From NCBI GenBank assembly GCA_036852015.1, contig JAANDG010000025.1, forward strand, positions 434,001-498,000: 64,000 nucleotides of DNA, read 5' to 3'. The DNA is from Pelodera strongyloides (Eukaryota > Nematoda > Chromadorea > Rhabditida > Rhabditidae). The notes under the pieces are model-generated. The model ran no database searches, was not told the DNA's origin, and worked only from the letters and a program-made list of their open reading frames with translations. Shown piece by piece: positions 1 to 64,000 of this stretch (position 1 is the first letter of the stretch; every line of letters starts with the position of its first letter). Both the position numbers and the translations under genes were made by a program.

Positions 1-2317
1 AAAAGAGTAACTGTAGCGTAATTTGCATACCGATGTGCGTTACGGAAAAGCAAATTTCGTGTTCGGGTATAAAAAGGCTTTCGCAGCTCAGTATCGAAGT
101 ATGCATATGCAATCGTTTCCTATTATGTGAAGTTTTTATGATACGTTTGAAGCTTTGTATGTAAGTATGCCCATGTTAAACCAATCACATTTCCATGTAA
201 GTCGGCCCATTGTCAGGCGGCGTGAGCCGATTGGTAAATAAGCACTGGATCCTGGCAGGTAGCCATCCCACTTGTGAGAGTTTCCTTTGTTAATACTAGT
301 ATTCTATATTCTATACTCTCTTATTTTGTTGTTTGTTTGTTTGTTTGTTTGTTTGTTTGTTCGTTCGTTTATTTGTTTGTTTGTTTGTTTTTTGTTTGTT
401 TGTTTGTTTGCTTGCTGGTTGGTTGGTATGTTAATAAAGATTCATAAAGATTCGCTGATTCCTAGTTGATTTAGTGAGACATATTAAACTCGTTATTGTG
501 GTTCAAGCGCATATCCAAGAGTTTATTGTATCATATTGAAATACTACGGCCGAAGTCAATATGAGCACACACAGGTACGCGCCTTCAAGTACGACTTCCG
601 TGAAACTACCTTGATTGATACATTGTTGCAGTACTACTCTAACTATACTAAACTGCGCGAATCATAAATTTGAATAACAAAGATCTGACTGATGTTTGCT
701 GGTAAAAGTAATGCACCAAATTTAGGTACACTTTCGAACGTCACAATTGAGTAACTCTTTTAGAAAACTTTGATATATGATATTACTTATATGGATGAAT
801 AATGTGTATGATAAAGAGATGTAAGGAGTAGCTGATTAACTTTTTACGTTGAATTATCTAAGTTTCACCCCGTTTAGGAACGTGGTCTCTTTCCTGAGCG
901 AAGTCAGAATCACATGCTCACGTTACTAATGAGTAATCACCTACTTTTGTTATTAAATGTACAAAAAATTCCCAAAATCGCTTATTTAATAAATTAGTAA
1001 CCCAAATTCTAATCTTATCATTACATCACAATGGGGCTAAAACTCCTCGTTTTTGCTTAGTTTCTATGAATGCGGATTACACGAGTTATTATATTCTAGG
1101 ACCGCTTTTTTGGCCTTTTTGTCTACGTGGAAAAAAGAAGCGTTTATATTCATTTATGACTAAATGTACGCTTTCGCCAATACCGTATTTTGTATATGGA
1201 ATACCAGGCGGCTAAACGTTCCGTTATCTAAATAAGGTTTCATTTTTATATGAAACTCCCGAAAATCGTCCAATATTTAGGTAATAACACACGAAAATGC
1301 ATACTTTGAAGACGCAGGAAAATCGACTTACTTATACGAAACCGCTGAAACGTATATTTTCGTAACGTGCATCCTCACAAATAGACTTTGTTCTTTTATA
1401 GTATAGTATAGGATGACCTGATCTGATTCGAAAATGTTACTTCAAAAGGGCAAACAGTTTAGAAAGAATTGTCAGTATTTTCACAAATAAAACTACTAAA
1501 GTAGGGTAAAGTGCAACTTACTTCTTACAACGTCCCACATTTCTTACTGTAGCTGTTAAATAATATTTACCGTAATGAAGTGCAACTTATACGCTTATTT
1601 TTGGCGACTTACTTTATATCCTAAGCTCTAGAGTTTCGCTAATACCTCCGAATTCAAATTTCAAGCACAGTAAATTCCTCGAACACATTTCTGATCCTCT
1701 TACAATAACCTATACAACTTAGACTCAGGCGTAAACTATACACCCAGACACGACTTACACTTTGAAGAGTTCAACAGCAGGTCGTCAACAAAAAACAAGC
1801 GTGTCAGGCAACCACAGTAGTAATACCCTCTACTTTTGTCATCGTCAGCATCATACGCCACTCGACTTAACCCCCACTGTTTAAGTAAATAGTCTCAAGT
1901 CTCAAGTATGTAGTTAGATTGTGTCTCAGGTACTAAATGGTACTAAAAACCACTGACAAAAGCCTGGGAGCAAAACAATTGACTATGTCACTGATCTCCT
2001 GCACAAGCTAAATATCACATTACCGGGATGGGGGGAAAAACAAAAAAAATTAGCTCACGGTTTATTTTGGGGACCTGGATGTGAACTTGTACAGGAGCAA
2101 TTAGCATAGAAGAAGGGCAATTAATCAATTACGCGGGAAAATTGGCATAATTATTGATTAGACTTCTAGAAACTTGAGTAAAGGCACCAATAAGGGTCAC
2201 TAAGCCGAACAAGTTTTTTTTTTAATTCAACCATAGTCCGTTGCCATCTAATCGTAAATTGAGCATTATATAAACCTATCCAACCTTGCCCTGAAAGGTG
2301 AGCCAATCCTTCTGTTT
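1..2317. other. Repeat-poor AT-rich DNA, no gene seen
   Basis: I see no exon chain, RNA gene or intact transposon here. The only clear feature is a GTTT microsatellite near 329-420. Isolated ACTTAC strings near 1327, 1516 and 1606 could be minus-strand splice donors, but no open frame with a matching acceptor accompanies them. Confidence 0.5.
329..420. repeat. (GTTT)n microsatellite
   Basis: Near-perfect tandem GTTT units with a few substitutions (GTTC, ATTT, GCTT). The apparent small open frame across it is only the repeat translated. Confidence 0.95.
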
Positions 2318-2459
2318 TTAAAGCAAAACGCAATTCTTAAGAATTCATGTTGCTCGAACTTAGCTCGCTTTTTCATTCTAATTTATGTTCATTTGCATAA
2401 GCTGCATAAGAATGCTGGTCTACTTGGTCTTTCAAAAACCGGCCGGTATTTCGCTTTAA
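2318..2459. mobile_element. M1 small TTAA element, left arm eroded
   Basis: The right half carries the M1 interior (lines around TGCATAAGCTGCATAAGAAT) and the M1 right end AAAAACCGGCCGGTATTTCG followed by CTTTAA. The left end keeps only a degenerate TTAAAGC. Its terminal TTAA (2456-2459) is also the first TTAA of the next element. Confidence 0.8.
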
Positions 2460-2821
2460 AGGGAATATGTAGGCACTCAAAATGAGCAAAACAACTGCGA
2501 AACTAGAGTTTCCACACCAGACATGAATTTAAGTAGGCGACTGAATATGTAAATTCGAATATTCTCATTTGCATGCAAATATGTCGCTCTTGCATGCTAT
2601 ATGCCGATGTATGCACACATATGCAAAATTTTTTGCTCCATCAGCACTGCCGTGTAAGCCAGGGGGTCAAGCAACGCGTTTACTATGGAAAATATGAACT
2701 TTGAAAATCATTTTCTTTTAAATGGGAAACTTTAACAATTTTTGTTGTTGTTTCCTTAATGAGGAACACACATTCTATTAATACAGCTTAACTTCAAAAA
2801 GGGCATACATATTCCCTTTAA
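2456..2821. mobile_element. M3 small TTAA element
   Basis: Starts TTAAAGGGAATATGTAGGC and ends with the inverted complement (GGGCATACATATTCCCTTTAA). Both ends are TTAA. About 365 bp, non-coding and not a full-length palindrome. The other copies are at 20620-20962 (opposite orientation) and 42137-42500, and share interior text such as TTTGTTGTTGTTTCCTTAAT. It is a non-autonomous DNA transposon by structure. Confidence 0.88.
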
Positions 2822-3433
2822 TGAGCAAAGCAAACGTATTCTTAAACAAATCACATATTATCCAGGATTCAGATTCGCTCCTAACCTAAATGCACACGAG
2901 AACGAAAACAAACGTAATTCTTTAATCCCTTCCTAAGCCTCCGGCGTGATTTCTGCTTATAACTTATAACAGTTAGCTTCTTAGAGCCTAGCGAAAACAA
3001 AGGCTAAATAGAACTGGCCAAGAAGCTTGTACGCAAAAAAAAACATGAAACACAATGACCACAGAAGCATAATATAAGGGCTTATAGTAAATTAGAGGAA
3101 CATCATTACATTACAAGTCAAGGAACATAACAAAAAAGAACGCCCAGGTTAACGATCATCTATTCGACACCACTAAGTACCAGCCTGTGCAAAAACAATC
3201 GAATTTGCATTAAAGTCGGATTAGATTAAATGAACCGTTACAAATATTGCCAAGTATAAAATGCGAACTATCAATATGTACATATAATCTACCCTTTTGT
3301 CATGCGAGCGCATCAATGATAGCTTTATCATAAACTATTTGAATAACTTGATAAAACACATTGGACCTCAACCAAAACACGATAAATTATCGAGCTCACT
3401 TAGAATAAACACACACGTTTCAAAAAGATGTCA

Positions 3434-3592
3434 TTATGGGGTTTCCAAGTATGCTGAAAATTTACAGTATCTTGGAACTACACGAGAATATTTTTTTTTT
3501 AATTTTTCATACTATATCTGCAGGTTTCGTGCAGAAATACGGTAGTACTGACGGAATCACACCGAATTTTTGGGATACTTGGAAACCCAATA
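3434..3592. mobile_element. M6 small inverted-repeat element
   Basis: Termini TATGGGGTTTCCAAGTAT and the complement ATACTTGGAAACCCAATA. Each arm also carries a second inverted segment around CAGTATCTTGGA and TACGGTAGTACTGACGGAAT. The two sister copies at 11998-12156 and 43626-43790 lie in the opposite orientation. Confidence 0.82.
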
Positions 3593-4243
3593 AAGAATGT
3601 TTCCTTTTGTATTTTTTTACTAAATGCTAATCGTGAGTTTCTAGATATCTGTACACTGTGACCTAATTCTCAAAAAGCGCTCAGCGATTAACAAAAGCAC
3701 AATAAACTTTAACAAATGTCAAAAATAATCCAAAAATATGTTTAAAGAAAACCCACTTATACTTATAATTAAGAAGTTGCAGTTAAACGATGATAATTAT
3801 ATAATGCAAAAGTCAAGAAACCATACTTTCTTTAGGCGATTTTAAACGAGTGATAATTAATAGCTAGAATGTTAAAATACACGGGACCGACATACTATAA
3901 ATTGGTACTACGATAGGCTTCTAATTTCAAACATTTTTACACCATTGACTTTGGACGTTAGTTAGCTAAAAGTATAATACAACCAAAGTACAAAGAAAGG
4001 CAAAAGGCAAGACGCTAATGGAGAAAAACGGGCGTAAAAATTAGTCTTTTCACAAAACCAATTAAGAAATGGACTCACAAGCTCATTTTGGAACAGTCTA
4101 TTAAATGCAGGTTCCAAACAAAAAGTATAACAGCCCTTGTATTTTAAAGAGCCTTAAAGCGGTACATCAGCCGGCTCTTGAAACAAATTTTTGATAACTG
4201 CTCTCCCATGCATCATACGTAAAAGAGTATGCTTACAAGTATT

Positions 4244-4322
4244 CGAGCTCACTGAGCATAAATACACATAGGAATGCAATAGTCCATCATATTTCCAAAA
4301 ACCGGTTGTTGTGTCGCTTTAA
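4244..4322. mobile_element. M1-related fragment
   Basis: Degenerate M1 right end: CCAAAAACCGGTTGTTGTGT followed by CGCTTTAA. The interior TGAGCATAAATACACATAGG resembles the M1 middle. No left terminus is recognisable. Confidence 0.5.
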
Positions 4323-4797
4323 TTATCCCCCCCCCTCTTTTTTTTCCTACAAAGTATAATAAATATTAAAATCGCCGCCGGCGTCCCAGAGCGTATTTTT
4401 TCAGTTCAAGCTACAGTAGGTTCCGTGGATCTTGTTTAATACCGCTTTTTGAGCCTTACCATTAAGGTTTTCATATTTAGATAACTACCTCCGATAGTCA
4501 CTCATCAAAAATCAGCATATCACGTGGGCTCTCAGTCTCTAACGTGGCGATTAGCTTAGAATACTATGCTTATGTATACAACCACGGGCGATTCTACAAA
4601 ATGTGAGGTTAACGCCGCCTTAGAAGGAGATTAAACAAAACGCAATGGCTTAGTAATGGATAATGATAATCCACATCAGCATCAGGTAGACTTTGCATGA
4701 ATAAATTTCTTCTCAGAACATACTCGTTCCATCTTACACACCTCAGGGCACTAATTTTTAGAAAAAAAACCGCGAATTTAACCACTGATAGAGTATT

Positions 4798-5012
4798 TAT
4801 GTTAGGAATTCGCGCGCTTTCGCATGTGAGTGAAACTATCATCCAAGATACGAGTTTCTCCCACACAATAAATTGGTCTACAGTAAAGTCTACAGGTGAA
4901 ACGCTGCAATGCGGCGTCTTTTGCACACACCTGCAGCGTCTTTGTATACACCTAAAGTAAAATGGCTGTAAAATGGAAAGTGCTAACTTGGATGGCACTT
5001 TAGCGACGAAAA
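4798..5012. repeat. Dispersed repeat shared with 48258-48480
   Basis: Shares CGCGCNCTTTCGCATG, TATCATCCA, a CATACACCTAA-type block, AAAATGGAAA and ACTTGGATGG in the same order with 48258-48480. The right-hand copy has partly inverted ends, suggesting an old small DNA transposon. The open frames on both strands are products of this repeat. Confidence 0.6.
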
Positions 5013-5054
5013 CGGTTTTAAGTCTTTAGGGGCACGTGTCACAAGACCTGTGGG

Positions 5055-5509
5055 TTAAAGGGAGAGGCCCATGAGGAAAAAGTTTACCTCAATTTACTTG
5101 CACAGAATGTCCGGAATTTTAAAAATATTACTGTAAAAACCGCATTTCTTTGCACCTAGAATTCACAGAGCTATTCCCCGGCAAACAGTTCGGCCAGGTA
5201 CCGTAGTCAGAATCATTTTTTGCGTTGTTAGGGCATTGAAATATTTTAAACGCTTTTTTATCGTAGGAATGTTCTTCATTCGTTTAACAATTATTATGTC
5301 GAGAAAGAATGCTAATGGACGGATATAAACCGTAAAACCGTATTTTGACGTTGCTGCCTACGGTACCTGGCCGAACTGTTTGCGGGGGAATAACTCTGTG
5401 TGTTCTAGGCGCAAAGAAATACGGTTTTCACAGTAACATTTCTGAAATTCCGGACATTCTGTGCAAATATATTGAGGAAAGCTTTTTTCTCATGGGCCTC
5501 TCCCTTTAA
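5055..5509. mobile_element. M7 long fold-back element with TTAA ends
   Basis: Starts TTAAAGGGAGAGGCCCATGA and ends TCATGGGCCTCTCCCTTTAA. The arms of about 200 bp are imperfectly complementary along their length: the block GGTACCGTAG near 5200 pairs with CTACGGTACC near 5360, and CACAGAATGTCCGGAATTT pairs with its complement near 5445. The transcript would form a long hairpin. A diverged relative lies at 23786-24128. Confidence 0.9.
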
Positions 5510-8297
5510 TGTTGCTCGACACCAGTTCAAACACTGACACTAAAGTCCAGAACCAGAGAACACCATTTACATATAATACCAGTTTTCCAACATATGTTTC
5601 ACAAACCCCGTGCCATACGGTACGACTGTAAAATGTCGGTAGGCTTATTTACACTCACAAGTGTAAATATGTTCATTTACACTTGTGATGGTGTAAATCT
5701 AAATCTGTGAACATATGCCACCACGTGTAAATTAACATATTTCAAGAGTTCACATTGAATTTTTTTTACTAATTTTAGCCTCTCCTCACAGCACACCGCT
5801 CAAGTCACATGATATTTTTATTTAACTCGAAATCGAATTTACCGAGAGCCGTATTTAGTAACGAGTTGACACATATGGAAAGTGAATTAGTGGGCTATTA
5901 AGGAAACCCCGTCTATTTTTTTCAATTCATTTTCTTTTCTTTAACCAAAAACAAAAGGCTCGATTTAGGCACAAAAGGGAACGAAAAAAGACCACGGGAT
6001 TATGTCTAATATAAAGGATACTTATAACTTAAATCTCATTAAATAATCTATACATATAGTGGGGTTCCCTATTGAATCATATGTTTCGTATAAATAGAAC
6101 CGAAAAAGGATAAGAATAGTAAGTGTCTGATCGTGAGACGGTGAAAAAACGGTCCGTTTTTAATTTAGAAACAAATGGGACCAGAAACAATTCAAAATGT
6201 TCTGTTATGTGCCCTTCCGGCACAGAAGGGCACAAAAAGGGCACAATTAACCCAATAACTAACAATGAGATGACCCATTCCACGTCAATCGAGTGGCGGG
6301 TTATAATACTGTAACTGTAACCTCCATTGCTCGTCAGCCAAGCATACCAAATTAACCAACATTTTTTCATTTGGTTCTTTTTTTTTCGGTCATATTTTCA
6401 ATATTATTATTAATAGTAGTAAAAAGATTACCAAACTTGTATGAGTAAGGTTTCTGATTTCCAGTTTCCACACACCACGATTACCAAATACGCACCGCGC
6501 AATTAGCTAAAGACCAATGTGCGAAGTACGTATGTATAACCAATTGCTTTCATCATCAAAATGTACTGTAACTCAATTACCCTAACCTGACTAGTGTGGC
6601 AAATCACTCTGTGTTAAAAAGTGCTCGTTTCTCTCTCGATTCCCTGAATAACTATCTAAAGAAAACTTGGATAGTAGAGTGAATGTATCACACTTTTTTT
6701 CTGAATTTCTCTAAATATGAAATTAGTTTCCGATGTGACGCAGTGAAAATTTAAATTTGTCACGTTTGCACACCACCTTTTCACTTCGCAAAGTTTCAAA
6801 GCGTCATGACACGTGGTTTGGAACCACCATTCTGGGAAATTCCGGAACACAATGCACATAGATAGGCACGTGGCTGTCCTGCAAAAATTTCCAAACCATG
6901 TGCCATACCGCTTTGAACGCTTACGAGGGCACATACAAGCTAAACAAAACGATTATACAGCTCACTAACTAGATTGATTACTTCCAAATGAGCACTATAC
7001 GAAATGTTTTATGTAAACTCAGTCAACCGAAGTAAAAAAATGCGTTCTTTTGCAATTTCGTAGTAAATATGAATCATGGAGATATTCAAAGTCTCCCGTT
7101 ACATCGCCCCAGTGCACAATCATTATTCTGACGTAAAAATGCCACAAATACCACAAGATATTCAGCTTCTGGTTTAAAAGGCTAACAAGTTTTTAGCTTC
7201 CAGGGAAGCGTTTCTTTTACTGCATAAACACAGATGCTAGCTCTACAAAAAGGCTACTTGTATCAACAAACACCGTGAAATACCCAGTGACTGCTATAAG
7301 CAGAACAAGGCTATGCACAATTTTTAAAGGTATATGGTAGCTCCAGAGTAGATGCCTCAAGCACGAGTCTGCTTTTCCTTTTTGTTAAGAAGTACCTTAC
7401 CTAAATACCGGTAAACTTAAATTCCTTAGCTGCAGCTATAACCGGAAGGTCTATTTATATATATTGAGCTCGACCATCAATCTTTTATGACACAAAATAC
7501 ACATCCAAATCATGTGTTCAAGATATATCGCCAAATTCAGCATACAAAACCGGGCATATAAATCTCGTGACCCTCACCTAACCGTTACCAAACTGGTACC
7601 GATAGCTACCGGAGGTAACACTAACAAGTTACCGCGCAAAAAACACATGTACTGATTAAGCCGATTATCAGCGGGTCAATCACCAATTAAGGTCAACCTA
7701 TGACGATGACCCTTACTGCAAATCCCCAAAACTTATCCAAATAAAAATAACAACAAAAACGATAAATAGGGAATAAACAAAATCCAAGGTCGTGATTTAC
7801 CGTGCAATGACGTGCCACTTTTTTGTTCCTTATTTCACCGAACAACGTCAACTGAGGGACTGACATTAAAGCGGTATGATACGTGGTTTGGAACCCTACG
7901 CTACACAACTGGATTGTCATGTATTATATGCTAATTCGTGTTCGATTATGGGCATTTTTCGCACATAGTGGAACATAATTTGCACCAAGCACATTAAGAT
8001 GAAGTTATCAAGCACACGTTTCATAAATACCTATATCATAGATATTTGGGAATCCGCCGGTTATAGTAAATAAGATTACAATTAAGGATAATCGCCCGGT
8101 ATATTGCACACAATCTGATTTTGTTCGGTCCAACTTTCGTACACATCTAATCATGCGCAAATAAACATACCTTCTACAGAAATGTTTGCAGAAAATGCGG
8201 TACATTCACTCATTAGGTCATTAGTTCCGTAAACGCTCCCATACAAAAAGTTGGACCGCAATTATTTAGTTCCTGCGCTGGTGCACTCTAATGGTAA
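5510..8297. other. Repeat remnants, no gene seen
   Basis: Holds a short inverted TTTACAC/GTGTAAAT block (about 5645-5735), a decayed M2 copy (6793-6917, ends TCATGACACGTGGTTTGGAA and AAACCATGTGCCATACCGCT) and an M2 end fragment (about 7862-7905, CGGTATGATACGTGGTTTGG). I see no exon chain on either strand. Confidence 0.5.
6793..6917. mobile_element. M2 small element, diverged copy
   Basis: The left end TTTCAAAGCGTCATGACACG and the right end CATGTGCCATACCGCTTTGA are inverted relative to each other and match the M2 consensus. The TTAA has decayed on both sides. Confidence 0.7.
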
Positions 8298-9372
8298 TCC
8301 TTTAGTGATCGCAAAATGTTTGTGAGAGTTGGTGACACTGTATCGGATGTTGTAGATTGTACTAGTGGTGTGCCACAGGGATCAGTATTAGGTCCAATCC
8401 TATTCTCGTTGTTTACCTCCGACCTAGCAATATCGTTGAGAAGTCTAGGTATTTCATTTGTATGGTATGCAGATGACATAAAAATATACAGTACTATTAA
8501 TGATCCTATAGATAGAATTTTAGTTCAACGCGCAATAAACTTGGTGCATGATTGGTCAATTGAGTTTCAGTTACCTTTGGCTCCTCATAAGTGCCAAGCA
8601 CTGTACATTGGTCCAAACAATCCAAAAGTGGACTACATTTGTAATTCGGTTGTGATTGAAAAGGTAACTCAGCTCAAAGACCTAGGATTTATTATGACAG
8701 ATGATTTATCCTTCTCTAAACATATTTCCTTTGTTTGTGCCCAAGCAAGAAAAAGAATGTTTGCTCTCTTTCGCACTCTGAAAACGCGGAAGGCAAACCT
8801 TTTGGTTCTTGCATATTCTCTTTATGTACGTTCAATTCTAGAGTCAGGCTCGGTTGTCTTTAGTCCATATAAGAAAAAGGATAAGGTGGCCCTAGATCGG
8901 ATCCAACGTACATTTACAAAGCGAATTTTTATGCGTTCCCAATTGCTTGATTACAATGATACACCCTCTAGTTCAGATAGAGATACATTATTGAAGCTTG
9001 ATACACTTGACAATCGACGTAGGAAGGCAGATGCTAGAATGCTCAGAAAAATATTGGCTGGCAAATGCGGCCATTATCTACGTTCAATGTACAAATTCAG
9101 GAATTCTAATCTGTCCTCTCGACGTGGTCGTATCAAAATCATAATCCCGCGGGTGACTAGGAATGTTCGCAGACACTGTTTTGTCCATAGAACTTCACTT
9201 ATGATTGAGAGTAACCCTCGCCTATTCCTGTAAACATAATGTTTTTATTTGATGCTTTTATTTTAATCAGATTTACATTTTCACGTTTCATAGTTATTCA
9301 TTGTGGTATTGCCTCGACAAAACTTGTGCGACATTTTATGTTCGTAATAAATGTTATGTTATGTTATGTTAA
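8298..9372 (+). mobile_element. 5'-truncated non-LTR retrotransposon (CR1/jockey-like) with RT fragment
   Basis: The open frame 8316-9233 encodes 305 residues of a non-LTR reverse transcriptase. GVPQGSVLGPILF lies at residues 18-30 and the catalytic YADD box at residues 51-54 (WYADDIKIYS). The thumb and C-terminal region follows to a natural stop. Finger and palm motifs before GVPQGS, the endonuclease and ORF1 are missing, so the copy is 5'-truncated, as usual for target-primed insertion. In-frame coding continues upstream of the ATG only to about 8298. The 3' end is a short simple-repeat tail of TTATG/ATGTT units (9350-9372), in keeping with CR1-like elements rather than poly(A) LINEs. The frame has no internal stop, so the insertion is probably young. 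The family name is inferred from RT and tail style. Confidence 0.9.
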
Positions 9373-11997
9373 TCCTCCCCCCAATTAGTATCACAATCAC
9401 ATAATGGAAATGTATCTACTGTATCTACTTGGCTTGTTGATGTAACATGTTATATGTGAAGATGGCAGTATTCCTGTTGCTTTTAAACTCATAAAAGATT
9501 CAACATTTATCGGGATCAGGCCCACCTACTGGCACATTACAACAGGGCAAGTAAGTCTTAAACCTCCTAAACCTTTACTACGCCAAGACCCAGACTGAAT
9601 CTTAACTTCCAACGAACTGCAGTAAATCCAATGCACTAAGTGTTCCAAAGGTTCAGGCCTCACCGAAATTACATATAAAAGTCTGAATTACCGCCCGGAT
9701 AATATGTGACATTAGCAAATCTACCATACTATCACGACTTTTCACACATCACACAACACACATCGTTCGTATAATAGAACTTCTTTCTAGATGTAATCAA
9801 AGTGCAACCTTGGAAATAATGCCAAAAAGGCAGTCATGCGATGAAAAAAAACTACGTCACGGCATCTTTCTCTAAAGCAAGCATCCGTCGTCATAAGGCA
9901 GCTTTCCGCCTACACCAAACGTTCTCATACACATCACATATAATACAAGTATTTCCAGACAAATGCACCACTAGTATTTGTGATCCTGAGCAAGAAAAAA
10001 TGGTAACTTTTAGAAATGGGCGCAGTCAGCCACAAAAAAATCTCTAGTCATTCAAAAATTTTAACGTTCAAGGATCCGTCCGCTAAGGGAACAGGGACAA
10101 TTTGATTGATACTGTTATAGAAGATTTTCCATAAAATGGCTCACCAGTTCCACACATATGCCACTATGCCGGTATAAGAGCCCATCACCGCTTTTAGCAG
10201 GGAAGACGTAACATTTTGTAAACAGATTTTGTGTACGATATAATTTATCTAAATACTCAAGTTCGGAAGAGTCTACCTCACGTATTTCGTGCAAATTGTG
10301 CGCACCCGTTTCATAACCAAAGAAATGTTAGAAAACGATCAACCATACAGTTGTTCATAAAACTACCATACCAAGTCACTGCCTGAATAACTACGATACT
10401 CCAATTTCAAAACATTCTTGTGCTATCGCATAATCTACCGTAGTCCCTTTGCAAAACCCTTTCAGAGTATCACGTGCAACTATACTACATGTTTATTGTT
10501 TCCAAAAAAAAATATTATTATTGCATTCTGTGTTTCACAACCCTGCATAAGTGACCACCCATCATCATGAACAGCTTAAGATTAACTCATAAAAGTTAAG
10601 AGAAATAATATACAAAAAACGCTTGCTGATCTTTCAAAGCTGAAGAATAACAACAACCACATGATTTGACTTGACCCCTGATAAGCTCAGCTGTTCATCA
10701 AGCACAAGTGCTATGTGCATAATTACCTTTGAAAACTATACCAGGTCACTTTTAGGGGACCAATTTTAAACTTTTAATTCAGCAATTGGCCCGGGGGTAT
10801 AAGGCCCCTTCACCTTCGCTTCACACCACACTTAGCATAAAGTAGGAAATATACCCCAATAAAATTTAAAAATTTGTTTTACGCTTCAAGAGCGTGCACC
10901 TTTATTCAAGAGTGAAAATACAGGGTTCAATGTTTGCTTATGACATGTTCCGCAGAGGTCCTGAGCAGTAGGCGACGAGTTTCAGATGAAAAATTGCTCG
11001 ACATTTTCAAACATTTTCAAAATAAGCATTTTCTCGAAAAACAAAAAAAAAACAAAAAAGAAGAAAATACAATCCATTGTTTGATGAGTAAAAACCTAAA
11101 CTACTGTATATTTAGGGTACTTCCTCATATTTTTCAAAAACAATGTCATTCTGTATTTTCCTGTTTTGCCCAATAACATAGAAACATTAACAAAGGGTTC
11201 AGGCAAGGTACTGCTGAATAACTACTATCGTATTACTCTTTTTGCTCACCTTTACCCCTATTATCCTATTTTTGCACTCTTTTTTTTGTCGGATTAAAAA
11301 CAATACGCAAAAGGCAAAAGTGCAAAATATTTTTCATTTTTCTGTCTCAAATAGTGACATTAGCCTCCACTAACATAACATCGTGGAAAACCATATGATT
11401 TGCTTCAGCAATTTTTTGCCCAACGATTAGCAGTAACTATGTAATGAGATTAGATTTTAGTTTATTTTTGCTAATGTATTATTCCGCTCTTTTTCCTAGA
11501 AAAAGACCTGCATATCAAAGAGAGGGTCAGTTAAAGAAAAACACATAATATGTTAGTAGTTTAGCCTCGAGTTATAAAATCAGCAAAACATGGTAATAAC
11601 ACGGCGTGGGTTTTTTTTTTGTTTCGTCATAGTTCGGTAATTTTATTGGGAGATAACTAGAAAAACGGTGCAAGCACTTTCGAAATTGCTCAACTACAGT
11701 AAGATCCAATCACGAGAGGCCACGACATTACCAATCAACCAATTAGCAGCGTCGGATCAAAAAGAGAGCCCGAACCTAAACTTTCGCTTCTTACTGTAGC
11801 TACGCAAAGCCAATAAGATCTATCTATAATTTCAGCGAATTCGCAGTCAATTCAATTTATTTTAGTATCAAATATCGCGCCTCCCATTCATTACCCAATG
11901 CATATCACAGAAACATGACGAATTTTGTGTTGGGGCGAACTTTTATGACACTGTCTCCACAATAAACACTGGTTTTTGAAATAAACTAAGTCACCGA
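9373..11997. other. AT-rich DNA without recognisable gene
   Basis: No exon chain or RNA gene found. The one item of note is a short coding-like segment at 10926-11003 that recurs inverted at 27460-27538, listed separately. Confidence 0.45.
10926..11003 (+). other. Coding-like duplicate segment (pair with 27460-27538)
   Basis: The plus strand reads TCSAEVLSSRRRV then SDEKLLDI. The minus strand of 27460-27538 reads TCSTEVLSSKRRV then PVPDDKFLDV in the same relative frame. The copies differ mostly by conservative changes and a six-base indel. No intact exon borders are evident, so this may be a gene fragment or part of a larger repeat. Confidence 0.5.
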
Positions 11998-12156
11998 TTT
12001 ATGGGGTTTGCAAGTATCCCAAAAATTCGGTGTGATTCTGTCAATACTACCGTATTTCTGCACGAAACCTGCATATTTAATATGGAAAAGTAAAAAAATA
12101 TTCTCGTGTAGTCCCAAGATACGGTAAATTTTCAGTATACTTGCAAACCCCATTAT
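11998..12156. mobile_element. M6 small inverted-repeat element
   Basis: TATGGGGTTTGCAAGTAT on the left and ATACTTGCAAACCCCATTAT on the right. The interior matches the complement of 3434-3592 (AATTCGGTGTGATTCTGTCA and CCGTATTTCTGCACGAAACC) and the same strand of 43626-43790. Confidence 0.88.
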
Positions 12157-12439
12157 AAGTTTGGCATTTCAACACCCAAGGCTCAACTTTAAACTTTTTT
12201 CAGCACGTTACAATGCTGTACAAATGCTCTACTCTCATCAAAAACTCATTCAACATATAATGGATTAGGTTGGATCAGCGCATAGTGACTAGTGGATAAA
12301 AAAGCCAATGAAATCACTATTTTCATAAATACACTAAAGTGATGCGTGAAATGACGAGGTTCCTTAGTTAGCTATATGTGTAATTTCCCAATAAAGAAAA
12401 GGAAATCCATTATTCCAAACGTTTCGAAAATGGAATCAC

Positions 12440-12623
12440 TTAAAGCGAAACAGCGGCCGGTTTTTGAAATGCATCGTGGACAACTGAATTCTTATGTATT
12501 TATGCTAATTTGCTCGAATTTAGCTCGATTTTTTATTCCAATTTATGCTCTGCAGGCATAGACTGCCTAAGAATGAAGATGCCCACGATGCGTTACAAAA
12601 ATCGGCCGGTATTTAGCTTTTAA
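12440..12623. mobile_element. M1 small TTAA element
   Basis: TTAA followed by AGCGAAACAGCGGCCGGTTT. The interior has the M1 hallmarks (ACAACTGAATTCTTATGTAT, TTAGCTCGATTTTTTATTCC). The right end is AAAATCGGCCGGTATTTAGC then TTTTAA. Its last TTAA (12620-12623) is also the first TTAA of the long fold-back that follows. Confidence 0.9.
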
Positions 12624-13035
12624 GGGTCAGGCCCATTTCAAATGACCCCTATTTTTGACGATTTCATCCGATTCTCCATGTCAAATATAGTAGGATACTA
12701 TGTTTTTCTATTTTCAAGCGCAAAATTCACGTAGTATTCAGCAATTTACCATTGCCAGTCATACCCAACTATCTATCGCAGTTGGCACGCCCCTTCTCGC
12801 TAATTGGCCAATATGCCCTGTTGGGCGTGGCAATTGCGATATTGGCCAATCAGCGCGAATGGGCGTGTCAACTGCGATAGATAGTTGGGTATGACTGCCC
12901 ATGGTAAATTGCTGAATAGTCTGTGAATTTTGCGCTCGACAATTAGAAAAATATTGCATCCTACTATATTTGACATGGAGAATCGGATGAAATCGTCAAA
13001 AATAGGGGTCATTTGAAATGGGCCTGACCCTTTAA
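12620..13035. mobile_element. Long fold-back TTAA element, about 416 bp
   Basis: Ends TTAAGGGTCAGGCCCATTTC and the exact complement GAAATGGGCCTGACCCTTTAA. The arms are nearly perfect for about 190 bp each: TGACGATTTCATCCGATTCT and ATAGATAGTTGGGTATGAC recur inverted. The spacer is the GC-richer stretch around GCCCTGTTGGGCGTGG. Open frames on both strands inside it are by-products of the palindrome. Near-perfect arms suggest recent insertion. Confidence 0.93.
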
Positions 13036-14100
13036 CCCATATTTGGGACAATTTCAGAAAAGGTGGCGTTTTCTGTATTACCGAGCGTTCAGTAGTGAAG
13101 TACGACTCAAAACCCTAAAAACAATGATACTGCTAAATAAATACTTTTCATATTCCCAGTATAAAAAGCAATATTCCAAAAACCTGCTCTTCCACTCCAC
13201 ACTTACATAACACTCACCAATTACTCGCCAGCCAATAGCAATAAGAGCATAATTGAAAGCAAACCGCATATTATTACTATTTTAATATCGGAAATGTCAA
13301 CCTTTTGGCGTGCAATTAAAGCATCAATAAAAATAGGATTATTGTATAAATATGGGAGTTTTTTGTCGCTTATTAAAACTTAATACAGCAGCTGATTGAA
13401 ACCCTAATGCAATCACACAGTGCTACATAGATACACAGGTCCTTACCTATCAGCTACCGTATAAAATGTTGAATATGCTACCAAAATAAGAGGACCAAAA
13501 AATGCAGCTTACTTAAGGACATACCCTTATTTGGAGCACCAAATAAGGTCCCACAAACAATTACACATTTCCAGAACTCACTACACACTAAAGCAGTATA
13601 ACATTCTTTGAAATGCACGAAATGTTGGATGCTGTATTCCAGGTACAGAATGCAAATAACTTTGCGATTTTTCAGTCTAATTCTATCCATGGATTCAAAA
13701 CCCGGTCGCTACATCTTATCTTCAGGTCGAAAACGGCAACGCACCGGTTTAAGTCACTATCAGTTCAAAAATCGAGAAATCTTTTTTCTCTGGTTCAACG
13801 ATCAAAAATAGGCTTTTGAAATCGGCTCTCAGCATACTTATTAAGGGGGAGTTTCGACAACAATTCGACTAAAATAAATGACAGTGATCAGAATTGCACC
13901 GACCAAAGGGATAACAGAAAGAGCTTTGGGCGATAAGATGATCACACATTTTCGTAGTTACTGAACGTCATCCCCGTTGACACTGATACTGATCACCAAG
14001 ACCAAGAATATCATTCTACATATTTTCTCGTCCAACAAGGGACTACTATAAAAAACTTGTCAAAAGGACTTGTATACTGTATACTACATACGAACAGCTC
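13036..14100. other. DNA downstream of the unknown 17-exon gene
   Basis: No confident exon. A 22-bp palindrome CCTTATTTGGAGC/ACCAAATAAGG lies near 13527-13548. A minus-strand acceptor-like site before a short frame ending in a stop (about 13780-13815) would be an alternative last exon for the large gene, but I judge it weaker than the stop at 14562. Confidence 0.35.
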
Positions 14101-14238
14101 CAGAGGCCATATTCACCACTCCGATTCCCTCGGGGAAATATTCCAGGGGACAGAAAAAAAATAGCATTCTAATCGAGACACGCAGAGAAAAAGACGGGAA
14201 ATTCCCCATAGGGAATTGAGTGGTGAATATGGCTCCAG
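14101..14238. mobile_element. M5 small inverted-repeat element
   Basis: Left end CCAGAGGCCATATTCACCAC and right end GTGGTGAATATGGCTCCAGA, with inner inverted blocks around CCCTCGGGGAAATATTCC and GGAAATTCCCCATAGGG. Other copies lie at 28597-28694, 38887-39020, 50968-51086 and 62869-63018. Confidence 0.9.
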
Positions 14239-14561
14239 AATTACAGATACCAGTACAACAGCGTATATCAAGCAGAATCGCTAGAAAGATGATAAGGGAG
14301 ATAAAGAAAAACAGTTACACCCTCAGCTACACCCTCAGTTAAACCCAGCCTCATCGTTTTTGTGGTCAAAAATATCGACGTATACTTATTGTTTCTTTCT
14401 GCTATCACATATAACACATAAGACAGCGTAACAATAATCAACAAGAGATGCAGACCTCTCCCCTTAATATTTCAACAGCAGGTGCACCGTAGCCACGTCG
14501 AATATTGAACCAACCCCTCCCTACAGTATAATACCTTACACATGTCCTTACATTAAAAAAT

Positions 14562-17500
14562 CTACCGTACCTTTCCAATCTGGACTTTCGTCATGCCACT
14601 GATCGGTGATCCCTCATTGCAAAGTATCGACGTCAAGCACTTGCTCAGAAACTCGTCCGGCTCGGAACACGGTGCTCCTACCCTTTTCAACCGCTTCCGC
14701 AAGTATATCGACTCGATATACTGAAATTTAAAAGGGTATGAGGGGTGGTTTACCCTCTCTTGAACATTAAAGCGGTAGGAACATGCTAGAGCCCTCTGAA
14801 GACTTCCGAAATGCAATGGAAAACAAAAGTGAGTTCAGTTTTCCTTCATATTTTTCAAAAGCACGTGTGATGCAGCTTCAAAAGTTTCCCTTGTTCATGC
14901 GCATTGATTTAGTAAACTCTTCTCACAGCCCAAGTACACCATATCTCATGACATACCAAATAGTCCATTATGACAGCAAAGAAAAAACCAAATCATTAAA
15001 CCAAACTTCAGCACAAAAATGCTCTAACTATAACAATGGGCTTGGAGAAGCGTAAAGCCATAAAGGGCAGCCTAATCCTACACGGTCAAAATTTACGCCA
15101 TCATTAAAGAAACCGAAAATAAACCCATCACCGAACGCAATAGTAAACTTGAACAAAGGAACACCATCCAACTCATTTTGTTCATTGTACGCAAGTGCGC
15201 AAAATAAGCTGCTATTTCATGAATGGGTGCACAAACAGCGTTAGCTCAGCAAAAAACTCTTTCACAATATAGATAGTTCAAAGAATTGCTTGTTCAGTGT
15301 TTTCGTGAAGATTCAGCTAGTGTTCTCGTACTTTTTGATTAGTGAATATATTCTTTTCACAAGGGCACTTACTAGTGTAGTGTAGTTTAATCATCGACAA
15401 AGAACGTTCAATGGGGTTGCTATTTTTGTCTTGGAGGAGCTATTTTGACAAGAATACAACAAATATCTGTTAGTTAAAGCGAAATACCTGCCTTTTTTGA
15501 AACGCATCGCGGACAAACGAATTCTTACGTATTTATGGTCATCTCGTAGTGTAGTGGATAGGGTTGCAGGCTGCTGAGCGGAAGGTTACGGGTTCTACTC
15601 CCCCCTACTGAATTTAGCTCGATTTCTTATTCTAATTTATGTTCATTTGCATAAGTTATGCTGGTGTACTCGATGCGTTTCAAAAAACGGCCGGTATTTC
15701 GCTTTAATTGGGAACCACGACCTATAGGTCCACGTGTAAGGAGGAAGTGCACTATATGCTGGTACAGAGTAGCACACAAGTTCCATACATTACATGGTTT
15801 TCAAAAAGAACGCGCCATACCGCTTTAATAATTACTTCTTCACTGACCTTAAATTCCTTTGAATTAAGTGGAAACTTTTCACAAGCGAACACCAGAAGAT
15901 CTCTACTATCTGCCGGCGGGCGAGGAGCAGAGTTCGCGGGGGAAGCATTCTGAAATGAAAACTTTACCTATACCTTAGATTTTATAACTTATAATGCCTC
16001 CTTACCTGACCTAAGGTATTTAAGGCAAGGTCGTCTTACCTCCAATGGTAAGGACCTAATTGCAAGGTAATGTAATGCCCTTGATCACCACGCCACCGGT
16101 CACTGGTTCGATCCCGGGCCGGAAACCCCTCACCCCACCAAAGGTGTAAAAGTTGGTAGCTGGGTAAAACCAGCGGAGATAAATCGACTTCCCGAGCAGA
16201 TTGGCCACCGGGGAGTTTAAATGGCCAGTATGTCCAGCCTCTGAGTTGGACCCCGGTGCACCGTTTCCGCGGATTCGGTTGATATAACCCGGTTCACTTT
16301 ATCACTTTATCACTTTATCTACTATGCTAAAGACCTGTGCGGAATACGTCATATGCTTGAGCACTACACCCTTGCATGCAGAAGCACGCCCGTACGGTGT
16401 CAATTATTTATTTATTTGCATACTTTAATTGCAAGACTAACTTGATTAAAGTTAGAGCTTCGTTTCGACATCCGGCTTCCCGACTCAGAAGACGCTTGTC
16501 GAAGGCTGTCAAAGTCAAAATCCAAGCCATTTATGGGCACACGTATGTTGTCGAGAAGATCGGATGGGACGTCATCCTGAAAAAAAAAACAATCCGAAAC
16601 TAAACAATCCACGCTCGTTGTAATAATCCATGTTCATTTTTTGTTGGCACCAACATTTACAAATTTTCACCGTCCTCAAGCACCACCAATCACAGCCCGG
16701 GTTTTAGTAGAATATTTTCCTTGAGGTTTGATACAAAGGCTAGGACCGGTTCTCTGCATTTATCAATTTTCTCATGTGTTTCCTCGTCATAACCTTTTAG
16801 CGGGCTTGTTTTGCTTTCACTGCTTCCATTAATTGGTGAAGAAATCAACCACCACTAAACTGAATAGCGACAACAGTAACTGATTAAATGCATCCCTCCC
16901 CCGTGATCCGTGATCACGTTAAATTTCTTATGTAAGCCAAGCAAAAAACATAAGCCAAGCAAAAAGTTGACTTTTCACATCAATTTAATTATCAATTTAA
17001 TTTGCCGGACACGTTTTAATTGAACCTCATCTTAGCCGAAGTAATCCGTCCAAAAAAAAGTGCACAACGAGCGCCAGGATGGGGTCCTTGGGAATATTGT
17101 TGGCGCACGTATGGCGCGCGTATGGCACATTAGTTGCCAACCGAAGTGTTGTCCTTACAATTGATCACCAACACAAAATTACACACGGTCAGTGTTCAAT
17201 GTCGAGCTACTTTTCTAATTTTCCGAAAGGAAACCGTGTGAATTGAAAAACGAGGGTTCTTAGAAAATTGCCTAAAAAGTTGGTCAATAATCTCAATCAT
17301 TTTCCTAATGCTACATCCGGTGGCGATGTGATTAACATCAAGATTGTAATCAACAATTTAAAAGAACTTTTTTGCCACATGGAAAAAAGATTCAGCAATT
17401 AAAATGAGGGCTTCCTGAAGTCCGAAAGGATTAATCAAATCAAAAGAAACATTAGGGAAAAGAAAACATTAGTTGATTGCTCATGGTCAATTTGTGGAGA

Positions 17501-18752
17501 ACTACACGTGGTTGGCTGAAGATCTGTTAAAGCACTGGGGACTTAACAGGACCTTACAAACAAGGGAAACTAGAGAAATTCACCCGCACACCCGCATATT
17601 GTGCAGTAACTGCACAAGGTTGTGGATGTGCATACGTGCGCGCCACTGGTGCGCCAGCCACTAAATGGTTGCACACTGACGTGTTCCGCATCTTTCTTGC
17701 ACGCTGGCAAATATGTATGCGCCTACCAAGAAGTGTGCCCAAGTGTGCCATGTTTTCGCCGCGCACCCTCTTACCCGTCATACACTACGCCATGCATGGA
17801 AGAGTCGTCTTTCGCATGAGCAATAAATAAGCAAAATAACAAAAACACACGAAAGTGAAAAATCCCCATACGTGCCCGACTATTTGCAAAAAAAAAACCG
17901 ATATGTGCCCGATTACTTCAAAAACCTCTATATGTGCCCGATTACTTCAAAAACCTTTATATGTGCCCGATCACTTCAAAAACCGCTATATGTGCCCGAA
18001 CAAGTCCGTAAAATAATCGGACACGGATCTGGCACATATCGGGGGTTTTATTTGTCACTTTGTTTGCCAAAAATCAACATGTTTCACAGGATTATTTTAT
18101 GTGATTTTTGTATAGTTTCATAATGCTATCACTGTAAAGTTCCAGAGCCGATACGTGATTGAGTAATCATTCTCCAAAAAAAAACCCGAAAATAAAGGCC
18201 AGATCCCTATCCCGATAAGTTGCGGGAATTGTTCGGGCACAGGGGTTTATAGTTTCCCATAAAAAAACCAGTACACTTTCATTAGGTTCTCTTATGTACG
18301 TTCTTTTAAACGTTTAGGAAATGACACAACCCAATTTGCATATCTTATTATATAAAGGAGAAGAGTTTGTTTATGACTTTGTCACAGACTTTGTTTATGA
18401 TTTTGTTTTTATGTGCACAACGAAATCCCTTCATAAAGAAAATTCTTCGATCGAAAGAGCATACAAAATCTTTGCCGCTGGCGAGATTCGAACCCACAGC
18501 AGCACACAATCTCTCATTCACAGTCCAACGCTCTACCGGTTGAGCTAAGCTAGCTTATCACAGGGTTAGCAATCTGCTCTACACATAGAGAACCTTCGAT
18601 GGCAAATTTGCATGCTACCATTAGTCGAATGGAGATCCAGACATTTTGTACGTTTCCCCAATCATAAATGACGTTGTAGACGTGTGAAAGTAAGGGGCAC
18701 AAGTTTCACGGAGAAAAGAGAGAGAGAGAGAGAGAGAGAGAAGCGAGACAGG

Positions 18753-18808
<56 letters not shown>

Positions 18809-18882
18809 TAGAGGAGACAGAGAGAGAGGAGAGGAGAAGAGGGAGAGAAGAGAGAAGAGAGAGAGAGAGAGAGAGATAGAGA

Positions 18883-18913
<31 letters not shown>

Positions 18914-18945
18914 TAGAAAGAGAGAGAGGAGATAGTAGAGAGAGA

Positions 18946-18984
<39 letters not shown>

Positions 18985-19006
18985 GAGAGATATAGAGAGA
19001 GAGTAT

Positions 19007-19077
<71 letters not shown>

Positions 19078-20032
19078 TGAGAGTGAGATATAGAGAGAGT
19101 GAGGATAGAGAGTAGGAGCAGGAGAGGGAGGTACATACAAGCCAACAAGCGGGAGAGAGCAGAAGAAAAAGAGGGGCTTAGAAAGAAATAGTAGGAAAGG
19201 CGAAAGTTGTCTTTTTACCGTTGTAGAAATTCCTTTTTTTGTAATAGGGTAACAATCGGCCAAAGGCCGGTTCCTCCAGTCGGAGAAGAGCCCGTAGGGC
19301 TCTTCGAACGGCTGGTAATACAATACACGGAAAAGCAGTAGCGTAGAGTACACGTTTAAAAACCAACAAATCATACAGCTTCGCATGCCTAATCAGGTAA
19401 AAGCTTTCTTTTGAAGATCAAAATAGTGAGCAAAAACAAAAAAAAAACTACAAAATGTATGCTAATCCAAATCCAAGCTATATCAGTCAGTCAGATTAAA
19501 GGGGATATACACGCCATTCGCGGTGAATATTTAAGGGGATCAGCTCACCTTAAATTGTGTCTGTTTTTTTTTGTTTCTTTATTTTTTATAAGGGATAATA
19601 AAAATTTGGAATCGAAAAAGTAGTGTTCAATTTCAATACTCACGAAGATATTGGGTGATAAAGTGGTGGATTGATCGGGCCGAAATGCAAAAAGGGCAAT
19701 TGTCCTGCCTGGTTTGTATAGGATAATTGCCCTTTTTGCATTTCGGCCCGATCAATCCACCACTTTATCACCCAATCTTCGTGAGTATTGAAAGTGAACA
19801 CTACTTTTTCTATTACAAATTTTTATTATCCTTTGTAGAAAATAAAGAAACAAAAAAAAAACAGACACAATTTAAGGTGAGCTGATCCCTTTAAATTATT
19901 AGAGTGCATTGTTAGGAATCGATAACTCTTTAAAAGAATGCATACCACGACCTATTTTATCCCCTCCTCCACTACTATTGAGCTCTTTGAAGGAACCGGA
20001 ACTAAACTACAGTCGCTGAGCAAACGGTCTTG

Positions 20033-20124
<92 letters not shown>

Positions 20125-23100
20125 ACATTTTTATTTATTTATTATTTACCATATTTTCCGCGAATAAGGGCTATATTTAGGGAGTTCATTGCTCTATGAG
20201 CAGAACATGCCATGCAACGAGGAACTTTGTGATATAATAAACTGCTCCAAGTTCAAACAACCCAGTAAAAAACCTCAAAGTACGTGGCGCCAATAGTTTA
20301 TGAATTTATATCTTGGCACATAACAAGTCGAAAAGTAAGTTGAAGGATGAAGTGTGCTACACGATACTAAACATCGGCCGTACGTCTTACCGCTAAGGCC
20401 AAGCGTGCTACATATACTATGTAGCATCGGTAACTTACCAGCTGTAGCAAGGCGGGCTTTATACCGTCATCGTCAAACCATTCGAGACTGGTAACACTAA
20501 TCGCTCCGCTCATAACAGACATCCGCTCCGAAGTTTCATCTGTGATCCGGCTCATTCGGCCAAGAAACGATTGCTTGCTGGAAAGGACAACTAACTTAGC
20601 AAATCCCAAGTTTTCTAGGTTAAAGGGAATATGTAGGCCCTTTTTGAAGTTAATCTGTATTAATAGAATGCGTGTTGCCCATTAAGGAAACAATAACAAA
20701 AGTTGTCTACAATTACCCACTTAAAAGAAAATCAATTACAAAGCTCGCCTTTTCCATAGTAAACGCTAATTCGGACCCCTTGCATAAATTTGGGTCTGAT
20801 TGAATAAATTTCAGTTTAAATCGGCAAATAGCAAGATTCAAGATGCAGCGCATTCCAATTTCGTATTTACATATTCAGTCGCCTATTTAAATTAACGTCT
20901 GGTATGGAAACGCTAGTTTCGCTTTTTTTTGCTCATTTTGAGTGCCTACATATTCGCTTTAAAGCGGAATACCGGCCGGTTTTTGAAACACACCGTGGAC
21001 AACTGAATTCTTACGTATGCTGCTCGAATTTAGCTCAATTTTTTATTCTAAATTATGCTCATTTGCATAAGCTGCATAAGAATGCTGGTGTACTCAACGT
21101 GCTTCAAAAACCGGCTGGTGTTTCGCTTTAATTACTGGAAAGAATTTAATGGAAACAGCGCGTGTAAAAAAATTCATTCGCTCACTTGCTTTCTGGAAAA
21201 GCTACTATAACTAACAAATTCCACGTTACTAAAAAAAAGAGGTCTTTACTTACAGTACTAACATTACACCATATTACAGAGAATTGAGTGGTTAATATTA
21301 AATTCTATGTATCAAGAAGCGATATTGACAGAGATCACTGCGCTTATTAGATTTCAAAGGCCGATGTTTCAGCTCATTCACATATGTGTGTTGAATGTGA
21401 AGAATCTTGATTTCTGAAACGCTATTTTTTAAGTAACGATGAATCCAAATAATAGAAGCATCAAAGCTAAGCATGCAAAATATGTGCGCATCAGACCAGC
21501 AGCACACATGCGCAATAATTATCACTCTGCTGCGGTACATTGCCAACCTAAGTGTGCCGAGTAACTTCACAACTAATTGTAAGCATTTTTCCCCAGTGAT
21601 GTTAAAAAGCTATGGCACGTGGTTTTTGAAATAATTTGTCGACTACCGCACTCCCATATATACTATGCAAATTTCTGTGCCTGCTGGGCATTTTCGACAC
21701 TGAATGGAACACACTTTGCATATAATACATGGATGAAAGTGCAGTTGTCCAGCATGCTTTCACAAACCACGTGGCATACCACTTTAATGTTTGTTGATGA
21801 TAAGGTTCTTAACTACCTCGTCCCATCCTTGCTCTTCAACATATCGCCCATCGAGTAGTCGTCACTTGCAAAAACCTCCGGGCCAAGGGCCGAGTCAAAC
21901 ATGCTCTGACGTCCTGTGCCACCACTAAAACAAATAAAATGCTGATTTTGCAAAAGCTAGCAAAGCAAGTTAATATATATTGTTGTAAGCTGGTGTCCAA
22001 GTTGAACGCCAACGTTCAAGTTCCGAAGTTTAGCATAGACAACATGTACAGCGCAGCAGGATAAGGGCAGGTCAGAAGCAACAATGCAGTACAGTGGTGC
22101 CGAAGAGAGAAGCGCTACATTTTATGAAGCACAGTCAATATTTGAACTTTTAGCCTTGGTTTATTTCTTGCGTGCGCGGTATCGACTCAAACAAACTGCT
22201 TCCTTTCCTTTAGAATAACTGTTTTTTATTAAATAAAATTCCTTTTCATTCTTTGTGATCTACAGCATGCAGTTTTGGTATTCGAACTCATGTTTTCTTT
22301 CACTATTAAAATAGACTACTAGCCCACACATAATAGTAAGAATAAAATGTTACATTTATAACTTAAACAAAAGATTACAATTCTATGAAGAAGCTACATT
22401 ATCCATCTGAGGAAATCATTATGAATGCTAAAAGCGCCCATAATAACGTGATCCTTTCTGTCGGACAAAGACTAGAACACAATAGTTCAATAGTTTTTTT
22501 CCTATATAACTCTTTGGCTGATAAACCAACAGCTGACAATGTGTAAAGTCCAAAACACAATCATTCATAGATCCAACACTAAGTTCGGTTAATCAAAAAG
22601 CTCTACACCCTAGATTTTTACCTATAATCAAGCATATTTACCTATAAGTTTGCAATTTCTGGGTGGTTAAACTCAGGTTTTCCAAAAAATTACACTAAAA
22701 CATGTAGAGCACAAAGTGCAAAACACGAAAAGCACATGTCTATAAACTACAAACGTTCCCACAAGTGGGGAGACGTGCTTATAAGAAAGAGCACCGAAAA
22801 AAAGTGATCGTCCATTATTAGCCACTATTGATGGTGAATAGGAGAATAGGCTTTGAATAAGAAACATGTGCTATATAGATAAAAAAAGGCCAGACATTGC
22901 GCCACCGTAGTACTTAGTCAGAGACCAGATGACCACATCAACACACATAGGTAGACACAGATTTTAGAGGTACCAAAATTTCCGAACGGGGACAGAGTTT
23001 GGCCTAGTTTACTACCTTGTGGAGGCACACTACTACCGGGCGAAGAAAAATTAAATAACTAAAACTAAAGTACTGAAACGATGACTGCCATAGTAGTAAG

Positions 23101-25880
23101 TAGTAATGTTGAAACTACAGTAGCAAACGAAGTGAAGTGGGGATGAACAAAACAAAATGATTCTGAAAAACGACAGGGATATATTTCGTAGCACCACTGC
23201 TACAACTGCCCAACCGAATTGGGTGCGCTGCTCCGCAATGGCGAACCCGTTTTGCGCCGCAACTGCGCCAAGTCACTGACCTCTTCCCAGGCTCACTCCT
23301 GATCCCACTGCTCAATCCCGAGTCTGTCATTGGGTTCGGTGCTCCCAGTCCTGTGGAAGTTGATGGGGTTTCGTGCGTCAGATCCCAGAGACTGAAAAGT
23401 ACAGGAATCACGGTTGATGTTGGCTAGCTACAGTGGTCGAGATGTTTGTGGTATGTCACGTGTTTTTGAGACATGTGCTCGACAACCAGCACAGGTCTCA
23501 ACCCACGTATTAGACGTGTGCTGGAGAACCAGCACACGTCTCAATCCAGGTATGCATCCACGTATTATATGCAAATGTGAGCCCGTCTTTGTTGAGCTAG
23601 AGCGATTTTCAGATTTGGCACTTCTCCACTAAGCACCTAGCAACTTATAGCTCTCAACACATTTTGAATTTCATAAACGAAATCATAATTTATTCAGGCA
23701 CGGGATTCAGGTACAGAGTACAGTCAAAACTCAAAACTAATCCCAAGCTACAAACCATTACATAACATAAAGGACTCAATGTTTCTTAAAGGAGGAGGCT
23801 CACGAGAATGAAGGGCTCAATTAGTTGCCTTTTCCCGTGAACTCGTGACTCGTGAGTAAATATACGTTAGTATTCTTTCTCTACCTGATTATTGTTAAAC
23901 GAACGAAGAGCAATCCTACCATTAGAACAAAGCGTTTCCAATACTTTAATACCCTAAAAGAGCAAAAATTGATTCTGACTACGGTACCTGGCCGAACAGT
24001 TTGCCGAGGAATAACTCTGCGAGTCCTAGGCTTCAAGCAATGCGGTTTTCACAGTAATATTTCTGAAATTCTGGACATTCTGTGCAAGTAAATTGGGAAA
24101 CTTTTTGCTCGTGGGCCTCCTCCTTTAACTCATATTCCAAAAAGAGACTTTATGGTTTGTTTTGAACATCGAACTTCTCCAGTACACTTTTGTTAACATA
24201 ATTAAACTATTCCTAACTAAATATCCGATTCAAATCTTATACTCACTCGTAACTCGTAACGGATACTCATTACATTAGCTCTATTTTATGTCAACAATAT
24301 GTGCAACAAATTATCGTTTTTGCTTAATATTAATAATAAAGATTATCTGGGATGATTGTTACTCATAAGCTGACACGTCCCCTCTGGACTTACTGCACTA
24401 AAAGAATAAATGCAAAACTTTTTTAACCTCTTTTTTGACCATTCGTCTTAGCTTATCAACATTCCAATTACAGTTAGTAAATAATTCGCCATATATTATT
24501 CAGAGGATTCAGAGAATAAGCCAAAGAGGAAAAACTGGAACTAATTGTGAAAGCTCTCAGCAATTAAAAAACCTACGGTAAATCTGTTGAATTATCCTAC
24601 AATATCAGAGTTCAGTACAAGAAAGTCTCAATATTATGAAACATATTATATGTTTCATAATCAGAGGTCAATAAACATCAACTGCTTATCCTTATCATTA
24701 TACTCCCAGGGTAGGAAAAGTCCACCGCCGCTGCCGCAAAGCATTAATAAAGCTTCGCCAGAGATGAGCGAAATGACATAATATTTCAGTACTGGAGCGC
24801 CGCAATCGCGCGACAATCCAGAGCGCACCCCGCACTCTAGCTAGATAGCGGTCCGGGGAAGTTTCTCGTTGAAGTACATAAATATGATTTCTTCCAACGA
24901 GCAAATCTCAGTGTAAATCATGATGACGTGGTCATTATTATGCACCTTCCATTTCCGAAATTCCTGGGGTATGTGTGGGGTTTCCAGTTTCCACGTAAGC
25001 GATTCGCACTTGCAAAAAATGACAAATGCCTGTCCAAGTTCGAGTCGATGTAAGTGACATGGTCCCGCAGCGATTTTGAATCTAGTACGGATCTATTCTA
25101 AAATAGTACGCATCTATTTCAAATAGCACGGGTATGATGTACTTTCCATGCAGGACCAAGTCAAATGAGTTATTCGCATGGGTTACGGTAGGAAATTGAC
25201 ATGCATATAAAATAACTTGAACATGGGCAGCTATTTGCCATTTTCCGATTCGCGAACATGGGAACCCCATCACAGGAAAGAGAAAACCGCCCCGACATCG
25301 TCCCGATTAGTTCCCAAAACCCCGATTTCGCCCCGATTTTTTTTTCCAAAAAGCCCCGATTTAGGGCTTTTTGACCCGACTTTTTGAAGGACTTGATCGG
25401 GGCGAAATCGGGGTTTTTGGTTTTCCATGATCCCTGTGAAATTTTTGTAAAGTATTGAGATTTCACTGCGTGCGCAGCTGACAATACGGAATACTCCCCC
25501 CCCCCCCCCCCCCCCACCCCACTTACGAATAGCACTAGGCACGCTAAAGATAAACTCATGACGATGTGAAACATCGGTTCAGGTGATCCACGCTTAGCAC
25601 AAAAACCATCCTCTATTTTAGGTAAATGTAAGAATTTAAGCGCTGATATTGGACCCCAAATCCTTGGTTTAGCACACATACGCTCCTCAGATTTTCATGA
25701 AAATGTGGTACGAAAGGGACACAACTTGGTCTGAAGACCGAAAATACACGTAGCAAAATTTCGATCAGGACTAAAATCACCATAATGCACACTTTGTGAG
25801 ATCTCTGTAGAGTGGAACTTGTCTACGCTTCATAAAAGAGCTTCATGAATGACAAAATACCTATATATATATATATATTA

Positions 25881-25948
<68 letters not shown>

Positions 25949-27018
25949 CACAGAAGACGATCCCAGGTACCTAGCCTGAACGTAGTTCACATGTGATACA
26001 CTACCAAAGTTCCCAGTAGGGATCACTACTACATAGTAAGTATAAAGGAAAAGTTTGCATGTTTGTTTCTGAGAATGCACGTTACGCTCGAATTTTTTTT
26101 TACATTATTGCAAGACAATATGTCATGGACAGAAGTTATAAAGAGCAAAAGTGCTCACCCATTCGGCTTGACCGTCCGATTCAACTTTCGTCTCAGTGAG
26201 TGCAAATTACTCGCTCCACTACGAGAACTGTAGACTGAGCCGATCTCCGAGCCACCGATCTCACTACTGTAACGTACATGGATTATTTATTAAAGCGGTA
26301 TGACACGTGGTCGGTCAACTATTTCTGGTACAGAACGAAAAGCGGTATGACAGGTGTTCGGTGAACCATTTCTGGTACAAAATGAAAAGCGGTATATGAC
26401 ACGTGTTTGGTAAACTATTTCTGGTACAGAATGTAACACAATATGTATATGACACAAGGCGATGTAGTTGTCCCACAAAAATCTCAATACTTGAAACTAC
26501 GCAGCGCACAAAGGCTTTCTGAAAGTACGCACCTCAGTTACAGAACAAAGCATGCACTAACATAGTTACACAGGTACATTTATGCTACAGTCAACGTTTT
26601 TACAATAAACAACGTGGATTTGAAGCGAATTCTAGTCAACGGTATTCGTATGTGACGAATGTGCTCTATTATGTTCCGGGAACGCACAAAATGTCACTTC
26701 AAAATGAACATAAATATGAGAATGTTTCAAAACCACGTGTCATACCGCTTTAGAGCAAAACGTTCGCCTACCCGACTATCACACTCTGATACATGTACTT
26801 GCTATCCGTCATGCACTTCAGACGCATCAAATCATCGGCACTTTCGTCTTCTTCCCTGAAGAGAAATAGATTAAAGCGAAATACCGGCCGGTTTTTGAAA
26901 CGCATCGCATACCCCTGCTTTCTTATGCATCATATGCAAATGATAGACCTTAATTCGACCCCTCTTAGCAAACTGCAAAAGAATGCAGATGTTTGAGGTG
27001 CGTTTCAAAAACCGGCCA

Positions 27019-27061
<43 letters not shown>

Positions 27062-30000
27062 TTTTTTTTTTTTGTTTTTTTTTTTGTTTTTTTTTTTTTT
27101 TTCGCTTTAAAGCGGAATGACAAGTGGTTGGAGCACTCTCATGCAGCACATTCAAATTGTGCTCCTTTTGAGCGGACAACCCTCATCAGGGCACGTAAAA
27201 TTGCATATAATAAAGGGCGGTGGAGTTTCTAGCATATATTTCCCAAAACACGAGTCATCTTTATTTCCCAAAAAATAACATCTGCAGACGAATTTACGAC
27301 CGATTTTTGGATCAATTTCTCAAGAGAAAAAAGTCATTTGTTGGGTAACATCGTTACAAACTACCGCGGACTGCTATACTGTGAAAAACCATGAACTATG
27401 ATAAACAGTGTCTAGAGAAGTATAAGGATGATTATCCGTCGTCGACGGTAATACGACATCGAGAAATTTGTCATCTGGAACTGGAACTCGTCGCTTACTG
27501 CTCAGGACCTCTGTGGAACATGTCATAAGCAAACACGCGCTTGAAGCCTAAATTTTTTTATACCTCTCTTCACAAAGTGGTATGTCATCATCCTCCTCCA
27601 TAAAAGCTTCACCTCCACAGTGTATACTCCCCCGTTCCATGTGATCTTCACGAGTTGTAATCGAGAGAATCTGAAAAGATAGATGTATACTGTAACAATA
27701 TCCACTACGCCAGAAGATTGAAGATGTTCATCAGTAAGTGTGTGCGGTGAATGATGAATACAGGAAGCGCAGACTAGCTATGGCCGGTTTTGAAAGCGAT
27801 ACAACTAAACACTCCGCGTCACCGTAGCGCATCTCCTTTAGGGTGTTATTAGCTGGCGCATCACAAGCGCACATATGACCAAACTCCCGCGTCTTCTCAA
27901 AAAGATGCGCCGCAGGTGCGCCAATTGGAATAGAACATCGGTCCGCATAGATGTCACTCTCCGCACGCCCTAATTGCGCACAGCGATGGCGCCGAGTTTC
28001 ACCAGTGTTTATGTGTATGGCAATTCCATTTTCACATGATGCCACCAATAATCGTAGTATTCGTATAAGCATGTCCGCACGTTTTATTGCAACACACAGT
28101 AAGAAAGAATCAAAACTCTTCACCAATTACACTTGTAGAACCGATAAATATTCATGGAGAAAACATAATTAGCATAATTAATGAAAACCTACATCGTCGA
28201 ACACCGAGCACATATCACCCATACTGGGCGCCGGCTCGAATCGGGTATGGCTTGGCGTCTGGTTGTTGGAAATTGCCAATGGTCCGACACGGGTCAACAT
28301 CGAGGGTTGACGAGACTCTGAAAAGGGGTTTTATAACTAAAACTCGTTGAAAATGGACATTTTTTTAGGTTGGCAGATAGTCGGCCGACCCCACCCCAGA
28401 CCACATGTAACCCGCAAAACAAGACACAGATCGCATGCATTAAATATGCAAAGAACTGGAATTACAAGATGTTCAAAGGATTCAGTCACATCAAACATCT
28501 CATTTGAAGTTGATAGCGCATTACGTCGCATAATACTTAAATTTAGTAGTCTAGTAGTAATGGGAGTTTAGCTCATAGCCCAAATCTGTCATCTGATTTC
28601 ACCACTCGCTTCCCCAAGGGGAATTCCCCGTAGGATGCTATTTTCTGTCCGCAAGGAATATTTCCCCGAGGGAATCATAGTGGAGAATATGGCTACCCGG
28701 TCACACACGCGACAACTACTTTCACACGCGTTAACTACTAGTTCTCGGGCGCGTGAGGCAGTGACCGCTCCTGCCAGCTTCCTAGCGCAGATAGTAATAT
28801 ACGGCAAACGCGCTGCACGGGCACGCTTCAAATTAGTCAACCAACACCATCTCGGTCAACCATATAGTAGAAAGTAGAAGCGCATCTTCCAGGATAGGAC
28901 GGTTTAGCCAGTATGACTTCTCGCCTACCTCTATCGTGAAGGGGTGCTCAAGAAAAGCGCTGAAATGAGGCTCCAGTTTTGGGAGCAGTTAAACTAGTTC
29001 TAATCACCTACCAGCAAATTCGTCGTCCCACATTTGATGGCCTTCCCATAAAATATTCAACGAAGCCGAGCACTCGGATCCCGTTGGAGAAGCAGTTCGC
29101 GATCTAAAAGATATCCGCTAAGTCAAAATTAACATACCCTATGAGTTTAGTGAGAATAATTATAGTATACACCGCATTCCACAATACCAAGAACTCACCG
29201 AGCATCCCCCCGAGAGTCCCCCGACAATCTACAAAAATATTCAGTTTTACACCTCAAGTTACTAATATATGCCTACCGTAATCTTGGAACCACACTGGAC
29301 GTCTGACTGCCCTCCCGTCTGACGACTCCACTTCTCGGTGTTCTTTGCTGTGAGAGACCAAGCAGGCCTTTGGCACGGACGGAACGTCGGACACGCTGGA
29401 GACGACCGATCGACATCTGAATATAAAAATGTTTGAAGAAAAAAAAATAATAAAATTGAAAAATATGCGCGGGAAAAGTTTTGCGCATACTAATTCGTAC
29501 TGTATTTTTTGCTTTCTCAAAGCACTAAATCCTTTCGGAAAGGGCAACCCGAACGCGCCCATAATTAGCCTTTTCTAAGAAAAGCAAACTACAGATCAAT
29601 ATTTTTTCCATGTGCCTGACACTTCGACTTCATGATAGACTACTGTAATGTGTCGTTTTCTTTAGTGCCACAGTCCCGAATCGGGCAGCGTCCGAACCCG
29701 AACCCTCGTCTTTCTGGCGGGCTTGGAAAACACAAGCACTGCGCTTACCTCGCTGGCCGGTCGACTTCCGTCCACTCTACTCAACCATTCGCTTTCACTA
29801 TTTCGATCGCCTTCATCGTCATCATCAACGGTGTGCAACTAAAATGTGAAGAATTACATCTATTTATTTATGCCAAAAACACGCGTTACTTTGAAAGATC
29901 ATTTAATGTGAATGCGAAATACCGGCCGATTTTTGAAACGCATCGTGGACAACTGAAGTCTTATGTATCTTGCTAATTTACGCGAATTTAGCGCGATTTT

Positions 30001-33000
30001 TAATTTTAATTTATGTTTATTTGTAATTTGCATAAGCTGCATAAGAATGATGGTGTACTCGATGTGTTTCAAAAACCGACCGGTGTATGGTTTAAATTAT
30101 ATGTATGCATAATATCAAATTGAGTGTTCATTGATTCCCCATGCAACCGGACCGCACACGAACTGACTGACACCGCACGAGCACCACTTCTTGGTAAACT
30201 TATATCAGCGCGCACATATAATATGCCAATTGGCGTCACCATCTTTGTGTAGCATTACTACAAACTACAAACCCATTCGAGCGACTTATTTTTTAGCTAC
30301 AACGCACTTTTCGTTCCAAACCCATACTGTACATACTACAGTATGGTACGTGCATACCACAATACGGGTGTGGAACGTAAGTGCCACTAAACAGCCTCAC
30401 AATCAGCAGCCCGCAGCGGACACAGTGTGCTCGGATCCGCTATCGGACAGTATGACGGTATGAAGTTATGAAGTATGAACCTTATATGATCTACTCACCA
30501 ACTAACTATAAGAACCCCCCCCCCTCTTGAGCAACAATAAAAGCAAAAGGTTCAAACATTATCAATCAAATCGTTCAAGTATTTCTCTTCTTTTTTTCAT
30601 TTCCCAACATCAATCAAGTGTCATATCAGTGCGACACGAGCCTTTAACGAAGACGAATGGGTACATTTACCCGAAATGATCAATAAGAAGAACTTTGAAT
30701 GCAAGACTGGAATACGCAAAGACTGGAAGTAACGCAAAACTTCGCGGTCGCCAAAACTGCAGCGGGCGCAATTTGGTTCAAAGCCAGTTGGCACACATAT
30801 GGCGTACCTGCCGCGTGACAAGTGTGTGCCATACTTTCGCTGTGCACAATTTTCAGAATCAGGCACGCGATACTCTTAGCTTAGCTACAGTACACATTGC
30901 TGGATAACCTTTGCGCACACTAAGAACCTATATCTAATAAAATGTTAGGTAAACGTACTGGCGTAGGGTGTAAAAGTCGAATATCGGCACTGGCCAACTG
31001 ATCGCATCTAGCCGAGTCAAGGAGCATCCACACAAAACGTTGACCGAGAAACCTAAAGGAACTTTTTTGAGTAAAATGCCGAACATAAAATATATTCGGA
31101 CATGTGTTGATCCCCGACGAAAACTGGTGTGGCACCTTTTTCGCGCCACACGCATGCGAAGATGTTGCCGCTTGCATCCAAGCTTCACGTCGATCGTAGA
31201 CGAAACAATGACGCACGGAACGATCGTAAGTAGGACCTTATCTCATACGGTAAAACTAGCCTCTCGTGTCCGCACATAAACCCATTCAAACTATATCATC
31301 GCACGCATTTTTAAGCAAACATTCTAACTATGGCAATGCAAATACGTATCAATTGTGGTTATACTATGATATGAACAAGAACGTTTACATAGAGAGATAA
31401 CATAGAGAGAAATAGAGTAGACACAAGAAGCACGTATGCATAACGGATACTGTAACACATATGCAACTGATTAGCGCTAAAAAAATCAGAATGAATATAA
31501 GAATAATAAAAAGAAGAATAAATATGCGAAAATGTACCTCAAACAGCATCACAATCATATGCGAGAAAACAGCGTAACAAAACTACGCGAGCAAGTAAAT
31601 ACACATAGCTAGCAAATGCAAAACTATTTCAATTGTGGGTTCGAAATCTACTCCAAAAGTGAAAAATATTCTGACAATCATATAAACAACAATTTTGAAA
31701 AAAAATAAGAAAATCCTACCTTGTACATATTCGATAGGCGCAATAGGAACCCAAGCCCGCAACGAGTAAAACACCAGAGGCACGAGCTGGAAATAGATCG
31801 AATAAACATTGAGAACGAAACCAATACAAAGAATTCAATTCTCCTTAGGTTCTTATTTTAATAAAGTAAAATTTATATAATATTTAATACAGTAACCTAT
31901 AATTGTCCTGAAATTCTACTTTTTTATGTTCTTTACTTTTACTGACAGACAAAAAGAGTCCACCTTCTGTTCATCATTAGGTCTGATCAACTAATGAAAT
32001 GATTTTGTTTCTTCAACTTAATTACATTCAATATAAATGAAAGTATGAAAGAACCAAAAAGGGCTACAAAGGAATTGGTTTGCCACGTTTTTTTGGGAAT
32101 TTACAAGGAGCAAAACATATAGCAATGCTACTAGTAAGGACGAGCCAAGGGCGCGTGAAAAGTGCATAATTCCATTCATCGAGCCTGTGGCGCATTTCTG
32201 GAGGCGGTGCACGCACCTGCCACGTCCCCTCCAAAAAGTGTGCCATAGGTGCGCCAACTGGAACTGTACACGCTTCGCGCACCCACGGCACATGTCTCTT
32301 ACACTTGGCGAGGTCCGGTCCGGACAATAATTAATAAAAAAATAATTGAAGGATGCGTGAGCACTTACAAAACCAATCCGAATCGAGTACCCGCAATTTT
32401 ATAACAAAAACTTTTGGCTGGACTTCGTGGAAACAGCACATGATCACATCTAATAAAACAAGGTTTACAATTCCAAAAATAACAGACATAACCGCGGCAC
32501 GAAATTATAGCAAACAAGACAAAATGGAAGTTGAGGCAAATAAAAAATTTCAGGTAAAACGAGATATTTGTCAGATAATTAGAAGCAAACTAAAAGACTA
32601 GAAAAAAAAGATACAAAAACTTTTGTAAAAAAACGTCATGCGAAAATTATATATCGTGATGGATCAATATTTTAAAGCGAAATACCGGCCAGGTTTTGAA
32701 ACGCATCGTGGACAACTGAACTCTTACGAATTTATGCTAATTTGCCCGAATTTAGCTTGATTATTTTTAATGGTCATTTGCATACGCTGCATAGGAATAC
32801 AAGTGTACTTGATGTGTTTCAAAAACCGGCCGGTATTTCGCTTTAATGCTTGTTGAAGATTTAGCACAGAAATAAATAGATAATAAATACAAAGCAACAT
32901 TCAATATCCAAAGAAAAATCGATTTGCCATTGTATCTGTAGTCTAGGTCACTGTCTCACAGAAAACAGAAAAAGAGGGGTGAGCGACACAAAAGCCTGGA

Positions 33001-36000
33001 ATGCAAGAGGACTAGCCCAGAAATATGATAGCAAGCCAGAGAACGAGTAAAAAGTGACTCAACTTTAAAAAAAAACCTACGTTTATATAAGCTAATTTTC
33101 TTATGGTTAGTCTTGGTTTTTTTAGTCACAGTTTGCATGTTTGGATGTGTGGATTCGCGTTACGCTAGAAATTTGTGTAAAAAAAAACAGCCTCGGAGGC
33201 GAGAGCGTAAATGGTAGACTCTTCTTACTCGTTATTATGCTAGAAGATTTTCTACCGCTAGAACTTACAATTTACAATTAGTAATTTATCAACTTTAGCT
33301 CGTAAAATTTGTATTTTGCCGCAGTATTTCTTATTTATGCGTGAACTCACCAATAAACGTTATATTATTAAATGTAAAAAAAAAGAAGAATAGAAAATTA
33401 CCCTCTTGTGAGAACCTGACCCCAACTATTGTCAGAAGTTCAAAATAATATTTACAAACTGCCCTGTCCGTTCTATGAAGTTCCAGAAAAAAAAAATATA
33501 AAAAAATCTTTATCCGAAAACTTGCAGACGTGAAAAGCATAACCCCCGCAATCATTTTGATAACAAAACCTTTGGCATATGGCGGAACGCTGAAAGTCAG
33601 CAGATGTGTGGAGAAGTATGAAACAAAGGAATTCGATCAAATACAGAAAAAATTATGCATAATAAGTTAAAGGGCAGGTTAACCATGCACCTTTCTACGA
33701 CTCTCTGGTCGCATGCGCGAATTTTTGCCATGGCGGGGCTAACTAATAATTAATATTAAAATCATATATTCCAGAAATAAAACTAAATTTATATCCGATA
33801 CTATTAGATGACCTTCGACAAAGAAGACAACGATAATAAAGCAATAAACCCATATATAATTGAAATTTCATATGAATAAATTTCATTTCCCGTTGCAAAA
33901 ACTCCCAACATTTACTGACACATGGTCAAAATTCAACGATTTTTCAAAACCCCAAAACAATACCCCCGTCTTTTTTCCACAACATAATAACCCGCAGGTG
34001 TCATATAAATTTTAATGTTTATTTTAAAGCGAAATGCCAGCTCCTTTGGAAAATTTGCATAGGATAAGCAAATCCTATGTATCATATGCTAATTTTGTAC
34101 GATCGTCCACGGCAATCGTACAAAATTAGCATAGGATACATAGGATTTGCTTATCATATGCAAATTTTCCAAAGGAGCTGGCATTTCGCTTTAATGACCA
34201 TCTTCGCAATAACTTTACTCGTAAAAACAGTTCATAGCTTTGGGCATCATCTTTCGCTTGCGAACATAAAATAACGCAAACAAAACGTCTGCGTCAAAAA
34301 GTGTCTTCCGCAAACAGAAATGAAGAGTCAAGTGTGAAATATAGGCAGTAAATGAGGGCGGAAAGGTGTAAAGATAAAGATAACGAATAACGACCCCGAA
34401 ACTACTCTAATACCCAAAACCTAAACTAACTAAACTATCAGAATTAAGAATGCAAAAGATAAACAAGTTTCAACCCTGTAAGATAATAAAGTATCGGGAT
34501 CTCGGGCTAATTTCCAAAAATCCAAATACACACTACTTAAACTATATTTTTAAACTCTCTCTCACCTCCCACTGGGAGGTGGGAGCATATTCCCGGTGTT
34601 CGTGCATACGGCCACAGTAGTGGGAAATCTTATAGTCCAATTTCCAACTATGCACCTTGCAAATTATTATTGCGTAATTTTTCCCTTTGACTAATTTCAA
34701 GATAAGTATAAGCTTCTCACAAACTATAGAACCGTCAAATTATCCCCTTTCTCAATTACAACCCGGCTATAAACAACAAGGTCAATTGTAACAAAATGGC
34801 CACTACTCCATCACTCATTGTCCTATTAATATCGCACTGTTTTGGCAGCTTCACGTACTGAAAACACACAAGAAACAATCAAAAATAATCGATGAGCTGA
34901 GAAGGAAACAACGAAGTAGCAAGAATCAGAAACTTTGAAAGTTTACATGTTTACAACGGTCGGAAATAGCTATAGCTTTTAGAAATAAGATCTTGGGGCA
35001 GAACTTTGCAAGGAAGGAACGAAGAAATAAGATAGTTACTATATGCTTAAATCTTAAATCACTTGAAACTACTTGAAACGCTTTAACGTATTCTCAACAT
35101 GGATACCTAATTAAGTGAAACACGATAAATAGAAAATAGAAAATAGAAAGAAAAGGTATAATTTAAAGCGAAATACTGGCCGGTTTTTGAAACGCATAGA
35201 TCAGCGTTCTTATGCAGCTTATGCAAATTAACAAAAATTGGAATAAAAAAAAATCGTGCTAAATTCATAAAAAAAATCGTGCTAAATTCGAGCAAATTGC
35301 ATAAATACGTAAGGATTCAGTTGTCCGCGATACGTTTCAAAAATCGGCCGGAATTTCGCTTTAAAATAAATAATAATATAAAAAAGTATAATCCACCTCG
35401 GAACGTTTGATCTGCGGCAAATGGAGTGAAAAATGATAGGACAATGCTGGAACGGCGTAAATCAAGGCCGATTTCTGCGGATGCCGCCATAATAATGGGA
35501 TAGCATTGGTGGATAATAGGCTATAGCAATAAGATTACCGGAGTGTATGGTTATCACCTGCACCGGTATCAGATCTTGTACTATCGTTATACTATTCACA
35601 CAAAGAGGAACCCTTCTGTACGATGTGTCGTAAAACTCGAGTAAATAAAGGGTAGGAGGTGTTCACAAACAAGAAACCCTCGTAGCGTTAATCGAACCAG
35701 AATGTTGGGAACCTTACTCAGATCAGGTCTCGAACCTTGTCAGACTCAGAAAGCACAGGTCCCAGGCTGGACCTTGCTTAAAAAAACCAAAATAGCAATA
35801 AATCTGGATCGTTGCAATCGGCTTTCGATCAATGATGCAACAGAATGCAAGAGCAACAGAACGGTGCTCAGCGAGTAGAAAAAGAGGAAATCAAATAAAC
35901 TCTTTTTGCAGGACTAGCAGAGACTGCGTTGAATAGTTCAGAGAATAGGTCTCTCTTTCTCCGCGGCTCTATTAAGCCTGGCCTGGCAGACAGTGATACT

Positions 36001-39000
36001 GTCTGACACCGCAAATAGACTCGTACTAAGATGAAACTAGATCAGTCCTGCGACGATCCAGCACAAGACTGAGAAATTGTTATCCGAATACTTGAATAAT
36101 TATACAGTATGCCTTAATACGGTACGGTATGCCTTAGTACGATACAGTATGCCTTAGTACGGTACAGTATGCCTTAGTACGGTACAGTATGCCTTAGTAC
36201 GGTACAGTATGCCTTAGTACGGTACAGTATGCCTTAGTACGGTATTGTAGGAATGTGAAGGCGTAAACAATAAAGTTGGTACTCCGGAGCTGTGAACCGG
36301 TGCTCAATGGTTTTGATCAAGCCAAGAGTGAGAAAAGTAGAGAGAGGCGGAGACGGGAGGGAGGGCGATGGGGAAAAGCGGTGACTGGACATTGATTGAC
36401 AACCAGAGACACAGATCGGAAAGTGATCGAGAGATGTTTGACAACAAGAGACACAGATCGGAAAATGATCGAGAGACTGACAGAGACTGTGGACACGCAG
36501 ACACTGGAGGGAAATAGAGAACAACTGTTAGTTAAAGGGACCCATTCAGGATAGCAACATCCTAGACGCCGGAAATTGGGACCGGGACAAGTGTGACTAT
36601 AATTATAACAATAACAATTATATGTATTGTTAGAAAAATGATCTGGACTTTAGACACAAACTAGTGTAAGTTAAAACCTCAAAACGATATGACACAAGCT
36701 TTGTGAAACGCATGCTGGACGTATTTGCACATTGAACTCCGATACGCACCGGAAAAAACGAGGACCACACAAATTTGCATATACTACATGAAAATGCAGA
36801 TGTTCAATATATGTTGCAAAACCACGAGCTATACCGCTTCGAACATGAGCATATAACCTTTACATTCGTGTGAGCATGGTAACTACTAGAATTTATTCTT
36901 CTAGATACGGTACGGCGGGGACCACTGTGCTCCACTTAAAGGGAATGATTTCGCAAACTATCCACTATATACCGTGTACAACAGCTAATTTGCAACAGAT
37001 GCTTATCTCCCTTGGAATATTCGGAAACCGATGTCACTACGAATTAAGCATTGTAAATCAGGAAGAAAAGAAATAAGATAGAGCAGAAAAACGTGCAAAA
37101 GCGAGAAAAACAAGAAAATTAAAGGAATTACTATTTCAGACAGATTCAGGATAAAGCACGATAAGCAAATATCACCCAGCGCCAACGTGAATTTACACGG
37201 AGAGCTGAGTAGTACCAACCAAACTTTATTCGACCTACCACCTAGCAAATATTTAGTTAAAATGTATTGTCCTACATGCACTTCTGCAAATTAGAATCTA
37301 GTGTCCAGCACAAAACGCTATCGATTCTAATGTAAACTAAACCAAATCGCTTCACTTGCAATCTTTTCCAAAATGTCAGACTGACATATACGGTGTACGG
37401 TTTACATACCAATATCCCAACTGACATGTTCCAAAGTCACATAGTTTAGCTTACGAATCCAATCCCAATTAACCAATACCTACGTGCATTTCTCAAGATT
37501 CAATACATCAATTTCCTATAAAATCAAAAATTTCACGTATTCTATCAAAAACACGGCACGCAAATATTTACTTTGAAAGATTGGCCAGTCAATTAAAGCC
37601 GAGTACTTACGTACAGCCATCCTCTAGGAAAACATTTGATAACGGATCAAGAAGTACTTGAACTGGGTGGGTACGATAGGATAGTGTTAGAGCTAAAGGC
37701 TAGCAGTTTTTTTCCACGCAGCTTCCGCTACCGCAACGTTGCCGCTTGCGCACCGATTTACGCGTTGTACAGACTACTGATACTTACTCTACTTCAAACG
37801 ATTAACATAGCTTAACGTCAATAATAGATGCGCACAAATCTTAGTTATGAACGTTTTTTGACCACTGCTGCAAAGTTACTTCCACTATGATGTCATAGTT
37901 ATTTCAAGATGTGAAAAAGTTCCAAAAAACCCGACAAGCACGTTTTTTTCCTCAAAAAAAAATAGGATACCTTTACACATATAATTAGGAAGTGGGTAAT
38001 CCGATACTATACTGACTATACAAGAATCGACGGCCAACGTAACGCAGAGAAAGTCACGGAAAATTGAGTAAGCAAGGTACTAATAATAGGAATCAAAGAA
38101 ATGATCTTGGCCCCGAACAACAAACATAACTACGGGAAAATTACGTGTTACCCAGCTGCATTCTACTTGCAAATTGAGTTCCATTATGTGCGGAAACTTG
38201 TTTTCAAGTTTCCAAACCACATGCCATATCGCTTTAATGGCTAACGCGGTGATCTTCTAATTGCCACCTGTTTGTATTTACGTTAGTGACTAATGGAAAT
38301 TTCACATTTTAAGAGAGCAACAACTATTTAGCCGTCACTGCCTAGTCGGTCCTTTATGGTACTCAGAGTCCGAGTTGAATAGTTAAATGTTCTACAACTA
38401 AACATTGAATTTAAAAAAAAGCTTAGGCAAACAATAAACTAGAAAACATTATCATTAACTAAACTTACTAAACTAACGTTTTTTTCTCCGATTCATAATT
38501 TATAATTTATAACTAACATTAATTGATAGTCAAACTATTCCGCTCTAGCCATACATATTACAGGGAAAGGTCGTCCTCCAACCTCTCCTTGTGGTTTTAA
38601 AGCGGTAAAAGTAGGTTGAATACCTCCGTTCCCATGCAGGATGTGAATGAGCATGATAAGACTAAAAAAATCTACTTCAATTTGACCTCACTATTATCCA
38701 TTAGCATAAATACACTGAAATGATGTTAGCCAACGGACGTTCCAAAAACCGGCTGGTCTACCGCTTTAACACTTTTTGGCATCTGCCTAAAGTGTAATGA
38801 TATCCTATTTCAGGGGAATTTGCAACAGAATCTGCTCCAATTTCCGATTGATACAGAATATATACATATCAAAGTAATAGGGACCAGAGCCCATATTCAC
38901 CACTCAATTCCCCATGGGGAATTCCACGTCTTTTTCTCTGCGTGTCTCACATTAGAATGCTATTTTCTGTCCCCAGGGAATATTTCCCCGAGGGAATCGG

Positions 39001-41652
39001 AGTGGTGAATATGGCCTCAGGACCACTAATCCGTAGGGTAAATCAACGATACCAATTCAAGCTTGCAAGCACAAAAACAAACCTCACTATTAGTAGTTAT
39101 AAAAAGACATTAATATTTCTAATAAGAATTACAACAAGAGGAACTCGTTCCGACTAACAGCATATGATAAAGTATAAAATATAATTCTATACAAAGGGTC
39201 CACTGGTCAACATTAGTTCCGCTACGGCGGACAACCCGTAACGGTGTACTGAGCCGGCGTACAAATATGCAAATAGTAAAGCTAACAGTGAGCGGGACAT
39301 ATGATCCGCCTTTGAGGTCTTGAGCCGAGGCAATTGACCCCAAAGTGACAAACAGGTGGCAATTAGAAGATCACTACGGTAGCCATTAAAGGATACGGCA
39401 TGTGGGTTTTGAAACTTATTGTTGAAAAATATTTCGGCACATAACGGAACTCAATTTGCAAGTAATACATTGGAATGCAGTTGTCCACCTGCCATACCGC
39501 TTAGAACAAGAACTAGGACTAGGGACGAGTACAACCTTCTGCCTTATGTGTTATTGACACTCCATTAATATATTAACATACTATGATTGAATTAACAAGG
39601 AACACTTCAATTTCGATCATCTCTCGTATTACGAGAAGAAGCAATCAATCAATTATATTCCACGAAAGAATTATCGCGCACAGCTGTTTCTGCATATCGG
39701 AATATGCACTAGATTAACGGACATCCGGAAACCGCTAGAACGTAAATTAGAGCGACCATAAATTAGGAGCATGCATAAGGGTGATTATGTTCTCTCGACC
39801 CCTTTTATTGATAAGCAGTAGACGAGTACCCCTAAACATAAAGCATAAGTTAACCCTTCCAAAAGTAAGAACTAGACTAGGATAACACATAAAAAGTTTA
39901 CTTTCTAATTGACTCTACTTCGCAACGATGACATTTCCATTGAGCTTTCTCTAATACATGCAGAGTTACTTTAAAGCGGTAGGACCCGTGCTTTTGAAAA
40001 GTATGCTGGAAAACAGCATTCCGATTTATTATGTGCAAATTTCTGCCTATGATAAAAAAGCACAAAATAGAACAAATTTGCATATAATACACAGGAGTGT
40101 ATTTGACGGTGTTATAGTTGAAAACAAGAAAACCACGTGTCCTACCGCTTTAAATTTTAAAACGAGAGACCCAACACCAATCCCTAAGAATTCTCTTTGG
40201 TGACAAATACTCAGGGGGCAATCTTGGGCAATTCCTTTCTCGAATGCCACTTACAACACACAAGGAAATGCCTCTACAAGCAGTCCCCTGGGAATTCAGA
40301 ATTGAGAATATAGAGAGAATAAGTGGCTGATAAATATAAGGAGAAATTGAATTTATGTACCCCAGGAACATCGAATCGTAAAACTTTAAAGGTCAAGAGA
40401 CGTCACTGCATAAATGTGTTATGTGAGAACGTATCGTGCGAAAAAGTACACGTAGCCTTCGAAATTATAGGTAGAAAAAAATGTATGGTTAGCATAATAG
40501 GATTCGTTCAGCAGCAAAGCTTCCAGGTGGTTTTACTCAATTAATCGAGAACCCAGCGAAATCTCAAATGGTCTGGGTCTGGTTTAAACGAGTACTAATT
40601 TAGTTCTTGACATAGCGCAACTACAAGTCTTAAATTCACTGCCACAATTACTGCATCAGTCTTCGCAATTTTTTAAAAATAATATTGTTTCTTGGTTGGA
40701 AGTTGGAAGATAAAAGATGATACTTTGCAGTAAAGAAACAACTGTCCGCTCCAGCCACCACAAGAAATTATCATAAAAAGGTGAAAAATGATTGTTCCCC
40801 ACCACATAAATCAAACTAATGACAAGAAGGAACCTCAAACAAAGTGCTAATTGAGATACGTATGGGTGTGCAATGTGCAAAAAAAATCGGGCATGAGCGT
40901 ACGAAAAAGTCCCAAAATTCTACAAAAAAACGAGCTAATAAACTTATAAGGCTTTTGACTTTCACTAACTTTCATAAATATTCATTATACATAAATGCAA
41001 ATTCTACTACACAATAGTATAATACGAAATAGAGAGGAACGGACACCAAAGGGACACCAAGGCCAGACAGACGACATAAAACGGAAATTCAGAAATTGCG
41101 TTCGTCCATTCTTACGACAGCGAAAGCGTATCGATTCCACCCCCATTGTGCGACACCATTATGTTCGGTTTTCCGAAAGAAGAGACAAGGACAAAAAGTA
41201 ATTCCTATGCACTACACTACGTCACGGCACAAACAGCTGATTCGGAATGTGAATTTTTTGTAGTTTTTTTAAACTCCTAGTAAGGAGTTTTAGTTCATTT
41301 GAATACACATCTATTACTCTCATCAAAACTGGTAGCAGTGCCAACAAAAAGATCACTAATTAATTAACATCATTTAAAGAAAAAAACATTTAGCTTCAGT
41401 TTAAAGCAACTACAACCACAGTACCTCATAACACAAGCAGAAGTTGGAAAACAATCAATAATCAATAAAAACAAATCAACCGATAAATCGATAAATCAAT
41501 AAATGAGACTTACTAAAGACTGCGACACTGCAGTCGGGGGCGTCGACAGAGATTCCGAGTTGTGAAATAATTTGTGCCGAAGGATGTCCTAACATGCGGG
41601 CCTCCAGAAAAATCACCGGAAAATTCGCGGCGCCCGATGGAATCAACGACAT
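14562..41652 (-). CDS. Unrecognised 17-exon gene, about 586-residue protein
   Basis: Exons on the minus strand: 41652-41514, 37662-37611, 35520-35397, 34628-34566, 31786-31720, 31052-30955, 29838-29749, 29416-29277, 29103-29008, 28959-28929, 27670-27564, 23391-23281, 21924-21817, 20577-20439, 16576-16442, 15949-15848 and 14720-14562 (stop TAG). All 16 junctions use AG acceptors and GT donors and keep one open frame, including phase-1 and phase-2 introns. That is the main evidence that the gene is real. The start ATG follows an in-frame TGA, and a TTTCAG site lies at 41740-41745, so this is the first coding exon. The first 180 residues are hydrophobic and helix-like (VFIQVLLDPLSNVFLEDG, LVPLVFYSLRAWVPIAPIEY). 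Residues from about 180 on are acidic and serine-rich, with basic RLQRVRRSVRAKG and a DSGLSS string resembling a beta-TrCP degron. The C-terminus is DLLVFACEKFPLNSKEF, then IESIYLRKRLKRVGAPCSEP. I recognise no domain. The exon 9 donor (29008 rather than 29012) and the last exon are the least certain. The introns hold most of the window's small transposons. Confidence 0.75.
15474..15707. mobile_element. M1 element carrying a tRNA-like insert
   Basis: Complete M1 ends (TTAAAGCGAAATACCTGCC on the left, CCGGTATTTCGCTTTAA on the right). Where other copies continue from CGTATTTATG into CTAATTTGCTCGAATTTAGC, this copy has about 72 foreign bases (15538-15609) and then resumes at AATTTAGCTCGATTTCTTAT. 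About 10 consensus bases are missing at the junction. It lies in the intron between exons 16 and 17 of the large minus-strand gene. Confidence 0.88.
15538..15609 (+). tRNA. tRNA-like sequence inside M1 (not a functional tRNA)
   Basis: An A-box-like GTAGTGTAGTGGATAGGG is followed 30 bases later by a B-box-like GGGTTCTACTCC. The middle part GCAGGCTGCTGAGCGG has anticodon-loop spacing. The acceptor ends do not pair, so this is a tRNA-derived fragment or the head of a tRNA-type SINE. No target-site duplication is evident within the host element. Confidence 0.5.
15704..15828. mobile_element. M2 small element sharing a TTAA with the M1 copy
   Basis: Left end TTAATTGGGAACCACGACCT (degenerate). Right end TTTTCAAAAAGAACGCGCCA then TACCGCTTTAA. 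The TTAA at 15704-15707 ends the M1 copy and starts this one. Confidence 0.65.
16000..16325 (+). mobile_element. Candidate tRNA-type SINE with (ACTTTATC)n tail
   Basis: GGTTCGATCCCGGGCC near 16104 is an excellent RNA polymerase III B box. Some 30-50 bases upstream is a weak A-box-like region (CTCCAATGGTAAGG). About 200 bases of unique body end in three tandem ACTTTATC units (to about 16319). A tRNA-like head, a body and a short-repeat tail are the layout of a SINE. A second copy was not found in the window, so the family status is inference. Confidence 0.45.
17871..18000. repeat. 29-bp minisatellite, about 4.5 units
   Basis: Units of about 29 bp beginning TGTGCCCGATTACTTCAAAA recur at 17904, 17933, 17962 and 17991, with a diverged first unit at about 17873. 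The same CCGATATGTGCC text appears inverted at 18018-18043, suggesting a fold-back with the array. It lies within the intron between exons 14 and 15 of the large gene. Confidence 0.85.
18472..18554 (-). tRNA. tRNA-related sequence, probably a pseudogene
   Basis: The minus strand has a perfect D arm (GCTC/GAGC around AACCGGTA), an A box TTAGCTCAACCGGTAGAG, an anticodon-type loop CTGTGAA (GTG, as in His) and a T arm GTGGGTTCGAATCTCGC with a good B box. The anticodon stem and most of the acceptor stem do not pair, and the variable region is long. It therefore reads as a tRNA pseudogene or SINE head with intact polymerase III boxes rather than a working tRNA. Confidence 0.5.
18715..19130. repeat. 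GA-rich low-complexity tract with 65-base T run
   Basis: About 295 bp of almost pure GA (18715-19010), then an uninterrupted T run (19011-19075), then GA-rich sequence again. The long apparent open frames on both strands are low-complexity by-products. Confidence 0.97.
19531..19894. mobile_element. Long fold-back TTAA element, about 364 bp
   Basis: TTAAGGGGATCAGCTCACC at the left and GGTGAGCTGATCCCTTTAA at the right. The arms match for about 160 bp (AAGTGGTGGATTGATCGGGC with GCCCGATCAATCCACCACTT), and the spacer is a short CCTGCCTGGTTTGTAT. The arms differ at only a few sites, which suggests recent activity. Confidence 0.93.
20027..20122. repeat. (GT)n microsatellite, about 45 units
   Basis: Uninterrupted GT dinucleotides following TCTTGTT. 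Confidence 0.98.
20620..20962. mobile_element. M3 small TTAA element (inverted copy)
   Basis: TTAAAGGGAATATGTAGGCC at the left and AGTGCCTACATATTCGCTTT then AA at the right. The interior is the complement of 2456-2821. The right TTAA (20959-20962) is also the left TTAA of the M1 element that follows. Confidence 0.88.
20959..21131. mobile_element. M1 small TTAA element
   Basis: TTAAAGCGGAATACCGGCCG on the left and AAAAACCGGCTGGTGTTTCG then CTTTAA on the right. The standard M1 interior is present. Confidence 0.9.
21602..21787. mobile_element. M2 small TTAA element
   Basis: TTAAAAAGCTATGGCACGTG at the left; CACAAACCACGTGGCATACC then ACTTTAA at the right. It lies 30 bases from exon 13 of the large gene (21924-21817), on the donor side. 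Confidence 0.85.
22000..23270. other. Intron DNA without recognisable element
   Basis: Lies between exons 12 and 13 of the large minus-strand gene. I see no transposon ends, tandem repeats or RNA gene here. Confidence 0.4.
23786..24128. mobile_element. M7 relative with TTAA ends
   Basis: TTAAAGGAGGAGGCTCACGA at the left and CTCGTGGGCCTCCTCCTTTAA at the right. The right half (CTACGGTACCTGGCCGAACA, GCAATGCGGTTTTCACAGTA, ATTCTGGACATTCTGTGCAA) closely matches the right arm of 5055-5509, while the left half does not, so one arm has been replaced or deleted. Confidence 0.85.
25270..25445. repeat. Inverted repeat built on CCCCGATTTCGCCCCGAT
   Basis: CCAAAACCCCGATTTCGCCC near 25315 is complementary to the block near 25400 (GGGGCGAAATCGGGGTTTTT). 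A diverged fragment of the same family is at 60465-60545. It probably comes from a small DNA transposon. Confidence 0.75.
25496..25515. repeat. Poly(C) run
   Basis: About 20 consecutive C residues interrupted by one A. The minus-strand polyglycine open frames are products of this run. Confidence 0.95.
25863..25947. repeat. (TA)n microsatellite
   Basis: About 85 bp of TA dinucleotides with two single-base phase shifts near 25880. Confidence 0.95.
26290..26490. mobile_element. M2 copy with tandemly amplified terminal repeat
   Basis: TTAAAGCGGTATGACACGTG at 26290 is followed by about three tandem units of roughly 47 bp, each starting AAGCGGTAT and ending TTTCTGGTACA(G/A)AA (near 26294, 26339 and 26386). 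Only the left terminus is clear. Confidence 0.75.
26655..26757. mobile_element. M2 partial copy
   Basis: The right end TTTCAAAACCACGTGTCATA then CCGCTTTAG is clear. The left end is degenerate. Confidence 0.6.
26871..27110. mobile_element. M1 element with an expanded T run in its right terminus
   Basis: TTAAAGCGAAATACCGGCCG on the left. On the right, CAAAAACCGGCCAGTA is followed by about 82 T residues with three isolated G (27021-27102) and then CGCTTTAA. Other copies have only three T at this point. The final TTAA (27107-27110) also begins an M2-like end (TTAAAGCGGAATGACAAGTG). Confidence 0.88.
27460..27538 (-). other. Coding-like duplicate segment (pair with 10926-11003)
   Basis: The minus strand reads TCSTEVLSSKRRVPVPDD then KFLDV. 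It lies 26 bases beyond exon 11 of the large gene, too close for an intron, and read-through meets a stop. I therefore do not include it in that gene. Confidence 0.5.
28597..28694. mobile_element. M5 partial copy
   Basis: TTTCACCACTCGCTTCCCCA at the left and GTGGAGAATATGGCTACC at the right. The interior GGAATATTTCCCCGAGGGAA matches 38887-39020. Confidence 0.75.
29905..30095. mobile_element. M1 small element, diverged left end
   Basis: GCGAAATACCGGCCGATTTT near 29914 and AAAAACCGACCGGTGTATGG then TTTAA at the right. It sits 67 bp from exon 7 of the large gene, on the acceptor side. Confidence 0.82.
32672..32846. mobile_element. M1 small TTAA element
   Basis: TTAAAGCGAAATACCGGCC and its complement GGCCGGTATTTCGCTTTAA. 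The M1 interior is present with short deletions. Confidence 0.92.
34024..34194. mobile_element. M4 palindromic TTAA element, uncaptured form
   Basis: TTAAAGCGAAATGCCAGCTC at the left and the exact complement at the right. The whole 171 bp is a near-perfect palindrome centred on CGATCGTCCACGGCAATCG. It is the reference for what 57783-58003 looked like before it captured LSm11 sequence. Confidence 0.95.
35163..35364. mobile_element. M1 small TTAA element (reverse orientation)
   Basis: TTAAAGCGAAATACTGGCCG and AATCGGCCGGAATTTCGCTT then TAA. The interior runs in the opposite sense (TTCTTATGCAGCTTATGCAA first). It contains a short direct duplication of AAAAATCGTGCTAAATTC. It lies 33 bp from exon 3 of the large gene, on the donor side. 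Confidence 0.9.
36104..36245. repeat. 20-bp tandem repeat, seven units
   Basis: Units of CAGTATGCCTTAGTACGGTA start at 36104 and recur every 20 bases. The first two units vary by one to three bases; the rest are almost identical. Confidence 0.97.
36396..36481. repeat. Two-unit 42-bp tandem duplication
   Basis: GACAACCAGAGACACAGATC ... GATCGAGAGA is repeated once with two substitutions. It lies in the intron between exons 2 and 3 of the large gene. Confidence 0.85.
36670..36842. mobile_element. M2 small element, diverged
   Basis: CAAAACGATATGACACAAGC at the left; GCAAAACCACGAGCTATACC then GCTTCGA at the right. Confidence 0.7.
38214..38275 (+). repeat. M2 end plus flank, inverted duplicate of 39348-39408
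   Basis: CCACATGCCATATCGCTTTA, then ATGGCTA, then GTGATCTTCTAATTGCCACC and TGTTTGT. The same text occurs on the minus strand of 39348-39408. The shared region includes about 37 bp beyond the M2 TTAA. Confidence 0.8.
38597..38769. mobile_element. Small TTAA element with M1-like and M2-like ends
   Basis: The left end TTAAAGCGGTAAAAGTAGG resembles M2; the right end CAAAAACCGGCTGGTCTACC then GCTTTAA resembles M1. Confidence 0.65.
38887..39020. mobile_element. M5 small element
   Basis: AGAGCCCATATTCACCACTC and GTGGTGAATATGGCCTCAGG, with inner inverted GGGGAATTCC/GGAATATTTCCCC blocks. Confidence 0.9.
39193..39300 (-). other. Signal-peptide-like open segment in intron 1 of the large gene
   Basis: The minus strand starts ATG, reads MSRSLLALLFAYLYAGS (basic start then a hydrophobic core) and continues to SAVAELMLTSGPF before a GTATAG donor-like site. 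The end phase does not fit exon 2 of the large gene. It could be an alternative first exon of another product, or chance. Confidence 0.3.
39386..39503. mobile_element. M2 small element
   Basis: TTAAAGGATACGGCATGTGG at the left and CACCTGCCATACCGCTTAGA at the right. Confidence 0.78.
39971..40153. mobile_element. M2 small TTAA element
   Basis: TTAAAGCGGTAGGACCCGTG and AAACCACGTGTCCTACCGCT then TTAA. The ends are nearly perfect complements. Confidence 0.92.
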
Positions 41653-41735
41653 ATTGATTGATTTTCGCAATCAATAATCAATCAATAATAGGATAGAGGG
41701 AAATCGGGGGTCATCAGAGTGACCCCCAGGGCACG

Positions 41736-41750
41736 AGTCCTGAAATAGAA
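41736..41750 (-). promoter_or_regulatory. Candidate 5' splice-acceptor (SL trans-splice or 5'UTR intron)
   Basis: The minus strand reads TTCTATTTCAG ending at 41740, about 88 bases before the ATG at 41652, with an in-frame stop between. This fits a spliced-leader acceptor or the end of a 5'UTR intron. The segment overlaps a degraded M2 end. Confidence 0.5.
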
Positions 41751-42136
41751 CACTATAAAACGTGGTTTTTGTATTGTATGGAAATTTTTAGGTGGCCATA
41801 CGGCAAAGAATAGCACACAATTTGCATAAAATACATGAGAATGGATTTTTACCACGTGCCGAGAATATGATGCATAATAAAACAAAACACTAACTGTACA
41901 AAACAAAACGCGAATACAAGAGACAGAATAAAAAATTAGACAAACGTAAAGATTATTTAATGAAGAACTTTGTAGTTAATTAATATTACATTGAAAGTCA
42001 TCTTCTGCAAAAAAAAGTTTGATGAATTCAGACTGTTCAGGTTCAGAACGAAAGTTTTATTTTGAATTATAAATTCTGTGTCATTTAAAAAAAAATATGA
42101 TATGATATGATATCCTACATCAGCCAAATAACATTG

Positions 42137-42500
42137 TTAAAGCGCATATGTAGGCACTCAAAATGAGCAAAACAAACGGAAACTAGAGTTTCCACACCAG
42201 ACGTGAATTTAAATAGGCAGCTGAATATGCAAATGCGAATATTCGAATTTGCATGCGCATATGTCTCTGAATAATGCTATTTGACGATATCTGCATGTAT
42301 ATTTGAAAAAATTTACATTGACCCCGACGATGTATGGCATCGTCTCAAGTAACGCGTTTACTATGGAAAGGGTGAACTTTGTAGTTTATTTTCTGTTAAC
42401 TGGGAATCTTTGGACAACTTTTGTTGTTGTTTCCTTAATGGGGAACATACATTCTATCAACACAGCTTAACTTCAAAAAGGGCCTACATATTCCCTTTAA
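42137..42500. mobile_element. M3 small TTAA element
   Basis: TTAAAGCGCATATGTAGGCA and GGGCCTACATATTCCCTTTA then A. Same orientation and interior as 2456-2821. Confidence 0.9.
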
Positions 42501-42819
42501 ATAATATTATCAAATTTAAATAATATATTATCTACATATAAAACACATATAAACCATAACAGTTATTCAGTTGTTCTAAAGAAGCTAACTCAGAATAATA
42601 AAACGCTGTCTCGGATGAAGAACATCAGTCAGTTCTAAATCCTACACAAACAGCGTCGTTCCCCCAAGTTCAATTAGCTTGTTTTCCCATTCAAAATGGG
42701 CAAATCTCTGTGTCTGGCAGGTTTTTGACTAAAAAGGGATGGGATAGAAAATAGACAGAATACTTTCATTTTTTATCGACCTACCTAGATTGTAGATTAA
42801 CATTTTCGTAGGCATGGTA

Positions 42820-42946
42820 GCCGGTTGAAACGTACACCGGCCGCTGGATTCCGACGTAGTGTATGAAAATTACTGCACGATTATTCTGACTATAGATCGG
42901 AATTTTCCAAAATACGTTTCAAAAACCGGCCGTTATATCACTTTAA
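42820..42946. mobile_element. M1 fragment
   Basis: TGAAACGTACACCGGCCGCT at the left is degenerate. The right end AAAAACCGGCCGTTATATCA then CTTTAA is clear. Confidence 0.55.
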
Positions 42947-43625
42947 CCCTACTATCCCGACTCTTCTAATTGTAAGCACTTTTATCCGTTGGATAAAGTA
43001 TGTATATAATTATTGCTTTTGAATAAATAATTATAACAAAAAATACAGTAAACTAATACGAGTTACACTCCACAACAGACGACAGTTTTAAAATAAAAGT
43101 CGAAAGATATGAAAACTCAAGTCATAGCATAAATCAGAATACATTACGAAAAATTTGCATACATTTTCTGAATGTATTCACATATGCAAATAACGAAATA
43201 ACTTAATTTAAAAAAACTACAATAACAGAGAGCAACATACAGATACCATGAACACTACGAAAATATTTTGTTTGTTTCTTACCAAATATAAAAAAGACCA
43301 ATAAAAACCTAGTGAAGTGAAACACCCTAGCCTGCCTAAGACCGCACCTTGGCCCACAAAAAGCCCGGCTGGAGAACCCGAGCCAAACCCTGAATTACTC
43401 CCCAAAGCACTCTCCTCAATGGGATATGTATGGATAAGCAAGGGGAAAGCAGGGAAACGGGGACAAGATTTTCCACAAAAAATGTCTTCTTCAAAAGCCC
43501 CCTCGCGCTCTCTCTTGCACTTTTTTGCTATGCAAACATGAACACGTTTTTTTGCGTGTCTTCGAAGTTCGGAGTTACGAAGTGAGAAAATCAGAGGCTC
43601 AGAGGAACGCCTGCAAAACATTCTT

Positions 43626-43790
43626 TATGGGGTTTACCGTTTACAAGTATCCCAAAAATTTCGGTGTGATTCTGTCAATACTACCGTATTTCTGCACGAA
43701 ACCTGCATATATATAATATGAAAAATTAAAAAAAATGTTATCGTGTACTCCAAAATACTGTAAATTTTCAGAATTTGGAAACCCCCTAAA
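43626..43790. mobile_element. M6 small inverted-repeat element
   Basis: TATGGGGTTTACCGTTTACA at the left and TTTGGAAACCCCCTA at the right. The interior matches 11998-12156 (CGGTGTGATTCTGTCAATAC). Confidence 0.88.
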
Positions 43791-43794
43791 GCCG

Positions 43795-43942
43795 TGTTGT
43801 GCCTACTTTGGGAAATTTGCATATGATACGAATTTCCTATGCAAATTTTTGGTGCCCAGGAGCTTCCGGCACCAAATGAACTAGGATACAGCATATTCGC
43901 ATCACATGCAAATTTCCCAAAGTAGGTACAATACGGCTTTAA
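43795..43942. mobile_element. M4-like palindromic TTAA element
   Basis: TAAAGCCGTGTTGTGCCTAC at the left and GTAGGTACAATACGGCTTTA then A at the right. The interior palindrome GGGAAATTTGCATATGAT resembles the M4 arm but the termini differ. It abuts the M6 copy. Confidence 0.8.
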
Positions 43943-46601
43943 AATACGTTACTTGGTATAAAGTATGCAATATACATAAAAATGTCAGGCATAACTGCCT
44001 AATGACTTTTAAAGGGTCAGGCTCACGAAGAATCAACATACTGTAAAACGTAAGTGTATCAAAAAACTATGGTGAGGTCGTGGGTCGTGGTCCTGATCCT
44101 TTAAAAATGCTTTAATAATTTCGAATCCGAAACAAAGAAATAAATCCTTGGTTTGTTAGAACTCAACACAACAATTAACAACAATTGCTTCACACAACAA
44201 TTTTCTTAAGCTTTCAGTGGTAAAAAAAATAAAAGCGCTTAAATTTTCGAGAAATTAAATTATTCAAACCAGCAATTACAATTATCCGCTCAAACACTGG
44301 CTTTTCCCTTCTAGCTTCTAGTGTGGGGTTCGAATAAATAAATTAAAAGAAAGATCGGGTTTCCGCGAATAACATACCAAATACTAAAGGAGAAAGAGAA
44401 CAGACTCACCATTCAATATGTACTAAATAAGATTAGGAGTAATTATTTAGTTCTTATTATTATTTTAGAGAACTAAAGTTATTAGAGATGATGTACATAA
44501 ATACATCTTGCATTTAGTATTATTAATATAACGAGTGAATGGCCAAAAATCTCAAAATACGACATTGCGCAGTTCCTATTATCCGCACTACTGCAAAAAA
44601 TATATATATAGAACAAATAGAAAATAAAAATATTAGACAGATTAATTATCAGCAAAAAAATTAATCTTTTGTTCAAATCAAAAACTTCAAATCAAAAAGC
44701 GCATAAAGGAAAACCAAATGTTTTTTAAATATTAATAGTAGAAAAATATAACCCGGTACACTTTATATTTAATAGAAAAATATTCCATTTCGAGGTGCGT
44801 TGACACAGCTTTAAAAACGTTTAAAACGTTTAATAACTTCCAAGGCAATTCTAATATATATTGATGGCAGGACGCAGGACGTTTATAAAAAAATATAACT
44901 AAAATAATTTAGTGATCTATTATTTTTCGTACACGTTCAGGAAGTACTGGAGAATAAGAAAGAAGAAAGCCTAGAGGGGCGCACTAGGGCCAGTGCTGGG
45001 TCCAGAGAGTCGGGCCCTATACTTTGGGACCCTTTTTTAGTCTCGGTGCGTCTGGAGCCCGCTTTTCTGTATAGGAAACAAGGCGCACGCACATCATACT
45101 CATTGATTGGACCCCTCATTTGGTCTAGTTTGTTTAAGCTTCAAGTAATCAACATATTACATACATATATGCATATATAGAAAGTAATATGATAATATGT
45201 TCTGCAAACATCTGTAGTTTGGAGTCTGTAAAGAAAAAAACCCAGACCCTATGAAATTTAGCATTCTATACTCTCCCCATAAATGGATCTCTATAGCTAC
45301 TGAAATATTCCACATTTTTTAAATGTAGAATATCTATCCATAATATGATTTGCATTTTGATTTCTGACTTTTTGAAATGATTTAGTTTTTATATGACTCT
45401 ATACAAAAAAGAAGAAAACGATTTCCAGCGACGTGAGACATAATAAATATTTTCGGAAGAATTAGTACAGACCATTTGAAAACCATCCGTACACTAATAC
45501 GCATGTAAAAACCAACGTCAAAGTAAAGCCCGACTCCACGCGACAAAACCGATTTGCATACTAAATTTGAAGAAAAAATCCCGAGGTTTGGGTTTAGGCC
45601 GAAAACAACTTTGATTCGTTTGGACACATAAATATTTTTAAAAAAAAAACTTGTTTTTAGATCACTATCACTATGTCACTAGGAATGAGTGTGCGTGTAC
45701 TTCGCTGGATAATAAAAGTATTAGTTAAAACTCAAAGAACTCGGACGAAACCCTGCAGCACTTTACGCAAAATGAGGTGACACAAACACATCAATGTACT
45801 ACTGTACTACAGCAAAATTAAAACTGATATCCTAAGTACATTATGCTATGCAGCTATACAATAAGCGTAAGTAACCGAAACTTGTACAGTATGCTGAATA
45901 ATTAATTATAAAGTAAAACGTTTGGTTCAAAATTCCTAAATATTCCCGCAATTTTGAAAGAATTCCTTACTAAAAAAATCGCAGATAATTAACGAGATCA
46001 AGGGTCCAAATTCGTGAATAATTAAAAGAAAATGCGAATATTAATACAACATTGGCTAATAAATCGATTTTGCAAAGGGAGAGAGATGCAGCTGCGAAAA
46101 TAAAATGGCGTAGCGAAACTGCCGCGCGGTCGTTTTCCGATGCACAATGAAATGCATTAAACAACGCGGAGAACCCCAGACATGTAGAGATAAATAGAGA
46201 GTCCGGAATGACCTTCAAAATGAACCACTAAAAGATACGGGCCGAATTTCAAAGTACATAAACCAGAAGGTGATTAGTAGATGAAAAGTGACCTGTCAAC
46301 TTACTAAATTCGCAGACAGTGTTTTTTTATGATATGCTAAACACGCAGCTTATACGAGCAAAGTACTGGAGACTAAAGGAAAATGAGGGAATCAAACCAC
46401 CCCCACGCAATGTAGTTACTCCTTAACTATAACCCCGCAATAGTAGGGTCCAGCATAAGACCAAGTAAGCAACTGAGACCAAGTAAGCATAGACGCAAGC
46501 GAGAAACTGAAATTAGCCACTACATAAAAGGCACCGTAGTCGCTAAATCACGACAGGAATTTGTATGTGGTAAACGATCAACTGCATATATATAATAAAC
46601 T

Positions 46602-46772
46602 TTAAAGCGAAATACCGGCCGGTTCCTGAAACGCATCGTGGGCAACTGAATTCCTACGTATTTATGCTGATTTGCTCGATTTTTTATTCTAATTTACGTT
46701 CATTTGCATAGGCTGCATAAGAATGCATGTGTACTCGATGTGTTTCAAAAACCGGCCGGTATTTCGCTTTAA
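46602..46772. mobile_element. M1 small TTAA element
   Basis: TTAAAGCGAAATACCGGCCG and its complement at the right end. Standard interior. Confidence 0.93.
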
Positions 46773-47958
46773 CATAGAAATTATGAAGTGATGTCAATAC
46801 ACCAATCGCCAACACAGGTCATTCTTCACAAGCCACTAGTAATACTAGCAGATGGATACATAGCACATAACCTGCTAATCACTGACAGATGGTTAGATGG
46901 TTACTCTTACTGTGGTCGAAACCCTCTCACAAGAAATATTTATAGGAAAATCCGTTTGAGTTCGAAATTCAAGTCAAATCGCTAACCCGCAAAAAGGAAA
47001 AGTGGTTCCACTGCAAGTGGTTCCACTGCATGCAAGGTGAAAGCAACCATATACCACTTTTCTGACATGTAACGAAATGTGCAACAATATAAAGCATGCT
47101 GGAAACGTCCCTCCAACTCCGTAATCAAAATCCAATACATAGAAAAAATAGGTTTATTTTCTAAACAAAAGAAACCGTAACAAGCGATAACAAAGGAAGA
47201 CAAATAGGTTCACCTAAACACACACAATTAATGGAGATGTCAGAATCACAAAATAGTACGGATTATGCTAGCCAAGATAAACTTAGACTATCTAAAGGCT
47301 AACATAAAACATAACCATAACGTGTCCACCGCTAGGTTCAATATCCTATATTCATCGAGGACATTGGCATATGAAAGAAAAGAAATAAATAGATGTGACT
47401 TATATAGCTGATACATGATACATCCTACTGTATATACGGAATAATGAATGATTAAGGAACTTTGATGGCAATACCAAGCAAAACATCATACCGCTCGAGA
47501 TAGCAATACCAATATTAGATAGCAATAGAAAACAAAGGAAATATTATACCGCACGAGAAACAAATAGGCAGTTGACAAGAAAAAAAAAGCAAAGAAGCAA
47601 AACAGCAGTAGTAACTTGCACCGTACGTACAGAGAGAAAGTAGAAATACAGTTTTTCAAACCATCTATACTCCTAATTCTAAATATAATATTATCGTATT
47701 ATCTACTACTACACAAATCCACACGTCCCATGAGAAACAGAGCAACTATGCTGCCTGGCATGCTTCGTTATTAACTAGTAAATCATTATTAATTTTAGTA
47801 GTAAAAGAACACGAAATTCTAAAAGTGGTGATATGCTCTCATCAACTAATCTTAACTTCAGCCGCAAACCGAAAACCGAACTAAACCAAAACGCCAAATC
47901 CCAAAATCAAGAGCGCAGAAGCGCGGTATGGTATGGAACTACGAACACATACTACTAC

Positions 47959-48041
47959 TTAAAGGGGTACAGCACGAGACTTGTGAAGTGTGCATCCGTG
48001 AGCACGTGGTATGACCAAACCATGTGCCATACGGCTTTAGA
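47959..48041. mobile_element. M2 short copy just beyond the eIF2B delta stop codon
   Basis: TTAAAGGGGTACAGCACGAG and CCAAACCATGTGCCATACGG then CTTTAG. It starts 29 bp past the stop, so it probably forms most of the 3' untranslated region and may influence 3'-end formation. Confidence 0.75.
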
Positions 48042-48069
48042 GATGTTAACCCTATTCCTATAACACACC

Positions 48070-51000
48070 CTAATCAGTGTCCAAAGCCTTAGCTTTGAGC
48101 ACAGCGGGGGCTGATGACGGTGGTAGGATTCTGATATCAGTAACAATTGCCGTGACTAAATCCGCGGGCACTAGTTCCGCATCCTCCCTTCCCAATAACG
48201 ACATCCGCCCATAAGTTTGCACCTGGAAATCAAGGAAATTCGATGTGTAATAGAGTACTTATGTTACGGTTTCGCGCACTTTCGCATGCGAAATTGCGAA
48301 AGTATCATCCATGTTATCGCAGTTTCGCATAGTAGAATGTAGAATTTTCCCTACTGTAGGAAATTTACATACAACTCCAGCGTTTTTTGCATACACCTAA
48401 TGTAAAATTGCTCGAAAATGGAAAAGCAGACTTGGATGGTACATTCGCGGCGAATTCGCGCGAAAGTGCAACATAAATACCTATTACATGAGGCTAGAAC
48501 GCTATGTTTCGAAAGTATACACATCTTAAATTGGTTCCGGACATGGTCGGTATGGAAAAAAGTGTGTTTCACCAAATTCAAATTACCTATAAATTATAAA
48601 TTGTAATGGTTTCCGGAGATGGTCAGACCAACCCGGAGATGGTAGACGTGTCATTTTACGCATTGGTCTATGCCCAGAAGGACATTATGTTGAATATTTT
48701 ATATTTTAAAGTTTTAAAATTTTATAATTTCTTTGTGTAACTAGGTCGAGCCAGTTCTGCAAATGTCTAAAGCTATAAAAGGCACATAAAACGCACGGGT
48801 AATAATAATAGTAATAATAATAATATGCAAAACCAGAAGCGGGGCGCGCACGTACACAAATACACGTGCAAACGGAAACATATAAAACGCGCGTAGAAAA
48901 CTTGCTAAAAGTACCAAATATAAAAAAATGACAATAAATAAAGTCCATACAAACCAAACAACCAACCTTATCAACAAACTTAAACGTTTGAGCACAGACC
49001 ATCAATGGAATATTATTTGCCTTTGCCGCGAGAGCAATCTGTAAATGTAAAAAATCTCATTGGCTTAGAGCAACTAAACTCTCGTGTTGTCTCGTAAAAT
49101 AAACCCCTACTTTGAAACACTGTGTTTTATTAGTTTCGCAAGGTGCAAGACGGTCGAAAGTGCCAGACGGTCGAAAGTCAAAACTCAGTAACTCAGCTAG
49201 AAGTAACATAGCAATTGCTTCGTTTAATGACAATGACAAGGGAACGCGAATATAATACTACCGTTTCAAAGCAATTTCAAAGCAATTTCAAAGCTATTCT
49301 GAAAGGCACGTGCAAAAGTTGTACAAATGGACACGTGACACAAATTATGATATACGATAAAACATAACTACGGTGCCTTTTATGTAGTGAATACAGTACC
49401 TGCAATGATCCCTTCGGACAAGCCACACATCCATTTGAAAGGACTGCCGAGCATCCAAGTAGCACCATATTACACTAAAAAAAGTCAAAAGTCGAATTAA
49501 CCAATAAAAAACGAAACACGAATTATGTAAAGTGCGGTGCGCAAATAAGGACCTTTGCCTTACACACTCTCTTTTAGATACACAAATGTGGACCAACCGG
49601 AATAGCACTAATTTCAATTCATAGCGAAATTCACAGGTAGCATATTATAGCAATAATAATATTAATAGACAATAAATTACAATAATAACAATTGTTGAGA
49701 TACGATCCATTATAGGAGAAGATTCAGTAAAGACACTTTTACATATGTGTCTTTGATGTTTATCCAGGGAGTCATAAATGTTCGAAGATATACCCTTACT
49801 AATAATAACAGTACTAATACTAATGCGAATAATATAACTATACCTTTTCCATTGCGGATCCCAAGGACCGCAAATCTCCATATTCAAGTTTTGTGGTTGT
49901 TCTCCTGCCGATCAGTGATTTGATGTGCTTCATTCCTAAGATACGACGCATCCACACTTATCAATTTATTAACATTAAAAGTGGTAACTCGTATTTATTA
50001 AAGTCGTATAACATGCTGATTTTAAACGTAGAGAACGTTGGTCAACTCGTAGAACACGTTGATTTTACGCTGGTCAACTGCATTTGCGGTATTATGTGCA
50101 AACTTTTTTGCATATTGTGCCAGAAATGCCGAGAGAAGGGAAAGGAAATCAGCGTGTCTATGGACAATTAGGGCGGCTAATTATCTCGTTTTTGCCTGAC
50201 CTCATCAGATGCCCAAGCCACATACATAGTCTATACCTATAAGCTTATAAGATACAAACAAATTGAAACGCAGAAAAAAAAAACTCTTACAAACCTCTTC
50301 CACTGAGTTCCTTATCGAGGACAACAATTAAGTGGTGACGACCCGCGTTTTCCGTCTCTTCGCACGAATCCAAGAGAACGCGATTCACGACCGGGCACCT
50401 GTTTTATAGTGTTTTTTTTTGAACAATGAATATGAGAAATTGAAATAATCAACTCGAACATTGAACTAACATTCCTATAAAAGTAAGTAATCTAAAACTA
50501 TAATAAAGACATTATACTGAACAGTGAACATTGCAGTGTCTGAAATTCGTACACACGTACACAGGCATTTTCCAATACTCATCCACAAAATGTGTTTAAC
50601 ATTTCGCAAAGATGTATGCAAAGTGACGTAGCCACGAGACCCGCGACCAGATAAACGAAATAATAGAATGTGATTCCGACTCGATGTCAATAGTAAACAA
50701 TAAGGCAAATAAACAAATTAAATATACATACCAATCATACGTAACAATCTTCTTCGCCGTTTGCATCTTTTTCCGCAAATGTTCCGAAATTGCGCGCGTT
50801 CCGTATTCAAAGCATGTGGACATTGCATCGTCCAGCCACTGTTGCAAGTCATCCAGTTTCTGGAAATTAAATTAATATTAAAAAAATAAGCTAAAATAAA
50901 AACATTAACAATCGAACGTGCAAAGGAGTGTGCCAAAATCATCGGGCTAGAATCATAATGTGTCATCAGAAGCCACATTCACCACTCAATTCCCCGAAAG

Positions 51001-54000
51001 GGAACTGTTGTCTCAAGTAAGAATCCCGTTTTCTCTCCAAGGGGAATATTTCCCCGAGGGAATCGTAGTGGTAAATATGGCTTCAGACTTCAGAAGTCAC
51101 TACGCGTACGCGCAAAATCGTTCGCGCACATTAAAGTATCATGCCGACACGAAAACGAAAATGCATCCCACAACACTACAGGCTCCAACACTCCACCGCT
51201 TACTATTGAAAAACAAAACAAAGCATTATTTCTCCTATCCTTCTAGCTTCTGGCTCTACTACCCTGCCACATAATTAACATCAAAAGAAAAAAAACTAAA
51301 CTAAATGGTGCGGTGGGACCATGGAATGGTACAAGGTACAATTTCGGGGAACGAAGGTACCATATTGTGTTAGTAAATGAGGACTGCGGGAAATAACGAA
51401 AGGAAAGGAAATGGGAAGAGTTTACACACATAAAATAAACAAACGCCTACAATGGAAGATGTACTGCATTCCTGAAATATTCCTGTTTACCAAACCTATT
51501 TGCTATTTGCATCACAAAATAATACATACAAAAAGCGTAAAAAACAACTAACCTGGCTACCTCCAGGCAACGGTGGGGCCTTCGTGCAATCGGGCTAAAC
51601 AAAACAAAACGATTAAATGAGTGATAGACTAAATGAAGGGGTAAAAGTTTTTTTGATTTTCAAGTGATTGCTTAGATTTCTAGAGATCAATCAATGTCAA
51701 GCCACTAAAATGTTCCTTAATTAAAGCGAAATACCGGCCGGTTTTTGAAACGCATCGAGTACGTCAGCATTCCTATGCAGCACATGCAAATGAACTTAAA
51801 TTAGGATAAAAATCGAGCTAGATTCGAGCCACTTTGCACAAATACGTAAGAATTCAATTGACCACGATGCGTTTCAAAAACCCGCCGGTATTTCGCTTTA
51901 AAATACTATCCATAATAGAAAATAGAACTAAACTCACGTTCAATCTTGCATGAGTGTCCGGAGATCCCAATTTCTGTATTTCCTTTTTCAACTGCCGCAC
52001 AATGTTGCCAAGCGCGTAGGGAAGGGGCCACTTGCCTACAAAAAAAATTGTAAATGAAAGCGGAATCTTTGTCGTCTAAAAACACTTGAAAATGAGCTAA
52101 AGACCAAGGAACGGGTCTAAAAGTCTGTTGCATACACTAAATTTGCTTACGCTATAGTGGTAAACTCTGGTGAACAATATTCTACCAAAATCATATACAA
52201 CTTCCTACCATCATTGGTCAAATGCGCGAGTTGCGGTTTTATGGCGTTTCCAAGATCCGTGCCCAATGCACTAGATTCCACAGCGGGAGTACGCACCCGT
52301 TCTTCGCCCCAATCGGTGACAAACTGAACAAAATGCTGTTTTTGGATTTTAACATTAAAGTGGTACAACACGTGGTGTTGAAACATACCGTAGAATGTTT
52401 CCACTGTACGCGTTTCAAGATCACGTGTTGTACCCCTTTAGTTACACTTTGATTGGAGTTGGAGCACTGACAGACTGTACAGGTACAGGTCTTGAAATTC
52501 GCAATTATGGATAATGCTAATGCATGTACTGAATTTTCCTCTTTCCCTTTTCTTCGTTAATTAAAACTGCAGAATGCAAAGGATGGGATGAAATGATGAT
52601 AACATAATAATTCACTCATGGCCTCATCTCATCTCAGCTCAATTAAATTATATTTTCTAATTGGTTTCTTTTTGGTATAACAACTTTTCATCGGCCTGGC
52701 ATTTTTAGACATGTGGATGGCATAAAAAACTAAATTACCTTTTTGAACGCCTTTATAAATTCTTCACACAAGAGATCGACTTCGTCAATTTCTTCGCGAT
52801 CGCATCTAAAACACCGAAAAACGTTGTTGGTTTGTTCTTTTTCATTTCAGATAAACGCTAACCTTGCGGGACCATATACTGATCAATATCAATGCTATTT
52901 TATGATACATTAGCTTACTTAATATTAGTTTTCCGGTAGCACAATACACAAACAATCTTCACAAACGATTCAGACGGTTGATTGACTGATAACAATAACA
53001 TTAACATATAACTTTCATATAGCATAAGTGGAATTCTAGAGCCTACAAAATTCAACGAAGATCAACTCACCTAGAAGCAAGCGTCAAAAATGCGGGATGA
53101 ATATGCGCAGTCGACGAAGGCTGTTCCAAAGGCTGTTCCACCGAATTTTGAACTGAAACAAAGAATATTTTGATGACCAGCTAAAAAAATATCCATTACC
53201 AACTACCAAGTACACTAGGCAGAAGTACATCACACCATCACACAAATGGACTTTTCTCATAGCATCAAGCGCCTCGTCGAATGCGTATTTGGGTACATCT
53301 ACATCCTGGTCAACACCACTCCTGCCGGTGAAAAAATCTCCAAAAAAAAACAGTCCAAAATCCAATGCTTTATATTCAAAAAAAATAGTCTAATTCATCT
53401 TTCACATCCCGCCGAAGGTGGGTACCACCTCCCAGGAATTTGAGTTGCGTCCCTAATTTATGCCCCGGGACTAATGGACTAACTTGAACATATACCTTGA
53501 CCTAGCTAAATCCGTGGAAAAGAAACCCAAAATCTTGAGAATTTATACCAGCAATATAAAGCATTAAATCCGAGAATTGTGACTGACTGTAAATGGCATT
53601 CATGTACGTTGAAATATACAAATGTTAAAAAGCAAGGTAAAAAAACTTACCGGTCAACTGAGAGGGCCTTTGAGTTCCCTGCGCCAGGTTCTCCGTCATT
53701 TCAATCGTGTTCGCAGTTAAATCTAAATAAAAAAAATATTTTCTCATTTCGGAACAAACATAGTTCATTGCGTCATACAACTGTCGAAAAAAACACAACG
53801 TTGTGGTTATTGTTTCCCCACGGCGATAAATGAGTCAACACCCTAATCAACGAACAAAAATAACTCAGAGAGAATGAAAAAAAAAACACAAACCAAATTG
53901 AACCTCTCGGCCATCGCGTTTCTGTGCTTCTCTCGCACTTTTCAATGCGGATTTAATATCCAGATGTTCAACATGACCGTCTCTAAAATTGGGTGGAGAT

Positions 54001-55374
54001 GGCTCGGGCTCCCGGTGGTGGTGTGGCACGTCCAAATGCTCATGACCACCTAAACACTTATGTTGATCGCATATTATCTTATTATATAAAAGAATAACTG
54101 TAGTGTGCTCTAGCACTCTGTGCGTCACGGAAGTTCAATTTGACTAAGATGTTACGCAGTATAAAAAGGGTGGAGAAGCAAACGAGCTCATTATGCAAAA
54201 GAACAACTTTGTGGTTGACTTTTTCACAAGGGTTTCATCTACGTTTCAGACGTTTCATAAGTGAGGAAAGTCGCCTCACTGGTTATTACATAAGAAACTC
54301 TCCATATCCCTAACAACAACTTTTCCCGTTATGGTTTGTTTCTTAATAACATAAACATAGTGATGTCATTTCAATATCAACCCCACATCTGGAAACAGGA
54401 CAGAACATGAGGGTACAGGTGGGTAGAGAGGTATGAAGTAAGAATTATGAAACAGAGCATACCTGGCGTCGGACCCTGAGGCTTCTGTTGTGCTTCTCCT
54501 TTTTGTTTCGGTTGCTGTTGTTGTTGTTGTTGGCCTCCGGCAGCTTTTTTTGCCTCGGCAGCGGCGGCTAGAGAAAAAAATAAAAGATGCTAAAGAAATG
54601 ACAAATATGGTGAAATAAACGGCCGATCTTAAAATGAGTGACACGACGGTGGACCGTGTCAAACAAAAAAATTTCGTTTAATGGTTTAAATAAAGTGTCC
54701 CGTGTTGATAGGCATATATCGCTGTTCAACTCTTCTTTGAAGTGGTATAGCACACTTGTTTAAATAAAACGTATGTTGGACAACTGCATTTCCATGTATT
54801 ATACGCAAATTATGCGATGTTTCTCCACAGAATGGAACGCAATTTGACGGGAATGCAGTTGTCCCAGTATAGCCCGACCCACGTGCAATACCACTTTAAC
54901 AAATAGGGGCTTCCCACGGCGAATAAAGTAAATCCAAAAATCAAAAACCTTTAGCTGCCTTTGCTGCAGCTTTCGCCTTTCTCTCTGCTATAACTTCTTC
55001 CTTGCTCTTTTGATGCCTGGCCAGCTGCCCCAATTCCTTGGCGCTCTTCTCCGAAATATTAAGTTGTTCCACACCATTGGTTAATCCAGAAATATCCGAA
55101 ACCTAAAAATAATATGAAATGAATACTACTGAGCCGGTAGAGGGTAGGCGTAAAGCGGACTTCGCTACGGAAAAATAAAACTTGGTAGGTGTATGTGCAT
55201 GTTATCTGTTATCTTAGCGAAGTAAATAGCTGAGGTAAAGTAAGGAGCTTCTGAACGTGTTGTACTACTACTAACCTTGGTATCCAGTGAAATTACGGGC
55301 TCCGAGGGTTTTGCAGGCTGTTCACCAGGTTTGCGTGCCGCAACACTAGTGCCTCCTCCCTTCTTCTTTCCCAT
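48070..55374 (-). CDS. Translation initiation factor eIF2B, delta subunit (537 residues)
   Basis: Regulatory subunit of the eIF2B guanine-nucleotide exchange complex, which recharges eIF2 with GTP in the cytoplasm and senses phosphorylated eIF2. Sixteen exons: 55374-55276, 55102-54949, 54567-54463, 54049-53894, 53722-53651, 53152-53071, 52805-52739, 52323-52209, 52035-51938, 51594-51553, 50859-50732, 50398-50295, 49935-49844, 49474-49400, 49038-48967 and 48222-48070. All phases agree. Recognised from the alpha/beta/delta fold: HPAFLTLASR, DEVDLLCEEFIKAFKK, IKPQLAHLTND, ALGNIVRQLKKEIQKLG, then AISEHLRKKMQTAKKI, VVNRVLLD, NMVLLGCSAVLSNGCVA, IALAAKANNIPLMVCAQTFK and the C-terminal LVTAIVTDIRILPPSSAPAV. 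The N-terminus is lysine-rich, glutamine-rich (seven Q) and histidine-rich, as typical of the variable eIF2B delta tail. Relative to the animal protein, the acidic segment after KFVDKVQT (usually with DDPDDL) is shortened. It starts 272 bases after the LSm11 stop on the same strand. Small transposons sit in introns 2, 7, 9 and 10. Confidence 0.93.
48258..48480. repeat. Dispersed repeat with inverted ends (pair with 4798-5012)
   Basis: The left part ATGTTACGGTTTCGCGCACT is roughly complementary to the right part GCGCGAAAGTGCAACATAAA. The interior matches 4798-5012. It lies in the last intron of the eIF2B delta gene. Confidence 0.65.
50968..51086. mobile_element. M5 small element in intron 10 of eIF2B delta
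   Basis: TCAGAAGCCACATTCACCAC and GTGGTAAATATGGCTTCAGA. Inner blocks GGGGAATATTTCCCCGAGGG match the other copies. Confidence 0.9.
51721..51901. mobile_element. M1 small TTAA element in intron 9 of eIF2B delta
   Basis: TTAAAGCGAAATACCGGCCG at the left and AAACCCGCCGGTATTTCGCT then TTAA at the right. Reverse orientation interior. Its right end is 37 bp from exon 9 (52035-51938), on the donor side. Confidence 0.93.
52355..52441. mobile_element. M2 short palindromic copy in intron 7 of eIF2B delta
   Basis: TTAAAGTGGTACAACACGTG and CACGTGTTGTACCCCTTTAG. It is 32 bp upstream (minus-strand sense) of the acceptor for exon 8 (52323), so it lies within the normal branch-point region. Confidence 0.88.
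54740..54899. mobile_element. M2 small element in intron 2 of eIF2B delta
   Basis: AAGTGGTATAGCACACTTGT at the left and CGACCCACGTGCAATACCAC then TTTAA at the right. Confidence 0.82.
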
Positions 55375-55400
55375 AGTAAGTATATACTAAAATTATTTAT
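55375..55400 (-). promoter_or_regulatory. Trans-splice-type acceptor before eIF2B delta
   Basis: The minus strand reads AATAAATAATTTTAG then TATATACTTACT and ATG. An AG preceded by TTTT lies 12 bases before the start codon, and AATAAA lies just before it. This is the expected layout of a downstream gene in a nematode operon (spliced-leader addition), with the upstream gene's polyadenylation signal close by. Confidence 0.55.
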
Positions 55401-55645
55401 TTATGTATGAACTGGAACAAGCAAATCCATATATGATGGTTAACAACGTGACGGACGAGATCAATGCGGTGATATTGAAACAAGTAAACCCGATGATAAA
55501 AACACATATTCTAAGAGGAAGACAGACAAGGCCAAGAGAAAAGCCACTGGACATTTAAATGAGCATATAAGAACATAAACCCGCAAAAGTAAAAGAAACA
55601 GAATGCACCACGCTAAACAGCAAAATAAGTAACTATGGCCAAAGA

Positions 55646-56338
55646 TCAAACAAAGCTAACTAAAACAATTGTATCTCCCTTTATCAAGGAGCACATAAGA
55701 CTACGTTGATATACAAGTCGTCCATTCCCAATTGGTAAAGGCCATAATGAATTGTCGGCGATTTGCCACTGTAAAAGCTCCGGAAGAACGCTTTCGAATT
55801 TACGTTTTGATTTCCGTCTCGATTCAAGTTTTCCAGGTAGAAATAATTCAACTGCATCACTTATAATAATATTCATATGATAGTCAAAAGCCGTAACGAC
55901 GCCTCTAACAATCCTGTCGATTTGGTGGTGAGCTCGCATCCTGATTTCTACCTTCCTTCGCGACCTCAACGCCTTAGTAAGCAGGGCTAGTGGTCCCTCA
56001 ACCAGTGTGTGCATAAATTGTACTGCGGTAGACGTCGTATTCAGATTCAGTTTCACTTTCTTGACATCGAAAAGTTCTCGTCCTCGAGTCGAAGCCAACG
56101 CGGCCAGTTTTGACTCTCTTTCTCGACGAATCGCGTTTTTACTTTTGTTGACGCCACGATCAATCTCACACAATTCGAGTGCGATCTCGGGATAATTTGC
56201 TATCAATTGGTGCTCGAAATCATCGACAGAAAGGAGGGATGTTCCTGGTTCACTAGAAGCATCATCAAGATCACTATCGGAATTCGACAGTTCCAGAAGA
56301 GCAAGTGGATCAATTTCGCCTAGAAACCTTTGTTCCAT
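55646..56338 (-). CDS. LSm11-like protein, U7 snRNP Sm-ring subunit (230 residues, intronless)
   Basis: In animals LSm11 replaces an Sm protein in the U7 snRNP ring, which directs 3'-end cleavage of replication-dependent histone pre-mRNA in the nucleus. Evidence here: residues 10-15 are DPLALL within an acidic N-terminus, like the DPLLAL stretch of animal LSm11 used to bind FLASH. Residues 109-122 (MHTLVEGPLALL) and 149-164 (TAFDYHMNIIISDAVE) match the LSm11 Sm1 motif with its D-x-x-x-N-x-x-x-x-D pattern. An insert of about 40 residues follows, and the Sm2 motif is near residues 209-229 (LIKGDTIVLVSF). A long Sm1-Sm2 insert plus an extended N-terminus separates LSm11 from ordinary Sm/LSm proteins. 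It is shorter than the human protein (about 360). The start follows a TTTTCAG acceptor by two bases. It is the first gene of a likely two-gene unit with eIF2B delta. An ordinary but extended LSm protein is the alternative. Confidence 0.85.
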   Translation of the reverse strand: MEQRFLGEIDPLALLELSNSDSDLDDASSEPGTSLLSVDDFEHQLIANYPEIALELCEIDRGVNKSKNAIRRERESKLAALASTRGRELFDVKKVKLNLNTTSTAVQFMHTLVEGPLALLTKALRSRRKVEIRMRAHHQIDRIVRGVVTAFDYHMNIIISDAVELFLPGKLESRRKSKRKFESVLPELLQWQIADNSLWPLPIGNGRLVYQRSLMCSLIKGDTIVLVSFV

Positions 56339-56352
56339 AACTGAAAAGCACG
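56339..56352 (-). promoter_or_regulatory. Trans-splice-type acceptor before LSm11
   Basis: The minus strand reads GTGCTTTTCAG, then TT, then the ATG. A consensus TTTTCAG two bases before a start codon is typical of spliced-leader (SL1) acceptance in nematodes. A cis intron with an upstream non-coding exon is the alternative. Confidence 0.55.
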
Positions 56353-56852
56353 AGAGATCGAATGTTTAAACATAAGCACACTAAAGATACGCAACAAAAA
56401 CATATACTGCAGCACCCCCTGGACCCAGAAGCACAGTAATTGCATACGTAAAGAAAAATAACGTTGGTTGTGTAAAATAAACATAATAATAAAATGATGA
56501 TGTAAATTCACAACTTGTGAAATGCACTTTCGCCGCAAATGTGCGAAAATTGCAAGGAACGAGAGAGTGTGCATATTTGGAGTAAGAGACGCAAAAACAA
56601 AAATTACGATATCTACGGCGTCTTTCAACATCGGCACATGAAAGAATTGCGAACATAATTTCAAAGCTAAACCTTGTTTGCACACGTCGCGGCCACTACA
56701 TTTCTGCAGTATGGAGTTCACCAAAAATAAATAATCGTACAAATATGTTCGTAGGACAATTCATGTGTGAAGTGGTGGAGTAGAATTCTACAATTGGGTA
56801 GTACATTTCCCAGGGTAACATAAAGCCAGGGTTACGTACAATAGTATCCATA

Positions 56853-57012
56853 GCCCGTATTCTCGGGACGACGGAAATGTTCCGTTGGGGAACTCATTTG
56901 TATGCAAATTTCTCGACTATCTAGACTACCTTGAGGAAAAATTTGCATACAAATGAGTTCAAATGAGTACAAATACAAACGGAAAATTTCCGTCGTCCCG
57001 AGAATACGGGCT
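56853..57012. mobile_element. Small inverted-repeat element (CCGTATTCTCGGGACGACGG ends)
   Basis: The left end AGCCCGTATTCTCGGGACGA is complementary to the right end TCGTCCCGAGAATACGGGCT. Inner arms AACTCATTTGTATGCAAATT and AATTTGCATACAAATGAGTT also pair. One copy in the window. Confidence 0.9.
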
Positions 57013-57124
57013 CCATGTGGTAGTATACGTTTTCAGTGGTAGTATATTTGAAAGTGGGGTAGTCTTCTACAATTCTACCGTCAATTCACGTGGCAACAAG
57101 TGCGCTCGTCACTGGGAAAGGGAA

Positions 57125-57350
57125 CAATTGCTGAAACAACAGAAAAACCGTCGCTGGACCATCACCAAATGGTTTTAAACCAGCTGGTGACTGGTTCATG
57201 ACCATTTGGTGACCATGTTATGACAGTTTTCGATAACTTGGTCAAGTTGGTCACCAAATGGGCAGACCCACGAAAAAACCAGTGAACCGTCACCAAATAG
57301 GTTCACCCATTTCCTATAGCTCGTGTTATTATGTTGGACGACTTTGCTGG
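57125..57350. repeat. Dispersed repeat rich in GGTGACCATTTGGTGAC motifs (pair with 58975-59205)
   Basis: GACCATTTGGTGACC, CACCAAATGG and their complements recur several times. The text from CAGAAAAACCGT to GGTTCACCCATTTCCTAT aligns with 58975-59205 (same orientation). Confidence 0.75.
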
Positions 57351-57782
57351 ACGGGCTGATACTGTCGGTTGAGCAGAACAAATCAAAATGAAATTTGGAC
57401 CTTCTTTATAAGTTGTACTATTTACATGGGATGTCTTTGTATTGTATACGCCGTATGTTATTACCGTAAAAAGCGGTAGCCATTAAGGCAGAACATTTAT
57501 TTTTTCCAGGTCTCTGCCTGTCTACTACTCACGTGTTTGTACATTAGGCATAAGTAAACCCCAGACATGTTGATTTCTACGACATATTTTATTTTAGACA
57601 TAACCACATAATATGCCTCAAGAATTACCCACTACAAAATTGTTTCCAAATACAATTACTAAAACAAGAGAAAGTTCAACCCAATGGCAATACAATCATA
57701 TTTGTGCAGTAAATAGGTCTGCACTCTCAAGCAAGAGTACATTAATTTCTCCTGTTACTCCGTGCCCTTCGCACTATTCTGC

Positions 57783-58003
57783 TTAAAGCGAAATGCCAGC
57801 TCCTTTGGAAAATTTGCATATGATAAGCAAATCCTATGTATCCTATGCTAATTTTGCGCGATCGTCCACGTCTATAGGATTTGCGCGACCGCAACGCCTT
57901 AGTAAGCAGGGCTAGTGGTCCCTCAACCAGTGTGTGCATAAATTGTACATACGATTTGCTTATCATATGCAAATTTTCCAAAGGAGCTGGCATTTCGCTT
58001 TAA
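57783..58003. mobile_element. M4 element that captured an LSm11 gene fragment
   Basis: Ends TTAAAGCGAAATGCCAGCTC and its complement, as in 34024-34194. The left arm is intact to GATCGTCCACG. The right arm keeps only its outer part (ACGATTTGCTTATCATATGC onward). Between them lie TCTATAGGATTTG and then 65 bp of LSm11 coding sequence. It sits 1.44 kb upstream of the LSm11 start codon. The right junction falls at a shared GTAC. Confidence 0.95.
57884..57948 (-). pseudogene. LSm11 gene fragment inside M4
   Basis: 64 of 65 bases equal 55959-56023, the only difference being G at 57891 for T at 55966. It encodes residues 106-127 of the LSm11-like protein (QFMHTLVEGPLALLTKAL core of the Sm1 start), in the same orientation as the gene. 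It is not translatable as part of a functional protein. Confidence 0.96.
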
Positions 58004-58426
58004 AGGAAGGCAGTCACTTCAAAATCAATTTTTTTATTCGATTTTTATTAGATGCAAGCAGATTTATAAAACAATATGCAGCCCATAAAAATCCACATAA
58101 AATGGAACTCAGGGAGAGAAATCAATGAGAATGAGTTTTGATAAATGACCGACGCCGGTGCATATATGCAATTGCCAGGGGTACTTGGAGAGTGAACAGC
58201 CTGCAGTGTTACACCTGGCGCGTGGTTAATCACTGCAGGGTATTTATTATGAAACTCTATACGGGCAATTATAAACTACGGTATATAAGTAAAAGTCATA
58301 AACAGGGATTACTCTCCCTGAGTTCGTTTTGCCGTACTTTGGCGCTGGAATCGTCGTTTTCTTCACATATTTGAACAATTAATGAAAAGCGAATAAAAAA
58401 TACGAATTTGTAGTGACTGCGATCCT

Positions 58427-58655
58427 TTAAAGAGAAATAGCGGACGATTTTTGAAACGCATCGTGGGCAACTGAATTCCTACGTATTTATGCTAATTTGC
58501 TCGAAATAGAAGTCGGCCTAAAGCGAAAGCACTTAAAATAAAAAATCGAGCTGCAGCTCGATTTTTTTATTCTAATTTTTGTTCATTTGCATACGCTGCA
58601 TAAAAATGCTGGTCTACTCGATGTGTTTCAAAAACCGGCCGGTATTTCGCTTTAG
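58427..58655. mobile_element. M1 element with internal palindromic insert
   Basis: TTAAAGAGAAATAGCGGACG at the left and AACCGGCCGGTATTTCGCTT then TAG at the right. After GCTCGA the copy has about 55 extra bases, including GGCCTAAAGCGAAA (M1-end text) and AAAAAATCGAGCTGC facing AGCTCGATTTTTT. Confidence 0.85.
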
Positions 58656-58887
58656 TCTGAAATCCTGTATGTACATTTGTACATATATTAATTATAGGCT
58701 TGAATTTAACATTGCATGCTATCAAATTATTACAATTTACCCAAATTATTGCTAGCTCCATTACACTCCGGGAAATAATTTCCCGATTTTTTGCTGTGTG
58801 AATATTTTAATTTCTCACCTCACTGCACAATTTGCTAGATAGAAATTATTCCGTTTATGTTTATGTTACAGAATTTTTGCGGACGAC

Positions 58888-60209
58888 ATGGACAGTCCTA
58901 TTCACCTTGTTGTTGGGTTTTCTCTGCTTATTTTATTTGGTGAGTTATTTAAAAAGAAACCAAAAAAAAACTTTTCAGTGCACAGGAACGGAATAATTGC
59001 CAGAACCGCAGAAAAAACGTGGCGAAAACAAACATTTGATGACTGATTAATGACCAGGTGGTGACCATTCGGTGGCCAATTGATGACGGTTTTCGTTGAA
59101 ACTTGGTCCCCACCTGGTCATGAAGTGGTCGCCAAATGGGCTGGCCCACGAAAAAAGCAGTGGACCGTTACCAAATGGGTTCACCTATTTCCTATGTAAC
59201 GTCATACATGATACATAGTGCCGCATTGCTTTGCTTGAAATTATGTATTTCGCGCTGCTCGATAGCTAGAGTCTCAAGGTCTCAAGCCTCAAGCGAAAAG
59301 AAAATCATTCTCGAACGTAAAAATATATATTTTTGTGCTCATCATCATTCCGCTACACTCTCGCTAATAAAGGATGCAATTTTGAAGGGACAGGCCCATC
59401 AAAGTAAACCTATATTTACGATGCGTTCATAATGACTATCAAGCATTTTTATTACAATATATACAAACTAAATTTCACATTTATTTGCCATGGAAAACTT
59501 TTTTACGATGCGCTCAGCTTAAATGTATATCATAAAGCCGCAAATATCCTTGTCGTCTATGCAAATTTATCGTGAAATTATAATGCGATTAAAATTTGAA
59601 TATATATCTTTGAAATCTGCAGTTTTATGTTATGGTATACATATGCGTTGAGCGCATTGGAAAAAAAGTTTTCCAGGGCTAATAATGGTGAAATTTAGTT
59701 TGTATATATTGTAATAAAAATGCTTGATAGTCATTATGAACGTATCGTAAATATAGGTTTATTTTGATGGGCCTGTCCCTTTGAGGACACAAAGTTTAAA
59801 GCTAAATATCGGCCGGTTTTTGAAACACGTCGAGTTGACCATACATAATTCGTATGCTGCTTATGCAAATGAACATAAGTTAGAATACAAAAAAACGAGC
59901 TAAATTCGAGCAAATTAGCATAACTACTTAGAAATTCAGTGTCCACGATGCGTTTCAAGAACCGGCCGTATTTCGCTTTAACTAAACGATTAGCCCAACT
60001 AATTTCAGGATCACTTGTAATTGCCTGCGATCTACCGTTGATTCTACTAATTCTAACAAGTCAACAACTTCGTAAAGAAAACGATATTATACTGATATGT
60101 TTCATGACAGCTTCCGATTTTACACACGCATTAGCAAATGTTATCGGGGGTTTCGTACACATATACCGCTATTATGACGGGAGTATATGTGCGTTTTTTT
60201 CATTTAATG

Positions 60210-60250
<41 letters not shown>

Positions 60251-61479
60251 GGTTTATTGATTACATAAATAACATATAATCAAAAGGCGATACATGTATT
60301 TGTATAAATCCTATACACACATTTTTTAGTGAATAAGAACAGTGGTGTAATTTTAACTTTGAATTTCAAACAGGATTACCTTTCCTTTACTATTTTGTCA
60401 TGTAGAGTTCGTAAAAGTCGCTATCCATGCATCTCGCTCGCGCATACAAAACGACTGCATGGGAAACCAAAAACCCCGATTTCGCCCCGATCAAGTCCCT
60501 CAAAAAATGCCCCGGCGCGCCGCTGTGGCCAAAACGGGGACACATTTATAGGATTATTTTTTCTATCAATTTCAGTATCTACTTCTACGAACCATGAATG
60601 CCTATGTACGATATACCCAGTTATTTTTATCTTCAGTTATCAAATGATTGGCTCATCCACGTTAGCTGTGTCTGTAGACCGATTTTTTGCAATAAACCTT
60701 CCGCTCAAGTACAGAAATTTTGGAGGAAATTACGCATATCGTCTCATTGCAGGCAATTTATCGATTTTTTTTTTGATTTTTGAACTAATCAATGTTCCAT
60801 GGCCCTAGTTAGATAGTCCGAAGCCACACAACCCTATGAATTGGAGTATCGCTTAGACTATCGATAGGAAAATATCGATTGAAGATTGGAGCACTATTAA
60901 CGTGCCGACGACTATTACTATGTATACAAGACTATACTTATTCAGCTATAAGCATCTACATTGTTATCAGTTCTGTGGCTGCAATTATCTGGACAATTAA
61001 CGGTTCCGCGCTACCTGCTTCGGGGCAATGCTTCACAGCAGAAAGTTATAACCCTACAATATGGGGATATTTGTTGTATTTCCGAATTACCACCATCATA
61101 TGTAGTATCTTGGTCTATTTGGCGATATTCTTTCGCGTGGTGTGTTTTGTTCATAAATGATTTCTAATACTGAAGCGAACACCAGGTTAGGGTAGTGAAA
61201 TTTTCTGTCAATTAAAGCGCAATACCGGCCGGTTTTTGAAACACGCATTCCTATGCAGCTTATGCAAATTAACAAAAATCAGAATAAAAAATCGAGCTAA
61301 ATTCGAGCAACTTTGCATAAATACGCAAGAGTTCAGTTGTCCACGGTGCATTTCAAAAACCGGCCGGTATTTTGCTTTAAAATGTCTTTCTTTTCAGTTT
61401 CACGAATTCTCTACACGAAACAACGCAATCACCAATCCACATTTTTCAAAGAATTTTCTAGCGATTACAAAGACTATTG
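58888..61479 (+). CDS. Seven-helix chemoreceptor-like gene, apparently incomplete at the 3' side
   Basis: Nematode-type G-protein-coupled receptor, probably of the serpentine chemoreceptor superfamily (Srsx-like is my best guess). Exons: 58888-58939 (MDSPIHLVVGFSLLILF), 60009-60182 (LVIACDLPLILLILTSQQL and a second helix ending in YRYYDG), 60576 to about 60740 (ECLCTIYPVIFIFSYQMIG, then STLAVSVDRFFAINLPLKYR), about 60946-61158 (helix ISIYIVISSVAAIIWTI, loop with CFTAESYN, helix to AIFFRVV) and possibly 61398-61479. VDRFFAINLPLKY is the DRY-like box at the end of helix 3. The first three junctions keep frame; the exon 3/4 join uses a weak GTCTCA donor. Helices 6 and 7 are not found before the next repeats, so the gene is truncated, decaying, or has far exons I missed. 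Introns contain a fold-back, two M1 copies, an (AAT)n run and other repeats. The strand is opposite to its neighbours. Confidence 0.7.
58975..59205. repeat. Second copy of the GGTGACCATT-type repeat
   Basis: ATGACCAGGTGGTGACCATT, TGGTCGCCAAATGGGC and GGGTTCACCTATTTCCTATG align in order with 57125-57350. It lies within intron 1 of the receptor gene. Confidence 0.75.
59382..59784. mobile_element. Long fold-back element, about 403 bp
   Basis: TTGAAGGGACAGGCCCATCA and the near complement TGATGGGCCTGTCCCTTTGA. The arms pair for about 140 bp (AATGACTATCAAGCATTTTT with its complement; GATGCGCTCAGC with GTTGAGCGCAT). TTGA replaces TTAA at both ends. Confidence 0.9.
59796..59981. mobile_element. M1 small TTAA element in receptor intron 1
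   Basis: TTAAAGCTAAATATCGGCCG and AACCGGCCGTATTTCGCTTT then AA. Its right end is 27 bases before the exon 2 start at 60009. Confidence 0.9.
60210..60249. repeat. (AAT)n microsatellite
   Basis: About 13 uninterrupted AAT units in receptor intron 2. Confidence 0.97.
60465..60545. repeat. Fragment of the CCCCGATTTCGCCCCGAT repeat
   Basis: ACCAAAAACCCCGATTTCGC then CCCGATCAAGTCC matches one arm of 25270-25445. Confidence 0.7.
61212..61380. mobile_element. M1 small TTAA element in the receptor gene
   Basis: TTAAAGCGCAATACCGGCCG and AACCGGCCGGTATTTTGCTT then TAA. Its right end is 17 bases before a TTTTCAG acceptor (exon start 61398). Confidence 0.92.
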
Positions 61480-61734
61480 GTAAGTCTCAAATTTCCAAAA
61501 AAAAAATGCACGTAAAATTAAGTGAAAGTCCACTAATGGTCACAATCTTCACGATACAAAAAGCTCACAATTGGTTTAGGCCTCCAAGAGGTCGACTGAG
61601 ACAGCAAAACTAGGCAAGTCCCGCCCACCCGAAAATGCAACCAACGCACGCTGTTTTTTCCACTTTTTGGCTCCGCCTACCTGTTTGCCAAACTGGAAAA
61701 GTGATTTTTTTCGAAAGAGAAATTGTTTTGGCAG

Positions 61735-61945
61735 TGAAAATGGCGAACCATGGTGAAGGTTTAGTGAAATGGGCCAACTCTAATGAAGGCTCAGTGAAAC
61801 TGGACAGGCGGAACCTTTTTTAGAAGTACTGATGATCCTAGTTTTAGACAACGCCTTCAAGCCTCACATTTAGAAAAAGGCTCAGTAAAAGAGGTATTGT
61901 TGTACGCCTCTCAGATTTAGATGAAGGCTCGGTGGAATTGTTTTA
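61735..61945. repeat. Imperfect GAAGGCTCAGTGAAA motif series
   Basis: GGTGAAGGTTTAGTGAAA, AATGAAGGCTCAGTGAAA, AAAAAGGCTCAGTAAAA and GATGAAGGCTCGGTGGAA occur at irregular spacing of 35-75 bases. No gene is evident. Confidence 0.55.
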
Positions 61946-62071
61946 GTGTATTTAATTAAGCAACAGCTTGAGATGCTATGTTCCTCACCGACCCGAAGTG
62001 CCGACCCCAAATAGGAAAATGCCGACGCGTCATTCTCCTCGTGCGCGCCCCGTGTCAGTAAAAGTTAAAGC

Positions 62072-62190
62072 GGGTCAACGTCGTGTCGGCATACCGACTC
62101 TTTGGGGTTAACGTCGGGTCGGCACATCATTCTTTGGGGTCAGCGTCGGGTCGGCACACTAGCTCGTCGGGTCAGCACTGGGTCAAAAAA
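62072..62190. repeat. Tandem repeat, about 33-bp units around CGTCGGGTCGGCAC
   Basis: Units containing (T/C)AACGTCG(T/G)GTCGGCA start near 62075, 62109, 62141 and 62174 (last one diverged). A further CCCGAAGTGCCGACCCC lies inverted near 61993. Confidence 0.8.
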
Positions 62191-62619
62191 TCATTCCACA
62201 CATAAATACCGTAACCTGACAGTGATCAAAATGTGTATAAAAAACGTTTATTGCGCATATGACATAGAAAAACATAATAAAACGTAATAGTATAAAACTA
62301 ACAAAGAAGTGAATAGTATGATGCAACGGTGAAAACTAACAACATAACACACAGTGGATAGTGAATAGGTAAGAAGGAACAGTGTAACTTGTAAACAAAC
62401 AACAAAACGAACGATCTATCTAAGGGATTGAGAGAGGGTGAATGAGCTGACCAGCAAGAGTGTAACAAAGTAATAAACAATAAACTGATAAATGGATGCT
62501 AAAGAACTACAACGAAACTCAAGAGTTGAGCGCGGCAACAGTTTGGGGGTGTTTCCCGCAAAAGGAACGCATGTGAGATCTGTGCTTGCGGAAAAATATT
62601 AGTACAACTACTGCACTTA

Positions 62620-62830
62620 CGGCAGATCCTCCGAGCGCTTTCAAAAACGTTGCCGAAAAGGTGCGGAAATGGTGCGGGGCGCAAGTTGCGCGCCGCACCA
62701 TTTCCATTTCCGCACCATTTTCGGGAAACACTTTGCGCGCCATTTCTATTCCGCGCGCATTTTGTTTCCCATTCCTTTGCGGCGCGCATTTTGTTTCCCG
62801 AAATGGTGCGGCGCGCAACTCATCGGCTCT
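62620..62830. repeat. GC-rich nested palindromes with TTGCGCGCC blocks
   Basis: GGAAATGGTGCGGGGCGCAA is followed by its near complement TTGCGCGCCGCACCATTTCC (62664-62705). Then GCGCGCATTTTGTTTCCC and GGCGCGCATTTTGTTTCCCG recur directly, and GAAATGGTGCGGCGCGCAAC closes the block. Open frames in all directions here are by-products. Confidence 0.8.
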
Positions 62831-62868
62831 CAGTGTAGTCAACAATGGGGCTTAAGTATCTCAGAACT

Positions 62869-63018
62869 GAGGCCATACTCATCAATTCACCACACCGATT
62901 CTCTCGGGGACCGAGGAAATATGCCCTAGGGACAGAAAATAGCATTCTAATGTGAAACACGCAAAGAAAAAGACGGGGCATTCCCCGTGGGGAATTGAGC
63001 GGTGAATATGGCCTCTGG
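62869..63018. mobile_element. M5 element joined to a coding exon
   Basis: AACTGAGGCCATACTCATCA at the left and GCGGTGAATATGGCCTCTGG at the right, with the inner CGGGGACCGAGGAAATATGC block. On the minus strand the last exon of the neighbouring gene runs into it. Confidence 0.88.
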
Positions 63019-63998
63019 AAGCGGCAGTCGGAGGTGCCTCGGTATCCGGATCCTCGGTCGAAGGAGTCTCCGAAACAGCGGTTTCTTCATCCAGATCTGG
63101 ATACCCGCCAAACAGCTGCAAAGGAATTGTATTGATACATTTATTGTCGTGTTTTGTTTTATACTTAAGACTACAAAAATCAACCTTTTCAGTAAACGTG
63201 ATGTTTTTTATTGAAAGGGAAAAAAGCATTGCGTTCTCTGATAATACTAACCGTCACAACCACGCTATATTTGTTCGCGTCTTAGGAAAAAGCGGTTATA
63301 CCACCAGACAACATTAGGGAAAACGTCATAACAGACTTAAACTGTGAAACTGAATCACTCGCAATCAATCAACAAACTAACGCATGATAAATAAGTGAAA
63401 AGAACTAACCTATCACTATCATCCTCTTCACAAAGTCACACAACGTCCGCATGCATAAATGTGCCATCCCATCCCACATCCCACATTTTCCCTACTCGCG
63501 AGTCCTATCCACAGCTGTGATTTCCAAACGTAAGACGCAGAGATGTCGTTCAGCAACCTGAAAACACATGGTGAACACATTTAAAAATAAAATATAAAAC
63601 TGATCTCACCACTAAATCTCACTAGTAGTCTCCTGATCTCGCTATATACTATATGCGTACTGCGTAAGGCCAAAAGCGAGACATTAAGATGTTAAGGGAC
63701 ACTAGAACATTCACATGTAGCTATTGAGGGATCCTACAATTTGAACAAATAATAGCACCTCATTGTCGATATATATATGTTGGTTCCAGCGTCAACCTAA
63801 AACACACATCTCTCCATTGTTCAATCGGTCAGGGTGTTGTAAGCGCCATAATTATCATATGAACACAGCCCGGTGAACATGCATTTGAACAACAGAAAAG
63901 AGTTAATTGAAACTGCGAAATAACTACCTTAGTTCTCGTTCGCCCAGCACCTCCAGATTCTTGAGTGAAAGGCCGAAAGTATCACAACAGCAAGTTGG
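62882..63998 (-). CDS. 3' part of an unrecognised minus-strand gene, last exon entering M5
   Basis: Exons: 63998-63928 (continues beyond the window edge; reads DTFGLSLKNLEVLGERE), 63557-63530 (LLNDISASY) and 63115 onwards (FGGYPDLDEETAVSETPST then EDPDTEAPPTAASR). Both junctions keep frame and use TTTTCAG and TTTGCAG acceptors. After TAASR the frame passes into the M5 element at about 63018 and stays open for another 45 codons to a TGA at 62882, so the predicted C-terminus is transposon-derived unless a donor inside M5 is used. The encoded part is acidic and Thr/Pro-rich at its end. No family is recognised. Confidence 0.5.
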
Positions 63999-64000
63999 AG

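Follow-up and report, generated by a model that had tools for sequence, protein, structure and literature searches.

How does a fragment of a protein-coding gene come to lie inside a small palindromic repeat, close to the gene itself? The question is raised by an element in the window, the stretch of 64,000 nucleotides of Pelodera strongyloides DNA that was analysed as a whole. The element belongs to a palindromic family with TTAA ends, which we call M4, and one of its arms is interrupted by 65 bp of a neighbouring gene. It offers a base-by-base view of a small palindromic transposon gaining a coding fragment of a neighbour gene, likely without moving.

Anatomy of the filled element

The element carries TTAA at each terminus, has terminal arms of 58 nt that are 98% complementary, and contains a core of the GCGC type. 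It was compared with a GCGC reference copy of M4 that is identical to the copies at loci L018 and L053. Positions 94-113 of the reference (20 bp) are missing and positions 114-171 (58 bp) are kept, with 70 bp (57876-57945) lying between the lost and the kept parts, so that the description of the right arm as mostly replaced, given in the initial annotation, overstates the loss. The same annotation likened the layout of the element to that of the palindrome at 34024-34194; both are indeed M4 palindromes, but they differ in core type, GCGC in the former and TACGATC in the latter. The coordinates of all features are collected in Table 1.

Table 1. Features of the filled M4 element, its donor and a comparison copy (window positions)
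Feature	Position	Strand	Basis
Standard 171-bp M4 palindrome, other core type (TACGATC), comparison copy	34024..34194	+	
Donor gene, 230-aa Sm-like (LSM-domain) reading frame	55646..56338	-	
Donor segment, encoding about residues 106-127 of the minus-strand frame	55959..56023	+	Genome search, comparison with insert
M4 palindromic TTAA element with insert, 221 bp	57783..58003	+	TTAA at both ends, arms, relatives genome-wide
Left arm and loop, 88 bp, equal to GCGC reference	57783..57870	+	Comparison with reference
Loop remainder with G to T at 57871 followed by CTAT; AT overlap of the first switch (57874-57875)	57871..57875	+	
ATAGGATTTGC, first copy of right-arm 117-127; single-C overlap with donor at 57884	57874..57884	+	
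Captured 65 bp of the Sm-like gene, one mismatch (57891)	57884..57948	+	
TAC shared by the end of the donor and the right arm (reference 114-116)	57946..57948	+	
Right arm resumed; the second 117-127 copy has C for G at 57952, and the final 51 bp equal the reference	57949..58003	+	

The insert is preceded by a displaced piece of the right arm, AGGATTTGC (reference 119-127), or ATAGGATTTGC (117-127) when the overlap is counted. One copy of the ATAGGATTTGC stretch begins at 57874 and a second, differing by one base, at 57949, placing 11 bp on both sides of the insert; after the TAC that ends at 57948, the second copy reads ATA, the G to C change, and GATTTGC onwards. The overlaps at the three junctions are AT, C and TAC, and the chance of six or more overlap bases across three junctions is 0.034 under a simple random model, in keeping with the microhomology-guided template switching or repair that had been suggested. 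The right junction, on the other hand, had been placed at a GTAC of the M4 arm. The GCGC reference has no GTAC on either strand, the motif belonging to the TACGATC core; the GTAC at 57945-57948 arrives with the gene piece, and the bases that it has in common with the right arm are TAC, from GATACATAGG.

Three substitutions, at 57871 (against the reference copy), 57891 (against the donor) and 57952 (against the reference copy), lie 3, 7 and 4 nt from junctions; the other 139 arm bases (the first 88 and the last 51) are identical to the reference copy. Since 42 of the 221 bp are no more than 7 nt from a junction, all three substitutions would fall in this zone by chance with a probability of about 0.007.

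Other repeats occur in the surroundings. A 70-bp direct repeat adjoins the element (57248-57317 and 59126-59195; 89% identical, 1,878 bp apart), a further palindrome lies between the donor gene and the element at 56852-57012 (35-nt arms 97% complementary, inner 25-nt arms 96% complementary), and copies of another TTAA-ended repeat, marked by the motif ACCGGCCGGTTTTTGAAAC, lie at 58427-58654, 59796-59981 and 61212-61380.

The donor gene and the direction of copying

Positions 57884-57948 are identical to 55959-56023 at 64 of 65 positions, and donor and copy lie 1,925 bp apart on the same contig and in the same orientation. Searches of the genome (159,866,919 bases) with 91 bp around the insert and with 270 bp around the donor each found only these two places. 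The presence of a gene piece in an M4 element is thereby confirmed, as is its foreignness to the ancestral M4, and the reading of the insert as ancestral M4 sequence is ruled out.

The donor frame matches the Pfam LSM domain over residues 133-166 (E 4.9e-7), and alignments of the donor protein to SmE and LSm3 start at residues 110-115, within the captured stretch (approximately residues 106-127). Because the donor lies within a continuous frame of 230 residues, with the Sm homology beginning inside the captured stretch, we take the Sm-like gene to be the source and the element to be the recipient; the reverse, with the gene as recipient, is ruled out on the same grounds. The gene had been named LSm11-like. 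The Sm/LSm domain stands, but SmE (E 0.00013) and LSm3 (E 0.00034) both score better than LSm11 (E 0.0055), and the Pfam assignment is to the general LSM domain. A search of the protein collection with the donor gene returned 622 candidates, none at E 0.001. Elsewhere in the window we observed a reverse-transcriptase fragment at 8298-9230 (Pfam RVT_1, E 4.5e-15) and a serpentine chemoreceptor-like frame at 60308-60805 (Srsx, 22.2 bits, just below the curated cut-off of 24.1), and Rfam gave no matches in the 64-kb window at gathering thresholds.

The M4 family and its probable repair scars

M4 elements have two core types, TACGATC...GCAATCGTA and GCGCGATC...GC(T/A)ATCGCGC. Across the whole genome, the 37-base M4 end occurs without mismatch 243 times in forward and 248 times in reverse orientation. 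The standard gap of 97 between exact inner 15-mers, corresponding to a total length of 171 bp, is found in at least 1,292 copies. Gaps of 99-159 gave 97 forward and 99 reverse matches, gaps of 111-171 gave 14 copies (12 of them also in the 99-159 class), and gaps of 172-232 gave 8. The total comes to approximately 1,399 copies for a gap of 97 and gaps of 99-232. The family looks young, and the view that the capture was recent is supported.

Most of the M4 elements listed begin and end in TTAA, a few being mutated. After TTAA the sequence starts AGCGAAATG, and the CCCTT-like start of a terminal repeat, which is conserved in piggyBac-type elements according to excerpts of PMC10813416, is absent. 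The TTAA target fits piggyBac-like elements, whereas the terminal motif does not, and because the start AGCGAAATG is unlike the CCCTT-like motif we do not file M4 as piggyBac. The Caenorhabditis palindromic TTAA repeat PALTTAA2, listed with piggyBac in the excerpted text of PMC1431705, resembles M4 in its TTAA ends and, by its name, in being a palindrome; the main text of PMC5395297 makes no mention of PALTTAA.

About 100 of the counted M4 copies carry probable scars that add length. Among the 22 long variants (14 with a gap of 111-171 and 8 with a gap of 172-232), five have non-M4 DNA inside an arm, namely the element studied here (L029), L047, L049, L051 and L056; this is 5 of approximately 1,400 counted copies, or about 0.4%, and where the added DNA is traceable it appears to come from the neighbourhood. 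In L056 (C180), an 88-bp insert consists of three collinear blocks of the element's own left flank, with 18-20 bp skipped between blocks; the source flank starts about 167 bp before the element and has the same orientation, and a genome search found related sequence at three places, all on the same contig and the element itself counted. In L049 (C740), 44 of 55 insert bp are identical to C740:2343-2386, inverted and 2.2 kb away, with CGAT and ATAA common to insert and source at their ends. The source is itself one copy of a dispersed repeat. Among the 40 candidates scored out of 197, 39 further copies show 88-97% identity over the matched length; a local origin of this insert is therefore likely rather than proven. 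The 32-bp core of L047 has no other genome-wide match with three or fewer mismatches, and the 17-bp insert of L051 has no source within about 3.4 kb.

The remaining 10 variants with a gap of 111-171 are all rearranged within M4. L026 is a patchwork of right-arm pieces, L040 is likewise a patchwork within M4, L042, L048 and L050 contain jumps back within the element, and L044 is a 9-bp tandem array. Ten of 13 shorter variants, which were the first listed and not a random sample, are explained by tandem duplication to within one base, L036, L037 and L039 being the exceptions. Breakpoints showed no significant bias toward the hairpin tip, where 8 of 14 lay and 5.4 were expected (P 0.13).

Other loci among the 22 long variants were not counted as arm captures. 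L057 (G000:C293:140745-140995) is an M4 copy with about 93 bp that match an abundant dispersed repeat (of 477 candidates, 40 were scored). This DNA has an ATT-rich end and is flanked on each side by TATGTAT, and it likely represents a nested retroelement insertion. In L058, two partial copies are joined with 23 bp of non-M4 DNA in between, and L052-L055 and L059 are joined, nested or rearranged M4 copies. More generally, L045, L046, L052-L055, L058 and L059 consist of M4 copies that are fused or nested with other M4 copies or lengthened by parts of them. At L019 (G000:C68:95800-97800, 311-1666), approximately 1.36 kb with 2.6 copies of a 315-bp tandem unit lies between two M4 ends; the unit looks tRNA-like by eye, ARAGORN finds no tRNA in it, and the interior is possibly a larger capture or a nested insertion.

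Origin of the insert and comparison with known systems

We propose, with a probability of about 0.8, that error-prone repair of a break, with templates switched in series and probably of the polymerase-theta type, built the gene copy into the element where it now stands, and that transposition was not the route; we infer both the in-place origin of the filled element and the acting enzyme. In the proposed sequence of events, a standard M4 copy would have sat at this TTAA and broken, or its replication fork collapsed, close to the hairpin tip. Beyond CTAT the growing strand would have abandoned the loop, with the right arm serving as priming site and template for 9-11 nt, before it switched at a single C to the Sm-like gene, of which it copied about 65 nt. 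TAC would then have guided its return to the right arm, at a point in front of the part copied earlier, doubling that stretch and dropping 20 bp of the arm, and the filled element would not have multiplied since.

In C. elegans, according to excerpts of PMC5068794, polymerase-theta inserts contain approximately one error per 30 bp, with errors concentrated around the template switch; of the deletions that bear inserts, 2-3% have taken their template from another chromosome or from a distance of more than 1 kb. The three changes in about 82 bp here come near that rate. In-place repair is supported also by the siblings, in that L056 drew on its own flank, L049 has a 44-bp stretch identical to DNA 2.2 kb away, and L026 and L040 are patchworks. 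Against it stand the shortness of the first (AT) and second (C) overlaps, the two of five arm inserts for which a near donor was not found (L047 and L051), the dispersed and inverted source of L049, and the lack of a significant breakpoint bias toward the hairpin tip; against polymerase theta stands the length of 65 bp, usual inserts being shorter than 25 bp according to excerpts of PMC5068794 and PMC8654963. The case was noticed with donor and copy in one window, so that their nearness is partly a selection effect. L056, which was not picked by a shared window, repeats the near-donor pattern, and by hand calculation the chance of one random site in 159.9 Mb falling within 2 kb is about 2.5e-5.

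The closest competitor is stalling of a fork at the hairpin with template switching (FoSTeS/MMBIR), in which the strand being synthesised departs from the palindrome, uses nearby DNA as its template and then comes back, without end joining. The palindromic context, the serial switches and a donor 1,925 bp off in direct orientation all suit it, as does the local donor of L056, also in the same orientation, but the source of L049 is inverted. Because single-base priming and the clustering of errors suit end joining somewhat better, we favour polymerase-theta end joining and consider the fork-based account possible but somewhat improbable; the two are inseparable by sequence alone. Clean excision is usual for piggyBac-type TTAA elements, which speaks against abortive gap repair after excision by a transposase, that is, transposition-dependent gap filling. 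Such repair would be compatible with the adjacency of the donor, and with a family that looks young and arm bases identical to the reference at 139 positions. The breakpoints of the element, however, are internal and both full TTAA ends are retained, where larger losses near the ends would be expected from what excerpts of PMC8277862 describe, and we regard it as unlikely.

An assembly artefact, fusing two nearby stretches, has to be weighed as well, since hairpin repeats are hard to assemble and the locus was judged from the assembled sequence. The insert is one base off its donor and arm sequence stands on both sides of it, and L056, a separate locus, has an independent patchwork of like style; an artefact is accordingly very improbable. 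Least probable of all is a Pack-MITE in the usual sense, captured elsewhere and then transposed to this site. The intact TTAA ends would permit such movement, but it is disfavoured because there is one filled copy genome-wide and it sits beside its sole donor.

Small RNAs against LSm11 had also been envisaged as a product of the element. Folded as RNA, the element is predicted to form a strong hairpin (-123.5 kcal/mol, z -19.35) with a continuous outer stem of 50 bp that pairs M4 arm with M4 arm. Among the 65 captured bases, 32 are predicted to pair among themselves in short hairpins, 26 to be unpaired and 7 to pair with other bases of the element. A transcript would, on this model, give long double-stranded RNA of the M4 arms and not of the gene, and the silencing idea is weak.

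The interest of the locus rests on the M4 family as a natural series of repair scars. M4 is a uniform hairpin of high copy number with a known reference, in which each copy can be examined for templated inserts and for where they came from, and the family would make the repair pathway at natural germline palindromes directly testable. We speculate, rating the idea a little below even odds, that M4 palindromes may be germline fragile sites that record their own repair, with more than 1,000 near-identical hairpins acting as parallel reporters. Palindromic MITEs could then be a standing source of short local duplications of gene fragments that arise without movement of the filled element.

Plant Pack-MITEs and Pack-MULEs carry a gene fragment between terminal inverted repeats. 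The parallel drawn to Pack-MITEs in the initial annotation holds for this arrangement and fails for capture followed by mobilisation: the filled element is a single copy that has not been amplified, and its donor is adjacent. The polymerase-theta inserts of C. elegans, as presented in parts of PMC5068794 and PMC8654963, are similar in being patchworks of copied pieces with 1-3 bp priming and errors near switches, but they are mostly shorter than 25 bp, with templates that lie no more than 20 bp from the break. Among the papers searched, none brought together miniature inverted-repeat elements, hairpins, template switching and captured flanking DNA, and PMC8277862 alone uses the term Pack-TIR.

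The nearest relatives are the single-copy Pack-TIRs of animals. Excerpts of PMC8277862 report 370 Pack-TIRs in 100 animal genomes, the single-copy ones mostly arising by transposition-independent gap filling; 160 of 281 (56.9%) lie at most 15 kb from the parental copy, mostly less than 5 kb, and microhomology, with a median of 2 bp, is present in 67.6%, with internal breakpoints. The present element shares with them the non-element DNA within one terminal-inverted-repeat element, the single copy, the nearby and unambiguous single parental copy, the microhomology and the internal breakpoints. Its 65 captured bp fall below the 100-bp cut-off of that search, which is not a feature of mechanism. 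Compared with the Pack-TIRs described in those excerpts, it has a nearly perfect hairpin as host, a repair that also doubled arm sequence, and many sibling scars in one family. By its sequence, we regard the element as a small addition to this known class of single-copy Pack-TIRs formed by gap filling.
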